Source of the DNA: an uncultured Rubrobacteraceae bacterium
Lineage (GTDB): Bacteria; Actinomycetota; Rubrobacteria; Rubrobacterales; Rubrobacteraceae
Direction of reading: 5' to 3'
Assembly: GCA_902806095.1 (NCBI GenBank)
Contig: CADCVF010000046.1
Coordinates: forward strand, 28,132 to 89,552
DNA length: 61,421 nucleotides
In this document: positions 1 through 61,421 of the stretch, piece after piece
How the letters are laid out: every line of letters starts with the position of its first letter
Position numbering within the stretch: position 1 is the first letter of the stretch
The notes under the pieces: generated by a model
Database searches by the model: none
Seen by the model: the letters and a program-made list of their open reading frames with translations, nothing else
What the model was told of the DNA's origin: nothing
Translations under genes and position numbers: made by a program

Positions 1-2
1 AC

Positions 3-215
3 GATAAAGACTTCTTCGCCGTCTACAACCCTGCGCTCACCATAAGGCAGGACGTGTTCAGGCAGTACCCGCAACTACGCGAGATCTTCGTCCCCATCTC
101 CCGGAAGCTCGACACCAAGACGCTGCGCAAACTCAACTACGCGGTCGACGTTCGGGACAAGTCCCCCGAAAGCGTCGCCAGAACCTGGCTCAAGGACAAC
201 GGTTTCATAGAGTAG
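3..215 (+). CDS. Glycine betaine/choline ABC transporter substrate-binding protein (C-terminal part)
   Basis: This is the last 70 codons of a gene cut by the window edge, read in one open frame to a TAG. The residues match the closing part of OpuAC/ProX-type binding proteins, which capture glycine betaine, choline or related osmolytes outside the membrane for an ABC importer. Visible family features are the YNPALTIRQDVFRQYPQL helix, the LDTKTLRKLNYAVD segment and the VARTWLKDNGFIE tail, in which a large C-terminal lobe helix precedes the final WL..NG motif. The rest of the importer lies to the left of the window. Family assignment is fairly firm; substrate is not visible. Confidence 0.8.
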   Translation, partial: DKDFFAVYNPALTIRQDVFRQYPQLREIFVPISRKLDTKTLRKLNYAVDVRDKSPESVARTWLKDNGFIE

Positions 216-303
216 CGACCCTATCTACAAGGCTTCAGGCTTCAGGAGGGTCGAGGCGTACTCTGTGGATCGCCTATGGTCTAGGCCACGAAGACCCCGC
301 CGC

Positions 304-337
304 ACCGTGGATTCCCGCGAAAGCGGGAATCCACGGT
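304..337. repeat. Perfect 15-bp inverted repeat with GAAA loop
   Basis: Two 15-base arms (304-318 and 323-337) pair perfectly around a GAAA loop, with the core GATTCCCGC/GCGGGAATC. A shortened copy in the opposite orientation is at 30902-30926. It lies downstream of the binding-protein gene, so it could act as a terminator, but no T run follows. The reuse elsewhere favours a dispersed intergenic palindrome. Confidence 0.8.
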
Positions 338-403
338 TACGGGGGAGTCTCCGTGCGCCCGCAACCCAGACGCGCTCCCGTAGAGCCGGACACGTCACAA
401 CCG

Positions 404-528
404 GCTGACAAGCGAGGCCGCAGGCCGAAGCGTGCCGACAAGCGAAGGCGAAGCCTGAGCGTGCTGACAAGCCGCCTGCAAGGCGGCGTGCTGACAAGCG
501 GAGCCCGCAGGGCGGAGCGTGCTAAGCT
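404..528 (+). repeat. Linker-hairpin repeat array A (four GNA-triloop mini-hairpins)
   Basis: The rest of the 216-521 gap holds no gene I can support. From 404 a linker close to AGCGTGCTGACAAGCG recurs about every 28-30 bases. Between linkers sit short palindromes of different sequence: GGCC-GCA-GGCC (416-426), AGGC-GAA-GCCT (446-456), CGCCT-GCA-AGGCG (473-485) and GCCC-GCA-GGGC (503-513). All four loops are GNA trinucleotides. The stems differ in sequence but keep pairing. Related arrays are at 8926-9072 and 24506-24748. The last units run up to the 3' end of the hsp20 gene. Confidence 0.85.
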
Positions 529-983
529 GGCTTGTCCCCGATCCTGATGCGGCGGGACTCGGCCACGGCGCCTCCCTTGACGCTGATCTCAAGCATGCCG
601 TTGTCCGAGTAGGCGTTGATCCTACCCTCGTCGACACCGGCTGGCAGGGTCATGCTGCGCCTGAAGGCGCCGTAGAAGCGCTCCTGGACGTAGAAGCTGA
701 CTTCGTCGTCGAGGTCGCTGTCGCGCTCGCCCGAGACGGTCAGCGTGTTGGCGTGGAGCGCGATCTCGATGTCCTCGCGGCGTACGCCCGCGAGCTCCAT
801 CCTTATAACGAGGTCCTCGCCCCTGGCGAAAACGTCGGCGCTCGGGACCCACGCGCTGGCCTGGGTCCGCTCCCGGTCCTCGTAGCCGGGGTCGTAGGCG
901 CCTCTTCCCACCTCCCTCATCCGGTTCATCTCGCTCATTACGTCCACGACACCCCGGAACGGGTTCGACCGCCTCTGGCCCAT
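522..983 (-). CDS. Hsp20/alpha-crystallin family small heat shock protein
   Basis: A 153-residue ATP-independent holdase chaperone of the cytoplasm. The N-terminal arm (about 1-45) is followed by the alpha-crystallin domain (about 46-140). Recognisable parts are WVPSADVFARGEDLVIRMEL, the GVRREDIEIALHANTLTVSGER strand pair broken by the usual loop, and ERFYGAFRRSMTLPAGVD. The length is normal for bacterial Hsp20. The ATG is preceded by a GGGAGG site about 7 bases upstream. I see no HspR/HAIR or CIRCE operator, so its heat regulation is not shown by the sequence. The 3' end directly abuts the hairpin repeat array. Confidence 0.93.
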   Translation of the reverse strand: MGQRRSNPFRGVVDVMSEMNRMREVGRGAYDPGYEDRERTQASAWVPSADVFARGEDLVIRMELAGVRREDIEIALHANTLTVSGERDSDLDDEVSFYVQERFYGAFRRSMTLPAGVDEGRINAYSDNGMLEISVKGGAVAESRRIRIGDKPA

Positions 984-1100
984 CTCTTGCCTCCCTTTGC
1001 TCGTCCTGGATCTTCCAGGCCCAATACGTGTGCGTCCAACCTCACAGAATAACTACCCGAAGCCGGGTGTTCCATACCACCAGGGCCACCTCGTCGCCCC

Positions 1101-1889
1101 CTACAGCGCCCTGACCATGCCCCCGTCTACCAGGATGGCCTGTCCGGTCACGTAGCTGTTGGCCGGCGAGGCGAGGAAGGCGGCGACCCGCGCGAACTCC
1201 CCGGGCGTACCGTAGCGTCCGAGGGGTATCCGCGCCTCGAACTCCCCGCGCACCTCCTCCAAGGGGACTCCCCTGGAGTCGGCCTGCGAGGCATCCATAG
1301 ACTCCGAGCGCGCCGTCGAGATGCGTCCAGGGCCCAGAGTGTTTACGAGGATGCCGTCGGGGGCGAGCTCCAGGGAGAGGTTCTTGGCGAGGCCAGCGAG
1401 GCCCGTTCTGAAGGTGTTCGAGAGGGTGAGGTTTTCGATCGGCTGCTTCACGGACGAAGACGCGACGTTTACGATCCGCCCTCCGCCGCGTTCGCGCATC
1501 GGAGGCAGCACCCCGCGCACGCATCGGACGAGGCTCAGGAGGATCTGCTCGAACGCGCCCTGCCACGCCTCGTCGTCGAGGTCCTCGAAGGTGCCAGCGG
1601 GAGGACCACCGGTGTTGTTCACAAGCACGTCGATACCCCCGAAGCGACCTGTGGCGTGGGAGATGAGGGCCCCTATGTCTCGGGCGCTTGTGAGGTCGGC
1701 GGCGCGGTAGTCGACCTCCGCGTTCGTCTCCTCGCGTATCTCGGCGGCCGTCTTCGAGAGGGCCTCCTCGTTGCGGCTGGAGATCACGACGCTCGCGCCT
1801 TCGCGGGCGAGCTCCGTCGCGACCGCCCTGCCGAGGCCCCTGCTCGCAGCCGTCACCAGCGCCACCTTACCTTCGAGACCGAGATCCAA
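1101..1889 (-). CDS. SDR family oxidoreductase, atypical (catalytic Tyr and Lys replaced)
   Basis: A 262-residue Rossmann-fold protein of the short-chain dehydrogenase/reductase superfamily, similar to FabG-like 3-oxoacyl-ACP reductases. The cofactor loop is TAASRGLG (13-20), NNTGG is at 91-95, and the C-terminal YVTGQAILVDGG is present. The active site is unusual. Where canonical SDRs have YxxxK, this protein reads LSNTF, placing Leu at about 156 and Phe at about 160. An SDR subgroup with degenerate active site and LSN..R signature is known, so this may be a family feature rather than damage. The start is TTG at 1889, chosen because AAGGAGG lies 7 bases upstream. Activity and substrate are unknown. 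Confidence 0.85.
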   Translation of the reverse strand: MDLGLEGKVALVTAASRGLGRAVATELAREGASVVISSRNEEALSKTAAEIREETNAEVDYRAADLTSARDIGALISHATGRFGGIDVLVNNTGGPPAGTFEDLDDEAWQGAFEQILLSLVRCVRGVLPPMRERGGGRIVNVASSSVKQPIENLTLSNTFRTGLAGLAKNLSLELAPDGILVNTLGPGRISTARSESMDASQADSRGVPLEEVRGEFEARIPLGRYGTPGEFARVAAFLASPANSYVTGQAILVDGGMVRAL

Positions 1890-2071
1890 AACGTCCTCCT
1901 TACTCCCGAGAGATAGAGCTGTTTTCGGGGCCGTCCGCCCCGTGACGAGAACAATTGTACGGGAGCAGGGGATCCCGGGCGATTGCGACGCCCCTGCCGT
2001 TGTGCCAGAATCAGTCCTCCGGCGCTTGCGACGAAGCCGTCCGTAAAACGACCTGGCCTCTCAGCAGCAAA

Positions 2072-2110
2072 GAGCTGACAGGCTGACAGGCCGAAGTGCT
2101 GACTTGCTGA
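2072..2110. repeat. Degenerate linker-hairpin repeat unit
   Basis: The 1890-2122 gap holds only this remnant. Linker fragments (GCTGACAGGCTGACAGG, then GTGCTGACTTGCTGA) resemble the arrays at 404 and 24506. It ends just before the ribosome binding site of the acyl-CoA dehydrogenase gene. Confidence 0.55.
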
Positions 2111-2122
2111 AAAGGAGGGGGT

Positions 2123-3352
2123 ATGATCTTCGAGTTGTCCGACAAGACCGAGGACTTTCGGGCACGGATCGAGGCATTCATGGACGAGCTCGTCTACCCG
2201 AACGAGGCGAAGTTCCACGAGCAGTTGGATGCCGCCGGTAGCCGGTGGTCGGTGCCCCCAATCATGGAGGAGTTGAAGAAGGAGGCAAGGGCGCGCGGAC
2301 TCTGGAATCTCTTCCTGCCCGACTCCGACCTCGGCGCCGGCCTCACGAACCTGGAGTACGCCCCCCTGTGCGAGGTCATGGGTCGCAGCCCGATAGCCCC
2401 CGAACTCTTCAACTGCAACGCCCCCGACACGGGCAACATGGAGGTGCTCGTACGCTACGGCACCGAGGAACAGAAGGAGCGGTGGCTCAGGCCGCTCCTG
2501 GACGGTGAGATAAGGTCCTGCTTCGCGATGACCGAGCCTGAGGTGGCCTCCTCTGATGCGACGAACATCGAGGCGAGCATAGAGAGGGACGGGGACGAGT
2601 ACGTCGTCAACGGCAGGAAGTGGTGGACTTCGGGGGCCGGGGACCCGCGGTGCAAGATCTCCATCTTCATGGGCAAGACCGACACCGAGGCGCCGCGCCA
2701 CGAGCAGCAGTCCATGATCCTGGTCCCGCTCGATACCCCCGGCGTGGAGGTAGAGCGCACCCTCCCCGTCTTCGGCTACGACGACGCCCCGCACGGGCAC
2801 GCAGAGATTCTGTTTACTGACGTACGCGTCCCGCAGGAGAACATCATCTGGGACGAGGGCAAGGGCTTCGCCATCGCCCAGGGACGGCTCGGGCCGGGGC
2901 GTATCCACCACTGCATGAGGCTCATGGGCGTCGCCGAGCGGGCTCTAGAGATGATGTGCGAGCGGGTCAAGGACCGGGAGGCGTTCGGAAAACCGCTAGC
3001 GGAGCAGGGGGTCGTGCAGGCCTGGATCTCGGACTCCAGGATGGAGATAGATCAGGCACGCCTGCTGACCTTGAAAGCGGCGCGCATGATGGATACGGTA
3101 GGAAACAAAGAGGCCAGGGCTGAGATCGCCATGATCAAAGTCGTAGCCCCCAACGTGGCCCTGAACGTTCTCGACCCGGCTATCCAGGCCCACGGGGGGG
3201 CCGGCGTCTCGGACGACTTCCCGCTCGCCTACCTCTGGGCGAGCGCACGTACCCTGCGCCTCGCAGACGGCCCCGACGAGGTCCACCGCGCCGCGGTGGC
3301 CAGGCTGGAACTCAAGAAGGAGCGCCGCGTCGGCAAGACGGCCAACGAGTAG
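2123..3352 (+). CDS. Acyl-CoA dehydrogenase family protein
   Basis: A 409-residue FAD flavoenzyme predicted to oxidise an acyl-CoA thioester to the enoyl-CoA. The family N-terminal helical domain (about 1-125) is followed by the beta-barrel with [18 protein letters not shown] (about 132) and WWTSGAGDP, then the C-terminal helical domain with REAFGKPL and [15 protein letters not shown]. It resembles the ACAD10/11-like branch of about 400 residues. The ATG follows AAAAGGAGGGGG closely. A short hypothetical gene and an alpha/beta hydrolase follow with short gaps, so the three are probably one operon. Substrate chain length cannot be read from the sequence. Confidence 0.93.
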
Positions 3353-3381
3353 AGGAGGACCATATCCAGAGCAAGAACTCC

Positions 3382-3624
3382 GTGCTCCTCGGCATAAAGT
3401 ACGAGGCGGCGAGGATAGGCGACGTGGGCGAGAGCGCGCTCGCCGGCATCGAGGAGCAGATGAAGAGGGAGGTCGGCGAAGGCTGGGCGTCGGACGAAAG
3501 GGTCCTCAGGGGACGCAACGCCGTGAGGCGGGAGCACGGCCTTCCCGGTCTCGGGGAACCGGGTGACAGGCCCGCTCCGGCCACCGCCAGGCTCCCACTC
3601 TGGCGCAGGCTCCTCGGGAGGTAG
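3382..3624 (+). CDS. Small hypothetical protein between acyl-CoA dehydrogenase and hydrolase
   Basis: I do not recognise this protein of about 80 residues. It is rich in Gly, Glu and Arg, with a charged helical N-half (IEEQMKREVGEGWASDERV) and a Pro-rich C-half, and has no membrane segment or Cys motif. The GTG start at 3382 has no close Shine-Dalgarno site. The strong AGGAGG at 3353-3358 is 5 bases before an in-frame ATC at 3364, which would add six residues and would be a rare start codon. The tight position between two metabolic genes supports co-transcription. Confidence 0.6.
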   Translation: MLLGIKYEAARIGDVGESALAGIEEQMKREVGEGWASDERVLRGRNAVRREHGLPGLGEPGDRPAPATARLPLWRRLLGR

Positions 3625-3626
3625 CG

Positions 3627-4487
3627 TTGCTGTACAGGGACTTCGCGACCCAGGAGGAGCTCGACGCCCAGTACGACCTGACGGCGATCTTACCCGAGGC
3701 GGCAGCCTCCTACGCGGCGTTCTGCGAGCGGGAGAGTGAGAGGGTTCGCTCGGGGCTGGATCACCGCCTGGACATACCTTTCGGACCCACGCTCGCGGAG
3801 CACGTCGACCTCTACCCCGCCGGGGAGAACGCCCCGGTCCTCGTCTACTTCCACGGCGGCTACTGGTGCCTGCGCGCGAGCAAGGAGTTCGGGTTCGTGG
3901 CAAGGGGACCCGTCTCGAAGGGCGTGGCGACCGCGATCGTGAACTACGACCTCTGCCCGAGGGTGACGATAGACGAGATCGTCCGCCAGGCCCGCGCGGC
4001 CGTAGCGTGGGTCTATAAGGACGCCCGTGGTTTCGGCGGCGACGCGGGGCGCATCCACGTCGCGGGCCACTCCGCCGGCGGGCACCTCGTCGCCATGCTG
4101 CTCGCGACCGACTGGGAGGGCGAGTACGGACTGCCCAACGACATCATAAAGAGTGCCACCGCCGTAAGCGGTCTCTACGACCTGGCGCCCTTCCCCTACA
4201 CCTTCCTGCAACCGCAACTCCAGCTCGGTTGGGACCAAGTCCTAAGGAACAGTCCTATCCTCCACATTCCCGATGCGGCTCCGCCCCTGCTCCTCGCCTA
4301 CGGCGAAGACGAAACCGGCGAGTTCAAACGCCAGTCGGAGAAATTCCTCGAAGCGTGGAAGGCGAAGGGGCACGGGGGAGAGCGCCTGATCCTCGCAGGC
4401 AAGAACCACTACGACGTTATCGACGGCTTCCTGGACGCCGAGAGCCCGCTCTGTGCCGCTGTTCTGCGGCAAACGGGCGTACAATAG
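3627..4487 (+). CDS. Alpha/beta hydrolase, kynurenine-formamidase-like
   Basis: A 286-residue alpha/beta hydrolase. The oxyanion-hole motif HGGYW lies at 76-80 and the nucleophile elbow GHSAGG at 147-152 with Ser149. A late acidic loop (YGEDE, about 235) and GKNHYD supply the candidate Asp and His. HGG(Y/x)W with GHSAGG is typical of arylformamidases and related carboxylesterases, which cleave N-formylkynurenine or small esters. No other kynurenine-pathway genes are near, so the substrate is open. TTG is the start because GGGAGG lies just upstream; the preceding ORF stops a few bases before. Confidence 0.85.
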   Translation: MLYRDFATQEELDAQYDLTAILPEAAASYAAFCERESERVRSGLDHRLDIPFGPTLAEHVDLYPAGENAPVLVYFHGGYWCLRASKEFGFVARGPVSKGVATAIVNYDLCPRVTIDEIVRQARAAVAWVYKDARGFGGDAGRIHVAGHSAGGHLVAMLLATDWEGEYGLPNDIIKSATAVSGLYDLAPFPYTFLQPQLQLGWDQVLRNSPILHIPDAAPPLLLAYGEDETGEFKRQSEKFLEAWKAKGHGGERLILAGKNHYDVIDGFLDAESPLCAAVLRQTGVQ

Positions 4488-4517
4488 CGGGTGGTCTCGA
4501 AACGTTCCGGAGGATAG

Positions 4518-4745
4518 ATGGCGACAGAGATGACGGGCGGCAAGATCGTCGGCGAGCGGGGTACGGTAGTGACCTTCCGGCAGCGGTGCGAGGCGTGCGG
4601 CTACGTCTTCGACTGGAACAAGACGACGATCGTGCCTGCGTACGGCTCCCGCAAAGTACGCTCCTTTACGTGCCCCGAATGCGGGAACTACCAGGAGGTG
4701 GAGGTACGTTACCTCCACAAAGGCCCACCCCAGGAGACCACCTGA
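4518..4745 (+). CDS. Small zinc-ribbon protein
   Basis: A 75-residue protein with two CxxC knuckles, C24/C27 (CEAC) and C52/C55 (CPEC), separated by a basic, aromatic stretch. This is the pattern of a zinc ribbon that binds nucleic acid or another protein. I cannot name the family. The ATG has GGAGG about 7 bases upstream, and the gene sits 30 bases after the hydrolase stop, so it may be read from the same transcript. Confidence 0.75.
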   Translation: MATEMTGGKIVGERGTVVTFRQRCEACGYVFDWNKTTIVPAYGSRKVRSFTCPECGNYQEVEVRYLHKGPPQETT

Positions 4746-4835
4746 TCCGAATCCGCGCGACTACCCCCCGAGAGAGCCGCGCGTGCAAAGTCGCCGGGGG
4801 TACGATCCTCCTTACCCCCACTCCCTACTCCGGTG

Positions 4836-5383
4836 TCAGTCGCGCGGCGGGTCCTCGTCGACCACGGCCGGGTTCTCATCCAGCGGCGGCTCGGCACCCT
4901 CCGGCGGAGGCGGGGCGTCCAGCTTGCCCGAGCCCTCTTCTATCTGCCGCCGGATGCTCTCGAGCGTCGCGGAGATGCCCTCCGTCAGCGGATGCTGTCC
5001 CTCGGGGGATTGTTCTTCGATCTCCGGCTCCGCCGAGCGCGCCCCGAAGGAGAGGTGCACCACGACCTCGCTCGCGCCTTCGCCGTGGTTCGCGACCGTC
5101 AGCCACCCCGAGTAGTCGCGTCCGGCCTCGGCGCCCCACTCCATCCTTCGCTCCCCCTCGTTTACGGCGAGGTAGCCCTCCGACTCGAAGGTGCCGTCCC
5201 CCCGGGGTACTCCAGGGTGGTCCTGATCCTCTGCCCCGGCACGCCCTCGGCCGAAGGACCCTGCACGGAGGCGTCCACGACGGGGGGAAGGTACTCGGAG
5301 AGGTTGCTTACGTCCGAGAGGAACGCGAAAACCTTCTCGGGCGGGGCGTCTATCGTCTGGCTCTGCTCGTACTCCTGGGCCAC
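4836..5383 (-). pseudogene. SRPBCC family protein with one-base frameshift
   Basis: The N-terminal frame (MAQEYEQSQTIDAPPEKVFA, 5383 to about 5204) and the C-terminal frame (MEWGAEAGRDYSGWLTVANH, ending 4836) are two halves of one START/SRPBCC-fold protein. The intact paralog at 37087-37641 shows the expected join. The break is in the C6G4 run at 5198-5207. Restoring one base gives 549 nt, 182 residues, against 184 in the paralog. The acidic, Pro-rich C-tail is also shared. SRPBCC proteins bind hydrophobic ligands; no ligand is known here. This may be a real pseudogene or a homopolymer sequencing error. Confidence 0.88.
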
Positions 5384-5584
5384 CGTTGGCTCCTCTCGTA
5401 GCGGTACCGACGAGTATAAAGGCTAGCAGGAGCGTGCTCGGCCTGAATCGATCACGTTTACGAAGGTACCCAAAAAAGCGAGAAGAGCGGACGGATTGCC
5501 GCTCCGTCGTCTCGGTTGATTTTTCGCCGAAGGCCTCTATCTCCCAGGCGCTGGACGAGAGAGCGAGACAACGGGGACAAGGAG

Positions 5585-5614
5585 AAGGCCGGGACCGCGG
5601 GCGGTCCCGGCCTT
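5585..5614 (-). terminator. Hairpin after the secreted-protein gene
   Basis: Perfect 14-bp arms (5585-5598 and 5601-5614, AAGGCCGGGACCGC and its complement) around a two-base loop. They lie 20 bases downstream of the stop at 5635 on the minus strand. Only a weak T-rich stretch follows, so termination may be inefficient. Confidence 0.65.
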
Positions 5615-5634
5615 CCGACGGTTACGAGCCTTTC

Positions 5635-5985
5635 CTATCCGCCGAAGTTGGTGTGCAGGTAGCGCAGCGCCTGCACGCACTCCCCGTGGTTCCTGACCGT
5701 GAAATCGGGGAGCGGTTCCGGCTCCTCGAGCACGAACGGGTACCCCCCGAACGCGACCTCCAGGTTCTTGCACTGGGCCGAGTAGCCGGCACCGGTGAGC
5801 TTGCCGCTAGCCGCGGCACTCGTGCAGCCCCCGTGCGTCGACGGGAGGCCGAAGATGGTGTCGCCCGAGGACGAGCAGGCCTTGGAGGGGTTGGGTCCTC
5901 CTTGCGCCGCCAGCGCGGGGACTGCCGCCACCAAAAGCGCAAGTGTCGCCACGAGGGCCACCTTGACAAACAAAGATCTCACCAT
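5635..5985 (-). CDS. Small secreted hypothetical protein
   Basis: A 116-residue protein with a clear Sec signal peptide: MVRSLFVKVALVATLALLVA followed by an AVPALA-A cleavage site near residue 27. The mature part has about four Cys, suggesting disulfides, and ends ECVQALRYLHTNFGG. I recognise no family. The start at 5985 was chosen because GAGAGGAG precedes it; an upstream in-frame start lacks a site. It follows another small secreted protein (6009-6320), and both end in a segment with a conserved-looking Cys, so the two may be exported together. Confidence 0.72.
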   Translation of the reverse strand: MVRSLFVKVALVATLALLVAAVPALAAQGGPNPSKACSSSGDTIFGLPSTHGGCTSAAASGKLTGAGYSAQCKNLEVAFGGYPFVLEEPEPLPDFTVRNHGECVQALRYLHTNFGG

Positions 5986-6008
5986 GTTTCTCCTCTCTTG
6001 TCCTTGGG

Positions 6009-6320
6009 TCAGCTGCCGACTGGTCGCTGCCGGCACTCCTGCTCCGGAGGCAGGTTGTTCTCCTGCTGGGCGCGGACGTGGATGATCTGGCCGGGGTTAT
6101 CTATGCCCAGCTGATCGCCGTACAGGCGGATGATGCGGTTGACGTCGTCGCGCTCCTGCCTGGTACCGAGAAAGGCCGAGCACTCCCCCAGGTTGCTGCC
6201 GCCGGCGTTGTAGACGACCGTGCCGGGGTCAACGGGGGGCGCGCCGAAGGCGGCGGGGCTGGCCGCCACAGCGAGCAGTGCCGAACACACGACTGCGGCA
6301 GAGATTCGAGCTATTCCCAC
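6009..6320 (-). CDS. Small secreted hypothetical protein
   Basis: A 103-residue protein starting at GTG 6320 with AAAGGAG upstream. Residues 1-26 form a Sec signal peptide (hydrophobic AVVCSALLAVAA, cleavage after AFGA). The mature part carries NLGECSAFLGTRQERDDVNR and a final PPEQECRQRP, giving two Cys. There is no recognised domain or sorting signal. The next gene downstream on the same strand (5635-5985) is also a small secreted protein, so the two are probably one transcript. Confidence 0.68.
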   Translation of the reverse strand: MGIARISAAVVCSALLAVAASPAAFGAPPVDPGTVVYNAGGSNLGECSAFLGTRQERDDVNRIIRLYGDQLGIDNPGQIIHVRAQQENNLPPEQECRQRPVGS

Positions 6321-6486
6321 AAAACTCCTTTCTCTCGAGGTTCTAGTTGGTGTGGACTATAGCCAGAGTGAGTGCCGAGCGTATCCCCCAAATGAGCTAG
6401 TTTCGGGCACGATTTTTCTATGGTGGGTCGTTGGAGACGCGAGATGTGGGAACATATCCCACGGACCGATACGGAATAGGAGACGC

Positions 6487-6993
6487 ATGCCGCAGGCCCC
6501 CGACCAACGACCCGCCGTCGAGCGGGTAAAGCCGCCGGAGACGATGGTCAAGGTCGCCAACCCCGTTTTCGGTTGGATACTCGGGTCCCGGTTGCACGGT
6601 CTCGTGGACAAGCACCTTCTGCTGCTCCACTTTCGGGGACGCAAGACGGGGCGGGCCTACACGGTGGTGGCGGGACACCGGACCATCGAAGGACGACTGG
6701 GGGTCCTTACCAACAGCGGCTGGCGGTTCAACTTTCGTGGCGGCACGTCCGTCGAGGTGACCCTACAGGGCGAGCGTCGGCACGGGCGCGCCGGGCTCGT
6801 GGAGAGTCCCGAGGAGGTGGCGCGTGTCTACGCGAGCCTCATCGAGGAGTACGGATACGAGCAGGCCGGGCGCCAGCTGGGAATCAGGATCAACGTCGAC
6901 CGTCCGCCCACCCACGAGGAACTGCTCGACTTGATGCGGCGGAGCAGGCTCTCGCTGGTTGCCATCGACCTCGATGACAACCGGGGCCACTGA
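6487..6993 (+). CDS. Deazaflavin (F420)-dependent nitroreductase family protein
   Basis: A 168-residue protein with the Ddn-like split beta-barrel: NPVFGWILGSRLHGLVDKHL, then LLHFRGRKTGRAYTVVAGHR and a stretch around LTNSGWRFNFRGG. This pattern fits the deazaflavin-dependent nitroreductase family, which reduces quinones or nitro compounds with F420H2 or flavin. Some members have lost the activity, so the reaction is inferred. The ATG at 6487 follows AATAGGAGAC; a longer upstream reading to 6220 runs across the region upstream of the divergent secreted gene and is rejected. Confidence 0.8.
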   Translation: MPQAPDQRPAVERVKPPETMVKVANPVFGWILGSRLHGLVDKHLLLLHFRGRKTGRAYTVVAGHRTIEGRLGVLTNSGWRFNFRGGTSVEVTLQGERRHGRAGLVESPEEVARVYASLIEEYGYEQAGRQLGIRINVDRPPTHEELLDLMRRSRLSLVAIDLDDNRGH

Positions 6994-7240
6994 ACGTTGC
7001 GATCGCCTTTGCCGGGGCAACATCGGCCTGTACGAAGGTACAGACGCGAAAATCGTACTTTCGATGGGCGCACCGGCCTCGTATCCTTGAGACCATAGGG
7101 AACGCAAGCTACCGGTACAGGAGCTTCGATATGGACCAAGCCCGGCGCGCAAAGCCGACAGGTTTCCGCGAAAGTGGGTGCCCGGTAGACGACCTCGATC
7201 GGCGGTCCGCGCGGGCCGACGCGGGACGGGGTGGCTGATC

Positions 7241-8167
7241 TTGCAGCCCGTCGTATCCATAAGCAACCTCGTCAAGACCTATGCCTCCGGCTTCCGGGCG
7301 CTCGAAGGGATCGACCTGGAGATCCATCCAGGGGAGATCTTCGCTCTTCTCGGCCCGAACGGCGCTGGGAAGACGACGCTCATAAACGTCGTCTGCGGGA
7401 TCGTCAACCCGACGGATGGCGTGGTCCTTGCAGACGGCCACGACATCGTCTCCGAGTACCGGGCGGCAAGGTCCCTGATCGGGCTCGTCCCGCAGGAGCT
7501 CACGACCGATGCATTCGAGACCGTCTGGGCCACGGTCAGCTTCAGCAGGGGCCTCTTCGGCAAGCCGAAGGATCCCAGCTACATCGAGAAGGTGCTCAGG
7601 GACCTCTCCCTGTGGGACAAGAAGGACGACAAGATCATGACGCTCTCGGGCGGCATGAAGCGCAGGGTCATGATCGCCAAGGCCCTCTCGCACGAGCCGC
7701 GGATTTTGTTTCTCGACGAGCCGACGGCCGGGGTCGACGTCGAGCTCAGGAGGGACATGTGGCAGATGGTGCGCCGGCTGCGCGAGAACGGCGCGACCAT
7801 CGTCCTGACCACCCACTACATCGTCGAGGCCGAGGAGATGGCTGACAGGGTAGGGGTCATCAACAAAGGCAAGATCATCCTCGTAGAAGACAAGGACGAA
7901 CTGATGCGCAAGCTCGGCAGCAAACAGCTCACACTGCAGTTGGCCGACACCCTGAACGAGGTGCCCGCCGCGCTCGCCGGCTACGGGCTGGAGCTGTCGC
8001 CGGACGGCGGAGAGCTGGTGTACACGTACGATTCGCAGGCGGGGCGGATGGAGATAGCCGATCTCCTCGCCGACCTGGGCGCGGCCGGCGTAAGGTTCAG
8101 GGACTTGCAGACCAAACAGAGCTCGCTGGAGGAGATATTCGTGGATCTGGTCAAGGAGCGGCGTTGA
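7241..8167 (+). CDS. ABC-2 type exporter ATP-binding protein (DrrA-like)
   Basis: About 308 residues. Walker A is GPNGAGKTT (38-46), the signature is LSGGMKRR, Walker B is [12 protein letters not shown], and the switch His is in [13 protein letters not shown]. The C-terminal extension (about 220-308) is the regulatory tail found in DrrA/NatA-type ATPases. It powers the permease encoded immediately downstream (4-base overlap), presumably for efflux of a drug, lipid or polysaccharide. The TTG at 7241 has a GGGGTGG site 9 bases upstream; a longer frame to 7178 exists but its extra residues do not look like the family. Confidence 0.92.
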
Positions 8168-8925
8168 ACTTCTACGCGATCGGCGCGATCTACAAGTTCG
8201 AGATGGCGAGGACCTTCCGCACGCTACTTCAGAGCATCGTCTCGCCCGTCATCTCGACGTCGCTTTACTTCGTCGTCTTCGGCGCGGCCATCGGGTCGCG
8301 CATCACCGACGTCGAAGGGGTCAGCTACGGCGCCTTCATCGTGCCCGGCCTGATCATGCTCTCGCTGCTGACGCAGAGCATCTCCAACGCGTCGTTCGGC
8401 ATCTTCTTCCCAAAGTTCATCGGCACGATATACGAGCTCCTGTCGGCCCCCGTCTCCTACGTCGAAATCGTCATCAGCTACGTCGGGGCGGCGGCGACCA
8501 AGTCCATGATCCTGGGCCTCATCATCCTCGGGACGTCCGGCCTGTTCGTGCCGCTCGAGGTCCAGCACCCGCTGTGGATGCTCCTGTTCCTCGTGCTCAC
8601 GGCCGTGACCTTCAGCCTCTTCGGCTTCCTCCTCGGCATCTGGGCCGAGGGGATCGAGAAGCTGCAGATCGTGCCGCTGCTCATTATCACGCCCCTGATC
8701 TTCCTCGGGGGCAGCTTCTACTCCATAGAGATGTTGCCGCCGCTGTGGCAGAAGATAACGCTCCTCAACCCCGTCGTCTACCTGATCAGCGGCTTTCGGT
8801 GGAGCTTCTACGGCTTCGCCGACGTGAGCGTGGGCCTGAGCCTGACCATGACGCTCGTCTTCTTGCTCCTTTGCCTCACGGCGGTGTGGTGGATCTTCAA
8901 AACGGGGTACCGGCTGAAGGCGTAA
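8164..8925 (+). CDS. ABC-2 type transporter permease
   Basis: A 253-residue membrane protein with six predicted helices: about 20-45, 60-85, 105-130, 138-160, 170-190 and 225-247. The overall pattern matches DrrB/NodJ-type permeases, including the [17 protein letters not shown] region before the last helix. TTG at 8164 overlaps the ATPase stop codon, so translation is coupled. It forms the transmembrane channel of an export ABC system. No substrate-specific genes are adjacent. A repeat array begins directly after the stop. Confidence 0.92.
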
Positions 8926-9072
8926 GCACGCTCCGGCTTCGCCTCCGCGTGCCAGCACGCTGCGCCCTTCGGGCTCCGCTTGTCAGCACGGCGCCGTTGG
9001 CGCCTTGTCAGCACGCTCAGGCTAACGCCTTCGCTTGTCAGCACGCTTCGGCCTTCGGCCTCGCTTTCAGCT
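8926..9072 (-). repeat. Linker-hairpin repeat array B
   Basis: The 8926-9224 gap contains five units related to array A but on the opposite strand. Linkers read CTTGTCAGCACGC on the plus strand. Read on the minus strand, the hairpins are GGC-GAA-GCC, GCCC-GAA-GGGC, GGCGCC-AAC-GGCGCC, AGGC-GTTA-GCCT and GGCC-GAA-GGCC. Three have GAA triloops and two deviate. The stretch 9073-9224 shows nothing else I can name, apart from the peptidase ribosome binding site. Confidence 0.83.
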
Positions 9073-9224
9073 AGGGTTTTTGGCATGTTGCTCGTTGGTC
9101 GTGGCCGGATCGGCGGTTCTCGTGAGGGCGTGACTGAAACCTGATGCCTGAAGCCCGTAGCCTGGTGAGCGAAATCGGGGTACAGTTGGGTGGATCCCTG
9201 GCACGCGAATTGAGGAGCCGAATT

Positions 9225-11183
9225 TTGCCTGAACGGACAGTCGCCCCTTATGGTTCGTGGAGGTCCCCTATCTCCTCGGATGTGATCGTCCGTGGCACGG
9301 TAGGCCTCTCGGAGGTCGCAATCGACGGCAAAGACGTGTACTGGATGGAGAGCCGTCCTGGCGAGGGCGGGCGCAACGTGGTCGTTCTTGGGACCCAGGA
9401 CGGACGGACCGAGGACGTAACGCCGCAACCCTTCAACGCGCGTACCCGGGTACACGAGTACGGCGGGGGCGACTTCGTGGTCCACGATAGCACGATCTAC
9501 TTCTCGAACTTCGCCGACCAGAGGATCTACGGCCGATTCCCGGGCGAGGAGCCCCGGCCGCTGACGCCGGAGACGGGCAGGCGATATGCGGACATGGTGG
9601 TCGACCAGGACCGCCGACGGCTCATCGCCGTACGCGAGGATCACACCGGGCCTGGGCGCGAACCCGTAAACGAGATCGTCGGGGTTGACCTCGAAAGTGG
9701 AGGAGAGGTCATGCTCGCCTCCGGCAACGATTTCTACTCCTCGCCGCGCCTGAGCCCGGATGGACGACGCCTCGCCTGGCTGACGTGGAACCACCCGAAC
9801 ATGCCCTGGGACGGCACGTGGCTCATGGTCTGTGACCTCGGCGATGACGGGCTCCCCGAGAACGTCGAACGGGTCGCAGGAGACCAGGACGAATCCATAT
9901 TCCAGCCGGAGTGGTCACCCGAAGGCACGCTCCACTTCGTCTCGGACCGGACGGGCTGGTGGAACCTGTACCGCCTGCGCGGGGGACGTGTCGAGCCGCT
10001 CTGCGAGAAGGAGGCGGAGTTCGGCCTGCCGCAGTGGGCCTTCGGGATGTCTACCTACGACTTCGTCTCGCCGGGGCGTATCGTCTGCTCGTACAGGCAG
10101 CGTGGCACCTCGCACCTCGCCACTCTCGACACGGAGACCGGAGCGTTGGAGCCGGTCGAGACGCCGTATTCGAGCATCGCATACGTACGTGCGGCCGACG
10201 CTCATGGTGAAGCGGCTGCGAGCGTGTTCTTCCTTGGCGGCTCGCCGACGGAGACCGCGTGCGTAGTGAGGTTGGACGTGTCTACCGGCCATTACGAGGT
10301 CCTGCGCCGGGCGGGCGGGCTGGAGATAGACCCTGGCTACCTCTCCGTTCCCGAGCCCGTAGAGTTTCCCACGCGGAACGGGCAGACGGCGCACGCCTTC
10401 TTCTACGCCCCGAAGAACAGGGACTATACGGCCCCGGAGGGCGAGCTCCCGCCGCTCCTGACCATGAGCCACGGGGGTCCCACGGGCGCGACGTCGACGG
10501 CCCTCGATCCGGGAATCCAGTACTGGACCAGCCGCGGCATCGCCGTGCTCGACGTGAACTACGGCGGGAGCACGGGCTATGGAAGAGAATACCGTCGTCG
10601 CCTCGACGGCGCGTGGGGCGTGGTCGACGTCGAGGACTGCGCGGGCGGGGCGGTTTATGTGGCGGGGCGCGGGCTCGTCGACGCCGGACGGCTTATGATC
10701 ACCGGGGGCAGCGCCGGAGGCTACACGACGCTCTGCGCGCTCGCCTTCACGGATACCTTCGCCGCCGGCGCGAGCCACTTCGGGGTAAGCGACGTGGAGG
10801 CCCTGGCAAGGGAGACCCACAAGTTCGAGTCACGCTACCTCGAGCGCCTGATCGGGCCTTACCCGGAGCGCGCGGACCTCTACAGGGAGCGCTCGCCGAT
10901 ACACTCCACGGAGCGGCTCTCTTGCCCGGTGATTTTCTTCCAGGGCCTCGAAGACGAGGTCGTGCCCAAAGAGCAGGCCGAGACGATGTTCGCCGCGCTG
11001 CGCGACAGGGACCTGCCCGTCGCCTACGTGCCTTTCGAGGGCGAGCAGCACGGCTTCAGGCGGGCCGAGAACATCAGGCGGGCGCTTGACGGCGAGCTCT
11101 ACTTCTACTCGCGCATCTTCGGCTTCGATCTCGCCGACCCCGTCGAGCCCGTAAGGATAGAGAATCTGCAAGGGGGGAGATAA
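9225..11183 (+). CDS. S9 family prolyl oligopeptidase-type peptidase
   Basis: About 652 residues. An N-terminal beta-propeller (about 1-400; [36 protein letters not shown]) is followed by an alpha/beta hydrolase domain. The nucleophile is Ser496 in GGSAGGYTT. The candidate Asp is in LEDEVVP and the His in EGEQHGFR. This is the layout of dipeptidyl aminopeptidase/acylaminoacyl peptidases, which cleave short peptides in the cytoplasm. There is no signal peptide. TTG 9225 is preferred because GAGGAG lies 7 bases upstream; a longer frame reaches 9144. The methyltransferase gene follows after two bases, so the two are co-transcribed. Confidence 0.92.
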
Positions 11184-11185
11184 CC

Positions 11186-11995
11186 GTGGGCGAGTGGCGT
11201 AAGGAGTGGTGGGAGGCGAACAGGGCCAGCTGGGATGAGCGCGTCCCGATCCACGTCTCGGGCGAGTTCTACGACGTCGCCTCCTTCAAGGCCGGCCAGG
11301 AGCGCCTGCAGCCTTTCGAGATAGCGGAGGTCGGCGACGTGGAGGGCATGGAGCTCCTGCACCTCCAGTGCCACTTCGGGATCGACACCCTGAGCTGGGC
11401 CCGACGCGGCGCCCGCGTAACGGGACTCGATTTCTCAGGCCCGGCCATCGAAGCGGCCCGGGGGCTGGCCTCAGATCTCGGCCTGGAGGCGACGTTCGTA
11501 CACTCAGACGTCTACGAGGCCGTCGAGGCCACGGGCCATACCTTCGACGTCGTCTATACCGGCCGCGGCGCGCTGAACTGGCTCCCCGACATCGAGAGGT
11601 GGGCCGGGGTGGCCGCCGACCTGATAAGGCCTGGCGGCTTCCTGTACCTGACGGAGTTTCACCCTTTTACCGAGGTCTTCGGGGACGAGGACTTGACCGT
11701 GGAGCACGACTACTTCCAGGATGAGGACCCGAGGGTCTGGGACGAGCCAGGCACCTACGCCGACTTCGACGCGGAGACCACAAACAACGTTACCTACGAG
11801 TGGAACCACACACTGGGCAAGGTGGTTAGCGCCGTTAGCGCCGCCGGCCTGGGGGTCGAGCTGCTGCACGAGTTCGACTACACGAAGTTCGCGCGATGGC
11901 CGCTGCTCGAGAAATCGGGCTTCGATACCTACCGCCTCCCCGAAGGTACACCCCGTCTCCCGCTCATGTATTCGCTGAGGGCGCGCAAGGGGTAG
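11186..11995 (+). CDS. Class I SAM-dependent methyltransferase
   Basis: A 269-residue Rossmann methyltransferase. Motif I is the LLHLQCHFGIDTLSWA variant, with GARVTGLDFSGPAIEAA giving the acidic residue for the SAM ribose and DVVYTGRGALNWLPD as motif IV. The LQCHFG form, in place of DxGxGxG, is typical of a bacterial subgroup of uncharacterised methyltransferases. A GTG start at 11186 directly follows the peptidase stop. Substrate unknown. A partial hairpin (GGGGTAGGG with CGCCCCTAC) lies at the convergent junction after its stop and may terminate both strands. Confidence 0.87.
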   Translation: MGEWRKEWWEANRASWDERVPIHVSGEFYDVASFKAGQERLQPFEIAEVGDVEGMELLHLQCHFGIDTLSWARRGARVTGLDFSGPAIEAARGLASDLGLEATFVHSDVYEAVEATGHTFDVVYTGRGALNWLPDIERWAGVAADLIRPGGFLYLTEFHPFTEVFGDEDLTVEHDYFQDEDPRVWDEPGTYADFDAETTNNVTYEWNHTLGKVVSAVSAAGLGVELLHEFDYTKFARWPLLEKSGFDTYRLPEGTPRLPLMYSLRARKG

Positions 11996-12014
11996 GGCCG
12001 GTTCGTGTCCGCCC

Positions 12015-12701
12015 CTACGACGGGTTATTCGACGTCACCCGGGGCGGCTGACCTTGCGCGGTCTCGATGAGCTCGGCGCGGACGACCAGGCGGTCCGTGT
12101 AGTTGGGGAGCGTGCAGGTCTGGAGGCTGATGACGTTCATCCCCCTGACCGGCTTGGTGGCCGAGGTGTCGTTGGGACCGAGGATGAAACGGTCGTAGAC
12201 CCTGTAGATATACTTCTTGCCCGTTGAGTCCGTCAGCACGACCCTTCGTCCGCGCCTCAACTCGTTCAGGTCGTAGAACACGAGCCAGCTCTTCGTGCGC
12301 GGATAGCCGAGCCTGTGGCCGGCGATGTAGACGTTCGCGTCCCGCTGCCAGGGGAAACCCGTTCCTTCTAGGTGCAGCGTCCCGTCGTGCAGCGCTGACT
12401 TGTTGTCCGCGGCGCCAGTGTACACGGGGACGCCTCTCACCCGCTGCATGCTCGGGATGGTCAGTTCCATGGTCGTGTCCTTCACCGGCGGAGCCCCCGC
12501 CACTTCCCCCGCCTCTCTGATGTCGAGGAACACCAGCCCCGCGGCGAACAGGATCAGCACCAGCCCGGCGAGCATCAGCGGGACCCGGTTCGGCCGCCAC
12601 GTGGACCCGAGGTAGCGCGTTCTCTTGCCTTCTCGGGTCCAAGACCCGTATGGTTCGGTCCTCACGAAGAAATATGATACAGCCCCCGCGCGACAAAACA
12701 A
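12015..12701 (-). CDS. Class E sortase
   Basis: About 228 residues. An N-terminal cytoplasmic segment precedes one membrane helix (about 42-62, VPLMLAGLVLILFAAGLVFL) and an extracytoplasmic sortase barrel. The catalytic His is in VYIAGHRLGYP, the Cys in SLQTCTLPNYTD and the Arg in DRLVVRAEL; the TC(T) context is typical of class E. Sortases cleave a C-terminal sorting motif and link proteins to the wall or to pilins. No obvious substrate with LPxTG or LAxTG lies in the window. The exact start is uncertain: TTG 12701 has no good site, and GTG 12665 is an alternative. Confidence 0.88.
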   Translation of the reverse strand: MFCRAGAVSYFFVRTEPYGSWTREGKRTRYLGSTWRPNRVPLMLAGLVLILFAAGLVFLDIREAGEVAGAPPVKDTTMELTIPSMQRVRGVPVYTGAADNKSALHDGTLHLEGTGFPWQRDANVYIAGHRLGYPRTKSWLVFYDLNELRRGRRVVLTDSTGKKYIYRVYDRFILGPNDTSATKPVRGMNVISLQTCTLPNYTDRLVVRAELIETAQGQPPRVTSNNPS

Positions 12702-12743
12702 CGCGAGGTGTCAACGGTAGTTCGCAAGGCCGATACCAGCCCG

Positions 12744-13652
12744 CTATCCCCTGCGGCGGGGGTCCAGGGCGTCGCGCAGGCCGTCGCCGACGAAGTTCAC
12801 GGAGAGGACGGCGAGGGCTATGGCGACACCAGGGAAGATCAGGGCGTGCTGGCCCTCGACGAAGACGCCGAAGCCGCTCTCGAAGGCGTCGGTGAGCATC
12901 GCGCCCCACTCCGGGGTCGGCGCGCGGGCGCCGAGGCCGAGGAAGGAGAGCGCCGCTATATCCAGAATCGCGGTGGCGAGCGTGAGCGTGGCCTGAACTA
13001 TCAGGGGGGCCGTGCTGTTGGGGAGGACGCCGGAGAAGATGATCTGGGCGTTGCCCGCGCCAAGGGCCCGCTCGGCCTCTATGTAGTCCCGCTCGCGCAC
13101 GCTTATCACGGACGAGCGGACCACGCGGGCTATCTGGGGGATGAACACGATGCCTATAGCCAGCATCGCGTTGGCCAGGGAGGGACCGAGGACGCTGACG
13201 ATGACGATCGCGAGCAGGATGCTCGGGAAGGCCAGGATCACGTCCATCAGCCGCATGAGAACAGAGTCGGTGTAGCCCCCGAAGAAGCCGGCGACCATCC
13301 CGATGAGGGTACCCGCGGTCGTCGCGATGGCCACGGCGGCGAGCCCGGCGGTCAGCGAGATCCTGGCGCCGTAGATCACGCGCGAGAGGATGTCGCGGCC
13401 AAGCTCGTCCTGCCCGAAGGGGTGGGCCAGGCTAGGCCCGGCGAACTTGCCCTCGAGGTCCTGCGACAAAGGATCGTAGGGCGCGACCAGCGGCGCGAAG
13501 ATGGCCATCAGGATGAAGATGCTCAGGACGACGAGCCCGAAGAGCGCGAGCCGGTTGGAGAGAAAGGTCCTCGAGAAGTCTTCCCAGCGGCTGCGCGTCT
13601 GGACGCTCGCCGGTGTGGCCACGGCGTCTTGCTGGGCTTGCGCCTCGGCCAT
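12744..13652 (-). CDS. Peptide ABC transporter permease, DppC-like
   Basis: A 302-residue inner-membrane permease of the dipeptide/oligopeptide importer class. The N-terminal cytoplasmic stretch and first helix (FLSNRLALFGLVVLSIFIL) are followed by the periplasmic HPFGQDELGRDILSRVIYGARISL segment, split over 20 residues, that marks the DppC/OppC family. The EAA loop is near EAERALGAGNAQIIF. It ends a three-gene operon with the DppB-like permease 3 bases away and the binding protein upstream. ATPase genes (DppD/DppF) are absent and must be supplied from elsewhere. Confidence 0.93.
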   Translation of the reverse strand: MAEAQAQQDAVATPASVQTRSRWEDFSRTFLSNRLALFGLVVLSIFILMAIFAPLVAPYDPLSQDLEGKFAGPSLAHPFGQDELGRDILSRVIYGARISLTAGLAAVAIATTAGTLIGMVAGFFGGYTDSVLMRLMDVILAFPSILLAIVIVSVLGPSLANAMLAIGIVFIPQIARVVRSSVISVRERDYIEAERALGAGNAQIIFSGVLPNSTAPLIVQATLTLATAILDIAALSFLGLGARAPTPEWGAMLTDAFESGFGVFVEGQHALIFPGVAIALAVLSVNFVGDGLRDALDPRRRG

Positions 13653-13655
13653 ACC

Positions 13656-14657
13656 TCAGTACCTGACCCTTGGGTCGAGGACGGCGTAGAGGACGTCCAC
13701 GAGCAGGTTTATGAGGACGAAGAGGGCCGCCCCGTAGAGGACCACGCCCTGTATCATGGCGTAATCGCGGCGGCTGACGGACTCGTAGGCGATCTGGCCT
13801 ATCCCCGGCCAGGAGAAGATGGTCTCCGTGATGATGGCGCCCCCCATCAAGAGCCCTGCCTGCAGCCCGATGACCGTTACCGTTGGCAGCATGGCGTTCC
13901 TCAGGCCGTGCTTGAAGACCACCCGCCAGGGGACGACGCCTTTGGCGCGCGCCGTGCGCACGTAGTCCTCCCCCATCACCTCAAGCATGCTGGAGCGCGT
14001 CATCCGCATCACCACGGCCATCGGTATCGTACCGAGTGCTATGGCTGGCATGATGAGGTACAAGAGCCCGTCCCAGAAACCGGCGAAGTTGAAGGTGAGC
14101 AGCGAGTCAACGAGGACAAGCCCCGTTATCGAGGTGATTGCCGTGGTCGGGCCGAGCCGTCCTGGGAACGGGAGGAGCTCGAGGTTGACGCCGAAGATTA
14201 CTATCAGGATCATCGCGAGCCAGAAGATGGGCATGCTAATCCCCGTGAGCGCGAGTACCGAGAAGAACTTGTCGAGGAGCGAGTACTGCCTTACAGCGCT
14301 TATCACCCCGACGGGCACCCCGACGAGGATCGCGATGAGCATGGCGAATGCCGTGAGCTCGAAGGTGGCTGGCAAGCGCACCAGGAGCTCCGTCGTAACG
14401 GGCCGTCCCGTCACCAGCGAGTCGCCGAGGTCCCCCCTGACGGCGTCCTTGAGGAAGAGCAGGTACTGGACCGGCAGAGGCTCGTCGAGCCCGAGCCGGT
14501 CCCTGATCTCCGCAACCTGCGACGTGGTCGCGCTCTGGCCCAGCAGTATCTGGGCCGGGTCGCCCGGGATGGCCCTCACCATGCAGAACACGACGATGGA
14601 GACCCCGAGCAAAACCGGGATGATCTGGAAGATCCTGCGTGCGATGTACTCAGCCAG
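13656..14657 (-). CDS. Peptide ABC transporter permease, DppB-like
   Basis: About 333 residues, partner of the DppC-like permease. The family N-terminus (YIARRIFQIIPVLLGVSIVV) is fully encoded upstream of the nearest conventional start (TTG 14612). Initiation is therefore probably at CTG 14657, which has GGAGG 8 bases upstream. Later landmarks are AIPGDPAQILLGQ, LGLDEPLPVQYL, and the EAA-loop region RTARAKGVVPWRVVFKHGLRN. Two permeases form the channel. The CTG start is an inference from homology and Shine-Dalgarno spacing. Confidence 0.92.
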   Translation of the reverse strand: MAEYIARRIFQIIPVLLGVSIVVFCMVRAIPGDPAQILLGQSATTSQVAEIRDRLGLDEPLPVQYLLFLKDAVRGDLGDSLVTGRPVTTELLVRLPATFELTAFAMLIAILVGVPVGVISAVRQYSLLDKFFSVLALTGISMPIFWLAMILIVIFGVNLELLPFPGRLGPTTAITSITGLVLVDSLLTFNFAGFWDGLLYLIMPAIALGTIPMAVVMRMTRSSMLEVMGEDYVRTARAKGVVPWRVVFKHGLRNAMLPTVTVIGLQAGLLMGGAIITETIFSWPGIGQIAYESVSRRDYAMIQGVVLYGAALFVLINLLVDVLYAVLDPRVRY

Positions 14658-14707
14658 CGCCCTTGCCTCCGTCCGAAGGGTTGGACCCCGCCCTCACTGC
14701 CCTGACC

Positions 14708-16402
14708 CTACTTCCCGCCGGCGATGGAGACGGTGTTGAACGCCTCGCTGCTGGTCGGGTTGGGCTCGAAGCCTTGTACCGCGGTCTGGAGGCCTATCGG
14801 CGGCTTGACGTAGGCTATTGGGACCCACGGGGCGTCCTGGTGCATGATCTCCTGCGCCCTGTAGTAAGCTTTCTGACGCTCACCCTCGACTATGGTCGTC
14901 TGGCCCTTCAGCAGCAGATCGTCGACCTCGGGGTTCTTGTAGTAGGCGACGTTGTAGGCGTCCGTCGGGGTGGCGCTCGCACTGTTGAGCAACACGTTCA
15001 GGAAGTTGTCGGGGTCGCCGTTGTCCCCCGTCCACCCAAGCAGGCACATCGGGTGGGCCCCCTCGCCGGTCTTCTCTATGTACGTACCCCACTCGTAGGT
15101 AACGAGCTTGGCGTTGACGCCGACTTTCTTGAGGTCCTGCTGCATAACCTGCGCAATGCTCTTGGCGTCTGGCATATAGGGCCGCGGTATCGGCATGTAC
15201 CACAGCTCGGTGTCGAGGTTCGTGACACCCGCGTCTTCTAGTAGCTGCTGGGCCTTCTCAGGGTCGTAGGGGTAGGGTTCGATGTTGTTGTTGAAGTACG
15301 GGATCAGGGAGGGCATGTAGTTGGAGGCGACCTCGCCGGTGCCCCTGAGGACGGTCTCTACGATCTTGGAGATGTCGATGGCGTAGTTGAAGGCCTGCCT
15401 GACCTTCGGGTCGTCGAACGGCTCTACCTGGTTGTTCATCGCCAGGTACCCTATGGTGTTGGGTGGCCTGAACTCCAGCTTGAATCCTTCCTGCTCCTCG
15501 ATGCTCGGTACGTCGTCGGGGACGAGCCCGTCGGCCGCGTTGAGCTGGTTGCCGGTGAGCGCGGCGACCCGCGCGGTGTTCTCGGGTATGGAGCGGATGA
15601 TGACCGTCTTGGTCTTCGGTCCCCCAAAGCCCTCGCTCGCTGGCAACTTGGAGCCCCACCAGTCCTTGAAGGCCTCGACGCGCACCTGGGAGTTTCTCTC
15701 CCAGCTGACGAAGGTGTAAGGTCCGCTCCCCACGGGGTTCTGCCAGAAGCCCCCGACATCCTTCTTTATGGCCGTCGGGGAGGCTATGGCGAAGGGCGAT
15801 ATGGTCAGGTTCCTCAGGAACGGCCCCTGGGGTTCCTTGAGCCTGAACCGCACCGTCGTGTCGTCAACGGCCTCGACGCTCTCGATGATGGAGTCGTCGT
15901 CGAAGCCCCCGAACTGGGAGGAGTAGTAGGCGAAGTCCGCGCTCTGGCCGCCGCCGCCCGTGTGGTACTGGTTCTTGGTGTCGCGCCAGCGGTCGAAGTT
16001 GAACTTGACCGCCTCGGCGTTGAAGTCCGTCCCGTCGTGGAACTTGACACCCTTCCTGAGCTTGAGAGTGTATGTCAGGCCGCCGTCCTCGGCCTCGGGG
16101 ATCTCGGTCGCCAACGACGGCTGCAGGTCGAAGCTCTCTGGAGCGAAATCCAATAACGTGTCGAATACCTGCCGCGTCACCCTGAAGGACTCGCCGTCGG
16201 TAGCGTGGACGGGGTCCAGCGTGACCGAGTCGGCTCCGCGGCCGAAGATCAGGGTGCTCCCGCCAGCCCCACCGCCGCCGCTGATCGTCCCGCCGCCACC
16301 GCACCCGGCCACGCCGAGCAACGCCGCGCCGGTGAGACCGGCCCCGCTCAACTTGAGGAAGTCACCGCGGGTTATCTTCCGTCCTTCGTGTGTCCGTGCC
16401 AA
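14708..16402 (-). CDS. Peptide ABC transporter substrate-binding lipoprotein, DppA/SBP_bac_5-like
   Basis: A 564-residue extracytoplasmic binding protein. The signal region has TRGDFLKLSGAGL, resembling a Tat motif with only one of the two Arg, then a lipobox ending VAGC, so the mature N-terminus is probably a lipidated Cys near residue 33. The SBP_bac_5 fold is shown by the GLTYTLKLRKGVKFHDGTDF signature. It delivers peptides or similar solutes to the DppB/DppC-like permeases, which lie downstream in the same direction. A Gly-rich linker follows the lipid Cys. ATPase genes are missing from this operon. Confidence 0.93.
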   Translation of the reverse strand: MARTHEGRKITRGDFLKLSGAGLTGAALLGVAGCGGGGTISGGGGAGGSTLIFGRGADSVTLDPVHATDGESFRVTRQVFDTLLDFAPESFDLQPSLATEIPEAEDGGLTYTLKLRKGVKFHDGTDFNAEAVKFNFDRWRDTKNQYHTGGGGQSADFAYYSSQFGGFDDDSIIESVEAVDDTTVRFRLKEPQGPFLRNLTISPFAIASPTAIKKDVGGFWQNPVGSGPYTFVSWERNSQVRVEAFKDWWGSKLPASEGFGGPKTKTVIIRSIPENTARVAALTGNQLNAADGLVPDDVPSIEEQEGFKLEFRPPNTIGYLAMNNQVEPFDDPKVRQAFNYAIDISKIVETVLRGTGEVASNYMPSLIPYFNNNIEPYPYDPEKAQQLLEDAGVTNLDTELWYMPIPRPYMPDAKSIAQVMQQDLKKVGVNAKLVTYEWGTYIEKTGEGAHPMCLLGWTGDNGDPDNFLNVLLNSASATPTDAYNVAYYKNPEVDDLLLKGQTTIVEGERQKAYYRAQEIMHQDAPWVPIAYVKPPIGLQTAVQGFEPNPTSSEAFNTVSIAGGK

Positions 16403-16503
16403 GGTAGCCCCTTTCCTGATTGCTACTCTTTTCTCATACGGACCAATCGTCCGTAGGGATGATCCCGCACCGCACGTAAACTAACATTCCTTCGAGACCG
16501 GCG

Positions 16504-17205
16504 CTACAGCAACCGCATGGAGCCGCCAGGCTCCTCCCCGCGCCGCAGCCGGTTGGCGGCGTTGTGCGCCTGCCTGGTCGTCTCAGGCAACCTGTACCTC
16601 GTGCAACAGGCCAGTACGAGAGCCACGGAACTCGCCAGATCGATGCCGCTACCCACCGATACGTAGACGGGTGAGACTGCCTCTCTGGTCCTGAGCACCC
16701 TGCCGACGACCTCGCCGCGGTGCACGAGGTCCGTGGCGCTACCCTTCTCCCTGCCGGGCTCCTCGAAGCTGCCCACGAGCCGGCTCTTGGCACACCCCAC
16801 CGTCGGGACGTCGAGGAAGGTCCCGAGGTGCGAGGCCAGACCCATGCGGCGGGGGTGGGCGAGGCCCTGGGCGTCCAGGATCAGGGCGTCCACGGCCGTC
16901 TCGACCTTCTCGAGAGCACCAACTACAGATGGCAGCTCCCGGAACGAAAGCAGCCCAGGCACGTAGGGAAACCGGAGCGGCGCCTCGAAGCCCCGAACCT
17001 CGACGAGGGAGAGCCCGGGGAACTCGAGCACCACGACCGTGGCGTAGGCCAGGTTCCCCTGCGTGGAGACGTCGGCCCCGGCCACGTGCCGCACACCGGA
17101 GTGGTCGAGGGCCGGTCCAGCCACCACCCTGGTGGCCAACTCCTCCTGCAGCCGCCTCGCCTCGGGCGGCGAGAGATCAAAGCCGTGCAGCCCCTCTACC
17201 TTCAT
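16504..17205 (-). CDS. nfi: Endonuclease V
   Basis: A 233-residue DNA repair nuclease that nicks near deoxyinosine. Conserved parts are VAGADVS (first catalytic Asp, near 45), FPYVPGLLSFRELP (catalytic Glu and damage-recognition Tyr), ALILDAQGLAHPRRMGLASH (catalytic Asp and the DxxGxAHPR motif) and TVGCAKSRL. The length is normal. A later LVHRGEVVGRVLRTR and PVYVSVGSGIDL segment match the family. It stands alone between the Dpp operon and the molybdoenzyme gene. ATG 17205 has weak upstream purines. Confidence 0.93.
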   Translation of the reverse strand: MKVEGLHGFDLSPPEARRLQEELATRVVAGPALDHSGVRHVAGADVSTQGNLAYATVVVLEFPGLSLVEVRGFEAPLRFPYVPGLLSFRELPSVVGALEKVETAVDALILDAQGLAHPRRMGLASHLGTFLDVPTVGCAKSRLVGSFEEPGREKGSATDLVHRGEVVGRVLRTREAVSPVYVSVGSGIDLASSVALVLACCTRYRLPETTRQAHNAANRLRRGEEPGGSMRLL

Positions 17206-17296
17206 TCCATAAAGTTAGCAAACATAAAGGTCTTCGGGAAATTCGGGCTTCTCAGATGCCTGGCCTCCAGCTAACAGCTAGGAGCTAAATGCCTAC

Positions 17297-17360
17297 AAAA
17301 AAAGACCGTCCCGACCGATGGAATCTGGAGGGGGGAACGGTTCCATCGGCCGGGGCTCGG
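17297..17360 (-). terminator. Rho-independent terminator of the molybdoenzyme gene
   Basis: Read on the minus strand, a long near-complementary stem (CCCGGCCGATGGAA with TTCCATCGGTCGGGACGG) is followed by TCTTTTTTT. It lies about 200 bases after the stop of the sulfite-oxidase-like gene and before the endonuclease V start. Confidence 0.75.
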
Positions 17361-17386
17361 TTTAATCTGAATCTTACCCTTAACCT

Positions 17387-17448
17387 GTTACGGTACGCTT
17401 GCCGCCAAGTTACGGTTTCGTAACGTAACGGAAACACTTTGGTTACAG
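17387..17448. other. Cluster of GTTAC/GTAAC repeats
   Basis: GTTACGG occurs at 17387 and 17409, exactly 22 bases apart. Inverted GTAACG copies start at 17420 and 17425, and GTTAC recurs at 17442. The 17206-17557 gap otherwise holds the terminator and no gene I can support (one 65-codon open frame looks like noise). The helical spacing suggests a protein binding site, but there is no known match. Confidence 0.45.
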
Positions 17449-17557
17449 GCGTGTTTCTCCGCGTCGAAACATATGTTTCCACCCCTTGTATGCCTAACCC
17501 TGAAGCTGTGGGTGAGTCATTGTGCGTGGGGAGCGTGCTTGCTGCCCGCCGGATATT

Positions 17558-19264
17558 CTAACCTACGGTAACCTCTATGGTGTGGTTGCCGGTAGCGCCC
17601 GAGGGGTGTGGAGGGGCTTCTTGGGCGGTCTGGGTCTCGCCGTTGCCGTCTGTGGCGCGCACCTGGATGGTGTAATCGCCTGGACTGGCATCCCAGTCGT
17701 AGATGTAGAGTCGCCAGGTATCTTCGGCGAGTTGTTTTGCGAGGCGTGCGGTGTTCCAGGTCTGTCCGCCGTCGGTCGAGACTTCGACCTTCTCGATACC
17801 GCGGTGTGGGGCCCAGGCGATACCGCCTATAGGGTTCTTGCCGGCGGAGAGGTTGTCGCCGTCGCTTATGGTGTCGATACGGGACTGGGTCTTGACCGGG
17901 CCTTCCTTCGACCAGGTGCGTTGGATCCAGTACGCGTCGAAGTTCCAGTTCGTTAGCTCTATCTCGGTGAGCCACTTGGTGGCAGAGACGTATCCGTAGA
18001 GGCCTGGAATGACGAGTCGAACGGGGTAGCCGTGCTTTATGGGGAGCTCGCTGCCATCCAGTCCGAAGGCGACAAGGGCATTGCGGCCGTCCAGCGCGAT
18101 GTCCGTCTTGAAGCCGGCTGTAAAGCCGTCGACGCTGCGGCCTACGAGTTGTCTCGAGGCGCTGGTGATCTTATCCCGGCTCATGCCGGCCTCTTCCAAG
18201 ACATCGGAGAGCAGCACCCCGGTCCAGCGTCCGTTGGAGACGAGCCCGCCGCCGATGGTGTTGGAGACGCACGAGAGCGTTATGTCCGCCTCGCGGGTAG
18301 GCATGCCGAGAAGGTCCTTGTAGGAGAACTCGACAGGGTTGTCTACCGCGCCCTTGACCGAGAGCTTCCAGTTGTTCACGTCTATCCTCGGCGAAGTGAG
18401 TGCAGTGTCTATGAGGTAGAAGCTGCTCGCCGGCGTGATGAGGTCCGGCATCCCAGGCACGTCTATGGAGGCATCCGCCGGAGGTTGCGGCAGCGTTTCA
18501 TGCGTCACAGACTTGCCTTTGGCCTTTTGCGCCTCTTCCTGGCCGCCCTTACCCGCAGGCTGCTTCTCGTCAGGTGCTTCTGGCAAGTTCAGCTTCTTGG
18601 GTCTGGCCGCGCTCTCCACGGTTCCACCGCCAAGCAAGCGTCCCACGCCAGCGGCCGCGAGTCCGGCGACGGCCGCGCCGCCGCCGAGCAGCAGGAAGCC
18701 GCCGCGCCCGACGAAGATCCTCTCGTCGGAGCCGGCCTCCCTCGACCTCATAACGGGCGAGGCCGCGCTGCCAGGCTCCGCCGTCAGAGAGGCCTCTTCC
18801 TTGGAGGGTGGCGCCATAGGGCGGGGGCTTGCCACGCGCACCAGGAGCCCCGTGACCGTGGAGCCGGCGAGGAGGGCGCCGACGATGGTGATCACGGTCG
18901 GCACCGTGGGCACGAACGGGTCGGCCAGGGCCGCGGCTATGGCGACGGCAGCGAGGACGGCGACGCCGGCGAGGGCCAGAGCCTGGTGCCTGACGGCGAG
19001 ATTGCCGAGGAGAAACGTGATAACCACCGTACCGAGGAGCACCGTCGCGATGAGCGTCGGTATGTCCGCTGTGCCGAGGAGCTCGATGCCTGCTGTCACG
19101 AGCCCGCCCGGCGTCAGCTCCACTATCCGCTGGGCTATCGACACGAGGATCGAGGGGACGGAGGGGTAGAGCCCGTGCACCAGCTCCGCGATCCCGAACG
19201 CGACCACGGCCCCGACCACACCGGCGATCCCAGCCCTCGTCCTGCTTACCGTCTGCTTGCCCAT
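17558..19264 (-). CDS. Membrane-anchored sulfite-oxidase-like molybdopterin oxidoreductase
   Basis: A protein of about 568 residues. The N-terminal part has several membrane helices (about 8-30, 60-95, 100-160), then a charged linker and a TAT-like hydrophobic segment (RGGFLLLGGGAAVAGLAAAG). The molybdopterin domain follows, with the cofactor-thiolate Cys in TLSCVSN and GRWTGVLLSDVL. The C-terminal dimerisation domain ends in IEVSTDGGQTWNTARL and TEP-like strands. It is an extracytoplasmic oxidoreductase of the sulfite oxidase/YedY superfamily; the true substrate is unknown. ATG 19264 has GGAGAG 7 bases upstream, and a longer frame to 19390 is less likely. Confidence 0.9.
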   Translation of the reverse strand: MGKQTVSRTRAGIAGVVGAVVAFGIAELVHGLYPSVPSILVSIAQRIVELTPGGLVTAGIELLGTADIPTLIATVLLGTVVITFLLGNLAVRHQALALAGVAVLAAVAIAAALADPFVPTVPTVITIVGALLAGSTVTGLLVRVASPRPMAPPSKEEASLTAEPGSAASPVMRSREAGSDERIFVGRGGFLLLGGGAAVAGLAAAGVGRLLGGGTVESAARPKKLNLPEAPDEKQPAGKGGQEEAQKAKGKSVTHETLPQPPADASIDVPGMPDLITPASSFYLIDTALTSPRIDVNNWKLSVKGAVDNPVEFSYKDLLGMPTREADITLSCVSNTIGGGLVSNGRWTGVLLSDVLEEAGMSRDKITSASRQLVGRSVDGFTAGFKTDIALDGRNALVAFGLDGSELPIKHGYPVRLVIPGLYGYVSATKWLTEIELTNWNFDAYWIQRTWSKEGPVKTQSRIDTISDGDNLSAGKNPIGGIAWAPHRGIEKVEVSTDGGQTWNTARLAKQLAEDTWRLYIYDWDASPGDYTIQVRATDGNGETQTAQEAPPHPSGATGNHTIEVTVG

Positions 19265-19434
19265 GCTGGTGCTCTCCAATACCACTCGCTCTGAGACACT
19301 CTCTAGAAGAGAGTCTATACCTTGGATCGTTGCCAGGACCTCATAAATCCTTACAAGTACATTACGAATCGTCCCAGGAGCGCGGATCATGGCCGACTTG
19401 ACACGACCGCTCTTTGGCGCTACAAAGCTCTGTA

Positions 19435-19748
19435 TAGGCGATGACGGGAACGAGTAAGGTCGCAGAACCCCGTTAGAGCGAGCCGGGGATGGTGGAAGCC
19501 CGGCGCGGGATACGGCCAGAATATCCTCCCCGAGCCGCCGGCCGAAAGCGGAAGGCGAGAGTGGCCTAGACGATTAGTAGGACCGGCCGGGCGAGCCCGT
19601 TACAGCGCGCGCGTCCCGGGAGACCGCGACGCCATGGAGAGGACCGGGCCGTGAGGTTCCGGGCAAGTAGGGTGGTACCGCGAGGGCCTTGTCGAGGCTC
19701 CCGTCCCTACGGTGGAGCGGCGCTCCGCCCGAGGGGCGGGAGCTTTTG
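19435..19748 (+). ncRNA. T-box leader of ileS
   Basis: The leader carries the T-box signature AGGGTGGTACCGCG at 19669-19682, which binds the uncharged tRNA acceptor end. An upstream stem I region contains GACGGGAACGAGTAAGG near its base. A specifier-loop candidate AGAATATCC places ATC (Ile) at 19523-19525. It lies between the divergent molybdoenzyme gene and ileS, and ends in a terminator hairpin. Uncharged tRNA-Ile should therefore raise ileS expression. The T-box and target fit each other; the specifier assignment is by eye. Confidence 0.92.
19722..19747 (+). terminator. T-box terminator hairpin
   Basis: GCTCCGCCC pairs with GGGCGGGAGC around a GAG loop and is followed by TTTTGT. It lies downstream of the T-box sequence and 20 bases before the ileS start, as expected for a transcriptional T-box switch. 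Confidence 0.85.
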
Positions 19749-19766
19749 TATGAGGAGGTCCGCGAC

Positions 19767-22700
19767 ATGAAGTTCGATAAGGCCAGCCCACAGGTAGATT
19801 TTCCGGGGCTCGAGGAGGAGATCCTTGGTCTCTGGAAGAGGACCGGCGCATTCGAGAAGTCGGTAAGGGACAGGCCCGAGGACAGGCCTTTCGTCTTCTA
19901 CGAGGGGCCGCCGACGGCGAACGGAAGACCAGGGTTCCACCACGCGCTGGCGAGGGCCTTCAAGGACCTGATCCCCCGCTACAAGACCATGCAGGGTTAC
20001 AGGGTCGAGCGTAAGGGCGGCTGGGACTGCCACGGTTTGCCTGTCGAGATCCAGGTAGAGAAGGAGCTCGGTCTCGAAGGCAAAGCGGATATAGAGCGTT
20101 ACGGCGTCGAGGAGTTCAACCGCCTGTGCCGCGAGTCCGTCTTCCGCTACGTGGAGGACTGGCAGAAGATGAGCGAGCGGCTCGGCTTCTGGGTGGACAT
20201 GGACGATCCTTACCGCACCCTCGACGGTTCATACATCGAGAGCGTCTGGTGGGCCCTGAAGACCCTCTACGAGAAGGACCTCCTCTACGAGGGTTTCAAG
20301 GTAAGCCCCCACTGTCCCCGCGATCAGACCTCCCTTTCATCCGCCGAGGTGGCCCTTGGCTACCAACAGTACCCTGATCCCGTGGTTGATCCGAGCGTCT
20401 ACGTTAGGCTGCCACTCCGGGGCGAGGAGAACACGAGCCTCCTCGTCTGGACAACGACCCCGTGGACCCTGATTTCGAACGCCGCCGTCGCCCTCGGGCC
20501 CGACGTAGAATACGCCACCGTAGAAGTGGATGGCGAGCGTTTGATCCTGGCCGAAGAGCTCCTGGAGAGGGTGCTCGGCGAGGACGGCTACGAGGTACTC
20601 TCCAGAACCAGGGGACGGGACCTCGAAGGCAAGAGTTACCGCCGTCCCTTCGATTACGTACCCGTTGCGGAGAGGGAGAACCTCTGGACCGTGGTCCTCG
20701 GTGACTACGTAACGACCACTGAGGGGACGGGGCTGGTGCACACCGCGCCGGCATACGGGGAGGATGACGCCCGCACGGGCCAGCTGTACGGATTGCCGAC
20801 GATCCACCCCGTCAGGACCGACGGCACCTTCGACGAGCGGGTCGGGCCTTTCGCCGGGCAGTTCGTCAAGGATGCCGACGCGGGCCTCGTTGAGGAGTTG
20901 AGGGAGAAGGGACTCCTGTTCAGGGCGGAGGAGCTCGAACACGCCTACCCGCACTGCTGGCGGTGCGGGACTCCCCTACTCTACTACGCGAAGAAAGCCT
21001 GGTACGGGCGGACGACTGCTGTCCTCGACGAGCTACTCTCGGAGAACGAGGGTATCAACTGGGTGCCAGAGCACATAAAGTGGGGGCGCTTTGGGGACTG
21101 GCTCGAGAATAACATTGATTGGGCCCTGAGCCGCGAGCGCTACTGGGGCACGCCGCTCCCGATCTGGCGCACCGACTCCGGCGATACGGTCGTGGTAGGA
21201 AGCAAGAGAGAGCTGAGGGAGCTCGCCATAGACCCCGTCCCCGATGATCTGCACAGGCCGTTTATAGACGGGGTACGCTTGAGGCACCCCGAGACGGGCG
21301 AGGAGGCCACCCGCGTCCCCGAGGTCCTCGACGTGTGGTTCGACTCTGGTAGCATGCCCTTTGCCCAGTGGGGCTATCCTCACGGCGGAGAAAGCGAGGA
21401 GCGTTTCCGGGGCCAGTTCCCCGCCGACTACATCTGCGAGGCCGTCGACCAGACGCGGGGCTGGTTCTACTCGCTGCTCGCCGTCTCGACGATGTTGTTC
21501 GGCAAGAGTTCGTACAGGAACTGCCTGTCCCTCGGGCACATCCTCGACGCCCAGGGCAAGAAGATGAGCAAGTCTCTCGGCAACGTCATTGACCCCTGGG
21601 ACGTCTTCGAGAAACAGGGCGCCGATGCTCTGCGCTGGGCACTATTCACCGCCACGAGTCCAGGCAATACGCGGCGCTTCTCGATGGGCCAGGTCGACGA
21701 GGCCGTCCGCAAGTACCTGCTCACCCTCTGGAACACCTACTCTTTCTTCGTGACGTACGCCCGCATCGACGGCTTCGATCCGCAAGAGGACTACGTCGAG
21801 CCCGGGGAGCGAAGCCTGATGGACCGGTGGGCCCTAAGCGAGCTACAGCTCACCGTGCGGAACGTGACGGAGAGGCTCGACGCATACGACGTTACCGCGG
21901 CAGGAAGAGCCATCGGAGAGTTCGTGGACGAGCTCTCCAACTGGTACGTGAGACGAAGCCGCAGGCGCTTCTGGAAGGGGGAGGACGATCAGGACAAGAA
22001 GGCCGCCCACTCCACCCTCTACGAATGCCTGGTCACCATCACCAAGCTCACAGCCCCTTTCACACCCTTCGTCGCCGAATCCCTCTACCAGAACCTGGTA
22101 GTGAACGTAGATAACGAAGCCCCCGAGAGCGTGCATCTCGCCGACTGGCCCGAGTACAGGGAGGAACTTGTAGACTACGACCTCTCGGAGCGAATGTCCG
22201 CGGCGAGGCGCGTGGTCGGCCTCGGGCGCGCCGCCCGCAACGCTGCCGCCATAAAGACCCGCCAGCCCTTGAGGGAGGTAGTCGTCGTCGACGAAGCCCC
22301 TGACGGTAAGGGAGGATCGCGGATCAAGGAAGGCGTCGAGAGCCTTTCCGAGATCGTGCTCGACGAACTGAATGTCAAGGAGCTCGCTTTCGGGGAGGCC
22401 GAGGACGTGGTCGCCTACGACCTCAAGCCGAACCTCGGCGTCGTAGGGCCGAAGTACGGAAGGCTCGTCCTGGGTCTCAGGGCGGCCCTGGCTGGGGCTT
22501 CGCCCGAGGTCGGCGCCCGCGCCGCCGCGGGAGAGAGCATCTCCGTCGACGTGGAAGGAGAGGAGATCACACTGTCCCCCGAGGAGTTGCTCGTCGAGCC
22601 GGGACAGAGGGAGGGTTACACCCTGGAGCGTGAAGGTGGGCTCTCCGTCGCGCTTCGCACGGACCTCGACGCCGATCTCGTCGACGAGGGGCTCGTGCGG

Positions 22701-22955
22701 GAGCTGGTTCACAGGGTACAGAACCTCAGGCGCGAGAAAGGCTTCGAGATAGAAGAGAGCATCCGCGTCGATCTCTCCGGAAACCCGAGGGTCTCGTCCC
22801 TCCTGGAAGGTCGCTGGGGCGACTATTTCAGGGCAGAGGTACTGGCAAGAGAACTCGCCATCGACGCCGGGGGCCCTGGTGGCGACTCTGAGAGCGTGAC
22901 GGTCGACGGGGAGGCTCTGTGGGTCAGAGTGGAGCCACTCGGCAAAGCAGGGTAG
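19767..22955 (+). CDS. ileS: Isoleucyl-tRNA synthetase
   Basis: A 1062-residue class I aminoacyl-tRNA synthetase that charges tRNA-Ile. The HIGH-type motif is in ANGRPGFHHALARAF (GFHH 56-59) and KMSKS in GKKMSKSLGN near 600. The editing (CP1) domain is about 190-410 (WTTTPWTLISNAA). The C-terminal anticodon domain and the length are typical of the type-2, eukaryote-like IleS, which is often associated with mupirocin tolerance. The start is ATG 19767 with GAGGAGG upstream; a longer frame to 19689 runs into the T-box terminator and is rejected. Expression is controlled by the T-box leader. Confidence 0.97.
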   Translation: MKFDKASPQVDFPGLEEEILGLWKRTGAFEKSVRDRPEDRPFVFYEGPPTANGRPGFHHALARAFKDLIPRYKTMQGYRVERKGGWDCHGLPVEIQVEKELGLEGKADIERYGVEEFNRLCRESVFRYVEDWQKMSERLGFWVDMDDPYRTLDGSYIESVWWALKTLYEKDLLYEGFKVSPHCPRDQTSLSSAEVALGYQQYPDPVVDPSVYVRLPLRGEENTSLLVWTTTPWTLISNAAVALGPDVEYATVEVDGERLILAEELLERVLGEDGYEVLSRTRGRDLEGKSYRRPFDYVPVAERENLWTVVLGDYVTTTEGTGLVHTAPAYGEDDARTGQLYGLPTIHPVRTDGTFDERVGPFAGQFVKDADAGLVEELREKGLLFRAEELEHAYPHCWRCGTPLLYYAKKAWYGRTTAVLDELLSENEGINWVPEHIKWGRFGDWLENNIDWALSRERYWGTPLPIWRTDSGDTVVVGSKRELRELAIDPVPDDLHRPFIDGVRLRHPETGEEATRVPEVLDVWFDSGSMPFAQWGYPHGGESEERFRGQFPADYICEAVDQTRGWFYSLLAVSTMLFGKSSYRNCLSLGHILDAQGKKMSKSLGNVIDPWDVFEKQGADALRWALFTATSPGNTRRFSMGQVDEAVRKYLLTLWNTYSFFVTYARIDGFDPQEDYVEPGERSLMDRWALSELQLTVRNVTERLDAYDVTAAGRAIGEFVDELSNWYVRRSRRRFWKGEDDQDKKAAHSTLYECLVTITKLTAPFTPFVAESLYQNLVVNVDNEAPESVHLADWPEYREELVDYDLSERMSAARRVVGLGRAARNAAAIKTRQPLREVVVVDEAPDGKGGSRIKEGVESLSEIVLDELNVKELAFGEAEDVVAYDLKPNLGVVGPKYGRLVLGLRAALAGASPEVGARAAAGESISVDVEGEEITLSPEELLVEPGQREGYTLEREGGLSVALRTDLDADLVDEGLVRELVHRVQNLRREKGFEIEESIRVDLSGNPRVSSLLEGRWGDYFRAEVLARELAIDAGGPGGDSESVTVDGEALWVRVEPLGKAG

Positions 22956-23022
22956 AGGCCCGGCGAAACGGGTATGATGTAGGGGTCACAGGCACAAAGG
23001 ATTCAGGAATGGGAGGTTTTGC

Positions 23023-23481
23023 GTGTTTGGCAGAAGTAGCCGGGCGGAGAGATTAAGAGAGCAGGCCGAGTCCAACTCGCTAGTCCCAATGGCGACACTG
23101 GCCGCGGCCTACACTGGCGCCAAGCCGGTGATCGAGCGCCTGCTCTACGACGACGACCTCAGGGACAATATCCGTACGTTTGTCGAGTCGGGACGTTCCA
23201 TAGTAGACGAGCTCTCCGACGAGGGCCCCACCGAGATCGTCACTAAACTGTGGGGCGACGACAAGCTGCGCGGCGAGGTCGAGGCCGTGGCGGGAGCCGT
23301 CAGTCAGGGAAGCAAGCGGATACGGGGCGAGAAGGTACGCGTGCGCGGCGGCAGAGGCGGTCGTCTGCTGTTCCTCGTCCTGGTAGCGGCCGTAGGCTTC
23401 CTATTCCTACACCCGAGGACAGGACCAAGGGCCCGCAAGTTCGCCACGGATACCTACGGTTCTCTGACCTCGGGAGAATAA
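23023..23481 (+). CDS. Hypothetical membrane-anchored protein
   Basis: A 152-residue protein with a GTG start behind GGGAGG. The first 100 residues are charged and helical (KPVIERLLYDDDLRDNIRTF, then SGRSIVDELSDEGP). A basic, Gly-rich stretch follows (KVRVRGGRGGR), then one membrane helix (about 112-130, LLFLVLVAAVGFLFL) and a short basic tail. No domain name is recognised. It is likely a single-pass membrane protein with its N-terminus in the cytoplasm by the positive-inside rule. Convergent with the next gene. Confidence 0.75.
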   Translation: MFGRSSRAERLREQAESNSLVPMATLAAAYTGAKPVIERLLYDDDLRDNIRTFVESGRSIVDELSDEGPTEIVTKLWGDDKLRGEVEAVAGAVSQGSKRIRGEKVRVRGGRGGRLLFLVLVAAVGFLFLHPRTGPRARKFATDTYGSLTSGE

Positions 23482-23520
23482 GAGCGAGAAGAAACGAAAG
23501 CCAAGGGAAGAGTGCCAGGG

Positions 23521-23928
23521 TTACTGACCTGGGACGTCAAGCGTCGGGTACAGGCGCTCGACCTCATGGTCGAAGGCGTGTTCCCCAGCCCTCCCTCCCG
23601 CGGCTGAGGCGAAAGAAGCGCGGAGGGCGAGGAGTCCGGTTTCGACCTCCATCCTGGCGCGCTCCGCGCGGTTGGCGGCGCTCTCGCTCGGAATCCCTGC
23701 CCTCTCCAACCGGTCGGCTTTCTCCCGCAGCCGCTCCGCCCGCTCGAAGAGGGCAGCGTGCTCGCTGGCGTACCCCCGGATGGCTGTCGCCGCCCGCGAG
23801 ATCAACGCCATGTCCGGCGCTGGCGCTTTCTTTCGCCGGCCGAAGAGCCGGCCGAGCGCCCGCCTGGCAACGCCAGGGAAGGAACGTAGCCTGATCGTGC
23901 CCAAGCGAGGTAGACTGCTCTCACTCAT
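23521..23928 (-). CDS. Hypothetical coiled-coil protein
   Basis: A protein of about 135 residues rich in Ala, Arg and Glu, reading MSESSLPRLGTIRLRSF then a basic stretch LGRLFGRRKKAPAP. The remainder predicts long helices (ALFERAERLREKADRLERAG and the following segment). No family is recognised. The start is at 23928 or 23937. The ATG shares a palindromic CATG with the first ATG of the divergent lipoprotein gene, so the two genes start at nearly the same bases, and promoters must lie inside each other's coding regions. One of the two starts may therefore be wrong. Confidence 0.6.
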   Translation of the reverse strand: MSESSLPRLGTIRLRSFPGVARRALGRLFGRRKKAPAPDMALISRAATAIRGYASEHAALFERAERLREKADRLERAGIPSESAANRAERARMEVETGLLALRASFASAAGGRAGEHAFDHEVERLYPTLDVPGQ

Positions 23929-24505
23929 GACGTACATGATAAACCGCCCTGCGCCCACTGTTGTGATTTTGCTCTCGATGTTCGTGCTCGCCGGATGCTC
24001 GGGTATCTTCGGAGAGAGCCCTCGCGAACAGGCCGACGAGGCTATCAGCAGCGCGAACAGGTCTATCTCCGAGCACAACCAGCTATTCGAGGAGGCCCGC
24101 TCGACCTACGCTGACGTCAAGCAGAAGATCGAATCCGGGGACGACCCCTCGAAAGAGAAGGACAATATCACCGAGGCCAAGAACACGCTCGAGAAGGCGC
24201 GCAACGATCTGCAGGAGGCCAGAGAAGCGTTGGGAGGCGTGGACGACCTCGACGTCGACCCTTCCGTGAAAGAGTACGCCAGTCTGCTCTCGAAGGCGAT
24301 GGACGCCCAACTCGCCGCCGAAGCCAAAGAGATACAGTTCTACGGCATCCTGGAAGAAGATCCCGCCCTCCAGGACAACCGCGAGAAGGCTCTAGATCTG
24401 CTCTCCGAAGTCGGGGCCAGCTACACGAAAGCCGAAAAAACGTATGGTGAAGCCCAGGATCTCGCCAACGCCCATCCGAAACTTATCGAGGAGGCTCCGG
24501 AATAG
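23927..24505 (+). CDS. Lipoprotein with coiled-coil body
   Basis: A 192-residue protein with a lipoprotein signal: MTYMINRPAPTVVILLSMFV followed by LAGC, so Cys near 24 is probably lipidated. The mature part is acidic and helical (SPREQADEAISSANRSISEH, then repeated E/A/K heptads), suggesting an extracytoplasmic coiled coil. No enzymatic motif is seen. The start at 23927 was chosen for the signal peptide; an open frame extends to 23672 but has no signal logic. A linker-hairpin repeat array follows the stop. Confidence 0.8.
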   Translation: MTYMINRPAPTVVILLSMFVLAGCSGIFGESPREQADEAISSANRSISEHNQLFEEARSTYADVKQKIESGDDPSKEKDNITEAKNTLEKARNDLQEAREALGGVDDLDVDPSVKEYASLLSKAMDAQLAAEAKEIQFYGILEEDPALQDNREKALDLLSEVGASYTKAEKTYGEAQDLANAHPKLIEEAPE

Positions 24506-24748
24506 CATTTCAGCACGCTCCAGCCTTCGGCTTCCGCTTGTCAGCACTTCAGCCCGGCGGCTGCGCCGCTTTGTCAGCATGTCAGCACGCCGCCTCCCTC
24601 CGGTCGGCGGCTCTCAGCACTTCAGCAAGTCGTCCCGTAGCGCCTCTGCTGACAGAGGCACCTCGTACGCGGCAGGGCAAGGTCCGAAACGGCAGAAGCT
24701 GAAATGCTGACAAGCGAGGCCGCAGGCCGAAGCGTGCTGAAATGCTGA
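24506..24748. repeat. Linker-hairpin repeat array C
   Basis: A long, partly degenerate array between the lipoprotein stop and the glycosylase stop. Read on the minus strand, hairpins AGCC-GAA-GGCT (about 24528) and CGGC-GCA-GCCG (about 24557) are visible. Linkers are TTGTCAGCAC and GTCAGCACGC. A second section on the plus strand holds AAATGCTGACAAGCG then GGCC-GCA-GGCC (about 24718), then AAGCGTGCTGAAATGCTGAC. Units in both orientations occur here, unlike arrays A and B. Confidence 0.8.
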
Positions 24749-25573
24749 CTAGCTGACTTGGCAAGCGGGGCAGGAGTGGGTTCCGCGGCCGGCGACGCGG
24801 GACTTTACGATCTCCGTGCCGCACCTCGGGCATGGCTCGCCAGCCCGGGTGAAGACTTTGAGCTGGTGTTGAAACTTGCCGGTCTCCCCGAAGGCGTCGT
24901 GGTAGGAGTCGAAGGTGGTGCCGCGCTGCTCGATGGCGCGGCGCAGGATGTCGCGGGCTGCGGAGTGGATGTTGCGTATTTCTTTTTCGGTAAGGGTGCT
25001 GGCTTTGCGCGTGGGGTGGACGCCGGCGGAGAAGAGGACCTCGTCCACGTAGATGTTGCCGAGGCCGGCCACGACGGACTGGTCGAGAAGCAGGCCCTTC
25101 ACGCCCGCATTGCGGCTGAAGGCGGAGGCCAGGTATTCGACAGTGAAATCCTCGGAGAGAGGGTCTGGGCCGAGGCGTGAGATCAGGGGGTGTCTATCTA
25201 CTTCTCCCGGCTCGTAGAGGTCGAAGTATCCGAGCCAGAGCCGCGTGAATGCCAACACCACGGGTTCTCCTTCGCCCCCGAACTCGAGGACCGCAGTGTT
25301 CATCCTGTCCGGCTCCTTCCACTCTGGAAGGCGTAGTACCCTTCCTGAGATGACCAGATGGACGAGCCCGACGACCTCCCCGAAGTCGAGGACGATGATC
25401 TTGCCCCGACGCCCCGTCCCGCGCAGCGTCCTTCCGACGAGCAGCCTCCCGAACTCTCTTTGCTCTACGTTGGTCACGTCGGGCCTGAAGACGGCGGCCC
25501 GCAGGACCTCGCGCCCCACCGCGAGGTCGGCCACGTCCTCCGAGATAACTGTGACCTCGGGCAACTCGGGCAT
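24749..25573 (-). CDS. mutM: Fpg/Nei family DNA glycosylase
   Basis: A 274-residue base-excision repair enzyme. It begins MPELPEV, where Pro2 becomes the catalytic N-terminal amine and Glu3 the acid. GRRGKII supplies the conserved Lys near 57. The helix-two-turn-helix reads GVKGLLLDQSVVAGLGNIYVDEVL (two segments joined here for location only), and the zinc finger has four Cys, CPRC and CPAC, at the C-terminus. Fpg removes 8-oxoguanine and formamidopyrimidines; the mutM symbol assumes that branch rather than Nei. The HAD phosphatase gene lies 3 bases upstream, so both are in one operon. Confidence 0.93.
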   Translation of the reverse strand: MPELPEVTVISEDVADLAVGREVLRAAVFRPDVTNVEQREFGRLLVGRTLRGTGRRGKIIVLDFGEVVGLVHLVISGRVLRLPEWKEPDRMNTAVLEFGGEGEPVVLAFTRLWLGYFDLYEPGEVDRHPLISRLGPDPLSEDFTVEYLASAFSRNAGVKGLLLDQSVVAGLGNIYVDEVLFSAGVHPTRKASTLTEKEIRNIHSAARDILRRAIEQRGTTFDSYHDAFGETGKFQHQLKVFTRAGEPCPRCGTEIVKSRVAGRGTHSCPACQVS

Positions 25574-25576
25574 CTA

Positions 25577-26431
25577 CTAGACTCCTTCCAAGAGGGTCTC
25601 GACGTAGCCGGCGACACCGTCCTCGTCCACGCCGGGCACGACTCTGTCCGCAGCGTCGCGGACCTCGCCGGTCATCCCCCCGACAGCGACCCCGTGCCCG
25701 GCGAAGCGGAGCATGTCTATGTCGTTGTCAGCGTCGCCGAAGGCGAGGACACGCTCGGGCTCTATCCCCCACCGGTCGCACAGGAACCGGAGGGCCGACG
25801 CCTTCGTCCCTTCCAGGCTACCGACCTCGACGTAGTGCGGAAGGCTGCGCGTAACGAAGAGTCGTCCGGCGAAGGCCGTCTGCGCCTCCTCGAGCCAGCC
25901 CTTTATATCGTCGGGGCGGTCAACGATCACGAGCTTGGTCGGCTCCTCCCCGCCGTCCCTGAGCCAACCAGCCGGTGATTCAACGACGGAGACGCCAGGC
26001 TCAGCGTAACGTCGCAGGTGCTCGAGCGCCGCAGGTGTGTCTGGCGAGGTGACGATGCCACCGTCGAGGAAGACACGGGCGTGCAGATCCCGCCCTGCTG
26101 CCCACTCTAGAACCTCTATGCCCAAACTCTTTGGCAGCGTGCGGTGAAGCAGGGTCTCCCCGTTCATCCTCCTCACCATCGAACCGCCGTAACAGATCAC
26201 CGGGTCCTTGTCAGCGAAGCCAAGCCTCCCTGCGTACTCCCTGGCGTCCTCGAACCGCCTCCCCGTCGCCACGACGAGCCGCATCCTCCGCTCCCTGAGA
26301 CTCTGCAAGGCGACGACAGTATTTCGTGTGATCGCCAGGTTCCGCCGCAACACGGTCCCATCGAGGTCGAAGGCGCCGAGATCGAAGGCCAGTCCGTTCT
26401 TCGTGCCGCTGTGTTTCGCGCCCAAGAGCAA
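25577..26431 (-). CDS. HAD-superfamily Cof-type phosphatase
   Basis: A 284-residue HAD hydrolase. Motif I is FDLDGTV (Asp22/Asp24 in this numbering), motif II is in VVATGR (Thr), motif III is the KASAL Lys (about 212), and motif IV is AFGDADNDIDML. A C2-type cap domain lies between. Cof-type enzymes hydrolyse phosphosugars, FMN, PLP or related small phosphates, so the substrate is open. It begins at a weak start in a stretch LGAKHSGTKNG before the domain, and a later start is possible. It is co-transcribed with the glycosylase gene. Confidence 0.9.
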   Translation of the reverse strand: MLLGAKHSGTKNGLAFDLGAFDLDGTVLRRNLAITRNTVVALQSLRERRMRLVVATGRRFEDAREYAGRLGFADKDPVICYGGSMVRRMNGETLLHRTLPKSLGIEVLEWAAGRDLHARVFLDGGIVTSPDTPAALEHLRRYAEPGVSVVESPAGWLRDGGEEPTKLVIVDRPDDIKGWLEEAQTAFAGRLFVTRSLPHYVEVGSLEGTKASALRFLCDRWGIEPERVLAFGDADNDIDMLRFAGHGVAVGGMTGEVRDAADRVVPGVDEDGVAGYVETLLEGV

Positions 26432-26594
26432 CCTTCCAGATGTCGTAGAGCCGGAGGGGTTCGGGTCCCTGATCTCCGCTTTTCAAAGACGGTAAGGTAG
26501 TTTGTAGCATCTTTGGTAGCAGGTTTCAGGCAGCAGGTAACAGGATTCTTCTGCTCCGTTGGGCGACATGTTCGCGCCTGCCGGCTAATTGTGT

Positions 26595-26611
26595 TGTACG
26601 CAACGCGTACA
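26595..26611. promoter_or_regulatory. Palindrome upstream of the truncated MBL gene
   Basis: TGTACGC-AAC-GCGTACA is a perfect 7-bp inverted repeat 23 bases before the ATG at 26634. It has the form of a dimeric repressor operator (TetR-like). The 26432-26633 gap holds no gene. Confidence 0.55.
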
Positions 26612-26633
26612 TGGCCGATGATCCGGAGAAGCT

Positions 26634-27023
26634 ATGATGAGATGTGTGACCTTCCTCGGCACCGGCGACCCCCTGAACGGCGAGAGGGCGCAGTCTAGCC
26701 TGGCACTACCTCTTCCTAATGAAGAGACGATGCTGATCGATGCCTCCAGCGGTACCGTACTACTCGGCCGTCTCGAGGCCGCCGGTATTTCGCCCGAGAG
26801 CGTGCGCCACCTGTTCCTGAGTCACCGCCACTTCGACCACGTCGGCGGGGTCGCTCCCCTGATCGCCTCCCTGGCGGCCATCCCAGAAGCTTCGCTTCTC
26901 GTTCACGCCGCGCCTGATACGCTCCGTGCGGCGCAAACCCTCCTCAGCTTGACACTTCCCGGCGCAGAGAGCTGGTTGGGCGAACGCAAATGCTATAAAT
27001 GCTCAAGGCTCGAATGGCTGTGA
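26634..27023 (+). pseudogene. MBL-fold metallo-hydrolase, 3'-truncated (RNase-Z-like start)
   Basis: The first 115 or so residues are a clear metallo-beta-lactamase fold (MRCVTFLGTGDPLNGERAQS, LIDASSGTVLL, HLFLSHRHFDHVGGVAPL) with the HxHxDH motif. After about residue 118 the family resemblance stops, and the reading ends in nonsense (CYKCSRLEWL). A normal family member is about twice as long. The break is near 26985, inside the overlap with the convergent PycTM-like gene, so the 3' half was probably removed or displaced when that gene arrived. Without the second His/Asp ligands it should be inactive. Confidence 0.75.
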
Positions 27024-27510
27024 TCGTACACAGGAGCACGCACAGACCAAAAAGCCCCATCCCCCACCTGATGCATCTGTACTTATCGTAGATTATCCTG
27101 CTGAGCGCGAGCAGCCGCTTTGCGGCATGATCTGAGAGCGAGGGGTGCCTGGAAGCCTCTTTGTCGAGGCCGGCGTTTAGCTCTTCCAACCCCTCGAATC
27201 TTGCGACGTGGCCGAAGCAGGTTATCCCTTCCTCGCCCTGCCCGAGCCTGGGCCACACAGCTGCGGCCAATGCCACGAGCGCGCAGGCGCCGAGCGCCAT
27301 CCCCGACCACAAGAACCACTGGGAACCTACGAGATTCCGCGGGTCCCAATGGAGGCAGGCGGCCGCGTGAACAAGCGCGGCCAGCGCCAGGCTGCAAACG
27401 CTCAACAGTATGGACGCCTTCAGGTCGATGCGCTCCAGTTCCTCTCGACTCTCTCTCAGGAGCGCCTCGAGCAGCTCTTCGCGGGCGCCCGTCAGGTCGG
27501 CGCTCGCCAC
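26944..27510 (-). CDS. Pycsar-effector-like membrane protein (PycTM/DUF5706 family)
   Basis: A 188-residue protein. A charged N-terminal helix (REELLEALLRESREELERID) leads into KASILLSVCSLALAALVHAA, the first membrane helix and the family signature. A second membrane helix is at about 70-90 (WSGMALGACALVALAAAVWP). A cytoplasmic region follows with CFGHVARF and RLLALSRIIYDKYRCIRWGM, then a third helix. This agrees with the DUF5706 family, known as PycTM, the membrane effectors that cCMP/cUMP activate in Pycsar anti-phage defence. The last 14 or so residues come from sequence antisense to the truncated MBL gene. Family fit is good by eye; ligand and function are inferred. Start GTG 27510, divergent from the cyclase gene. 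Confidence 0.75.
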   Translation of the reverse strand: MASADLTGAREELLEALLRESREELERIDLKASILLSVCSLALAALVHAAACLHWDPRNLVGSQWFLWSGMALGACALVALAAAVWPRLGQGEEGITCFGHVARFEGLEELNAGLDKEASRHPSLSDHAAKRLLALSRIIYDKYRCIRWGMGLFGLCVLLCTITAIRALSIYSICVRPTSSLRREVSS

Positions 27511-27529
27511 CGTCTTCTATAACAGCGGC

Positions 27530-27550
27530 GCATCACCCTGCCGGTGATGC
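27530..27550. promoter_or_regulatory. Perfect palindrome between effector-like and cyclase genes
   Basis: GCATCACC-CTGCC-GGTGATGC, an 8-bp perfect inverted repeat with a 5-base spacer, is centred in the 80-bp divergent intergenic region. It sits just upstream of a TATATA stretch (27551-27556) in the plus direction. It could be an operator for co-ordinated control of both genes. Confidence 0.6.
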
Positions 27551-27590
27551 TATATAGTGGGATCTGAGGAAAGGAGGATGCTCAAAGCTA

Positions 27591-30365
27591 ATGGCCGACC
27601 CGCCCACCGGCACCGTCACCTTCCTGTTTACCGACATAGAGGGTTCCACAAAGCTGTGGGAGAAGAGTCCGGCAGGCATGAAGGCTGCCCTGGCCCGTCA
27701 CGACACCTTGCTCTGGGAGGCTATAGAAGGGCACGGTGGTTTCGTCTTCAAGACGGTAGGCGACGCGTTCTGCGCGGCCTTCCCCACCGCCTTCGGTGCC
27801 CTGGAGTCGGCGCTTGCGGCCCAGAGGGCTCTCTTCTCGGAAGCGTGGGGGGAGGAGACCGGTGCCCTGCGGGCGCGGATGGCGCTGCACACGGGGGCCA
27901 CCCATGAACGGGACGGAGATTATTTCGGCCCACAGGTAAACCGGGTGGCGAGGCTACTCGCGACCGGTCACGGCGGGCAGGTACTTCTTTCTTCGTCTAC
28001 TCAGGAGCTGGTACGGGATCAATTGCCTACGAACTCACATTTGAGGGACCTGGGGGAGAAGCACCTCAAGGACCTCGCAAGGCCCGAGCGAATCTTCCAG
28101 TTTGCGGCTCCCGACCTGCCATCGGAGTTCCCTCCTTTGAGGACCCTGGATTCCTACGCCAACAACCTGCCCTTGCAGGCCACACCGCTCATCGGGCGCG
28201 AACGGGAGGTTGAGGCCGCCTGTAGGAGGTTGCGCAACCCTGACACGAGGCTCTTGACCCTCGTCGGTCCTGGAGGCACGGGGAAGACTCGCCTGGGACT
28301 GCAGGTCGCAGCAGAGCTCGTGGACGATTTCGAGGACGGGGTTTACTTTGTGCCGATCGCCGCCATCACGGATCCCACACTGGTGGGCCCTACCATCGCG
28401 CGGGTACTAGGGTTGAGTGAGGGCGGCGGTGCCCAGCCACCGGAGGAGTTGCTCGAAGGATATCTGCGCGACAGGCAGACGCTCCTGTTGCTCGACAACC
28501 TCGAACAGGTCCTCGAGGCGGCGCCGGTCCTGGAGGGCCTGCTATCGACCGCCTTCGGCCTGAAGATCCTTGCCACCAGCCGCATCCCCTTGAGGCTCTA
28601 TGGTGAATACGAGTTCCCCGTTCCGCCCCTCTCATTGCCCGACCCCGCCTCTCTGCCACCTCTGGAACACCTCACCGATTACGAGGCGATCAGCCTCTTC
28701 GTGGAGCGGGCCAGGGCATTAAGGCCCGATTTCTCCCTGACGAAGAAGGATGGACCTGCAGTGGTGGAGATCTGCAAGAGGCTTGACGGGCTGCCCCTGG
28801 CTATAGAGCTCGCTGCGGCACGTATAAAGCTGCTCCCCCCGCGAGTGCTGCTAGACAAACTCAGCAACCGGCTCAAAATCCTCACTGGTGGCGCGCGAAA
28901 CCTGCCCGAGAGGCAGAGAACCCTAAGGAACGCTATCGAATGGAGTTACGGGCTGCTCGATGAGGGCGAGAAGCTGCTCTTCGGGAGGTTGGGAGTCTTC
29001 TCGGGTGGGGCCACCCTGGAGGCCATCGAGGCGGTGTGCGACGTGCGAGGAGATCTCCCCACGGACGTATTCGATGGCGCCTCCTCGCTCCTTGACAAGA
29101 GTCTCCTGCGGCAAGAGGAGGGGGCAGGGGGCGAACCGCGCTTCGTGATGCTGGAGACCATCCACGAGTTCGCGAACGCAAAGCTCGAAGGGAGCGGGGA
29201 GGCGGAAGCCGTGAGGCGTGCCCACGCCGAGTACTTCCTGGCCCTCGCGGAAGAGGCCGAGCGCATGTTGTGGGGAGCAGAGGATGCGGCGTGGTTGGAG
29301 CGGCTAGAACAAGAGCACGACAACATGAGGTCGGCGCTAGCCTGGGCTATAGAGCATGAAGAGGCTACGCTTGCCCTGAGAGTAGGCGGAGCGTTACGGT
29401 GGTACTGGTACATGGAAGGATATTACGGTGAGGGAAGGAGATGGCTCGAGGCAGCGCTGGGCAAGGACTGGAGCGCGGCGGCAGCGGAGGCGCGGGCCAG
29501 GGCTCTGGAGGGGGTAGGATGGCTGGCGTCGGGTCAAGGTGACCTTGATCGGGCGCAAGACGCTGCCAAAGAAGGGCTGAAGCTGAGCACTGAAGCGGGG
29601 CTGGGGGACGTAGTCGCAGCCGACCTGCAGAACGTGCTGGGGGAAGCCGTTGCGAGGCAACGGGGCGACTACGAGTGGGCAGCGGAGCTGCTAACAGAAA
29701 GCCTGGCGCTCCACCGGAAAGCCGGGGACATAAGAGGCGTCGCGTGGTCCCTGGGCAGCCTGGCTAACGTGTCGAGCGACCGCGGCAACTACGAGCAGGC
29801 GAAGGAACTCTATGAGGAAGGCTTGGCCCTGTCCCGAGAGTTGGACGGCGCGGAACTGCTCGGCGCTTACTTGACTAGCTTGGGCTACGAGTCCCTGCTC
29901 GAAGGCGAACCTGAGAGGGCTACTGCGCTAAACGAGGAGGCCGCGGCATTATATCGGAAACGAGGGCGTAGGGGCGGTCTGCAGCACACCCTCGCCAACC
30001 TCGGATGGGCGACGCTCCCGCGAGGTGATTACGAACAGGCCGAAACCTTACACAAACAAAGCCTAAGAGTATCCCAGGACCTGGGCGACAAGCTGATCGC
30101 CTCAGAGAGCCTGGAGGGATTGGCATGCACGGCCGGGGCTCAAGGAGAGGCCGAGCGGTCGGCGATATTGTTCGGGGCTGCAGAGAGACTGCGTGAGGCA
30201 GAAGGCTACCAGCTAGCTCCCAGAGACCATTCTCTGCGGGAGCCATATCTCGCGGCCGCCCGCTCCCTGCTAGACGAGGCGGCCTGGTCCGCGGCGCGGG
30301 AGAAGGGGCGTTCTATGGAGTTCGAAGACGCTGTAGTCTACGCTCTGGAAGGGCCCAACGGCTGA
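27591..30365 (+). CDS. Class III nucleotide cyclase-STAND ATPase-TPR fusion protein
   Basis: A 924-residue protein. Residues 1-170 are a class III cyclase: metal Asp15 (FTDIEGST) and Asp58 (FKTVGDAF), base-recognition pair Lys54 and Asp110 (GDYFG), and Asn117/Arg121 (NRVAR). All key residues are present, so catalysis is plausible; the Lys/Asp pair is the adenylyl-cyclase pattern. Residues about 195-560 are a STAND/NB-ARC ATPase with P-loop GPGGTGKT (226-233), Walker B LLLLDNLEQ and GLPLAIELAAARI. The rest, about 600-900, is TPR-like helical repeats, e.g. GNYEQAKELYEEGLALSREL. AAGGAGG precedes the ATG. It is divergent from a PycTM-like gene, and a paralog lies at 48353. Confidence 0.93.
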   Translation: MADPPTGTVTFLFTDIEGSTKLWEKSPAGMKAALARHDTLLWEAIEGHGGFVFKTVGDAFCAAFPTAFGALESALAAQRALFSEAWGEETGALRARMALHTGATHERDGDYFGPQVNRVARLLATGHGGQVLLSSSTQELVRDQLPTNSHLRDLGEKHLKDLARPERIFQFAAPDLPSEFPPLRTLDSYANNLPLQATPLIGREREVEAACRRLRNPDTRLLTLVGPGGTGKTRLGLQVAAELVDDFEDGVYFVPIAAITDPTLVGPTIARVLGLSEGGGAQPPEELLEGYLRDRQTLLLLDNLEQVLEAAPVLEGLLSTAFGLKILATSRIPLRLYGEYEFPVPPLSLPDPASLPPLEHLTDYEAISLFVERARALRPDFSLTKKDGPAVVEICKRLDGLPLAIELAAARIKLLPPRVLLDKLSNRLKILTGGARNLPERQRTLRNAIEWSYGLLDEGEKLLFGRLGVFSGGATLEAIEAVCDVRGDLPTDVFDGASSLLDKSLLRQEEGAGGEPRFVMLETIHEFANAKLEGSGEAEAVRRAHAEYFLALAEEAERMLWGAEDAAWLERLEQEHDNMRSALAWAIEHEEATLALRVGGALRWYWYMEGYYGEGRRWLEAALGKDWSAAAAEARARALEGVGWLASGQGDLDRAQDAAKEGLKLSTEAGLGDVVAADLQNVLGEAVARQRGDYEWAAELLTESLALHRKAGDIRGVAWSLGSLANVSSDRGNYEQAKELYEEGLALSRELDGAELLGAYLTSLGYESLLEGEPERATALNEEAAALYRKRGRRGGLQHTLANLGWATLPRGDYEQAETLHKQSLRVSQDLGDKLIASESLEGLACTAGAQGEAERSAILFGAAERLREAEGYQLAPRDHSLREPYLAAARSLLDEAAWSAAREKGRSMEFEDAVVYALEGPNG

Positions 30366-30425
30366 TCTGTCTGCCAGCTCAGCTTCCCAGAGAGCTCCCT
30401 CCCTGCACCCGAACGAATGTAGCAC

Positions 30426-30698
30426 TCAGATTACGACACCCCCCGAGTCGATCGTTATCGCTGGGTTATTTGCGGCACCTGGCGGCAACAGAAACCAGCA
30501 CCCCGGGGCGCGACCGGGTGGGTTGAGGACCAGACGCCCCCCGGATGCATCCTGGGCGTTTGCGATCGCGTGGCAGGGCTGGGGCGACGACAATAACACG
30601 CCGCCCGGTCTGCGCGCGGCCAAAGCGGGAGAGATGCTGGTCACCAGGATCACTGCCATAAGCACCGCCACCATCAAGACTTTGATCACCCGTTTCAT
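30426..30698 (-). CDS. Small secreted hypothetical protein
   Basis: A 90-residue protein with a Sec signal peptide (MKRVIKVLMVAVLMAVILVT, cleavage after ISPALA). The short mature part is Pro-rich, has two Cys (PQPCHAIANAQ and GCWFLLPPGAAN) and ends ITIDSGGVVI. GGGAGG lies upstream of the ATG. No family recognised. It resembles the two small secreted genes at 5635-6320 in style only. Convergent with the cyclase-STAND gene. Confidence 0.68.
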   Translation of the reverse strand: MKRVIKVLMVAVLMAVILVTSISPALAARRPGGVLLSSPQPCHAIANAQDASGGRLVLNPPGRAPGCWFLLPPGAANNPAITIDSGGVVI

Positions 30699-30901
30699 CG
30701 ACCAACCTCCCTGTTCCTTACCTTTCTGCCCTTTACGTACTCACGATACCAGACCGAAGCAGACGACGGCATCGTACAAATGAACTATTTCCTCTTTCGG
30801 CAACCTTCTGGCCGATCATACCGGAACTACTCGATCATACGAAGTCCGGGTGAATGCCAACGGCAAGACGAAGTCCACCATCGTCCACAGGCCTACTGCT
30901 C

Positions 30902-30926
30902 GTGGATTCCCGCTTTCGCGGGAATG
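30902..30926. repeat. Inverted-repeat copy with GGATTCCCGC core
   Basis: GGATTCCCGC-TTTC-GCGGGAAT is the reverse-oriented counterpart of the palindrome at 304-337, with shorter arms. In the 30699-31030 gap I see nothing else that I can name. Confidence 0.7.
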
Positions 30927-31030
30927 ACGTCTGGGAGGGGCTCCCATGTATGCTCGTCCGGAGCCAGAATGCTCTCCCGTTCTAACAGACTCGATATCAG
31001 TAGTAGAACGAGGACCGCGAGGTGTGGTTC

Positions 31031-32296
31031 CTACATTTCTTGCGTCACCTTGGACCTTCCGGCGACCAGGAAACGCCACCAGGCGATGGCGACCTGTACC
31101 AGCGCGAACGCGAGGAGTACGGCGAACAGGGCCCGGTACCCGAAGCCCGTGATGACCCATCCTGCGACCAGGGGGAAACCGAGGATCGCGCCTTCGAACA
31201 GCATGCCCGCCATCGGCAGCACCCGCGACCTTACCTGCTCCTCCGAGACGTTGACCGCCTGCGCCTGCACGCCCGGCAGCGCCAGCCCGTAGCCCAGACC
31301 CAAGAAGGCTGAGGAGATCCCGTAGAAGAAGACGTTGGACCCCACCGCGAGAAACGACGCGACCGCGAGAGCCATGACGCTCACAGACGCGGCGATCACA
31401 AGCCGCGAATCGAAGCGCGCCGCCAGCCCAGCGAGCACGAAGCGGGAGAAGATCACCGCGACGGTGTAGGCGATGTAGAAGACGGAATAGTCGAGTCCCC
31501 TCGCACCGGCGAAGGTCGGCTGGAAGCTAGTCATGGTGGTGAAGAGGCAGGCGAAAAGCAGGATCATCGCGAGCGAGAAGGCGGCCTCGGATGCCAAAAT
31601 ACGCCACATCGCCGCACCGAACGAGACCGTGGAGGACCCGGTTCTTTCTGCACCACCCTTTCCGGCATCCGTCCCGGCGTCGGAGCCGAGAACCCCTACA
31701 ACGAGCGTAAGCGCCACGGCCACGAGGCAGACGACGCCTGCCACGAGGAAAGTTCCCCTGAAGCCCAGAGGCGTCTCGACCAGGAAACGGGAGATAACAG
31801 GTCCCACACCGATACCGACCTGCTGGGTGCCTGTGAGGTAGCCGAAGTAGGCCGCCCTCCTCTCGTCGGTTACCATCTTACTCATGGCCATCGGCGAGGC
31901 CGCGTAGACCACAGCCCAGGCGGTGCCGAGCAGGACCCCGATCCCCACCAGCGGCACCCAGCCTCCGGTGACGAGCGATGCGCCGGCGGCCCCGATCCCG
32001 TAGGTCGCTATGGCGAACGCCACCACAACGTGTGGCCTCAAGGCTTCCGGATAGCGGATCAAGAGCCCTATGCAGAGGACCGCAGGCACCGCCGCCGCAG
32101 ACAAGACCACGCCGAAGTCCGCCTCGTCACCCCCCAGCTCTTGTACGTACAGGGGCAAAAGCAGAAGCATCCCGAAAGCAGTGGAGATCCCGAGCGTCCC
32201 CAACAGCAACAACACCACAGCGGGGAGGCGACCCCGCAACTCCCCTCGTTCCCCGCCTTCGTCTCGCGCCACTTCTCCCCCGTCTGTTCTCCGCAT
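31031..32296 (-). CDS. Major facilitator superfamily transporter
   Basis: A 421-residue protein with about 12 membrane helices and the central cytoplasmic loop (about 205-225, charged, between helices 6 and 7). A charged N-terminal tail (MRRTDGGEVARDEGGER) precedes helix 1 (LLLLGTLGISTAFGMLLLLP). The MFS signatures DERRAAYFGYLTGTQQVGIG and the loop after helix 8 (LAARFDSRLV) are visible. It is probably a proton-driven efflux porter; substrate unknown. It is divergent from a LysR-type regulator, the usual arrangement for a regulator-controlled exporter. Confidence 0.9.
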   Translation of the reverse strand: MRRTDGGEVARDEGGERGELRGRLPAVVLLLLGTLGISTAFGMLLLLPLYVQELGGDEADFGVVLSAAAVPAVLCIGLLIRYPEALRPHVVVAFAIATYGIGAAGASLVTGGWVPLVGIGVLLGTAWAVVYAASPMAMSKMVTDERRAAYFGYLTGTQQVGIGVGPVISRFLVETPLGFRGTFLVAGVVCLVAVALTLVVGVLGSDAGTDAGKGGAERTGSSTVSFGAAMWRILASEAAFSLAMILLFACLFTTMTSFQPTFAGARGLDYSVFYIAYTVAVIFSRFVLAGLAARFDSRLVIAASVSVMALAVASFLAVGSNVFFYGISSAFLGLGYGLALPGVQAQAVNVSEEQVRSRVLPMAGMLFEGAILGFPLVAGWVITGFGYRALFAVLLAFALVQVAIAWWRFLVAGRSKVTQEM

Positions 32297-32352
32297 CGTT
32301 CGATAAGATCGTAGTACCCTGCTAATATCGTGTCCAACGAAATCTAATGATA

Positions 32353-32365
32353 TGACGTATCGTCA
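32353..32365. promoter_or_regulatory. Palindrome between MFS and LysR genes
   Basis: TGACG-TAT-CGTCA is a 5-bp perfect inverted repeat in the 94-bp divergent region, followed by GATATC at 32371-32376. It fits a LysR-type binding site by position; the T-N11-A rule is not clearly met. Confidence 0.4.
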
Positions 32366-32390
32366 GATCCGATATCTCGGAAGGGATTCT

Positions 32391-33308
32391 GTGGAGCTCA
32401 GGCAGGTTCGGACGTTCAGGGTGGTGGCGGAGGAGCTTTCGTTCTCGCGGGCGGCGGCGAAGTTGGGCTACGTGCAGTCGAGCGTGAGCGCCCAGGTGGC
32501 GGCGCTGGAGCGGGAGCTTGGGGTGCGTTTGTTCGACCGGTTGGGCAGGAGGATCTCGCTGACCGAGGCGGGATCTGTGATGCTCGCCTACTCCCGGGAG
32601 TTGTTGGTCCTCGCTGGGGAAGCGCGGGAAGCGGTGGTCGACGCTGGAGCTGGCGTGGGTGAAGTGACGGGGTCTCTCACGGTGAGCGCCCCCGAGACGC
32701 TCCTCACCTACAGGTTACCGAGGCTACTGGCCATCTTTCATGAGAGGCATCCCAAGGTCAGACTCTCGGTGAGCCCGAGTGCCATCGGCCGGTTGGTAGG
32801 TAGCATGCGCCGGGCGGTCGAAGAGGGCAGGGTGGACGTCGCATTCGTCCTCGATGGGGCCGTTGGTGCTCCTGGGCTTTTGGTAGAGCCCTTGATCGGG
32901 GAGGGTGTGAGCGTCATCGCCCCTTCCGACCACGCGCTGGCTTCGTCGATTTCGGTGGCTCCGCAGGATCTGTCCGGCGAGGCGGTGCTGTTGCCTGAGG
33001 CTCCAGAATCAGGGTGCGCCTACCGGGACCAGTTCGAGCGCCAGTTGGGAGAGAGAGGCGTGGTGCCGCCGGAGCGGATGGAGTTCCAGAGCATAGAGGC
33101 AATAAAGCAGTGCGTGGCCGCCGGCATGGGCGTCTCTGTCCTCATTAGCGCGGCTGTGGAAGAGGAGATCGCGGACGGCAAACTAGCCGCGCTGCGGTGG
33201 GAGGAGCCCTTCGAGGTCTTCACCCAGATGGTGTGGCACGAGAAACGGTGGAAGTCCCCGGCCCTGAGGGCATTTCTGGAGATGGCCCAGGAGGTCTTCG
33301 CCACATAG
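32391..33308 (+). CDS. LysR family transcriptional regulator
   Basis: A 305-residue regulator. The N-terminal winged helix-turn-helix (VELRQVRTFRVVAEELSFSR and AAKLGYVQSSVSAQVAALER) precedes the periplasmic-binding-protein-like effector domain (about 90-300). GTG 32391 was chosen because GGAAGGG lies 5-8 bases upstream; an ATG at 32352 also reads in frame but lies in the palindrome. LysR regulators normally activate or repress the divergent gene, here the MFS transporter, when a small ligand binds. Confidence 0.92.
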   Translation: MELRQVRTFRVVAEELSFSRAAAKLGYVQSSVSAQVAALERELGVRLFDRLGRRISLTEAGSVMLAYSRELLVLAGEAREAVVDAGAGVGEVTGSLTVSAPETLLTYRLPRLLAIFHERHPKVRLSVSPSAIGRLVGSMRRAVEEGRVDVAFVLDGAVGAPGLLVEPLIGEGVSVIAPSDHALASSISVAPQDLSGEAVLLPEAPESGCAYRDQFERQLGERGVVPPERMEFQSIEAIKQCVAAGMGVSVLISAAVEEEIADGKLAALRWEEPFEVFTQMVWHEKRWKSPALRAFLEMAQEVFAT

Positions 33309-33331
33309 AGTCGGTAACGGCTAGTGCTCAG

Positions 33332-33662
33332 TTACTCGACGTCCTCGCCTTCGAGCGGATAGCCTGCAGTTGCCCACTCCTCCAGCCCTCCGGCGTAGCG
33401 TCGTACGCGCTCGTATCCATGATCCTCAGGATCCTGAAGACCATCCGACTCGCGGGGCAGGGAGGACCGGAGTCATAGAGGACTATCTCATCTTCAGGGT
33501 CGAGCGCCTCGAGCGCTTCCTGGATCGTGCTGACTAGCATCGAGCCGGGAATGTGCATGGTGCGATACTCCCATTCGCCCAGGGTCATGACGACCTTGAA
33601 GCCGTCCCCCTGTCGAGCTTCTCCTTCAACTCGCTGGTGTCGATGAGATCCGTATCTTGCAT
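33332..33662 (-). pseudogene. Rhodanese-domain protein with two one-base deletions
   Basis: Joined across two frame changes, the protein reads MQDTDLIDTSELKEKLDRG, then DGFKVVMTLGEWEYRTMHIP, and after the second change GYERVRRYAGGLEEWATAGY. This is a complete single rhodanese domain of about 110 residues. The Cys is in VLYDSGPPCPAS. The first break is at the C5 run 33606-33610 (minus-strand G run); the second is near 33421-33430. The region is 331 nt; adding two bases gives 333, an exact codon count. Either the gene is dead or the assembly dropped two bases. Rhodaneses transfer sulfane sulfur. Confidence 0.8.
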
Positions 33663-33782
33663 TCGGCAAACTCCTTCCGGGTAGAGGCACTGCGAGCAGG
33701 CGTTAGTTCCTCGCGTCCACTTCCATGCGGTCGGGTGAACAATTGATCTGTCGAGGCCAGCACCTAGTCTTTCACGGACCCG

Positions 33783-35183
33783 CTAGGTTACACCGGCATT
33801 GTTTCCGGCGAGCCGGATCGGCAGTATCACTCGAAGGCGCGTCTCGCCCGGTTTGGACGCGACTTGAAGCTGTCCCCGGTGCTTGTGGACGACGATGTTG
33901 TAGGAGACATGCAAGCCGAGGCCCGTGCCTATACCAGGAGCCTTCGTGGTATAGAAGGGCTCGAAGATGCGTGGCTGAATCTCCGGGGGTATCCCCGGTC
34001 CGTCGTCGACGACTTCGACCGTGACGACGCTTTCCGCGGTGAAGGCGCGCAGAGTAAGCTCTCCCTGGCCTGCAAGGGCGTCGATCGCGTTGTCGATCAG
34101 GTTGGTCCACACCTGATTGAGCTCGGACCCGTAGGCCTCTATGCGCGGCACATCGTCGGCATAGTCTCGCGTGATGGTGATACCTGCGGTGATCTTCGGG
34201 CGCAGGAGCACCAGGGTGTTCTCCAGGCTCTCGACTACATCGACCTCCTGGATCGGCGCCTGATCCAGATACGAATACGTCTTGACGGCCTTGACGATGT
34301 CCGACATGGCTTCAGCGCTCTTACCTACCTCCTCGAGCAAGTCGTAGACCGACGAACTGGCGGCCAACCACCTGACCACGAAGGACAACTGAGTGGCAGA
34401 GAAGCGTTCGGCCACCCGTCCCAACTCATCCCTGTCCCAACCGGAGGCGACCAGCACCGGCGCGAGTTCCCAGGCCTCCCCGACACCGTGGTCCTCCAAC
34501 CACTCTTGCAGCCCATCCTCTAGCTCGCAGAGGGCCAGCGGGTCGCCCGGGGGGGCCGTGGCCTTGCGCTCTGGGAGTTCTTCTTGCAGGGCACCGAGCG
34601 ACTCCTTCTGGTATTGGTCGATGGCGGGCGAGTGGAGCCGGGCCGCTAAGCGGTCTCGCTCGGCCAGCGCATCACGCAGCTGTGCGGCGCTGCGCCTTAT
34701 AGCGGCCGCCGGATTGTTCAACTCGTGCGCAAGGCCTGCGGCGAGCGTACCAAGTCCGGCCATCTTTTCGTTCTGGATCAAAGCCGATTCCGTGCTGCGC
34801 AATCTGGATGTTACGGTGTGCAAGATCTTCAAGGACGCCGAAGGGCTGCACGAGAGCAGCGTCTGGAAGGCGACTTGGCTGATCACCAACAGACGGCACT
34901 CTTGCAACGTACCACCGAGGCTGATCGCGGCGCCTGCTCGAGCAGGGCCATCTCGCCAAAGAACTGCCCAGGCTTGTACAACGCGAGCAGGACGTCCTGG
35001 CTGCCCTGACGCTTGGTAACCTTCGCCGTCGAGGACGACAAAGAGCGAGTCGCCCTGGTCGCCCTCTCGCAGCACGAGGTCCCCCGCAGGGATGGAGACC
35101 GTCTCGGCCATCTGATACAGCCGCTCCAGGTCCCCTTCAGAGAGGTCGGCGAAAAGGGAGATCTTGCGTAACTCGTCGAACAT
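33783..35183 (-). CDS. Sensor histidine kinase with N-terminal cyclic-nucleotide-binding domain
   Basis: A 466-residue soluble kinase. Residues 1-120 are a cNMP/CRP-type sensor domain (MFDELRKISLFADLSEGDLE, EGDQGDSLFVVLDGE), then a coiled coil. The phospho-acceptor helix is KMAGLGTLAAGLAHELNNPA with His near 151. The ATPase domain has NLIDNAIDALAG (N box), DDGPGIPPE (G1) and GTGLGLHVSYNI (G2). Within the cNMP domain about 37 residues (34911-35021) are read in the wrong frame. The other frame there gives KRQGSQDVLLALYKPGQFFG and EMALLEQAPRSASV, the true cNMP core. Ligand binding is therefore probably lost as drawn. It lies downstream of a cyclase-TPR relic. Confidence 0.85.
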   Translation of the reverse strand: MFDELRKISLFADLSEGDLERLYQMAETVSIPAGDLVLREGDQGDSLFVVLDGEGYQASGQPGRPARVVQAWAVLWRDGPARAGAAISLGGTLQECRLLVISQVAFQTLLSCSPSASLKILHTVTSRLRSTESALIQNEKMAGLGTLAAGLAHELNNPAAAIRRSAAQLRDALAERDRLAARLHSPAIDQYQKESLGALQEELPERKATAPPGDPLALCELEDGLQEWLEDHGVGEAWELAPVLVASGWDRDELGRVAERFSATQLSFVVRWLAASSSVYDLLEEVGKSAEAMSDIVKAVKTYSYLDQAPIQEVDVVESLENTLVLLRPKITAGITITRDYADDVPRIEAYGSELNQVWTNLIDNAIDALAGQGELTLRAFTAESVVTVEVVDDGPGIPPEIQPRIFEPFYTTKAPGIGTGLGLHVSYNIVVHKHRGQLQVASKPGETRLRVILPIRLAGNNAGVT

Positions 35184-35208
35184 CAGCACGCTCTTGACCG
35201 GTCCTTGT

Positions 35209-35861
35209 TCAGCGATCGGCTGGTCCTGCCGGCTGAGGCTCGTCGGCATCGAACTTTAAGCTGCCGGGTGGACGAACCTGAGGCAGGGACAGCTCCTCAG
35301 TAATTCGTCCGGCTTCTGCGAGGTCTCGTTCCGCTTCAGCGACCTGACCCTGCGCTCGATGCAAGTCGGCCGAAGATTTCAGTACGCGCTCCAGGTAAGG
35401 TCTCATGTCATGACGGCGGTAGTAGTCGAGGGCGGTGTCGAGATTCTGCCTCGCACGCTCGTAGTCGCCCGGTTGCGTGTACCCCTCACCAAGAGCCTGT
35501 GCGATGAATGCGACGGTATACTCGTCGCCTACCGCGCGCGAACCGCGCGCTCAGCGTCGTCTTCGTGCGCGACCGGCGCACCGAAAAAGGCGAGGATCGC
35601 ATCGCCAAGCAACCTCGCAACCGTCCCATCGTATCTCTTGACCGAGGCGTTGAGGAAGGCGAATGCGCCGTTCATTATCTCCGTGACCTGCTCGGGGTCG
35701 AGCCGCTCGCCGAGCCCGGTGGAGTCGACCACGTCGGCGAACAGAACCGTCACGTACCTGCGTTCGCCATCGACCCGAACTTGGGCTTCGAGCCGGTTAC
35801 CGCAGTTCAGGCAAAACTTTGCGCCCTCGGGATTGGTCATCTGGCAGCGGGGACAGTCCAT
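35209..35861 (-). pseudogene. Cyclase-TPR protein relic with large internal deletion
   Basis: The 5' end encodes a zinc ribbon (MDCPRCQMTNPEGAKFCLNC) and the first part of a class III cyclase (VTVLFADVVDSTGLGERLDP, ARLLGDAILAFFG). After HEDDAERAVRAR the frame stops near 35530. The next frame reads GDEYTVAFIAQALGEGYTQP and TPR-like NLDTALDYYRRHDMRPYLER to a stop at 35209. This is the two ends of a cyclase-ATPase-TPR protein of about 1000 residues with the middle gone. The kinase gene with a cNMP domain starts 25 bases later, so the pair was probably a signalling operon. Confidence 0.78.
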
Positions 35862-35943
35862 CCCGACGCCCCTCTCGGTAGGCACTAGAAAGCCCAATAA
35901 TAGCTTGCCCGATCGAACCGATTCAACCGCTCTTGCGTCGGCG

Positions 35944-36456
35944 CTACTCGGGCGGGATGGGGCGCTCTTTCAACGCTCGGGCCACGTGGAAGTGGTTGTG
36001 GGCGCAGGTCGCGGCGGTCGTTTTCGACCATTCCTTGCCATGATCCGTGTCCGCGTAATCGGGACCTGGGCCTGGACCCATGTTCCAGTAAGTCCACGCT
36101 AGCGGCGGAACGCAGAAACCCAGCTCCACCGCCGCCGACGCCAGCTCCGAGATGCAGTTCTTGGCGCCGTCTTCGTTTCCGGTGAGCTGGGCTACGCTCG
36201 AGATCTTACCCAGCCAGGTCGGACTGGCGAAGATGATGATGTCGGAGGCGAGAATCTTCTCCCTCACCCCCGGCCAGTCATCCCCGCCGCCCTCGTCGGA
36301 GCTCACACCGGGGAGGATGTTCAGGTCAACGAGGCGTACGGTCTCACATTCGACCCCGTTACTTTGGAGCCCGGCGATGACCTCGTCCGCCAGCAATTCG
36401 GAGTTGGATCGCGCGGGAGACGCCTTCAAGGTGCAACTGAGCACCGTTGCTTTCAT
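35944..36456 (-). CDS. Flavodoxin-family NADPH-dependent FMN reductase, internally shortened
   Basis: A 170-residue flavodoxin-fold protein. The N-terminal loop is TLKASPARSNSELLADEVI, FMN-phosphate binding is through SxTR-like SPARSNS, and IIIFASPTWLGKISSVAQ is strand 3. The next segment jumps directly to LTGNEDGAKNCISELASA. In related proteins about 30 residues (the loop and helix after SSVAQ) lie between, so a near in-frame deletion at about 36186 is likely. The C-terminus (AWTYWNMGPGPGPDYADTDH) is normal. The remaining fold may not bind flavin well. Family is secure; function uncertain. Confidence 0.78.
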   Translation of the reverse strand: MKATVLSCTLKASPARSNSELLADEVIAGLQSNGVECETVRLVDLNILPGVSSDEGGGDDWPGVREKILASDIIIFASPTWLGKISSVAQLTGNEDGAKNCISELASAAVELGFCVPPLAWTYWNMGPGPGPDYADTDHGKEWSKTTAATCAHNHFHVARALKERPIPPE

Positions 36457-36491
36457 ATTGTGCCGCCTAGGCGGTGCTTCTCATCTATTTC

Positions 36492-36956
36492 TTATGCCTG
36501 GACGCCAGGCCCGCCGAGCTCTACCTCGCCTCGCTCCACCTTCCCGGCGAAGTTTTCGAGGTCCTCGCGCATCATACGCTCCGGGTTGGATATCGCGTCG
36601 GCGACGACCTCACCCACTCTACCGCCAGGAGGGTCGGCGTAGTTCATCGTCACCTCGATGCGGGTCCTATCCGAATCGATCTCCTCGAAGCGCACCTCAC
36701 CGGAGGTATCGACTTCGCCCTCGATGCTGTTCCAGCCTATCCCCCGCTCCGGGTCCATCTCCGTGGTCCTCGCGTCGAACTCTACGGTCGTACCCACCGG
36801 ACCCTTGACCTTCCAGTGGCTGGTCTCCTGGTCGACAACGCGAACCTCCTCGACGTTGCTCATGATCTCGGGGAAGTGCTCGAGATTGGACCAGTAGGTG
36901 AAGACCTCCTGAAGCGGGGCCTGGACTTCTATACTCTCTTGTACGCGCTGGGGCAT
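36492..36956 (-). CDS. SRPBCC family (polyketide cyclase/coenzyme Q-binding) protein
   Basis: A 154-residue START/Bet-v1-like protein. It shows VQESIEVQAPLQEVFTYWSN, then FPEIMSNVEEVRVVDQETSH and GWNSIEGEVDTSGEVRF, the pattern of the COQ10/SRPBCC group that binds hydrophobic ligands. The ATG at 36956 follows AAAGGAG; a longer reading to 37040 is unsupported. It is next to another SRPBCC gene (37087-37641) on the same strand, about 130 bases away, so the two may be expressed together. No catalytic residues are apparent. Confidence 0.83.
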   Translation of the reverse strand: MPQRVQESIEVQAPLQEVFTYWSNLEHFPEIMSNVEEVRVVDQETSHWKVKGPVGTTVEFDARTTEMDPERGIGWNSIEGEVDTSGEVRFEEIDSDRTRIEVTMNYADPPGGRVGEVVADAISNPERMMREDLENFAGKVERGEVELGGPGVQA

Positions 36957-37086
36957 GTGCATCTCCTTTGTCCTATGTCTTTCGGCACAACGTACCCTCT
37001 GAAAGAAACGGCCAAACTCCGGCCGATGAAGCACGGGCATGGGCCGGCGAGCGATATCGGGTGCCGTTCCTTCCGAGCAGCCTTTC

Positions 37087-37641
37087 TCAGGAACGGGAAG
37101 CGCTGGGAGGCGGGTCGTCGCGGATCACCGCCGGATTCTCCGCGGTGTCGGGCTCGACACCGGAGCGAGGAGGATTGACCTTGCCCGCACCCTCCTCTAT
37201 CTGACGACGGATCGACTCGAGGGTCGCCGAGATCCCCTCGGTCAAAGGATCCTGTCCTTCGGGCGACTCCGACTGGATCTCACCCTCAACCGAGCGCTCT
37301 CCGAAGGAGAGGTGCACCACGACCTCGCTCCCTCCCTGGTCGTGGTTGCCCACCGTCAGCCATCCCGAGTAGTCTCGCCCCGCTTCGGCGCCCCACTCCA
37401 TCCTGCGCTCCCGCTCGTCGACGGCCAGGTAGCCCTCGGCGTCGAAGGTGCCGTCTCCACCCGGGTACTGCAGCGTCGCCCTGATCCTCCGGCCCGGGCT
37501 TCCCTCGGCAGATGGTCCCTCGTCGGAGGAACCGACGACGGGCGGCAGATATTTGGGAAGGTTGCCCACTTCCGCGAGCCAGGCGAAGACCTCCTCGGGC
37601 GAGGCGTCTATCGTCTTGCTCTGCTCGTAGTCTTCTGTCAT
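37087..37641 (-). CDS. SRPBCC family protein, intact paralog of 4836-5383
   Basis: A 184-residue protein whose sequence is closely similar to the frameshifted gene at 4836-5383. Shared blocks are EYEQS/DYEQSKTIDA, PPVV, PSAEG and MEWGAEAGRDYSGWLTV, plus LTEGISATLESIRRQIEEG before an acidic tail. The fold is SRPBCC: N-terminal strand, helix VFAWLAEVGNLPKYLPPVV, beta sheet. AAGGAGAGG lies upstream of the ATG. The tail is rich in Pro, Glu and Asp and probably flexible. Ligand and role unknown. Confidence 0.85.
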   Translation of the reverse strand: MTEDYEQSKTIDASPEEVFAWLAEVGNLPKYLPPVVGSSDEGPSAEGSPGRRIRATLQYPGGDGTFDAEGYLAVDERERRMEWGAEAGRDYSGWLTVGNHDQGGSEVVVHLSFGERSVEGEIQSESPEGQDPLTEGISATLESIRRQIEEGAGKVNPPRSGVEPDTAENPAVIRDDPPPSASRS

Positions 37642-37990
37642 CCTCTCTCCTTGCACTCGCGGCGTGGCAGGAAAAGTGTCGCCCTAGTTGGGTTTCTGCG
37701 CCACTGCACGGCTCCTTTCATAGACGATGTTACTTTGCACGCCCGCCCCGAGACTGTGAAGGAGGACACGCAAACCTGCTGGTACAAACCACTTTGGCCC
37801 GAAGTGTGTAGCGGAGAGCACACCAAGATGCATGGCATCTACCCGACAATGTTCGAGTTTGTTCTCTACGCTTGTCGCGGACAGCAGGATGAAAACCAGG
37901 TCAGGCGAACGAGAAGGGAGACCAAGATACCCAAAAGATCGAGGCGACGCAAGGACAAGACTTCGATCTCCTCCAGGCTCCCGCCCCTTC
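37642..37990. other. Intergenic region with no recognisable gene
   Basis: About 350 bases between SRPBCC and the sugar kinase genes. Open frames on both strands read as noise; I find no strong hairpin, transposase piece or RNA. It has a slightly lower GC content by eye than its neighbours. Confidence 0.6.
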
Positions 37991-38905
37991 TCATTGCTCC
38001 AGTCCATGTCTGGCGATGAGAAACACGCCGTTCAAGGGGTTGTCGCTGACAGCGTCCTTGATCTCCGAGCGGGCCAGCGCCCTCTCGAATCGTTCGCGCA
38101 TCGTCGGAGCTCGGAAGATGCCACCCGAAGGGTAGACCGGAAGTTCGCCAAGACGGCGGAGCACCGCCAGCGCGATACCTGCAAGGTGGTCTGCAGCCTC
38201 ATCCAGGATACCGACGGCCGTCTCGTCCCCTTGTTGCGCAAGAGAAGCGACGAGCGGAACCAGGCCGGCGACCTCGGCCTCGGAGAAAGAGGCCGAGTAA
38301 ACCTCACGTATTACCTGGCGGTCGTCGTCCGTGCCGAACCGTTGCATGACGCGTTCTTCGAGCGCGGTCTTCGGGGTCACACCGGCACGGGACTTCAGGA
38401 CCGCCTTGATCGCCTGGAGCCCGATCCAGAACCCGCTCCCCTCGTCGCCCAGCAGGTGTCCCCAGCCGCCGATGCGCGCGGCCTCGCCGGAGCCGGTTCT
38501 CCCGTAGGCAACAGAACCCCCGCCACCGATCACCATGACCCCAGGCTCTCCGCCGGTCGCCGCGGCCCAGTTTCCCACGTAATCAGGGATGGTGTGTATC
38601 CGCCCGATGCCCGGTACCGCCCGTTCCAACTCCTCCCGAATAAGCGAAGGGATGGTCTCATCACCTTCCATGTAGCCCGTGAGGCTGAAGCAGGCGGCCT
38701 CGGGCGGCTCCTGTGAGGCACTCCTCCGTACGCGTCCCAGATCTTCGGCGATGCTCCTGACCACGCCGCGGAGGTTATCCATCGCCCCTGGTTTCCAGGG
38801 GGTTGTAAGCGCGCCGGCTCGCCAAGCCTCGACCTCCCTGCCGCTGGCGTCCAGCAGCATCACGGTGGTCTTCGTCTGGCCCCCGTCCACGCAGAGATAC
38901 ATCAA
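37991..38905 (-). CDS. BadF/BadG/BcrA/BcrD-type kinase, probably N-acetylglucosamine/MurNAc kinase
   Basis: A 304-residue ASKHA ATPase. The phosphate-1 loop is LCVDGGQTKTTVMLL (about 4-18), phosphate-2 GGWGHLLGDEGSGFWIG, adenosine-type VYPSGGIFRAP, and IGGGGSVAYGR the sugar-binding loop. This matches the N-acetylhexosamine kinases near GlcNAc/MurNAc recycling (MurK-like). It overlaps murQ by 4 bases (ATGA-type coupling) and so is in the same operon. Together with MurQ it should turn MurNAc into GlcNAc-6-P or phosphorylate a wall-derived amino sugar; the exact sugar is inferred from context. Confidence 0.87.
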   Translation of the reverse strand: MMYLCVDGGQTKTTVMLLDASGREVEAWRAGALTTPWKPGAMDNLRGVVRSIAEDLGRVRRSASQEPPEAACFSLTGYMEGDETIPSLIREELERAVPGIGRIHTIPDYVGNWAAATGGEPGVMVIGGGGSVAYGRTGSGEAARIGGWGHLLGDEGSGFWIGLQAIKAVLKSRAGVTPKTALEERVMQRFGTDDDRQVIREVYSASFSEAEVAGLVPLVASLAQQGDETAVGILDEAADHLAGIALAVLRRLGELPVYPSGGIFRAPTMRERFERALARSEIKDAVSDNPLNGVFLIARHGLEQ

Positions 38906-39825
38906 GGTTCTCTACTCGCTCTTCCGTCTGCTCCGGATGCGTCGAGAACCTGCCGCACGCTTCCTTCGGTGGTCTCGAGCAAGCGAGAAGCATCGCCCGG
39001 CGAGAGGTCCGTCTTCCCCATCACGACGGCCGTCTTGACGGAGCCTCCGGCCTGTCGGAGCAACACATCGGCTTTGCCTTCCGGCAGCCCTGTAGCCTCG
39101 CGAACTATTCGGAGTGCCCGCTTCTTTAGCTTCTCGTTGGAGGCCTGGACGTCGACCATCAGGTTTTCGTATACCTTGCCCAGGCGCGTGAAAGCGGCGG
39201 TGGATAGCATATTGAGGACCATCTTCTGGGACGTCCCGGCCTTGAGCCTGGTGGAGCCGGTGAGGACCTCAGGTCCGGTGTTCAGCTCGATGGCCACGCT
39301 CGCCATCGCGCCGAGGTCGCTGCCGGCGTTGTTGCTGATACCTACGGTGGCGCACCCGACTTCAGAGGCATGCTCGACGGCTGACACGGCGTAAGGCGTG
39401 CGACCGCTCGCCGCGAGTCCAATCACCACATCGTCGGGGTGAAGTGCCAAACCGTCGAGGGCGCGGATGGCGGCAGTGCGGTCATCCTCGGCCCCCTCCA
39501 CGGACTGCGCCGCGGCGGAAGTGCCCCCGGCGAGCAGCGTGAGAACCCTTTCGGGCGGAGCCCCGAAGGTGGGCGGGCATTCTGCCGCATCCAGGGCGGC
39601 GAGGCGGCCACTGGTCCCCGCGCCAACGTAGATCCAACGCCCCCCCGAACGCCAAGCTTCGACCAACAACCTGACGGCCGCACCGATCTGCGGCAGGGCC
39701 TCGCCAACGGCCTCGGTAACCCGTTGGTCCTCCTCGTTCATGAGACAGAGGATCGACTCCACGGACATCTCGTCCAACCGAGCGCTGGCAGGGTTACGCT
39801 GCTCGGTGGCCGGAAGTTCTCTCAT
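38902..39825 (-). CDS. murQ: N-acetylmuramic acid 6-phosphate etherase
   Basis: A 307-residue SIS-domain enzyme that cleaves the lactyl ether of MurNAc-6-P to give GlcNAc-6-P and lactate. The N-terminal TEQRNPASARLDEMSVESIL, the SIS core WIYVGAGTSGRLAALDAAEC, and later DDVVIGLAASGRTPYAVSAV and GISNNAGSDLGAMASVAIEL are diagnostic. The catalytic Glu lies near residue 82 (DAAECPPTFG) by family comparison. It overlaps the kinase gene, and an MFS gene lies 60 bases upstream. MurQ joins peptidoglycan salvage to central metabolism. Confidence 0.95.
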   Translation of the reverse strand: MRELPATEQRNPASARLDEMSVESILCLMNEEDQRVTEAVGEALPQIGAAVRLLVEAWRSGGRWIYVGAGTSGRLAALDAAECPPTFGAPPERVLTLLAGGTSAAAQSVEGAEDDRTAAIRALDGLALHPDDVVIGLAASGRTPYAVSAVEHASEVGCATVGISNNAGSDLGAMASVAIELNTGPEVLTGSTRLKAGTSQKMVLNMLSTAAFTRLGKVYENLMVDVQASNEKLKKRALRIVREATGLPEGKADVLLRQAGGSVKTAVVMGKTDLSPGDASRLLETTEGSVRQVLDASGADGRASREP

Positions 39826-39885
39826 CGGCCTGGTAACCTCCTCTAGTGTAAAGCGTTGGACAAGGACGCCGCTCTAACGATCCGA

Positions 39886-40944
39886 TCAGGTAGCTTCAGG
39901 CCGTGTAGTGGGGGCCGGTTGCGCCCTATCAGCGCCCCTCAGCAGATTGTACCCGCGAGTCTCGGGGAGCAAGAAGATGGCTGGGAGCACGAGCAGGGCG
40001 ACCACAATAAGGTAGATGGCCGGCGCTGTGGAGCTACCCGTGGCCGACACGAGGAAGGTCGCCACGATAGGGGCCGTGCCGCCGAAGATCATGTACCCGA
40101 GGTTGTAGCCGATGGAGGCGCCTGAGTAGCGCACCCTGGTCGGGAAGATCTCCACGATTATCACGACGACGGCGGAGACGACGAAGCTCCACGGCAGGGC
40201 TACCAGAAGCTGGCCCACGATGGCGCCGAAGAAGTTGCCGCTGGAGGCAAGCAAGTAGCCGGGCAGACTCAAGAGGATGAAGCCTGGAGCCCCGATCAGG
40301 AGCAGGGGCTTGCGCCCGATCCTGTCGCCTAGCATCCCGATGATCGGCACGAGCGGGACGGTTACGAAGAAGGCGAGGAAGTTCGCCGCGATGGCGGTGG
40401 TGTTGCTGAAGCCGACGACCTCCTGCAGGTAGGTGACGAAGTACGTCCCTAGAGTGTAAGCTCCGAGCGCGCTCAACGAAGCGATGGCGAAGACGAGCAA
40501 TATGCTGCGGCCGTGATCCCGGATCGCCTCCCTTGTCGGTGTGCTCTCCACCCGCTCTTCTTGCTCCCGAAGCGCCCTGAAAGCCGGCGTCTCATCCATC
40601 CTGAGGCGTATGAACAGGCCGACTAGGGCCAATGGTCCCCCGAGAAGAAACGGTATGCGCCAACCCCACGCCGCGTAGGCCTCTGCCCCGAAGCCTGCCG
40701 CGGCCGCGAACACGGTCAGGCCGCCGAGCAGCGAGGGCAGGGTGGTGAACGTCGCTGAAATGGAGGCGAAGAGGCCACGCTTCTCGTCAGGAGCGTACTC
40801 GGAGATGAACGAGGTCGAGCCGGTGAACTCCCCGCCACCAGAGAAGCCCTGTACCAGGCGCAACACGGCGAGCAAGATCGGGGCGAGGATACCGATGGTG
40901 CCGTAGGTCGGCAAGAGGCCTATGAGCATCGTCGCGCCGCCCAT
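39886..40944 (-). CDS. MFS transporter (metabolite:H+ symporter type) lacking its first two helices
   Basis: About 352 residues as drawn from ATG 40944. It starts GGATMLIGLLPTYGTIGILA and GFSGGGEFTGSTSFIS, which align to helix 3 onward of the MHS (proline/betaine, dicarboxylate) family. A TTLAVVVFI segment sits directly before it in frame. The normal N-terminal about 80 residues (helices 1-2 and the GRR loop) are missing; upstream, only a 30-residue N-terminal leader (MAAVSGGRGE..., ATG 41037) is readable in another frame. The gene therefore probably lost an internal piece and may not be functional. Placed in the MurNAc operon it may have imported wall sugars. Confidence 0.75.
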   Translation of the reverse strand: MGGATMLIGLLPTYGTIGILAPILLAVLRLVQGFSGGGEFTGSTSFISEYAPDEKRGLFASISATFTTLPSLLGGLTVFAAAAGFGAEAYAAWGWRIPFLLGGPLALVGLFIRLRMDETPAFRALREQEERVESTPTREAIRDHGRSILLVFAIASLSALGAYTLGTYFVTYLQEVVGFSNTTAIAANFLAFFVTVPLVPIIGMLGDRIGRKPLLLIGAPGFILLSLPGYLLASSGNFFGAIVGQLLVALPWSFVVSAVVVIIVEIFPTRVRYSGASIGYNLGYMIFGGTAPIVATFLVSATGSSTAPAIYLIVVALLVLPAIFLLPETRGYNLLRGADRAQPAPTTRPEAT

Positions 40945-41229
40945 GATGAAGACGACAACGGCGAGGGTGGTCCTGCGCCCTTATGGCCCCGCCGGTGCTC
41001 CGGGGCGGCTCACCTCGTCCTCCCGAAACTGCGGCCATGATCCTCTCCTCCTTCCTCAGCAGCGACCCGAAACCACGCGCCGAGCTCGGGTTCGGGCCAC
41101 TACGTCCCTCGTAACTCTCCCCTTCTCACACCAGCCTATTGCGGATACTCGTATTGCAACATACTAATATCTCGTAGCGCCAGGGGCACGACAGGGTGTT
41201 TCGACGATCGTCACTAAGAGGAGGCGGCA

Positions 41230-42414
41230 GTGAAGGTAGTCGGCATAATCTCAGGGACATCCTTCGACGCCATAGAGACCGCCGCCGCGGATCTACGCTT
41301 CGAAGACGACGCTGTCGTGCTGCGTCCCCTGGGATCGCGCAGTGTCCCCTATGATCCGGGTCTGCGGACGGCGGTGGCCGAAGTGTTACCCCCCGCCGCC
41401 ACGAGCGTGAGGGAGGTCTGCAAGCTCGACACGCGCCTTGGGCAGGCGTTCGCCGAAGCCGCGGCCGAAGCCGCCGAGCAGTTCTGCGGCGGGCAGGCTG
41501 ACCTCATCGTCTCGCACGGGCAGACGGTGTTTCATTGGGTGGAGGGGAATAGGGCCCTCGGGACCTTGCAACTGGGTCAGCCCGCCTGGATCTCCGCCCG
41601 TACCGGCTCGCCGGTGGTGTCGGACCTGCGCAGCTGCGACATAGCCGCAGGTGGGCATGGCGCCCCGCTCGTGAGCCTCCTCGATGTCCTTTTGCTCGGT
41701 GAGAGTCAGAAGACCCGCGCCGCGTTGAACCTGGGCGGGATCTCCAACGTGACGGTCGTATCCGAGGGGCGTCCGCCGCTGGCTTACGATACCGGCCCCG
41801 CCAACGCGCTCATCGACGCGGCGGTCCAACGCTTCTCCGGCGGTTCCGAGCACTTCGACCGCGACGGAGTACGGGGCGGGCGTGGCACCGTCGAGGAGCG
41901 TCTGCTGGAGCGGTTGCTGGCCGATCCTTACTACGATACCCCACCACCGAAATCTACGGGCAAGGAGTATTTTCATCTGCCCTACTTGCTAGGCGAGTTG
42001 GACCGGTTCGGTCACCTTGACGAGGATGACGTCATCGCCACCCTGACCGCGCTGACCGCGCGGACGGTAGCCAGGGAGCTGGAGCGCTGGCAAGTAGAAG
42101 AGGTGGTGGCGTCGGGAGGCGGCACGGCCAACCCGACCTTGATGGGTATGATCTCAGAATCCGCACCGCAGGCTGAGCTTCGCACCACGGAGGCGTGGGG
42201 AATCCCGTCGAGCAGCAAGGAGGCTTACGCCTTCGCCCTGATAGGATTTCTGAGCGTGCATGGTTTGCCTGGAAATGTACCCTCCTGCACCGGAGCAGAC
42301 TCGCCAGTGGTACTTGGCAGCATCACTCCCGGCAGCTCGCCCCTGGTGCTGCCAGATCCTGCCACCGCAGCGCCCACCCGCCTGCGGATGGAAGCTTCCG
42401 TCCCAGGCCTCTAG
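41230..42414 (+). CDS. anmK: Anhydro-N-acetylmuramic acid kinase
   Basis: A 394-residue ASKHA kinase that phosphorylates and opens 1,6-anhydro-MurNAc to MurNAc-6-P, the substrate of MurQ. It shows VVGIISGTSFDAIETAAAD, LIVSHGQTVFHWVEG, LNLGGISNVTVV, YDTGPANALIDAAVQ and the late GGGTANPTLMGMI; catalytic Asp is in the FDRDG segment. AGGAGG precedes GTG 41230. The gene diverges from the MFS-murQ-kinase cluster; the 190-bp region between (41040-41229) has two AT-rich ATACT repeats but no clear operator. Confidence 0.95.
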   Translation: MKVVGIISGTSFDAIETAAADLRFEDDAVVLRPLGSRSVPYDPGLRTAVAEVLPPAATSVREVCKLDTRLGQAFAEAAAEAAEQFCGGQADLIVSHGQTVFHWVEGNRALGTLQLGQPAWISARTGSPVVSDLRSCDIAAGGHGAPLVSLLDVLLLGESQKTRAALNLGGISNVTVVSEGRPPLAYDTGPANALIDAAVQRFSGGSEHFDRDGVRGGRGTVEERLLERLLADPYYDTPPPKSTGKEYFHLPYLLGELDRFGHLDEDDVIATLTALTARTVARELERWQVEEVVASGGGTANPTLMGMISESAPQAELRTTEAWGIPSSSKEAYAFALIGFLSVHGLPGNVPSCTGADSPVVLGSITPGSSPLVLPDPATAAPTRLRMEASVPGL

Positions 42415-42545
42415 GTCACCCTACTGGCGATGCCGTTGGCGCGCCCTGTACGAAAGTATGGGTCCAAAACCATACTACCGCACGATGGCAAACGCCTCAC
42501 TGGACACCAGGATAGGAGTCGAGGGCAACGGAAGGAGAAGATCCA

Positions 42546-42890
42546 ATGAACGATACACTGCTGGAGCACATCGAGCGCGAGGTTCTGGGGTGGCAGGGTG
42601 TCACCACCGGCGACACCGGAAGGGGCGGACTACAGTTTTCCTACGGCCGGGTCGAACTCGGGCACCTGCACGGCTCCAGCTTCGCAGACCTGCCGTTCCC
42701 CAAGAAGGTTCGCGACGAGCTCATAGGCCAGGGGCTGGCTTCGGTACATCCACCGCTTCCCGACTCGGGCTGGGTGCGCCGGAAGATGGACGGCCCTGAG
42801 GACGCGCAGGCCGTGATCGAGCTCTTCCGCATGAACTACGACCGCGCGAAAGCCCGCGCGGAGCGGCGCGCGGCGTTGGAGAAAGAATAG
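42546..42890 (+). CDS. Luciferase-domain protein (DUF5519)
   Basis: A 114-residue protein with the family signature VELGHLHGSSFADLPFPKKV and LPDSGWVRRKM. The function of DUF5519 is not known; the name comes from a C-terminal domain in some luciferases. AAGGAGAAG lies upstream. A fragment of a flavin reductase follows at once (42893), then an MFS gene. The 42415-42545 gap shows nothing of note. Confidence in family is good, in function low. Confidence 0.83.
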   Translation: MNDTLLEHIEREVLGWQGVTTGDTGRGGLQFSYGRVELGHLHGSSFADLPFPKKVRDELIGQGLASVHPPLPDSGWVRRKMDGPEDAQAVIELFRMNYDRAKARAERRAALEKE

Positions 42891-42892
42891 TC

Positions 42893-42988
42893 ATGGAGCG
42901 GTCCAGGATCGGCATCATTAGCAGCACGATCCGAGAAGGTCGAGATGGGGAGGCATCGGCTGCCGGGCGCGCCGAGATCGCACGATGA
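42893..42988 (+). pseudogene. N-terminal relic of an NADPH-dependent FMN reductase
   Basis: 31 codons reading MERSRIGIISSTIREGRDGE then a short tail. RIGII.ST.REGR is the flavin-phosphate-binding start of flavodoxin-fold reductases (normally about 180 residues). Its stop lies in the ATGA that starts the MFS gene, so a deletion kept the 5' end and the coupled junction. Confidence 0.6.
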
Positions 42989-44442
42989 GCGCGGGAAGCG
43001 AAGCTCTCAGGGCGGAAAAGCCCACGTCTACCAGGCTCTTCCTGGCGGTGGTCGCCTCGTCGGTCTTCGTCACGGTGCTTACGGCCACGATGATCAACGT
43101 CCTTATACCCCTGATGAGGGCAGAGTTCGGCGCCTCGTCGGCGCAGGTGGGCTGGGTCGTGACAGGATATTCGCTCGCCTACGCCATCGGCGTTCCGCTC
43201 TACGGTAGGATCTCGGATTTTTTCGGCGTTCGGCGTGTCTTCTCCGTGGGACTCCTGGGTTTCGCCGCCGGCGGCGTCATCTGTGCCCTCGCCCCTAGTT
43301 TCGCGGTCCTGGTCCTGGGACGAATAGTGCAGGGGGTCGGGGGAGCAGCAGTGCCCGCGCTCGCCAGCGTCGCCGTGGCGAAGGTACTGCCACCCGGACA
43401 ACGGGGCGGCGCTCTGGGCGTGGTAGCCTCCAGCGTAGGCATTGGGGCAGTCGTGGGACCCGTCGTCGGGGGAGCGGTCGGGCAACTTTTCGGTTGGCGC
43501 GCACTTTTCGTGGGCTCGCTCGTTTTGATGCTGGCCCTTATCCCCATCGCCCGGCGCGTACTGCCGAACGGCGGCTCTAGAGAAGATGAGCGCAGCTTCG
43601 ACCTGATCGGTGGCGCCCTGCTCGGCCTTGCGGCCGGGCTCTTCCTCTTCGGCATAACACAGGGACAGGTCGAGGGCTTCACCTCGTTCTCCTCGTGGGG
43701 CAGTTTCCTGGGAGCAGCCCTCGCTGCGTCCGGCTTCGTCTGGCGCATAAACGGAGTACCGAATCCGTTCGTCTCACCGGATCTCTTCGAGAATCGGGCT
43801 TATGTGGCGGCGGTGATCGTGGGGTTCTTCTCCATGCTCGCCAACCTTTCGGCGATCGTCTTCGTCCCACTGCTCCTCATCGAGATGAACGGGCTCTCAC
43901 CCGCCGCCGCAGGACTGGTTCTGACACCAGGAGCCGCCGCACTGGCGATCCTCTCTCCCATGACCGGAGGACTCTCCGACCGCATAGGCGTGAGGCTCCC
44001 CATCCTGGCCGGACTCGCGGTCATGGTCTTCTCGGTCCTCTTCCTCTCCACCTCCGGCGCCGGAGCGTCTCCGGTTATGGTCTCGGTGGGGATGTTGGGC
44101 ATGGGCATCGGCTTCGCCTTCATCCAATCCCCTGTAACCAACGCCGCGACCAACGCGCTCCCTGAGTCTGAGGTCGGGGCGGGGATGGGGATCTTCGCAG
44201 GGGCCTTCTTCCTCGGCGCGGGCACGGGGCCGGCGTTCATCGGGGCGTTCCTGGCAGCCAGAGAAGAGGCAGGAGCCGGCGCCATAAACCCCCTGTACAC
44301 ACTCGACGCAGCTCCTTTCTCCGACGCTTTCCTGGCGATGGTCCCAGCCCTGATCATCGCCCTCATAGCCGCGTTCGGATTGCGGGGCAACTTCGAAGGC
44401 AACAGGCAAAGCGAGCGATCCGGAAAGGAAAGTGCGCGATGA
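42985..44442 (+). CDS. MFS multidrug efflux transporter, 14-helix DHA2/TetA(L)-like
   Basis: A 485-residue membrane protein with about 14 helices. The N-terminal TRLFLAVVASSVFVTVLTA, VLIPLMRAEFGASSAQVGWV, YGRISDFFGVRRVF (motif A) and GRIVQGVGGAAVPAL (motif B) are classic DHA2 features, with AVVGPVVGGAVG as antiporter motif C. It is probably a drug/proton antiporter. The start ATG overlaps the stop of a flavin-reductase relic and its own stop overlaps the next start (ATGA), so it is translationally coupled on both sides. Confidence 0.92.
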   Translation: MSAGSEALRAEKPTSTRLFLAVVASSVFVTVLTATMINVLIPLMRAEFGASSAQVGWVVTGYSLAYAIGVPLYGRISDFFGVRRVFSVGLLGFAAGGVICALAPSFAVLVLGRIVQGVGGAAVPALASVAVAKVLPPGQRGGALGVVASSVGIGAVVGPVVGGAVGQLFGWRALFVGSLVLMLALIPIARRVLPNGGSREDERSFDLIGGALLGLAAGLFLFGITQGQVEGFTSFSSWGSFLGAALAASGFVWRINGVPNPFVSPDLFENRAYVAAVIVGFFSMLANLSAIVFVPLLLIEMNGLSPAAAGLVLTPGAAALAILSPMTGGLSDRIGVRLPILAGLAVMVFSVLFLSTSGAGASPVMVSVGMLGMGIGFAFIQSPVTNAATNALPESEVGAGMGIFAGAFFLGAGTGPAFIGAFLAAREEAGAGAINPLYTLDAAPFSDAFLAMVPALIIALIAAFGLRGNFEGNRQSERSGKESAR

Positions 44443-45091
44443 ACGAAGTGATCCCCGGTCTGTACGCATCGGCCCCCGAGCCACTCGGATTCGGGCCATC
44501 GCTGGAGATCAGGGCCTTCCTGCTGCAACGCGATCGGGGCAACCTGCTCCTCTACAGGCCGATACGCTGGAGCGAAACGTAGAGGAGATCAACGACCTCG
44601 GCGCCCTCTCGCGCCAATACCTGAACCATCGCCGCGAGGCCTCGCCCGCCTGCGACTGGGTCGCAGGCACGTTCGGCGCCCCGTTGCACTGCCACGATGA
44701 GGAGGCGGGATCCGTCTCCGAGACCTGCAATGTCGACGAGACTTTCTCCGAGCGCCACCACCTCGATGACGACTTCGAAGTCATCCCTACGCCGGGACAC
44801 ACTAGTGGGGCCACCGCCTTCCTCTGGAACACGGGTCAACATCGGGTCCTGTTTACCGGCGATACGATCTTCTTTCCCGGGGGCGAATGGGTCGCGGCGG
44901 TGCTCGACGGGGTCAGCGACCGGGAGCGCTACATCGAGAGTCTCGAATCGGTCCGCACCCTGGAGTTTGACGTCGTCGTACCCTCGGTAGCGGCCGCGGG
45001 CCAGCCCTACTATTCATTCACCGACCGGGCCGAGGCCGGGCGACGCATCGGCGCGATCCTCGATCGGCTACGACTCGGCGAGAACGGCTGA
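44439..45091 (+). pseudogene. MBL-fold metallo-hydrolase with one-base deletion
   Basis: The first frame from ATG 44439 reads MNEVIPGLYASAPEPLGFGP up to LLLYR; the second frame continues from ADTLERNVEEINDLGALSRQ. Restoring one base near 44558 gives 654 nt and 217 residues, an exact match in codons. The later motifs are HHLDDDFEVIPTPGHTSGATA and LFTGDTIF. The HxHxDH motif is changed to YLNHRREA, so the zinc site is atypical. It starts by 4-base overlap with the MFS stop. Real frameshift and read error are both possible. Confidence 0.78.
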
Positions 45092-45211
45092 TGGGAACTC
45101 GGGCTCGACCCACGGCGGCCAGAAGGCCACGAGACTTTGACCTCTTCACACGCTCGCCCGCGTTGCGTTCAAAGTGACACGAATGTTCAGCACAGGAAGG
45201 AGTCGAAGAGG

Positions 45212-45649
45212 ATGAACCGTGAAGGCTTCCCCGCCCCGCGTCAGGGCGTGATCATCACGCACTTCCTCGTTGTGCGCGACCAGGATACCTCTCGCGAGTG
45301 GTACCATGCTGTGTTGGGCGCCGAGGTCGTGAACGAGCATGACCCCGTCATCTTGAAGTTCCACAACAGCTGGTTGATCCTCAACGTCGGTGGAGGACCA
45401 ACGAACGACAAGCCCAACGTCACCCTCGAGCCGCCCGGCGACCCATCGCGCACGAGTGCGTTCCTCAACCTGAGGGTCGCCGACATCCAGCAGGTCTATG
45501 CGGAGTGGAGCGCCCGAGGGGCTGAGTTCGTAACCCCGCCGATCGACCGGGGAGCAGAGATCCGTTGCTACATCCGCGACCCCGACGGCCACCTCATCGA
45601 GGTCGGGCAAGTTACCGGAATCCTTGAAAGTCTTGAGGAAGAGGGGTAG
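45212..45649 (+). CDS. VOC family (glyoxalase/dioxygenase fold) protein
   Basis: A 145-residue protein with the paired beta-alpha-beta-beta-beta modules. Visible are GVIITHFLVVRDQDTSREWY, FHNSWLILNVGGGP, LNLRVADIQQVYAEWSARGA and CYIRDPDGHLIEVGQVTG with the family metal Glu near the end. VOC proteins include glyoxalases and resistance proteins; the role here is not visible. GAAGAGG lies close to the ATG, with GGAAGG a little further upstream. A longer frame to 45137 lacks support. Confidence 0.85.
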   Translation: MNREGFPAPRQGVIITHFLVVRDQDTSREWYHAVLGAEVVNEHDPVILKFHNSWLILNVGGGPTNDKPNVTLEPPGDPSRTSAFLNLRVADIQQVYAEWSARGAEFVTPPIDRGAEIRCYIRDPDGHLIEVGQVTGILESLEEEG

Positions 45650-45891
45650 ATCCCGCCTCGAAGCGAGAGCGTTGCAACAGGCTTGGGCGGAGGCGAAAGA
45701 GGCGGTAGAGACACCGGCGCAGGGATAGGCTGAGCACGAAGCCAGCCATCCCAAGACGCTATCGAATGATCGTGCCCAACCGACGTTGTTCCAAAGATAC
45801 TCGTTCGGGGTATGCACCCTGCTCGTATGCTGTATTTGATACCATGCACGAGGAGGTGAGTTCCTCCTCACGTCCCCTATGAGGAAGGACA

Positions 45892-46233
45892 ATGGTGACA
45901 GTAAGGAGCATCTCCCCAACGGGATGTGAGGACCGCATAATGGTGGTCGATGCAGCACGGCTTCAGCGGGGCCTGGTCCTCGCCGATCGTCAGAGCGGCA
46001 AGGTGCTTGCGGTGACCCTGTGGGAGAGCGAGCAAGCGATGAACGCTACCGAGGATGCCTCTCACTGGTTGCGTATCTTCAGCGCCGAATCCGGCGGCGG
46101 GACGATAGAAAGCGTGGAAAGGTACGAGGTGTTGTTCTCGGCGGTTCAGGAGGCGCCAATATCCGAGCGGTCCGGCGCATCGAGAAGCCCGGAAGCCGGG
46201 CGTACTCCAGGTACCTCGGGCCGCGCCGGGTGA
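45892..46233 (+). CDS. Antibiotic-biosynthesis-monooxygenase-like protein, possibly disrupted
   Basis: A 113-residue open frame. The centre (GLVLADRQSGKVLAVTLWES then EQAMNATEDASHW and SVERYEVLF) resembles the dimeric ABM/Dabb-type domain. The part before is odd: a different frame at about 45950-45975 reads QHGFSGA, which is the expected preceding family segment, so a frameshift near 45972 is likely. The C-terminal 30 residues also look foreign. It is either a broken gene or a shortened variant. The 45659-45890 gap holds nothing I recognise. Confidence 0.5.
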   Translation: MVTVRSISPTGCEDRIMVVDAARLQRGLVLADRQSGKVLAVTLWESEQAMNATEDASHWLRIFSAESGGGTIESVERYEVLFSAVQEAPISERSGASRSPEAGRTPGTSGRAG

Positions 46234-46295
46234 TCCGGTAGAAGCCCATCCCTGGCAAGCTGCCGAAGCGCCCTCCCACACCAACGCCCCATTCC

Positions 46296-46690
46296 TCAGA
46301 GTTCTTCCGATCTCTCCAGAGTCACCACGGTTATGTCGTCCTCCTGTTCCCAGTCATCACCGGTGAAGTGGGTAAGCTAGGAGAGGAGGAAGTCGATCAG
46401 CGAAGATTCGCCCGAGCGGTGAGTCCCTAGCAAGCCCTGCAGTCTCGGGAAGCCGAACATCTCGTGGTGGGCGTCGTGTGCCTCAACCAACCCGTCGCTG
46501 TAGAACAGGACGCTCTCACCCCTCTCTGAGGGTGACTCCTTCTTCGCAGCTTGGCCGAGAAGGCTTCCAGGGACTTTCTGGCATCGTATTTCCTGCGGTA
46601 GAAGCGTCGATCAATGAATGACTGGATGCGTAGCCTCAGAGGGGTGAACAACACGGCTATCGCCAGGGTTGAGACCACTACTGCAAGCTG
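46296..46690 (-). pseudogene. Chimeric relic: sensor-kinase segment joined to SpoIIE/PP2C C-terminus
   Basis: Read on the minus strand, the first part ([20 protein letters not shown] and [10 protein letters not shown]) is the membrane-proximal segment of a bacterial signalling kinase. It is followed, after a frame change, by [20 protein letters not shown] and [20 protein letters not shown]. The end is GDDWEQEDDITVVTLERSEE, the end of a SpoIIE-type phosphatase. An in-frame TAG sits in LIDFLLS*LTHF. At least one deletion and a stop mean it is dead. A second relic of the first part is at 47377-47720. Confidence 0.72.
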
Positions 46691-46921
46691 TGATTCCTGA
46701 CCGGGCCCCACCGATCGTTCTGGGTAACAATGATGACATTCCGGGCGGTCGGACGCATCCCCAAATCGCGTGGGTCTGCACCGAAGTGCAGAGCAACCTC
46801 CGATAACGTCACTTTTTCTCGGTACCGCACCGAATAACGCTTCCTCGGGATGCGCGGAGACTCCCCGACTGGCATCATGCAATATGGACGTAACCGCATC
46901 GAACAAGGGAGGCGAGGACCG

Positions 46922-47371
46922 ATGAGCATCTTTCCTACCACGATCCTTTTGGCTACTGATGGTTCTGAGGAGGCTCAGTTGGCGGCAACCACCGCTGCCG
47001 ACCTGGCCAAGAGTACCGGCTCTGAGCTGCACCTCGTCCACGTTGGGGAGATGCCGCTTGTATACCACCCCGAAAGTCACGGATATCGCGCCGAGTATGA
47101 AGAGCATGAGAAAGAGGCCCAACAACTGCTAGAGGCTGAGGTAGAGCGTACAAAGGAAGCCGGCGCTACGGTGGCGCAGGCACACCTGAGGATGGGCAGG
47201 GCAGACGCAAGGGCAGTCGAAGAGATTGTCGAGTTGGCTCAAAGCATAGATGCCGGGATGATAGTGATGGGCAGCAGAGGGCAGGGCAGGTTGAGGAGGG
47301 CGCTCTTGGGAAGCGTATCTGAGTCCGTGGTTCGGCACGCTCACTGCCCGGTCACCATTGTCCGGGAGTAA
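46922..47371 (+). CDS. Universal stress protein (UspA family)
   Basis: A 149-residue single-domain USP. It has [20 protein letters not shown], the ATP-binding G-2x-G-9x-G-S motif in [18 protein letters not shown], and CPVTIVRE at the C-terminus. ATP-binding USPs help cells tolerate starvation, oxidative and other stress. ATG 46922 has GGGAGG about 10 bases upstream; a longer frame to 46850 does not fit the family. It lies between two relic genes on the other strand and appears intact. Confidence 0.9.
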
Positions 47372-47376
47372 AGGAG

Positions 47377-47720
47377 CCTGGGAAATGGTCGTGCCAGGGT
47401 GCAGCCACAAGGCGACGTGGGCGGGTTGTATCGTCTCGCGCACCACACGTGCGAGGTCGCCACTCAAGGCGTCTAGTACACCGTTACTCCTGTATTGAAG
47501 GGTATAGGCGCTTGAGCTTGGCCGAGAAGATTTCTAGAGTCTTTCTGGCAACGTACTTCCTACGATAGAAGCGTCGATCGATAAATGACTGGCACCCGCG
47601 AAGCCACTCACCCACAGCGCGAAACCGACCTGCCTGAACCACGATCCGCTTAGGGAGTCGGGCCCAGCGTACAACAGGATCGCGCCGGTGAGCAGCACCG
47701 TCCCTATCGACAAGAATAGA
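47377..47720 (-). pseudogene. Relic of a membrane sensor kinase
   Basis: The minus strand reads three short membrane-like pieces (LSIGTVLLTGAILLYAGPD and WFRQVGFALWVSGFAG), then jumps to [20 protein letters not shown] and, in another frame, LARVVRETIQPAHVALWLHP. These are the same family segments as in the relic at 46296-46690, with the middle removed. It starts at the end of the tRNA fragment. No intact frame. Confidence 0.65.
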
Positions 47721-47721
47721 G

Positions 47722-47768
47722 TGGAGCCGAGGGGATTCGAACCCCTGACCTCCGCCGAGCAAAGGCGG
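47722..47768 (-). tRNA. 3' fragment of tRNA-Ala(TGC), probable integration scar
   Basis: The minus strand holds an anticodon stem CCGCC/GGCGG with loop TTTGCTC, variable bases AGGTC, a T arm AGGGG-TTCGAAT-CCCCT and an acceptor half CGGCTCC plus A. The D arm and 5' acceptor half are missing; unrelated sequence precedes it. Position 37 is T where A or G is expected, so it is not a working tRNA. 3' ends of tRNA genes are common attB cores, and the plus-strand reading VEPRGFEPLTS is a known trace of such sites. Confidence 0.75.
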
Positions 47769-47963
47769 CATGATACTTTGCTAGGCCTTTCCAGGGTTTG
47801 CAAAATAGCTGCAAATAGCAATTTTCTTTCGGGGGCACTTTGCTATAGTTTTCAGGAGATTTACTCGGGTTGCTGCACAGACTTAAGTATCAATGAGATA
47901 GGTTAGTCGTTACGTCTCCATACTGCGAGACCAGGGGTGTAGCAAATACTGTAGGTGGTCTCG

Positions 47964-48064
47964 CTAACCCTTCACAACGACTACGCTCGTGGCCTTCGGT
48001 CCCTTGCTCGTGGTCGTTAAGTCGAACTCTACCCTTCCTGGTCGATTACTCAAACGTCTCGAAT
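47964..48064 (-). pseudogene. Cold-shock-protein C-terminal relic
   Basis: The minus strand ends VEFDLTTTSKGPKATSVVVK-G, the closing strand of a CspA-type protein. Upstream the reading is disrupted (an in-frame stop appears in the FETFE frame). The N-terminal RNA-binding motifs are absent. Apart from the tRNA fragment, nothing else is recognised in the 47769-48352 gap. Confidence 0.6.
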
Positions 48065-48352
48065 GTCGCTACAAGATGCCGTTCTCCTGGAAAACAGAGC
48101 GACACTAAACCGGTCCGGGGAATTGCTCTGGGTGCTACCGGTATCGGTGAAAGTAGTTGCCAATTCGTTCGGGAACCACCACCAGTTCATTCAAGATTCA
48201 TCGCTGTGTGCTCTCATGGAGCAATCCGCGGATCAAGCGAAGAAGGAAAGCCGCGAAGGCAAGTACCTCACGGGGGCAAAGATGTTTCCACGCGGAGGAG
48301 ATATTGCTACCCGTGCTACAGTACACTCGAGCACAAGGAGGGCGCGCAGCTG

Positions 48353-51010
48353 ATGGCCGAACTGCCTACCGGCACAGTCACCTTTCTCTTTACCGATGTA
48401 GAAGGTTCCACCAAGCTGTGGGAGCGATACCCGGAAGCGATGCGGGCATCCATGGCACGCCACGACGAGGTCTTGCGCGGCGTGATGGAGTCCAGTGGTG
48501 GCTTTGTGTTCAAGACCATTGGCGACGCCTTCTGCGTGGCATTCCCTTCTGCGCCACACGCCTTGGAGGCGGCGCTCGCCGCCCAACGGGCGCTCCTCTC
48601 CGAGGGGCAGGAGAAGACCGGACCTTTGCGGGTACGGATGGCGCTGCACACGGGATCGGCCGACGAGAGGGGTGGCGATTACTTCGGGGCTCCCGTGAAC
48701 AGGGTGGCGCGCCTGCTCTCCGCCGGCCACGGCGGGCAGATCTTGCTGTCATCTGCCACCAAGGAGTTGGTTCGCGACGCGCTACCGGAAGGGGCGTCCC
48801 TGAGGGACCTCGGGGAGCGACGCCTCAAGGACCTCTTCCGTCCCGAGAGGGTCTTCCAGCTGATCGCTCCGGAGTTGCCCACGAGCTTTCCGCCCCTGAA
48901 GACCCTCGATGCGAGGACGAATAACCTTCCCGCCCAACCCACGCCGCTGGTCGGGCGCGAGTCGGAGCTCGGGGAAGTGCGCGACCTTTTGCGCGCAGAA
49001 GGGGTGCGCCTTCTCACCCTCACGGGGCCGGGCGGCATCGGGAAGACGCGCCTGGGCTTGCAGGTTGCGGCGGAGCTCCTGGACGAGTTCGAGGACAGCG
49101 TCTTCTTCGTGGCACTCGCCCCCATCACCGACCCCGCCTTGGTGGCATCTGCTATCGCCGAACCGCTGGGGGTCGTGGAGGCCTGGGACCAGCCTTTGGA
49201 GGAGGGTCTCAAAGACTACCTCGGCGGCAAGGAGCTGCTGTTGGTTTTGGATAACTTCGAGCAGGTACTCGGTGGTGTCCCGCTGGTCGGGAATTTGCTC
49301 GCTGCGTGCCCCAAACTCAAGGTTTTGGCCACTAGCCGCAGCGTGCTGAGGGTCTACGGGGAGCAGGAGTATCCGGTCCCTCCCCTAGAGCTACCCCGCC
49401 CAGGACGCCTGCCGCCAATCGATAGGCTGAGCCAATACGAAGCGGTCAGGCTCTTTATTGAGCGCGCCAAGGCGGCCAGGCCGGACTTCTCCGTAACCAA
49501 CGAGAACGCCCCGGCGGTGGCCGAGATCTGCGCGAGGTTGGACGGGCTGCCTCTGGCCATAGAGCTGGCTGCCGCTCGGATCAAGTTGCTGCCGCCCGCT
49601 GCGATGCTGGAGCGGCTCGACAGCCGTCTGAAGCTCTTGCGTGGCGGATCACGCGACCTGCCCGAGCGGCAGCGGACCCTCAGGGGCACCATCGAGTGGA
49701 GCCACGCCCTGCTCGAAGAAGGCGAGCAGGTGCTGTTCGCCCGCCTGGCGGTGTTCTCCAGTGGCCGTACGCTAGAGGCCATAGAAGCAGTATGCGACGC
49801 GAAGGGCGACCTGCCCATGGACGCCCTCGAGGGCGTCTCCTCGCTTTTGGACAAGAGCCTCTTAAGGCAAGAAGAAGGACCAGAAGGCGAGCCGCGCTTT
49901 GTGATGCTGGAGACCATCCACGAGTACGCCCGCGAAAGGCTCCAAGCGAGTGGCGAGGCCGAGGAGGTAAGGAGGCTGCACGCCGAGTACTTCCTGACGC
50001 TGGCCGAAGCAGCCGAGCCGGAGCTGAGCGGGGCGGACCAACTCGCGTGCTTGGAGTGCCTGGAAGCCGAGCACGACAACTTTAGGGCAGCCCTCTCGTG
50101 GTCGCTTGAGAAAGCGCCCGAGACGGCCCTCCGGCTGGCTGGGGCGCTGGCGCGCTTCTGGGAGAAGCGCTCTTACTTCTCCGAGGGGAGCAGTTGGCTT
50201 GAGGCGACGCTGCGCCAGGGCGACCGAGCCGAAGTGGCCACCACCGACTCGGCCACGCGGGCTAAGCTCTTGAGCGAGGCGGGCACGTTCGCGTTTTTTC
50301 GTACCGATTTCGACCACGCCATCGTGTTGCATGGGGAGGCTCTGGAGCTCTACCGGCAAGTGGGGGACGATAGCGGAGTTGCCTTCGCACTCATGTGCTT
50401 GGGGGCTCAACACATGGAAAAGGGCGACCATGAGCGGGCGGCACCGTTCTTGGAGGAAGCGCTGGCGCTCTCCCGCACAATCGGGGACAAGCGAAACACC
50501 GCTGGCACCCTCCACAACCTCGGGGAGGTGGAGCGCCAGAGGGACAACTACGAGCGAGCGAAAGCCTTGGGTATGGAGAGCATAGCTCTGTGGCGCGAGA
50601 TAAAGGACGACTGGAATTTATCCATGGTTGTAGGGTGGGTGGGATTGCTGGAGGTTTGGAGTGGCGATGAGCCCGACCTGGCAGAGAGGTTCCTCAAGGA
50701 TGCCTTGGCGCTCGAGAAGGAGCTTGGGAACTGGGCGTACGGGGCCTACTGCCTAGAGTCCTTCGCCGGCTTGGCCGGAGCGAGGGCGCAAGGGGCGCGG
50801 GCTGCGAGGCTGTGGGGTGCGGCGGAGGCCCTGCGCACAAGTATCGGTGCGCCACGCCCTCTCGATGCGCGCCTTCTCTACGAGCCCAGCATGGCCGCAG
50901 CGCGCGCCCAACTCGGCGAGGCGGCGTGGGAAGCGGCGTTTGCGGAGGGGATGGCGCTGTCGGCGGAAGAGGCCGCAGAGTATGCCCTAGGAGAAGGCGA
51001 CGATGCCTGA
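48353..51010 (+). CDS. Class III nucleotide cyclase-STAND ATPase-TPR fusion protein (paralog)
   Basis: An 885-residue paralog of the 27591 gene with the same domain order. Cyclase residues Asp15, Lys54, Asp58, Asp109, Asn116 and Arg120 are all present. The P-loop is GPGGIGKT, Walker B LLLVLDNFEQVLG, and GLPLAIELAAARIKLLPP marks the NB-ARC-like core. The last third has TPR-like repeats (KGDHERAAPFLEEALALSRT). AAGGAGGG precedes ATG 48353; the upstream open frame to 48206 is not needed. No PycTM-like neighbour lies beside this copy. The C-terminal TPR region has diverged most between the two paralogs. Confidence 0.93.
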   Translation: MAELPTGTVTFLFTDVEGSTKLWERYPEAMRASMARHDEVLRGVMESSGGFVFKTIGDAFCVAFPSAPHALEAALAAQRALLSEGQEKTGPLRVRMALHTGSADERGGDYFGAPVNRVARLLSAGHGGQILLSSATKELVRDALPEGASLRDLGERRLKDLFRPERVFQLIAPELPTSFPPLKTLDARTNNLPAQPTPLVGRESELGEVRDLLRAEGVRLLTLTGPGGIGKTRLGLQVAAELLDEFEDSVFFVALAPITDPALVASAIAEPLGVVEAWDQPLEEGLKDYLGGKELLLVLDNFEQVLGGVPLVGNLLAACPKLKVLATSRSVLRVYGEQEYPVPPLELPRPGRLPPIDRLSQYEAVRLFIERAKAARPDFSVTNENAPAVAEICARLDGLPLAIELAAARIKLLPPAAMLERLDSRLKLLRGGSRDLPERQRTLRGTIEWSHALLEEGEQVLFARLAVFSSGRTLEAIEAVCDAKGDLPMDALEGVSSLLDKSLLRQEEGPEGEPRFVMLETIHEYARERLQASGEAEEVRRLHAEYFLTLAEAAEPELSGADQLACLECLEAEHDNFRAALSWSLEKAPETALRLAGALARFWEKRSYFSEGSSWLEATLRQGDRAEVATTDSATRAKLLSEAGTFAFFRTDFDHAIVLHGEALELYRQVGDDSGVAFALMCLGAQHMEKGDHERAAPFLEEALALSRTIGDKRNTAGTLHNLGEVERQRDNYERAKALGMESIALWREIKDDWNLSMVVGWVGLLEVWSGDEPDLAERFLKDALALEKELGNWAYGAYCLESFAGLAGARAQGARAARLWGAAEALRTSIGAPRPLDARLLYEPSMAAARAQLGEAAWEAAFAEGMALSAEEAAEYALGEGDDA

Positions 51011-51077
51011 TCGACTATCTCGGCAGGTAGCAGTGCTCACACGACGTCGGCAGCCGCGAGCCCATCAAACCTACGAT

Positions 51078-51408
51078 AGGTGCCCGAGCCGTACGCCGCC
51101 TTCACCATGCTGACGCCTCCCGTGGCCAGGATGAGGGAGACGCCCCTGTGGCGCATGAACATCTCCAACTTCTTCCGGCTGGTACGCTGGCGGATCCATT
51201 GCAACAGGTCCGCCGGTGCGCCGTGCCCGCGCAGCACGGACCGGATGATCTCTCCCATCCGGTTGCCGACCCAGCTTGCACTACGGTGACAGCTGAAAAT
51301 AGGGGCATTGCGTCCTTTGAGGGCAACGTGTGCCTTGAACACAGGGTTGGTCATAGGGATCAGGCCGAAGATCACCCCTGCGGGGCTGGCGACCTCGGTC
51401 ACGCCGAC
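51078..51408 (-). pseudogene. Acetaldehyde dehydrogenase (CoA-acylating) fragment
   Basis: The minus-strand frame reads SPAGVIFGLIPMTNPVFKAH and VALKGRNAPIFSC, then GAPADLLQWIRQRTSRKKLE and LILATGGVSMVKAAYGSGT, the cofactor-binding part of AdhE/EutE-type dehydrogenases. Three residues are missing after TNP compared with the family, the N-terminus is cut, and the catalytic Cys region is absent. It is a relic. The 51409-51591 stretch shows nothing else I can name. Confidence 0.72.
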
Positions 51409-51591
51409 GCCGCTCCAACGTGGCGCGGTTGAGCGCTCGCGGGGAGAGAATAGGCACATCTGTCATTGTGACAGCAGCTCCTTTGAAGACGGTCGAATGC
51501 TGTCGACGGTCGCCTTAGTCACCTGCCCGAGCGGCACCTGTGTGAGCGTGGCGTTGCTCATCGCCTCGGCATCGTCGCCGCTGCCACGCTG

Positions 51592-52011
51592 CTAGTCACG
51601 GGCGGATATCTGCTGCACGGCCCAGCCGTTGCCGTCCGGGTCGGCGAAGAAGACGAACCCGACGTTGTTCAGGTCCTCCCCGTCTCGGGCCGGGCGAGGT
51701 CCCGAAGCGCCCTTCCCGATCACCTGAACCTCGCCGACCCCCACCCCCCGCTCGACTAGCTGGGCACGAGCCGCGCGGATGTCATTGACCACCAGCTGCA
51801 AGCCCTTGAGCGAGCCGGAGGGCATGTCCACGACGCCCTTTCCCACGACGATCGAGCAACCCGAGCCTGGAGGGGTCAGTTGCACGACGCGGAACTCCTC
51901 GCTGATCTTGGCGTCGTGGTCGACGTCGAACCCCAGCTTCTCGGCGTAGAACGCTTTGGCGCGGTCCACGTCCGAGACGGGGACCGCCACCACCTCGAGT
52001 GTCCAGTTCAT
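51592..52011 (-). CDS. VOC family protein
   Basis: A 139-residue glyoxalase-fold protein: MNWTLEVVAVPVSDVDRAKA and FYAEKLGFDVDHDAKISEEF, then VVNDIRAARAQLVERGVGVG and NNVGFVFFADPDGNGWAVQQ. The paired modules and the C-terminal FADPDGN segment are typical. Members may be glyoxalases, dioxygenases or binding proteins; substrate unknown. The gene is followed upstream by an SDR gene on the same strand 120 bases away. Confidence 0.88.
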   Translation of the reverse strand: MNWTLEVVAVPVSDVDRAKAFYAEKLGFDVDHDAKISEEFRVVQLTPPGSGCSIVVGKGVVDMPSGSLKGLQLVVNDIRAARAQLVERGVGVGEVQVIGKGASGPRPARDGEDLNNVGFVFFADPDGNGWAVQQISARD

Positions 52012-52133
52012 GATAGTCCATCCTTTCGTGTCGTCGACGTGTTCGCTACGATCAACTGCCCCACATCAACCTCCTTCGTTCGATCCTGTGTCTCACCGCG
52101 TCCGTACCGGCCATCTTCGTCCCCGGACGGTGG

Positions 52134-52919
52134 CTAACTGGAAAACGTTCCGCTGGTGACGTTGACGAACGTGCCGGTGATGGCGGCGGCCTTCTCGGAA
52201 GCTAAGAAGGTTGCCGTCGACGCGACCTCGGCCAGCCGGGGTGAACGGCGCGTCATCCGCATCTGGTCCAGGCCCTCGATCAGGCCCCGGAAGGCCGCCT
52301 CTTCCTGGAATCTGCTGTCGACAGCAGCGACTTTCTCCTTAGAGAACGTCTCGGGGAGCCCGGCTGTCCAGATGCCCACCACTCGCACGCCGCGGGGACC
52401 GATCTCGGCCGCCAGGTTGCGGACGAGGGTGTCGGTAGCAGCATCGGCGGGACCGGTGCTGCCCATCATCGGGCTTCCGTTGGCTGAACCGCTGTCGAGC
52501 ACAAGGATGACGCCTGAGCCCTGCTTGACCATGTGGCGCGCCGCCGCCCGCGCGGTAATGAAGTTGCTGCGGAAGCCGTTGACCACGGCATGTAAGAGAT
52601 CGTCCGTCTTCATATCGATTAGAGGGATACCCTGCACGTCCCCGCGCGTGATGAGGTTGAAGGACACGTCGATGCTACCCGTCTCGGAGGCCATGGCTCG
52701 CGCATGCTCGTCGACGGCCTCCTCGTCGAGGGCGTCGAGAACGGCAACCTCCGCCGACCCACTTGCGGAGGAGATGTCGGCGGCCACTGCCTCCAGCGGA
52801 TTGCGGGTGCGCCCGGCGAGAAAGACCCTGGCGCCTTCGCAGGCGAACTCCTTGGCGACCGCACCACCGATCGACCCACCGGCTCCGTAGATCACGGCGT
52901 TCTTGTCCTTGAGCAACAT
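52134..52919 (-). CDS. SDR family oxidoreductase, atypical active site
   Basis: A 261-residue SDR. The cofactor loop is YGAGGSIGGAVAKEF, and the NNAG region reads FNLITRGD. The active-site region is LDSGSANGSPMMGSTGPADA; the YxxxK pair is not seen in the usual place (T/G and D/A there instead), as in the SDR at 1101-1889. The later VNVTSGTFSS tail matches SDR C-termini. It may be an atypical or inactive family member. GGAGGG lies upstream of ATG 52919; the frame to 52952 is less likely. Confidence 0.82.
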   Translation of the reverse strand: MLLKDKNAVIYGAGGSIGGAVAKEFACEGARVFLAGRTRNPLEAVAADISSASGSAEVAVLDALDEEAVDEHARAMASETGSIDVSFNLITRGDVQGIPLIDMKTDDLLHAVVNGFRSNFITARAAARHMVKQGSGVILVLDSGSANGSPMMGSTGPADAATDTLVRNLAAEIGPRGVRVVGIWTAGLPETFSKEKVAAVDSRFQEEAAFRGLIEGLDQMRMTRRSPRLAEVASTATFLASEKAAAITGTFVNVTSGTFSS

Positions 52920-53000
52920 ACCATCCCTCCTGTGTGTCTGGTTCGCGTGCACTCAACCCGCAGCTGCGATTGCGTAGCACGATTGAGTCGGCACCACGAA

Positions 53001-53177
53001 TCATCCCCCCTTTAGATGGCGGGGTACAGTCTGCAGCTCATACAGGCACCTCCTTGGGGCCGTGGTCGGGTACGGGCGTGGACGCCGGGATGCTGCTAGC
53101 GGGGCCGTGACCTCGTCGCTGGGGCGTACGTACCGGAGGAGAACGATGCTGGTACCGTCGTTCAAGATGCTTTTCAC
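53001..53177 (-). CDS. Short open frame behind a strong ribosome binding site, possible gene remnant
   Basis: AAGGAGG stands 8 bases before GTG 53177, and the frame runs 58 codons (VKSILNDGTSIVLLRYVRPS ...). A second AAGGAGG with ATG inside the same stretch opens only a 9-codon frame (near 53040). No family is recognised. The sequence may be the start of a degraded gene. The rest of the 52920-53273 gap shows nothing more. Confidence 0.3.
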   Translation of the reverse strand: MKSILNDGTSIVLLRYVRPSDEVTAPLAASRRPRPYPTTAPRRCLYELQTVPRHLKGG

Positions 53178-53273
53178 TTGGGAAACCTCCTTTGATGTTG
53201 ATTACCGGACTGTCGTTACAACACTTGCACGATAAACCCTGCCAAAGGAGTCCGTCTTGTACGAAACGGCAAG

Positions 53274-53909
53274 CTACCCTGGGTTACTCAACAGGACGAT
53301 TTGTGCGGGCGTATGCCCGACCCATTGCTTCAGTGATCTGGTCATGTGCGACTGATCGAAATAGCCGACCTCGTAAACGGTGTCGAAGATGGGTGTACCC
53401 TGCCTCAAGAGCGCCGCCGCCCGTTGGGCGCGCTCGACTTGGCGGATGCGGCTTTGTGTCAGGCCGGTGACCCGCAAGAACCGATGCCGCACCGCGCGGG
53501 CTGACAACCCTTGCGGCTGGCCCCGCAACACGGCCTCCACGAGCGGGTCACGAACCAGCACGTCGTTACGCACGAGCCTTTCCACGAATATCTCCACGTT
53601 CTCGTCGTCGGGCAACTGCCAAGCGGAGCCTTTCAGCCAGAAGGATCGACTCGCCGCTTCGGGCAGGATCGTCTCCGCGTCCAGGAAGTTTCTCGCGGGC
53701 AGGTGGGGCATGAACGTGCCGAGCTTGAACCTAATCCAGAGTATCTCGGCGCCCGCGGCGTAGTACGTGAACCCAGCCGTCGTCCAGGGTCCGACGAACA
53801 CCGCTCGCACCTCGCCATCCTTCCTTACAAACACCATGTGCCAATGGCACTCGGCGGGGCGGACAGGTGAGTCGTCGCTCAAGGTTCGACCGTGCATGAT
53901 GCTCTCCAC
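53274..53909 (-). CDS. AraC family transcriptional regulator
   Basis: A 211-residue regulator. The C-terminal half has the two AraC helix-turn-helix motifs: QGLSARAVRHRFLRVTGLTQ, and PIFDTVYEVGYFDQSHMTRS with KQWVGHTPAQIV. The N-terminal half (about 1-110; MHGRTLSDDSPVRP, CHWHMVFVRKDGE) is the ligand-binding part of the AraC-ligand (DUF6597/GlxA-like) type. It is a little short for the family, and no firm ribosome binding site precedes GTG 53909, so the true start could be upstream. It lies near SDR and VOC genes it might control. Confidence 0.85.
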   Translation of the reverse strand: MESIMHGRTLSDDSPVRPAECHWHMVFVRKDGEVRAVFVGPWTTAGFTYYAAGAEILWIRFKLGTFMPHLPARNFLDAETILPEAASRSFWLKGSAWQLPDDENVEIFVERLVRNDVLVRDPLVEAVLRGQPQGLSARAVRHRFLRVTGLTQSRIRQVERAQRAAALLRQGTPIFDTVYEVGYFDQSHMTRSLKQWVGHTPAQIVLLSNPG

Positions 53910-54151
53910 GTAAGGCGAGTCCGACGGTCTCTCCTCATGGATAATGCTGATGCTTCTGCTCCTTTTGTATCTGGCTTTACGATTTCGTCTCCCTCTTGCT
54001 TACAGATCGGAAACCGATTGCAGCTTGCGAGTCCTTAAATGCCCGGCCAACCCTATCGACGACTCCCTCCGACTCAGTAGCATGGCCAACATTCGGCAGA
54101 CTGACAGCGGGTTGCACTGGTGCTGCGCCACTGGCTGTGCGTTTAAGAGTC

Positions 54152-54541
54152 TCAACTGACCTGGGTAGCGATCCACCAGGTGTTACCCGCCGGGTCTTTC
54201 ACCCCGCCGCGGCGGTCGGGATCGCCCTCCCTTTGTTTCGGCTCCTCGACGGGGAGACCACCGGCGTCGAGGGCCCGCCGGTACGACGCGTCTACGTCGG
54301 GCACGTAGACGTGGAGCCAGATCGGGAAGGCGGGGTTGTCGGTTCCGCCATCGGCGATCATCACGACCGTGTCGTCTATCCGCACCTCGGCGTGCATGAT
54401 CGAGCCGTCGGGCATGTCGTAGCGGCGTGTCTGCCTGGCATCGAATGACTCGATCAGGAAGTCGATGACACCCTGCGCGCCCTCGGCAACGACGTATGCC
54501 GAGACGCTCGAATACCCTTGTGGTTTGTACGATCGAGCCAT
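54152..54541 (-). CDS. VOC family protein, PhnB-like
   Basis: A 129-residue protein: MARSYKPQGYSSVSAYVVAE, then GAQGVIDFLIESFDARQTRR, GSIMHAEVRIDDTVVMIADG and VKDPAGNTWWIATQVS. These are the landmarks of PhnB/EhpR-like VOC proteins. GGGAGG lies upstream of ATG 54541, and a longer frame to 54586 is unlikely. Substrate unknown. The 53910-54151 gap contains nothing I can support. Confidence 0.87.
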   Translation of the reverse strand: MARSYKPQGYSSVSAYVVAEGAQGVIDFLIESFDARQTRRYDMPDGSIMHAEVRIDDTVVMIADGGTDNPAFPIWLHVYVPDVDASYRRALDAGGLPVEEPKQREGDPDRRGGVKDPAGNTWWIATQVS

Positions 54542-54655
54542 GATGCTACCTCCCGGTGAAGTGACACTACCCTTCAAAGGAACCATGAGTATCCCTGCGG
54601 CACACCCTTTTGCACCGACGAACTTTCCGAAAACAACTCTCCCACGTCGTCGGGT

Positions 54656-55055
54656 TTATAAGGGTTTGGAGCTCGGTTCGCTCTCACGGCCTGGACTGTC
54701 CGAAAAGAAACCCTCCGGCACCGGCACGAGCACCTCGCGGGGCACGGTGTGCTCTTGGCCCTCCAGGACCCGGTGCCGCCCGTTGGGCATGGCGTCCGCT
54801 AGCCGCCTCCCTACGTCGATCATCCACGGGTAGTCCGCCCCGCCGGTGGGCACGAGGGCGGGGACCGTGACCCTGCTGGCCTGGTCGACCGGGACCGTTC
54901 CGTCCCTACCGATGTCGCCCATGACCTCCGAGTCATAGGCCAGCGTGGGCGCCGACATGGGATCGGGGAAGATCTCCTCCTCATCTTTCTCCACTCCGTC
55001 GAAGATGGCTCGTGCGACGGACTCCAGAGAGGCCTTCGGTATGTCGGCGTCTCAG
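54656..55055 (-). pseudogene. Chimeric relic: SDR C-terminal tail fused to hydrolase C-terminus
   Basis: The minus strand reads DADIPKASLESVARAIFDGV then EKDEEEIFPDPMS, the end of a short-chain dehydrogenase. It runs in frame into APTLAYDSEVMGDIGRDGTV and RRLADAMPNGRHRVLEGQEH, the C-terminal half of an alpha/beta hydrolase similar to the intact gene at 55209. A stop lies just before the SDR part. The join is at about 54953. It marks a deletion that removed the SDR core and the hydrolase N-half. Confidence 0.72.
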
Positions 55056-55208
55056 ACCTCGCCAAACCCTGCCACGCCCGCGCGGAGCCGGGAATGGCAG
55101 AACGACCCGGGGCCATCGCACGGAACCGGCGATGGAACGCGAGCCCAAGCGGCGAAGGCCCCGCGGCCCCGAGACGCCGTCGCCACGGACGCGGCGCGTC
55201 CCTCGTGG

Positions 55209-55991
55209 CTAGGCTCGGTACCCGAAAAACTCTCCGAGCACGGGGGCGAGTGCCTCCGGGGCCACGGCGTGCGTTTGGCCTTCCAAGAAGCGGGCCCGGG
55301 CGTCGGGCATGGCTTCGGCGAGCTTCCGCGCCGCCTCGCGCATGAACGGGAAGCTCTCCCCGCCAGCGAGCGCGAGCGTCGGGGCCTCCACGGCCGCCGC
55401 CCGCTCCATCGGCAACGAGTAGTCGCCCATGATGATCGTGTCGTAGACGAGCGTGTGGGCCAAGGCCTCCTGGTCCTGCCAGTACGGCCCTCTTCGCGCC
55501 TGGGCGACGAACTCGGGTGGGAGGCCCACCACGTTCGCCATGAAGTACTCGATGACATCCCCCCGGCGGCCCTCCGCGATCATCCTTTCGTACCGTTCCG
55601 CCAGGTCTCGCGGCGGTCGGCGGCCCTCGTCGGGGTCGAAGGGCGGCTCCCAGAGCGCCAGCTTGTCGACGGCGAGGCCGCTCGCCGCCGCTTCGAGGGC
55701 CAAGGCTGCGCCCGAGGACACGCCGAACACGGACGCCGACCCGCCGGCCTCTCCGATGAGGGCCCCGATGTCCTCGACCTCTCGCTCGACGGCGTAGGGG
55801 AGCGTATCGCCGCTGTCGCCGCGGCCCCGGCGATCGTAGTTGAACACGGCGAAGTGCTCCGCCAGGAGCGCCGCAAGGGGCGAGTTCGAGGACCTGTCGG
55901 TGGATTGGCCGCAGACCAAGACGATCGGCGCCCCTTCCCCAAACCGGTCGAACGCGATGCGGGTGCCGTCACTCGAAGTCACCGTCTCCAT
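55209..55991 (-). CDS. Alpha/beta fold hydrolase
   Basis: A 260-residue hydrolase. The oxyanion region is GAPIVLVCGQSTDR, the nucleophile elbow is GVSSG (Ser near 96 in FGVSSGAALALEAAA), and the His is in LEGQTHAVAPEAL. The acidic residue is not in the typical position; GGESFPF replaces the usual GxxD. AGGAGG lies 8 bases before ATG 55991. It is close in sequence to the hydrolase part of the neighbouring relic, so a duplication occurred here. Substrate unknown. Confidence 0.85.
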   Translation of the reverse strand: METVTSSDGTRIAFDRFGEGAPIVLVCGQSTDRSSNSPLAALLAEHFAVFNYDRRGRGDSGDTLPYAVEREVEDIGALIGEAGGSASVFGVSSGAALALEAAASGLAVDKLALWEPPFDPDEGRRPPRDLAERYERMIAEGRRGDVIEYFMANVVGLPPEFVAQARRGPYWQDQEALAHTLVYDTIIMGDYSLPMERAAAVEAPTLALAGGESFPFMREAARKLAEAMPDARARFLEGQTHAVAPEALAPVLGEFFGYRA

Positions 55992-56029
55992 AATAAGTAC
56001 CTCCTCCGCTCGCCTTCCGTCACCGTCTA

Positions 56030-56212
56030 GTCGCACCATGTTGCCCACCAGGTGAATCGCTGGGTCGGTGGGATCACCGAAGGTCTCGGCGCACAGGTCG
56101 ACCCCGTTCGTCCGGACGATCCTGCCGCCGCCACAGATCGAACGTCGGTATCCGGTGTGGGCAATTGCTCTGGGACCCGGGTATCGTCGCTGTTTGGAAA
56201 CGGAGTGCTCAT
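56030..56212 (-). pseudogene. N-terminal relic of another alpha/beta hydrolase
   Basis: The frame from ATG 56212 (MSTPFPNSDDTRVPEQ..., behind GAGAGG) shows no conserved domain. The adjacent frame reads DLCAETFGDPTDPAIHLVG, the opening strand of an alpha/beta hydrolase with the usual ETFGDPADPAILL pattern. The reading then runs into the leader of the intact hydrolase. A deletion and a frameshift best explain it. Confidence 0.5.
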
Positions 56213-56222
56213 CTGGCTCCTC

Positions 56223-57218
56223 TCATTCGGTTCGTGATTTCGGGAACTCCTGCCGCCCTCTCCGGGCTCGCAGTACCACCGCGTACGCCACCGCACCAGC
56301 GGTAAGGACCAGCGCGAATAGAGCGCCGAGCGTCGCGGCGTCGGGCGAGGCCAGCGGCTGGCCTCGCAGCGCCTGCCACGTAAGAAGCACGACGAGCCCC
56401 AGGTACGAGAGGCCGGCCGTCCACACCAGCGCGATCCGGTGCCCCGCGCGGAGCCAGGCCGGGGCGAAGAGGGCCAACAGGTATCCGAAAAGGGGCAGCG
56501 CCTGCAACCCGTGCAGCCCGACGAAGTGCGCTACGCGCTGGTCGCCGCCGGTGGTGCTCCACCCGGTCACGGGCAGCCCGGGCCCGCCGTCTTCGACCCC
56601 CACAGCGTGGGCGCCCTGTATCGGGGCATCGATCCCGGCCGCCTCGGCTGCCCGCTCCTGCACTGGGGTCTCCTGGGTCATCGGGAAAGCGACCGCCATG
56701 CCTACCAGCGACACGACCAGTCCGAGCCTCAGAGCCCAGGCGAAGGCGGGGTCCTGCATGCGCTGGATCACCAGCAGCACCGCGGCGAGCAGGTTCATCG
56801 TCCAGACTAGCGCTATGGAGGCGGCCATCGTGTACCACACGGCGGCGTGGAACGGCGTGCTCACGTTGTAGTGGCTGGTCGTGCCGAGCGCCGCAGCTCC
56901 TGCGATCAGGGCCATCTCGACGAAGAGCGCGACCACCGTGACCCACGAAATGAGGTCAACGAGGCGCCGACGGCCCTGCACGAAGGTCAGCATCCAGAGC
57001 AGCGTGAAGCAGTAGATGGAGATGGAGATGGCGAACTTCATCGGCTTGAGCCAGGCGGGTGCGCCGGTTATGACGCGTGGGTCGAGCAGCAGCCCGGCCA
57101 GGGACACCACCAGGACCAGCAGCATCGTCGCGCCGACGAAAGCGAGCGGCCGGCTCGAAGACCAGGCGCGTACCAGCAGGTCACGCGGCCCGGACGCCCT
57201 TACAGGTTGCGCGGTCAT
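56223..57218 (-). CDS. Multi-pass membrane protein, unknown function
   Basis: A 331-residue protein with about eight membrane helices: e.g. 24-46 (PLAFVGATMLLVLVVSLAGL), 62-80, 88-112, 125-150, 160-182, 226-250, 255-280 and 285-315. A hydrophilic loop of about 40 residues with QETPVQERAAEAAGIDAP separates the halves. I do not recognise the family; the C-terminus ends RRGRQEFPKSRTE. It looks intact. The short gap to the GNAT gene (57219-57413) contains nothing I can name. Confidence 0.72.
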   Translation of the reverse strand: MTAQPVRASGPRDLLVRAWSSSRPLAFVGATMLLVLVVSLAGLLLDPRVITGAPAWLKPMKFAISISIYCFTLLWMLTFVQGRRRLVDLISWVTVVALFVEMALIAGAAALGTTSHYNVSTPFHAAVWYTMAASIALVWTMNLLAAVLLVIQRMQDPAFAWALRLGLVVSLVGMAVAFPMTQETPVQERAAEAAGIDAPIQGAHAVGVEDGGPGLPVTGWSTTGGDQRVAHFVGLHGLQALPLFGYLLALFAPAWLRAGHRIALVWTAGLSYLGLVVLLTWQALRGQPLASPDAATLGALFALVLTAGAVAYAVVLRARRGRQEFPKSRTE

Positions 57219-57413
57219 GCCGCACCCTCTTCTGGCACCCTTGTGGGTGTGTCCACCATCTTCCCCTTTTCCGCTTCTTGGGGAGCCTCTCTAGCTAGGG
57301 GATTGGTCCTGCTATGCGTTCGTTCATGATTCGTCCCTTTGCCGTGAGCCCCTCCTTCAGATCCCACCGTGGCTGGCGCTCCACAGCCGTACCCCGCATG
57401 GGATTCTCACCCA

Positions 57414-58109
57414 CTACCGGTATCTGTGGAACGGCACGGGGAGCGTACCGAACAAAGAGAGCACCCTACGCCAGCCGCCCGCGGCCGCATCTCCGGCTTC
57501 TCGGGCCTGAGTGGCGCCCAGGTGCCAGTCGCGCCCCCGCCGCCGGTACCCGGTCTCCCCCGGATAGCCCTCCCGCGACACCGAGGCGACGACCTCCCCG
57601 ACGCCCAGCTCCCGCGCCAGATCTCCGGCTCCGGCATAGAGCGCCCGCGCCAGCCGCTCCTCGCCGGCCCACGGGTCCACGACGAGCAGCCCGAGCAGCA
57701 GCCGCTTGGACTCAGTCCGGTAGCGCAGCGCCCCCAGCACCTTTCCGTCACTCTCCGCGACGATGAACCGCTCCTCGAAAGCGACCCACCGTGGCATACC
57801 GTTCAACTCGAGAAGGTCCGCGACCGCCGCCTCGTCGGCTGGCAGGCCCCATCGGACCTCGATCGTCCCCGGCCTCTCCTCCGCGGCCGCGAAGGCTGCC
57901 CGTACCCTGGCCGTCTCCCGCGCAAGCGCCCGCTCCTGCTTCTCCCGCAGTAGTGTCCTGCGGCGCTCGCGCCAGCCCCGGAACCTGAACCACGCGTCGG
58001 TCCACGTATTCACTCGCGACGCCCGCGCGAGTCGCCGCTCCTCCGCTTCGCGCAAAAACCCCTCTCGCCGCTCTCTCGCCAGCTCCAGATCGAATGGATC
58101 GCCCACCAC
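57414..58109 (-). CDS. GNAT family N-acetyltransferase-like protein
   Basis: A 231-residue protein. The N-terminal 90 residues are charged, Arg-rich helices (RRTLLREKQERALARETARV). The C-terminal part resembles GNAT: EVRWGLPADEAAVADLLELN, then FIVAESDGKVLGALRYRTES, LLLGLLVVDPWAGEERLARA and GVGEVVASVSREGYPGETGY. The acetyl-CoA binding loop (Q/RxxGxG/A) is not obvious, since the corresponding bases read WAGEERLAR. It is divergent from a GntR gene. GTG 58109 has GGAGGTAA upstream. Function unknown. Confidence 0.68.
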   Translation of the reverse strand: MVGDPFDLELARERREGFLREAEERRLARASRVNTWTDAWFRFRGWRERRRTLLREKQERALARETARVRAAFAAAEERPGTIEVRWGLPADEAAVADLLELNGMPRWVAFEERFIVAESDGKVLGALRYRTESKRLLLGLLVVDPWAGEERLARALYAGAGDLARELGVGEVVASVSREGYPGETGYRRRGRDWHLGATQAREAGDAAAGGWRRVLSLFGTLPVPFHRYR

Positions 58110-58134
58110 TTACCTCCACACTTGCCGATTGCGC

Positions 58135-58166
58135 TATAATTGCCTCATCGAGCTAGGACAATTATA
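58135..58166. promoter_or_regulatory. Perfect palindromic operator candidate for GntR
   Basis: TATAATTG (58135-58142) and CAATTATA (58159-58166) are an 8-bp perfect inverted repeat separated by 16 bases. They sit in the 90-bp gap between the divergent GNAT and GntR genes. The arms overlap TATAAT-like -10 elements on both strands. GGACAAT is repeated at 58156 and 58184. It probably serves autoregulation by the neighbouring GntR protein. Confidence 0.6.
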
Positions 58167-58199
58167 ATCGGCTTAGTGTCATAGGACAATAGGATACTC

Positions 58200-59156
58200 A
58201 TGGATCTACGAATAAATTCGAAAAGCCACGTCCCGATACACGTGCAGTTGGAGGGGCAGATCAAGCACCTCATCCTGGCGGGTCGATTCGAGGTCGGCAG
58301 TCGGTTGCCGAGCATCCGGGCGTTGGCGGGATACCTGCGGGTCAACCGCAACACCGTGGCGCGCGTGATCTCCGACCTCGAGGGCGAGGGCTACGTGGAG
58401 AGCCGGCGGGGAAGCGGCGTCTACGTGGTGAGACCGCCGGTGGACGAGGAAGAGGCCAAGCGCCACGAGGTACTGGAACGCGTGATGGATTTGACGGCGG
58501 CGCGGGGCATCCCGATGGAGGAGTTGGCGTACGCGCTACTGGCGCGGGGTGGGGTCAGGCCCCAGGAGAAGACGCCTATCCTGTTCGTCGAGTGTACGCG
58601 GGAGGAACTGGATCAGTTCTCCGACGAGCTCGAAGAGCAGCTCCCCGTCGAGGTCGAGAGTGTCTTGCTAGAGGACCTCGCGGAGAGGGTTTCGGGCGAG
58701 CAGGACTTGCCGTGGCGGATGGCGGTGACGACCTTCTTCCACGTCCACGAGGTGCAGGACATCGTGGAGCCGCGGGGAATAGAAGCGGTCGCGCTCCTCG
58801 CCGAGGCGAACATCGAGAGCCTACGGCGCCTCACGGAGCTCCCGGAGGGGACGCCGGTCGCGGTGGTGGGATGGGGCCGGACGTGCATGGAGAACCTCTC
58901 GCGCTCTATAGAGGGCGCCGGCCTGGATCATCTGCGCTTCGTCCAGGTCTACGTGGACGAGCAGACAGACGATGTGCTGGAGACCCTGGAAGGGGTCGAT
59001 GCCGTGGTGTGCGCCAGCATCACGGCGAGGAAGCTCCGCGAGATCGGCATTTCCAGAGCCCTGGATATCATCGAAGAAGACCGCGTCCTGGACCAGGGCG
59101 GCATCGAGATGCTAGGCCGGATGCTCCGCGAACGGCAGTCGAACGCGGCCGGCTAA
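58200..59156 (+). CDS. GntR family transcriptional regulator
   Basis: A 318-residue regulator with a YtrA-like N-terminal winged helix (about 8-75): HVQLEGQIKHLILAGRFEVG, then LPSIRALAGYLRVNRNTVAR and GEGYVESRRGSGVYVV. The remaining 240 residues are an unknown ligand domain; a Rossmann-like reading (VAVVGWGRTCMENL) is visible but is not a known effector-binding family. ATG 58200 has only a weak upstream site. It probably controls itself and the divergent GNAT gene through the TATAATTG palindrome. Confidence 0.88.
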   Translation: MDLRINSKSHVPIHVQLEGQIKHLILAGRFEVGSRLPSIRALAGYLRVNRNTVARVISDLEGEGYVESRRGSGVYVVRPPVDEEEAKRHEVLERVMDLTAARGIPMEELAYALLARGGVRPQEKTPILFVECTREELDQFSDELEEQLPVEVESVLLEDLAERVSGEQDLPWRMAVTTFFHVHEVQDIVEPRGIEAVALLAEANIESLRRLTELPEGTPVAVVGWGRTCMENLSRSIEGAGLDHLRFVQVYVDEQTDDVLETLEGVDAVVCASITARKLREIGISRALDIIEEDRVLDQGGIEMLGRMLRERQSNAAG

Positions 59157-59268
59157 CCTTTCCCCGACTACTGGCGGTAAGGGGATGTTCCTGCTATAGG
59201 GGGCATCGCCCTTCGCCGCCTCGAGGTAGGGGTAAAGGAATTGTGACGACCGTGACGGTGGCCGGAGA

Positions 59269-59299
59269 CCTATTCACCGGAGTGCGTGGAAGGGGGATT
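59269..59299 (+). repeat. 31-bp sequence repeated near the IS110 gene, copy 1
   Basis: These 31 bases (CCTATTCACCGGAGTGCGTG and on) match 60716-60746 with only three differences. This copy lies in the 5' region of the M23 gene; the other lies before the IS110 transposase. Confidence 0.7.
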
Positions 59300-59374
59300 C
59301 TCAGAAGTTCGCGCCGAACACGTGCGGCTGGCATCATGCAGACGTGGGGCAAGACTCAAGCGAGGAGGACACCG

Positions 59375-60592
59375 ATGGAGCGTAAGACATGGCGGTGGCT
59401 TGTTGTGGTGGTGACGCTGATCTCGATGGTCGGGACGTCCGCAGCATTGGCTCAGAAGGCGCCGGGGCCGGACGGAGCGCCGGCGTCGGCCCCGGCGCCG
59501 GGTCAGGTTACGCCGCTCGCGGTCGACACCTTCGAAGGGAGGGTCGAGCCCGTGGTTGGCACCGACGACCGGGCACACCTCGCCTACGAGCTGCGGCTGA
59601 TCAACATCACGGCCACCGACCTTACGGTCGAGCGCGTGCGGGTGCTCGACCCGAGCCGCGGTGGCCGGGTAGTCGACGAGCTGTCCGGGGACGAGCTCGC
59701 CTCGAGGCTCGTCGTCTTCGGCAACCCGCCTGGCGCCCCCGACAAGCGCTTCGGACCGGGCGTGGCAGGGTTCCTGTTCATGGACGTCACCTACCGCAGC
59801 GGCGCGAGGCTGCCAGATCGGCTCGAGTACCGCTTCGAAGTCTCGACCAGCAAGCCCACCGGGCTGGACGACAGCTTCAGGGCAGGACCTACTCGCGTGG
59901 GCAAGGAAGAGCCAGCCCAGATCGGATCACCGCTCTCCGGGAAGAGGTGGCTGACGGGCGAGGGGTGCTGCGACACGCTCACCTCCCACCGCGCGGCGAT
60001 CTTCCCCATCGATGGGGAATTCCACGCGCCCGAACGCTTCGCCATAGACTGGGTGCAGGTCGGTAAGAACGGCAAGCTCTACGATGGGCCGAAGGACGAG
60101 CTCTCCAGCTACCCCTACTACGGGGCCAAGATCCACGCGGTGGCCGCAGGCCGCGTGGTCGGAACGCGCGACACCGAGCCCGAGCAGACCCCAGGCCAGT
60201 TCCCGAACGGCCTTGCCCTAAACGACTTCGGCGGCAACTACGTGGTCGTCGATATCGGCGAGGGGCGCTACGCCTATTACGCCCACCTGCAAAAGGGGGC
60301 CAAAGGCGTCCTGGTCGAGCCCGGCGATCGGGTCCGCAAGGGACAGGTCATCGGCAAGCTGGGCAACACCGGCAACACTGACGCCCCCCACCTGCACTTC
60401 ATGGTCATCGACGGTAAGGAGCCGCTCACTTCGGGCGCCGTGCCCTTCGAGATCGACTCGTTTTACACTAGGGGTGTCCTGACCAACTACGAGGCCTTCC
60501 TGAGCGGCGCAAAGGCGGAGATTTCGCCAAAGCAGTCGGGCAAGCAGCGCGACCGGTTGCCGCTGCACCGTACCGTGAACGACTTCCGGTGA
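59375..60592 (+). CDS. Secreted M23-family metallopeptidase-like protein
   Basis: A 405-residue exported protein. Residues 1-27 are a signal peptide (WRWLVVVVTLISMVGTSAAL, cleavage near ALAQ). A beta-rich segment (about 40-190) is unknown. The peptidase domain (about 215-385) has EFHAPERFAIDWVQ (first metal His and Asp), YGAKIHAVAAGRVVG, YAYYAHLQKGAKG and GNTDAPHLHFMVIDG with the HxH motif. M23 enzymes cut peptidoglycan cross-bridges or amide bonds; the role could be wall remodelling. GAGGAGGA precedes ATG 59375; a long upstream frame to 58592 is antisense or out-of-phase noise. Confidence 0.9.
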   Translation: MERKTWRWLVVVVTLISMVGTSAALAQKAPGPDGAPASAPAPGQVTPLAVDTFEGRVEPVVGTDDRAHLAYELRLINITATDLTVERVRVLDPSRGGRVVDELSGDELASRLVVFGNPPGAPDKRFGPGVAGFLFMDVTYRSGARLPDRLEYRFEVSTSKPTGLDDSFRAGPTRVGKEEPAQIGSPLSGKRWLTGEGCCDTLTSHRAAIFPIDGEFHAPERFAIDWVQVGKNGKLYDGPKDELSSYPYYGAKIHAVAAGRVVGTRDTEPEQTPGQFPNGLALNDFGGNYVVVDIGEGRYAYYAHLQKGAKGVLVEPGDRVRKGQVIGKLGNTGNTDAPHLHFMVIDGKEPLTSGAVPFEIDSFYTRGVLTNYEAFLSGAKAEISPKQSGKQRDRLPLHRTVNDFR

Positions 60593-60608
60593 GTCCAAGA
60601 TACTCTGC

Positions 60609-60640
60609 CATGAGAGCCGGCCGCACGGCCGGCTCTCATG
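60609..60640. terminator. Strong hairpin after the M23 gene
   Basis: CATGAGAGCCGGCC and its perfect complement are separated by GCAC. It lies 17 bases after the stop of the M23 gene. There is no T run, so it may stop transcription poorly or protect the 3' end. Confidence 0.6.
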
Positions 60641-60879
60641 CTGGTGCCCTGGAGAGGGGTGTCGGCAGCCACGGGAGGTCGAACGAGGGCCGGAGCGTGG
60701 CGACCACCTTGGCCCCCTATTCAACCGAGTGCGTGGAAGGAGGATTAGGCGAACTTCGCGTGTACCCAGGTCTAAGAAGATGGGATGAGAAGGCCGACCC
60801 CCCGTACGCAGTACCCTTAGAGGGTCTGCAAATGCTCGACGGGCTCCGAGGCCCATTATGGAAGGAGGATCGGCCCACC
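60641..60879 (+). other. Leader before the IS110 transposase, candidate left end of the element
   Basis: About 240 bases without a gene. The 31-bp repeat copy 2 is at 60716-60746 (CCTATTCAACCGAGTGCGTG and on). In IS110-type elements the noncoding end upstream of the transposase gene encodes the structured bridge RNA. I see short complementary stretches but no firm fold, so the RNA is a suggestion only. Confidence 0.35.
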
Positions 60880-61421
60880 ATGGATGGTAGCAGGGAACGA
60901 GAGAAGATCACGGCCGGGCTGGACTTGGGCGACAAGTATAGCTATCTGGGCCTCATCGACACCGAAAGCGGCGAGGTTATGGAGGAGGGCAGGCTGCGCA
61001 CCACCCCAGAGACCCTAAAGCGGCGCTTCGCCTCCGAGCGGCCCATGCGCATCGCAGTCGAGGCCGGTACCCACTCGCCCTGGGCGAGCAGGGTGCTAGA
61101 GGAGTGCGCCCACGAGGTGCTGGTGGCCAACGCCCGCAAACTGAGATTGATCTACGCCAACAAGCGCAAAACCGACGAAGTAGATGCCTTAAGAACCTCG
61201 CTCGACTGGCTAGAGTGGACCCGAAGCTGTTGTACCCGCTCAAGCACCGGGGCGAGCAGAGCCAGGCTCATATGGCCCTAATCCGCTCTCGACAGGCGCT
61301 GGTCAGTTGCCGCACCCAGCTGGTGAACCACGTCCCTAAGGAGCGCTCAAATCCTTCGGTCATCGCTTGCCGAAGTGCCCCGCAAGGAGCTTCCACAAGA
61401 GGGCCCTCTAGAGCACATCCC
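60880..61421 (+). pseudogene. IS110 family transposase, frameshifted and cut by the window end
   Basis: From ATG 60880 (AAGGAGG upstream) the protein reads as an IS110-type DEDD recombinase: Asp15 in TAGLDLGDKYSYLG, Glu61 in IAVEAGTHSPWASR, then KRKTDEVDA with Asp99 and Asp102. After DEVDA (about 61195) the frame changes: the following frame reads KNLARLARVDPKLLYPLKHR and SRQALVSCRTQLVNHV. Further changes near 61335 and 61408 are needed to continue as KSFGHRLPKCPARSFHK. At least three breaks make it inactive. The C-terminal half with the Tnp_IS116/IS110/IS902 domain is outside the window. Confidence 0.85.

What the first reader, a model, noticed from the sequence alone, without database searches (positions are those of the whole stretch)
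34911..35021. Cyclic-nucleotide domain of a histidine kinase read in the wrong frame for about 37 codons
The kinase ORF is open throughout, yet in 34911-35021 the real cNMP core (KRQGSQDVLLALYKPGQFFG and EMALLEQAPRSASV) lies in another frame. Frame changes at about 35021 and 34911-34912 compensate each other. A gene caller would report an intact kinase with a meaningless segment in place of the ligand pocket.
Basis: seen in the sequence. Interest (0 to 1): 0.55.

Follow-up and report, generated by a model that had tools for sequence, protein, structure and literature searches.

The report
Frame-scrambled sensor in a decaying kinase
A bacterial sensor kinase gene carries two small deletions that cancel each other out, so the gene stays readable but the part that should bind a cyclic-nucleotide signal is replaced by nonsense; the genes on either side are broken too, so this is most likely ordinary recent gene decay.

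Summary
In the kinase ORF 33783-35249(-), the stretch 34913-35021 is read out of frame. The nearest ortholog (70% identical) has it in frame, and the window is the worst of 110 distinct family rows there while ordinary on both sides. The window is 5 nt shorter than the ortholog at one edge and 1 nt shorter at the other, so the frame is restored. Codon usage switches frame there, the Pfam cNMP match falls from 82.0 bits to 20.7, and AlphaFold gives pLDDT below 50 and no strands for residues 76-115, whereas an intact homolog folds. Substitutions in the shifted segment still follow the native frame, so the change is recent. Best reading: recent decay of a cyclase/cNMP-kinase/rhodanese cluster in a (probably Rubrobacteraceae) genome, leaving a kinase ORF open by luck or by weak selection. 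Assembly error cannot be excluded without reads. The phenomenon is known; interest is low.

The parts
33783..35249 (-). cNMP-domain histidine kinase ORF as a gene caller would report it (488 aa); the likely native start is near 35180, as in orthologs
   Evidence: residues 1-19 have pLDDT below 50
34913..35021 (-). out-of-frame segment (109 nt); in the native frame it encodes the end of the cNMP barrel and the phosphate-binding cassette
35020..35023 (-). upstream edge: window 5 nt shorter than ortholog L002 (exact place uncertain by a base or two)
34912..34913 (-). downstream edge: window 1 nt shorter than orthologs; frame restored
33783..34912 (-). kinase part in its native frame: H-box, N-box, G-box and F-box residues kept
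   Evidence: invariant columns include the window; Pfam HATPase_c 84.4 bits
35529..35897 (-). 5' remnant of a zinc-ribbon / class III cyclase / AAA / TPR gene, cut within the cyclase domain
   Evidence: 92.3% nt identical to G008 over 336 nt
35530..35536 (-). deletion junction in the cyclase gene; about 2.6 kb present in relatives is missing; short CGCG-type homology at the join
35209..35535 (-). 3' remnant (TPR tail) of the same cyclase gene, in another frame than the 5' remnant
33300..33690 (-). rhodanese-domain gene read in three successive frames (broken)

Best explanation
This is recent, real decay of a small signalling cluster. The ancestral arrangement, still seen in part in relatives, was a class III nucleotide cyclase gene (zinc ribbon, cyclase, AAA, TPR) next to a cytoplasmic histidine kinase with an N-terminal cNMP domain bearing a canonical phosphate-binding cassette, with a rhodanese gene nearby. 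In this genome the cyclase lost about 2.6 kb (shown by alignment), the rhodanese acquired at least two frame changes (shown by translation against intact homologs), and the kinase acquired two deletions that cancel in frame (shown). The product would be a kinase with an intact catalytic core and an unfolded, ligand-blind N-terminal domain (sequence shown; unfolding predicted; function inferred). Most likely it is a pseudogene or is on its way to becoming one (inferred).
For: Orthologs keep the core in frame. The cyclase and rhodanese neighbours are independently broken. The missing cyclase/TPR part is nowhere else in the assembly (best 33% identity; TPR query: only the C46 remnant). Window-L002 differences in the segment fall 3/1/16 on native codon positions, native-frame dN/dS 0.115, so the shift is recent. 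The cyclase remnant differs from G008 at 3/3/20 by codon position, also recent. The kinase branch carries excess amino-acid changes, 39 against 19 on the L002 branch with L003 as outgroup, p 0.012, as expected for relaxed constraint. IleRS (1088 aa), two full-length cyclase-AAA-TPR genes in the window and rpoB (1155 aa open) are intact, so indels are not spread evenly.
Against: No reads were available, so each indel could be an assembly or sequencing error. The kinase ORF remained open: two random indels closing within 110 nt without a stop has a rough chance of about 3% (my arithmetic, post hoc: 0.15 for spacing x 0.5 for frame x 0.43 for no stop, the last), which hints at selection to keep the frame. 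The catalytic motifs are kept and dN/dS of the rest is low (0.18 downstream), so the kinase may still work. The excess of changes is modest and rests on three sequences.
Confidence: 0.65

Rival explanations
1. Assembly or sequencing error: the frame changes and the cyclase junction are artefacts of a draft (probably metagenome-derived) genome, and the real genes are intact.
For: The assembly is a draft of 85 contigs with 3.37% estimated contamination. All breaks look recent, with native-frame substitution patterns, which is also what an artefact gives. Further frame breaks exist in the window, e.g. 44432-45091. A published survey expected BLASTp-validated singleton frameshifts to be mostly sequencing errors (PMC3711429, passages seen).
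Against: The breaks concentrate in neighbouring genes that are not housekeeping genes: two in the kinase, at least two in the rhodanese, one large one in the cyclase, while long housekeeping genes are intact. The missing 2.6 kb is not elsewhere in the assembly. Neither kinase site shows a long homopolymer in the alignment (by eye). The kinase branch has excess amino-acid changes that indel errors would not cause.
Confidence: 0.22
2. A working, signal-blind kinase: after loss of the cyclase the pocket was no longer needed; a first indel was tolerated, a second was selected to restore the frame, and the kinase now runs without cNMP control.
For: Catalytic motifs complete; low dN/dS outside the segment; compensation is closer than chance suggests (arithmetic). 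The signal maker is broken as well. A published mechanism exists in which a frame-shifting indel is bypassed and a nearby second one restores the frame (PMC3812077, section 17 read).
Against: The rhodanese neighbour decays without compensation. The segment is predicted disordered, so the domain is probably unfolded. The branch shows relaxed, not strengthened, constraint. The RR-TrxR fusion that usually accompanies such kinases is not adjacent; it lies on contig C9 with three other kinases.
Confidence: 0.12
3. A functional frame transition (programmed frameshifting or phase variation) that restores the native core in part of the product.
For: The native core is well preserved in the other frame.
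Against: It would need two opposite shifts 109 nt apart. None of the 108 other rows shown has a segment like the window's. No repeat or slippery run is evident at either edge (by eye). Preservation is explained by recency.
Confidence: 0.01

Closest known systems
Cytoplasmic histidine kinases with N-terminal cNMP-binding (PF00027) and HisKA/HATPase_c domains, often beside a response regulator-thioredoxin reductase fusion
   Same: Same domain order and 38-70% identity over the length; HATPase_c intact. Of 80 named genome-contig loci, 63 have the RR-TrxR fusion nearby and 6 a class III cyclase.
   Different: The cNMP domain is scrambled after its first third; no RR-TrxR neighbour in the window; the cyclase neighbour is truncated.
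Compensated (frame-restored) indel pairs in protein genes, as described for M.HaeIII orthologs (PMC3812077, passages and section 17 read)
   Same: Two nearby frame-shifting indels with an altered stretch between them and intact sequence on both sides.
   Different: Here the altered stretch covers a ligand pocket whose likely signal source is also broken, and the gene may be decaying rather than diversifying.
Bacterial pseudogenes with singleton frameshifts (GeneTack survey, PMC3711429, passages seen)
   Same: Not shared by any homolog seen here; adjacent genes degraded.
   Different: The net frame is restored, so simple ORF-based pseudogene detection would miss it.

Membership tests
cNMP-domain histidine kinase family | HisKA H-box and HATPase_c core in one frame | tested here: met
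   HATPase_c 9.4e-24; HisKA 21 bits, below its cut-off of 26.9, but H-box columns invariant
cNMP-domain histidine kinase family | complete N-terminal cNMP domain | tested here: not met
   PF00027 positions 2-27 of 89 only, 20.7 bits against a cut-off of 27.5; ortholog L002 82.0 bits over 2-86
cNMP-domain histidine kinase family | phosphate-binding cassette with G-E and P-R-S-A in the translated frame | tested here: not met
   present only in another frame of the window; in frame in L002, L003, L041 and others. The cassette's role is recalled knowledge
Frame-restored indel pair | two frame-shifting indels whose sum is a multiple of three, no stop between | tested here: met
   5 + 1 nt relative to L002, ORF open
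Pseudogene | relaxed constraint | tested here: inconclusive
   39 against 19 unique amino-acid changes, but catalytic motifs kept and dN/dS 0.18 downstream
Pseudogene | no functional product | not testable with these tools
   needs expression and an activity assay
Sequencing or assembly artefact | reads disagree with the assembly at the sites | not testable with these tools
   no reads held

The most novel reading that the evidence does not exclude
Loss of the neighbouring cyclase freed the kinase from its cyclic-nucleotide signal, and a second indel was then selected to rescue the reading frame, giving a constitutively working kinase with a scrambled sensor: a natural receptor decoupling by a pair of indels.
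Probability: 0.12. Interest if true: 0.45.

Novelty: new member of a known kind. Interest (0 to 1): 0.2.

Why it matters
Mainly as a caution. Gene callers and pseudogene screens would report such an ORF as an intact cNMP-regulated kinase, although its ligand pocket is gone; comparing the fit of sub-domains with orthologs catches it. If the kinase still works, it would be a small natural example of a sensor being uncoupled after its signal source was lost.

Tried and rejected
Programmed frameshifting or phase variation: rejected, since no homolog seen shares it and two opposite shifts would be needed. Gene conversion or import of a foreign stretch: rejected, because the segment in its native frame is the ordinary ortholog sequence (31 of 36 codons identical in amino acid to L002). 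The idea that the lack of stops in the shifted frame is itself striking: rejected (179 of 429 and 191 of 427 stretches are stop-free). Misplacement of the missing cyclase part on another contig: not found. Dating with a closer relative: G008 (same genus, 92.3% nt over the cyclase remnant) has no kinase on its contig, which ends in the TPR part, so the kinase indels could be dated only against G014. A promoter/terminator scan of 35150-36100 gave nothing decisive. Paper searches for RR-TrxR / cNMP kinase cassettes (one paper, not opened) and for compensated frameshifts or frameshift artefacts found the general phenomenon but not this gene; only PMC3812077 and PMC3711429 were opened.

Full report
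Check of the observation. The kinase ORF 33783-35249(-) is open for 488 codons. A three-frame translation of the minus strand shows the peptide KRQGSQDVLLALYKPGQFFGEMALLEQAPRSASV in a different frame inside it. A codon-usage Viterbi path that uses no homology makes the same switches (35018 and 34935), and sliding codon scores agree.

Comparison with relatives. The two closest orthologs in the 39 genomes of the family (G014, G015) and relatives at 38-42% identity keep the segment in frame. A genome-contig scan listed 80 relatives, the best 80 of 567 confirmed stretches. In an HMM alignment of all held loci, 110 distinct rows remained after dropping duplicates and gappy rows. The window row is the lowest of the 110 in the 35-column segment (score -0.59; next lowest -0.23; median 0.81) and unremarkable elsewhere: 27th and 38th from the bottom in the two flanks and 93rd in the H-box block. 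A slightly different filter gave 109 rows. Not every relative has the canonical phosphate-binding cassette; many have a degenerate one. The closest group (L002, L003, L041 and others) has it. Pfam cNMP_binding scores 20.7 bits over positions 2-27 in the window (cut-off 27.5) but 82.0 bits in L002 and 78.7 in L041.

Structure. AlphaFold2 on 17 sequences gave pLDDT below 50 and no strands for window residues 76-115. The same rows with the intact L041 first gave block means of 68-91 over that region, with strands at 59-65, 68-75, 95-98 and 102-108. The window's first 19 residues also scored below 50, which fits a true start near 35180 rather than 35249.

Neighbourhood. Upstream, 35529-35897 encodes a zinc ribbon and the start of a class III cyclase domain. 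It is 92.3% identical in DNA to G008, a genome of the same genus, over 336 nt. In G008 the gene runs on through cyclase, AAA and TPR parts to the contig end; in G014 the TPR part sits directly upstream of the kinase. In the window the reading jumps from the cyclase start to the TPR tail at about 35530-35536, with short CGCG-type homology at the join. Adding the G008 and G014 coordinates puts the missing stretch at about 2.6 kb (my arithmetic). It is nowhere else in the assembly: the best other match to the G008 AAA/TPR protein is 33% identical, and the TPR query finds only the remnant. Downstream, the rhodanese gene 33300-33690 reads in three successive frames; only residues 23-91 of its ORF match the intact homologs in G014 and G062 (Pfam Rhodanese in L132). 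G062 also has the rhodanese beside the cyclase. In two Devosia records, L048 and L053, the order is cyclase-AAA-TPR, RR-thioredoxin reductase fusion, kinase. Among 80 named loci 63 have the RR-TrxR fusion nearby and 6 a cyclase. In the window's genome the RR-TrxR fusion lies on contig C9, followed by three other kinases.

Age and constraint. In the segment, window-L002 differences fall 3, 1 and 16 on the native codon positions (36 codons), native-frame dN/dS 0.115; outside they fall 77, 48 and 149 (423 codons), dN/dS 0.16-0.18. So the native frame was under selection until recently, or the shift is an artefact. The window branch has 39 unique amino-acid changes against 19 for L002 with L003 as outgroup (p 0.012; downstream part alone 33 against 17, p 0.033), which suggests relaxed constraint. 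The cyclase remnant differs from G008 at 3, 3 and 20 positions by codon position, so that deletion is recent as well.

Real or artefact. Of 50 window ORFs sent to Pfam had a match at 1e-5. Two of these 37 clearly lack the start of their best family (39886-40944, 44432-45091), one is ambiguous (35944-36456), and I did not check the rest one by one against relatives. Long genes such as IleRS (1088 aa) and two full cyclase-AAA-TPR genes are open, and rpoB has a 1155-aa open frame. Breaks cluster at 33.3-35.5 kb. This favours real decay over uniform error, but without reads it does not settle it.

Organism. The window lies on G000 contig C46, in a genome of 3.83 Mb and 85 contigs. A same-genus genome has a contig whose length equals a record titled uncultured Rubrobacteraceae AVDCRST_MAG02 (86961 bases), so the family is inferred to be Rubrobacteraceae.

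Mechanism. Shown: the frame changes, the truncated cyclase, the split rhodanese and the intact kinase motifs. Predicted: an unfolded cNMP domain. Inferred: loss of cNMP control and progressive loss of the cluster. Whether the second kinase indel was selected is open. A rough post hoc chance of about 3% for such a tidy compensation, and the published notion that a bypassed indel favours a nearby second one (PMC3812077, section 17 read), keep that reading alive; uncompensated decay next door and the relaxed rate speak for plain decay.

Verdict. The kind is known (frame-restored indel pair in a decaying gene), and the interest is low apart from the annotation caution and the coherent loss of both cyclase and receptor.

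Noticed in passing
35209-35897 (-): Class III cyclase/AAA/TPR gene with an internal deletion of about 2.6 kb; intact parts in G008 and G014.
   Followed up: yes
33300-33690 (-): Rhodanese-domain gene read in three successive frames; intact homologs in G014 and G062.
   Followed up: partly
44432-45091 (+): Metallo-beta-lactamase-fold gene whose first about 41 residues are off frame; the likely true N-terminus lies in another frame.
   Followed up: partly
39886-40944 (-): MFS transporter whose Pfam match starts at profile position 65 of 347; nothing like the missing N-terminus upstream in any frame by eye.
   Followed up: no
54700-55050 (-): One open stretch that by eye joins a short-chain-dehydrogenase-like tail to an alpha/beta-hydrolase-like tail; possible remnants of two genes.
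   Followed up: no
27591-30365 and 48206-51010 (+): Two further full-length cyclase-AAA-TPR genes, so the window once held three of this architecture.
   Followed up: no
L048 and L053 (Devosia records): Cassette of cyclase-AAA-TPR, response regulator-thioredoxin reductase fusion and cNMP histidine kinase in a row; a possible cNMP/redox signalling unit. One paper search returned a single paper, which I did not open.
   Followed up: partly
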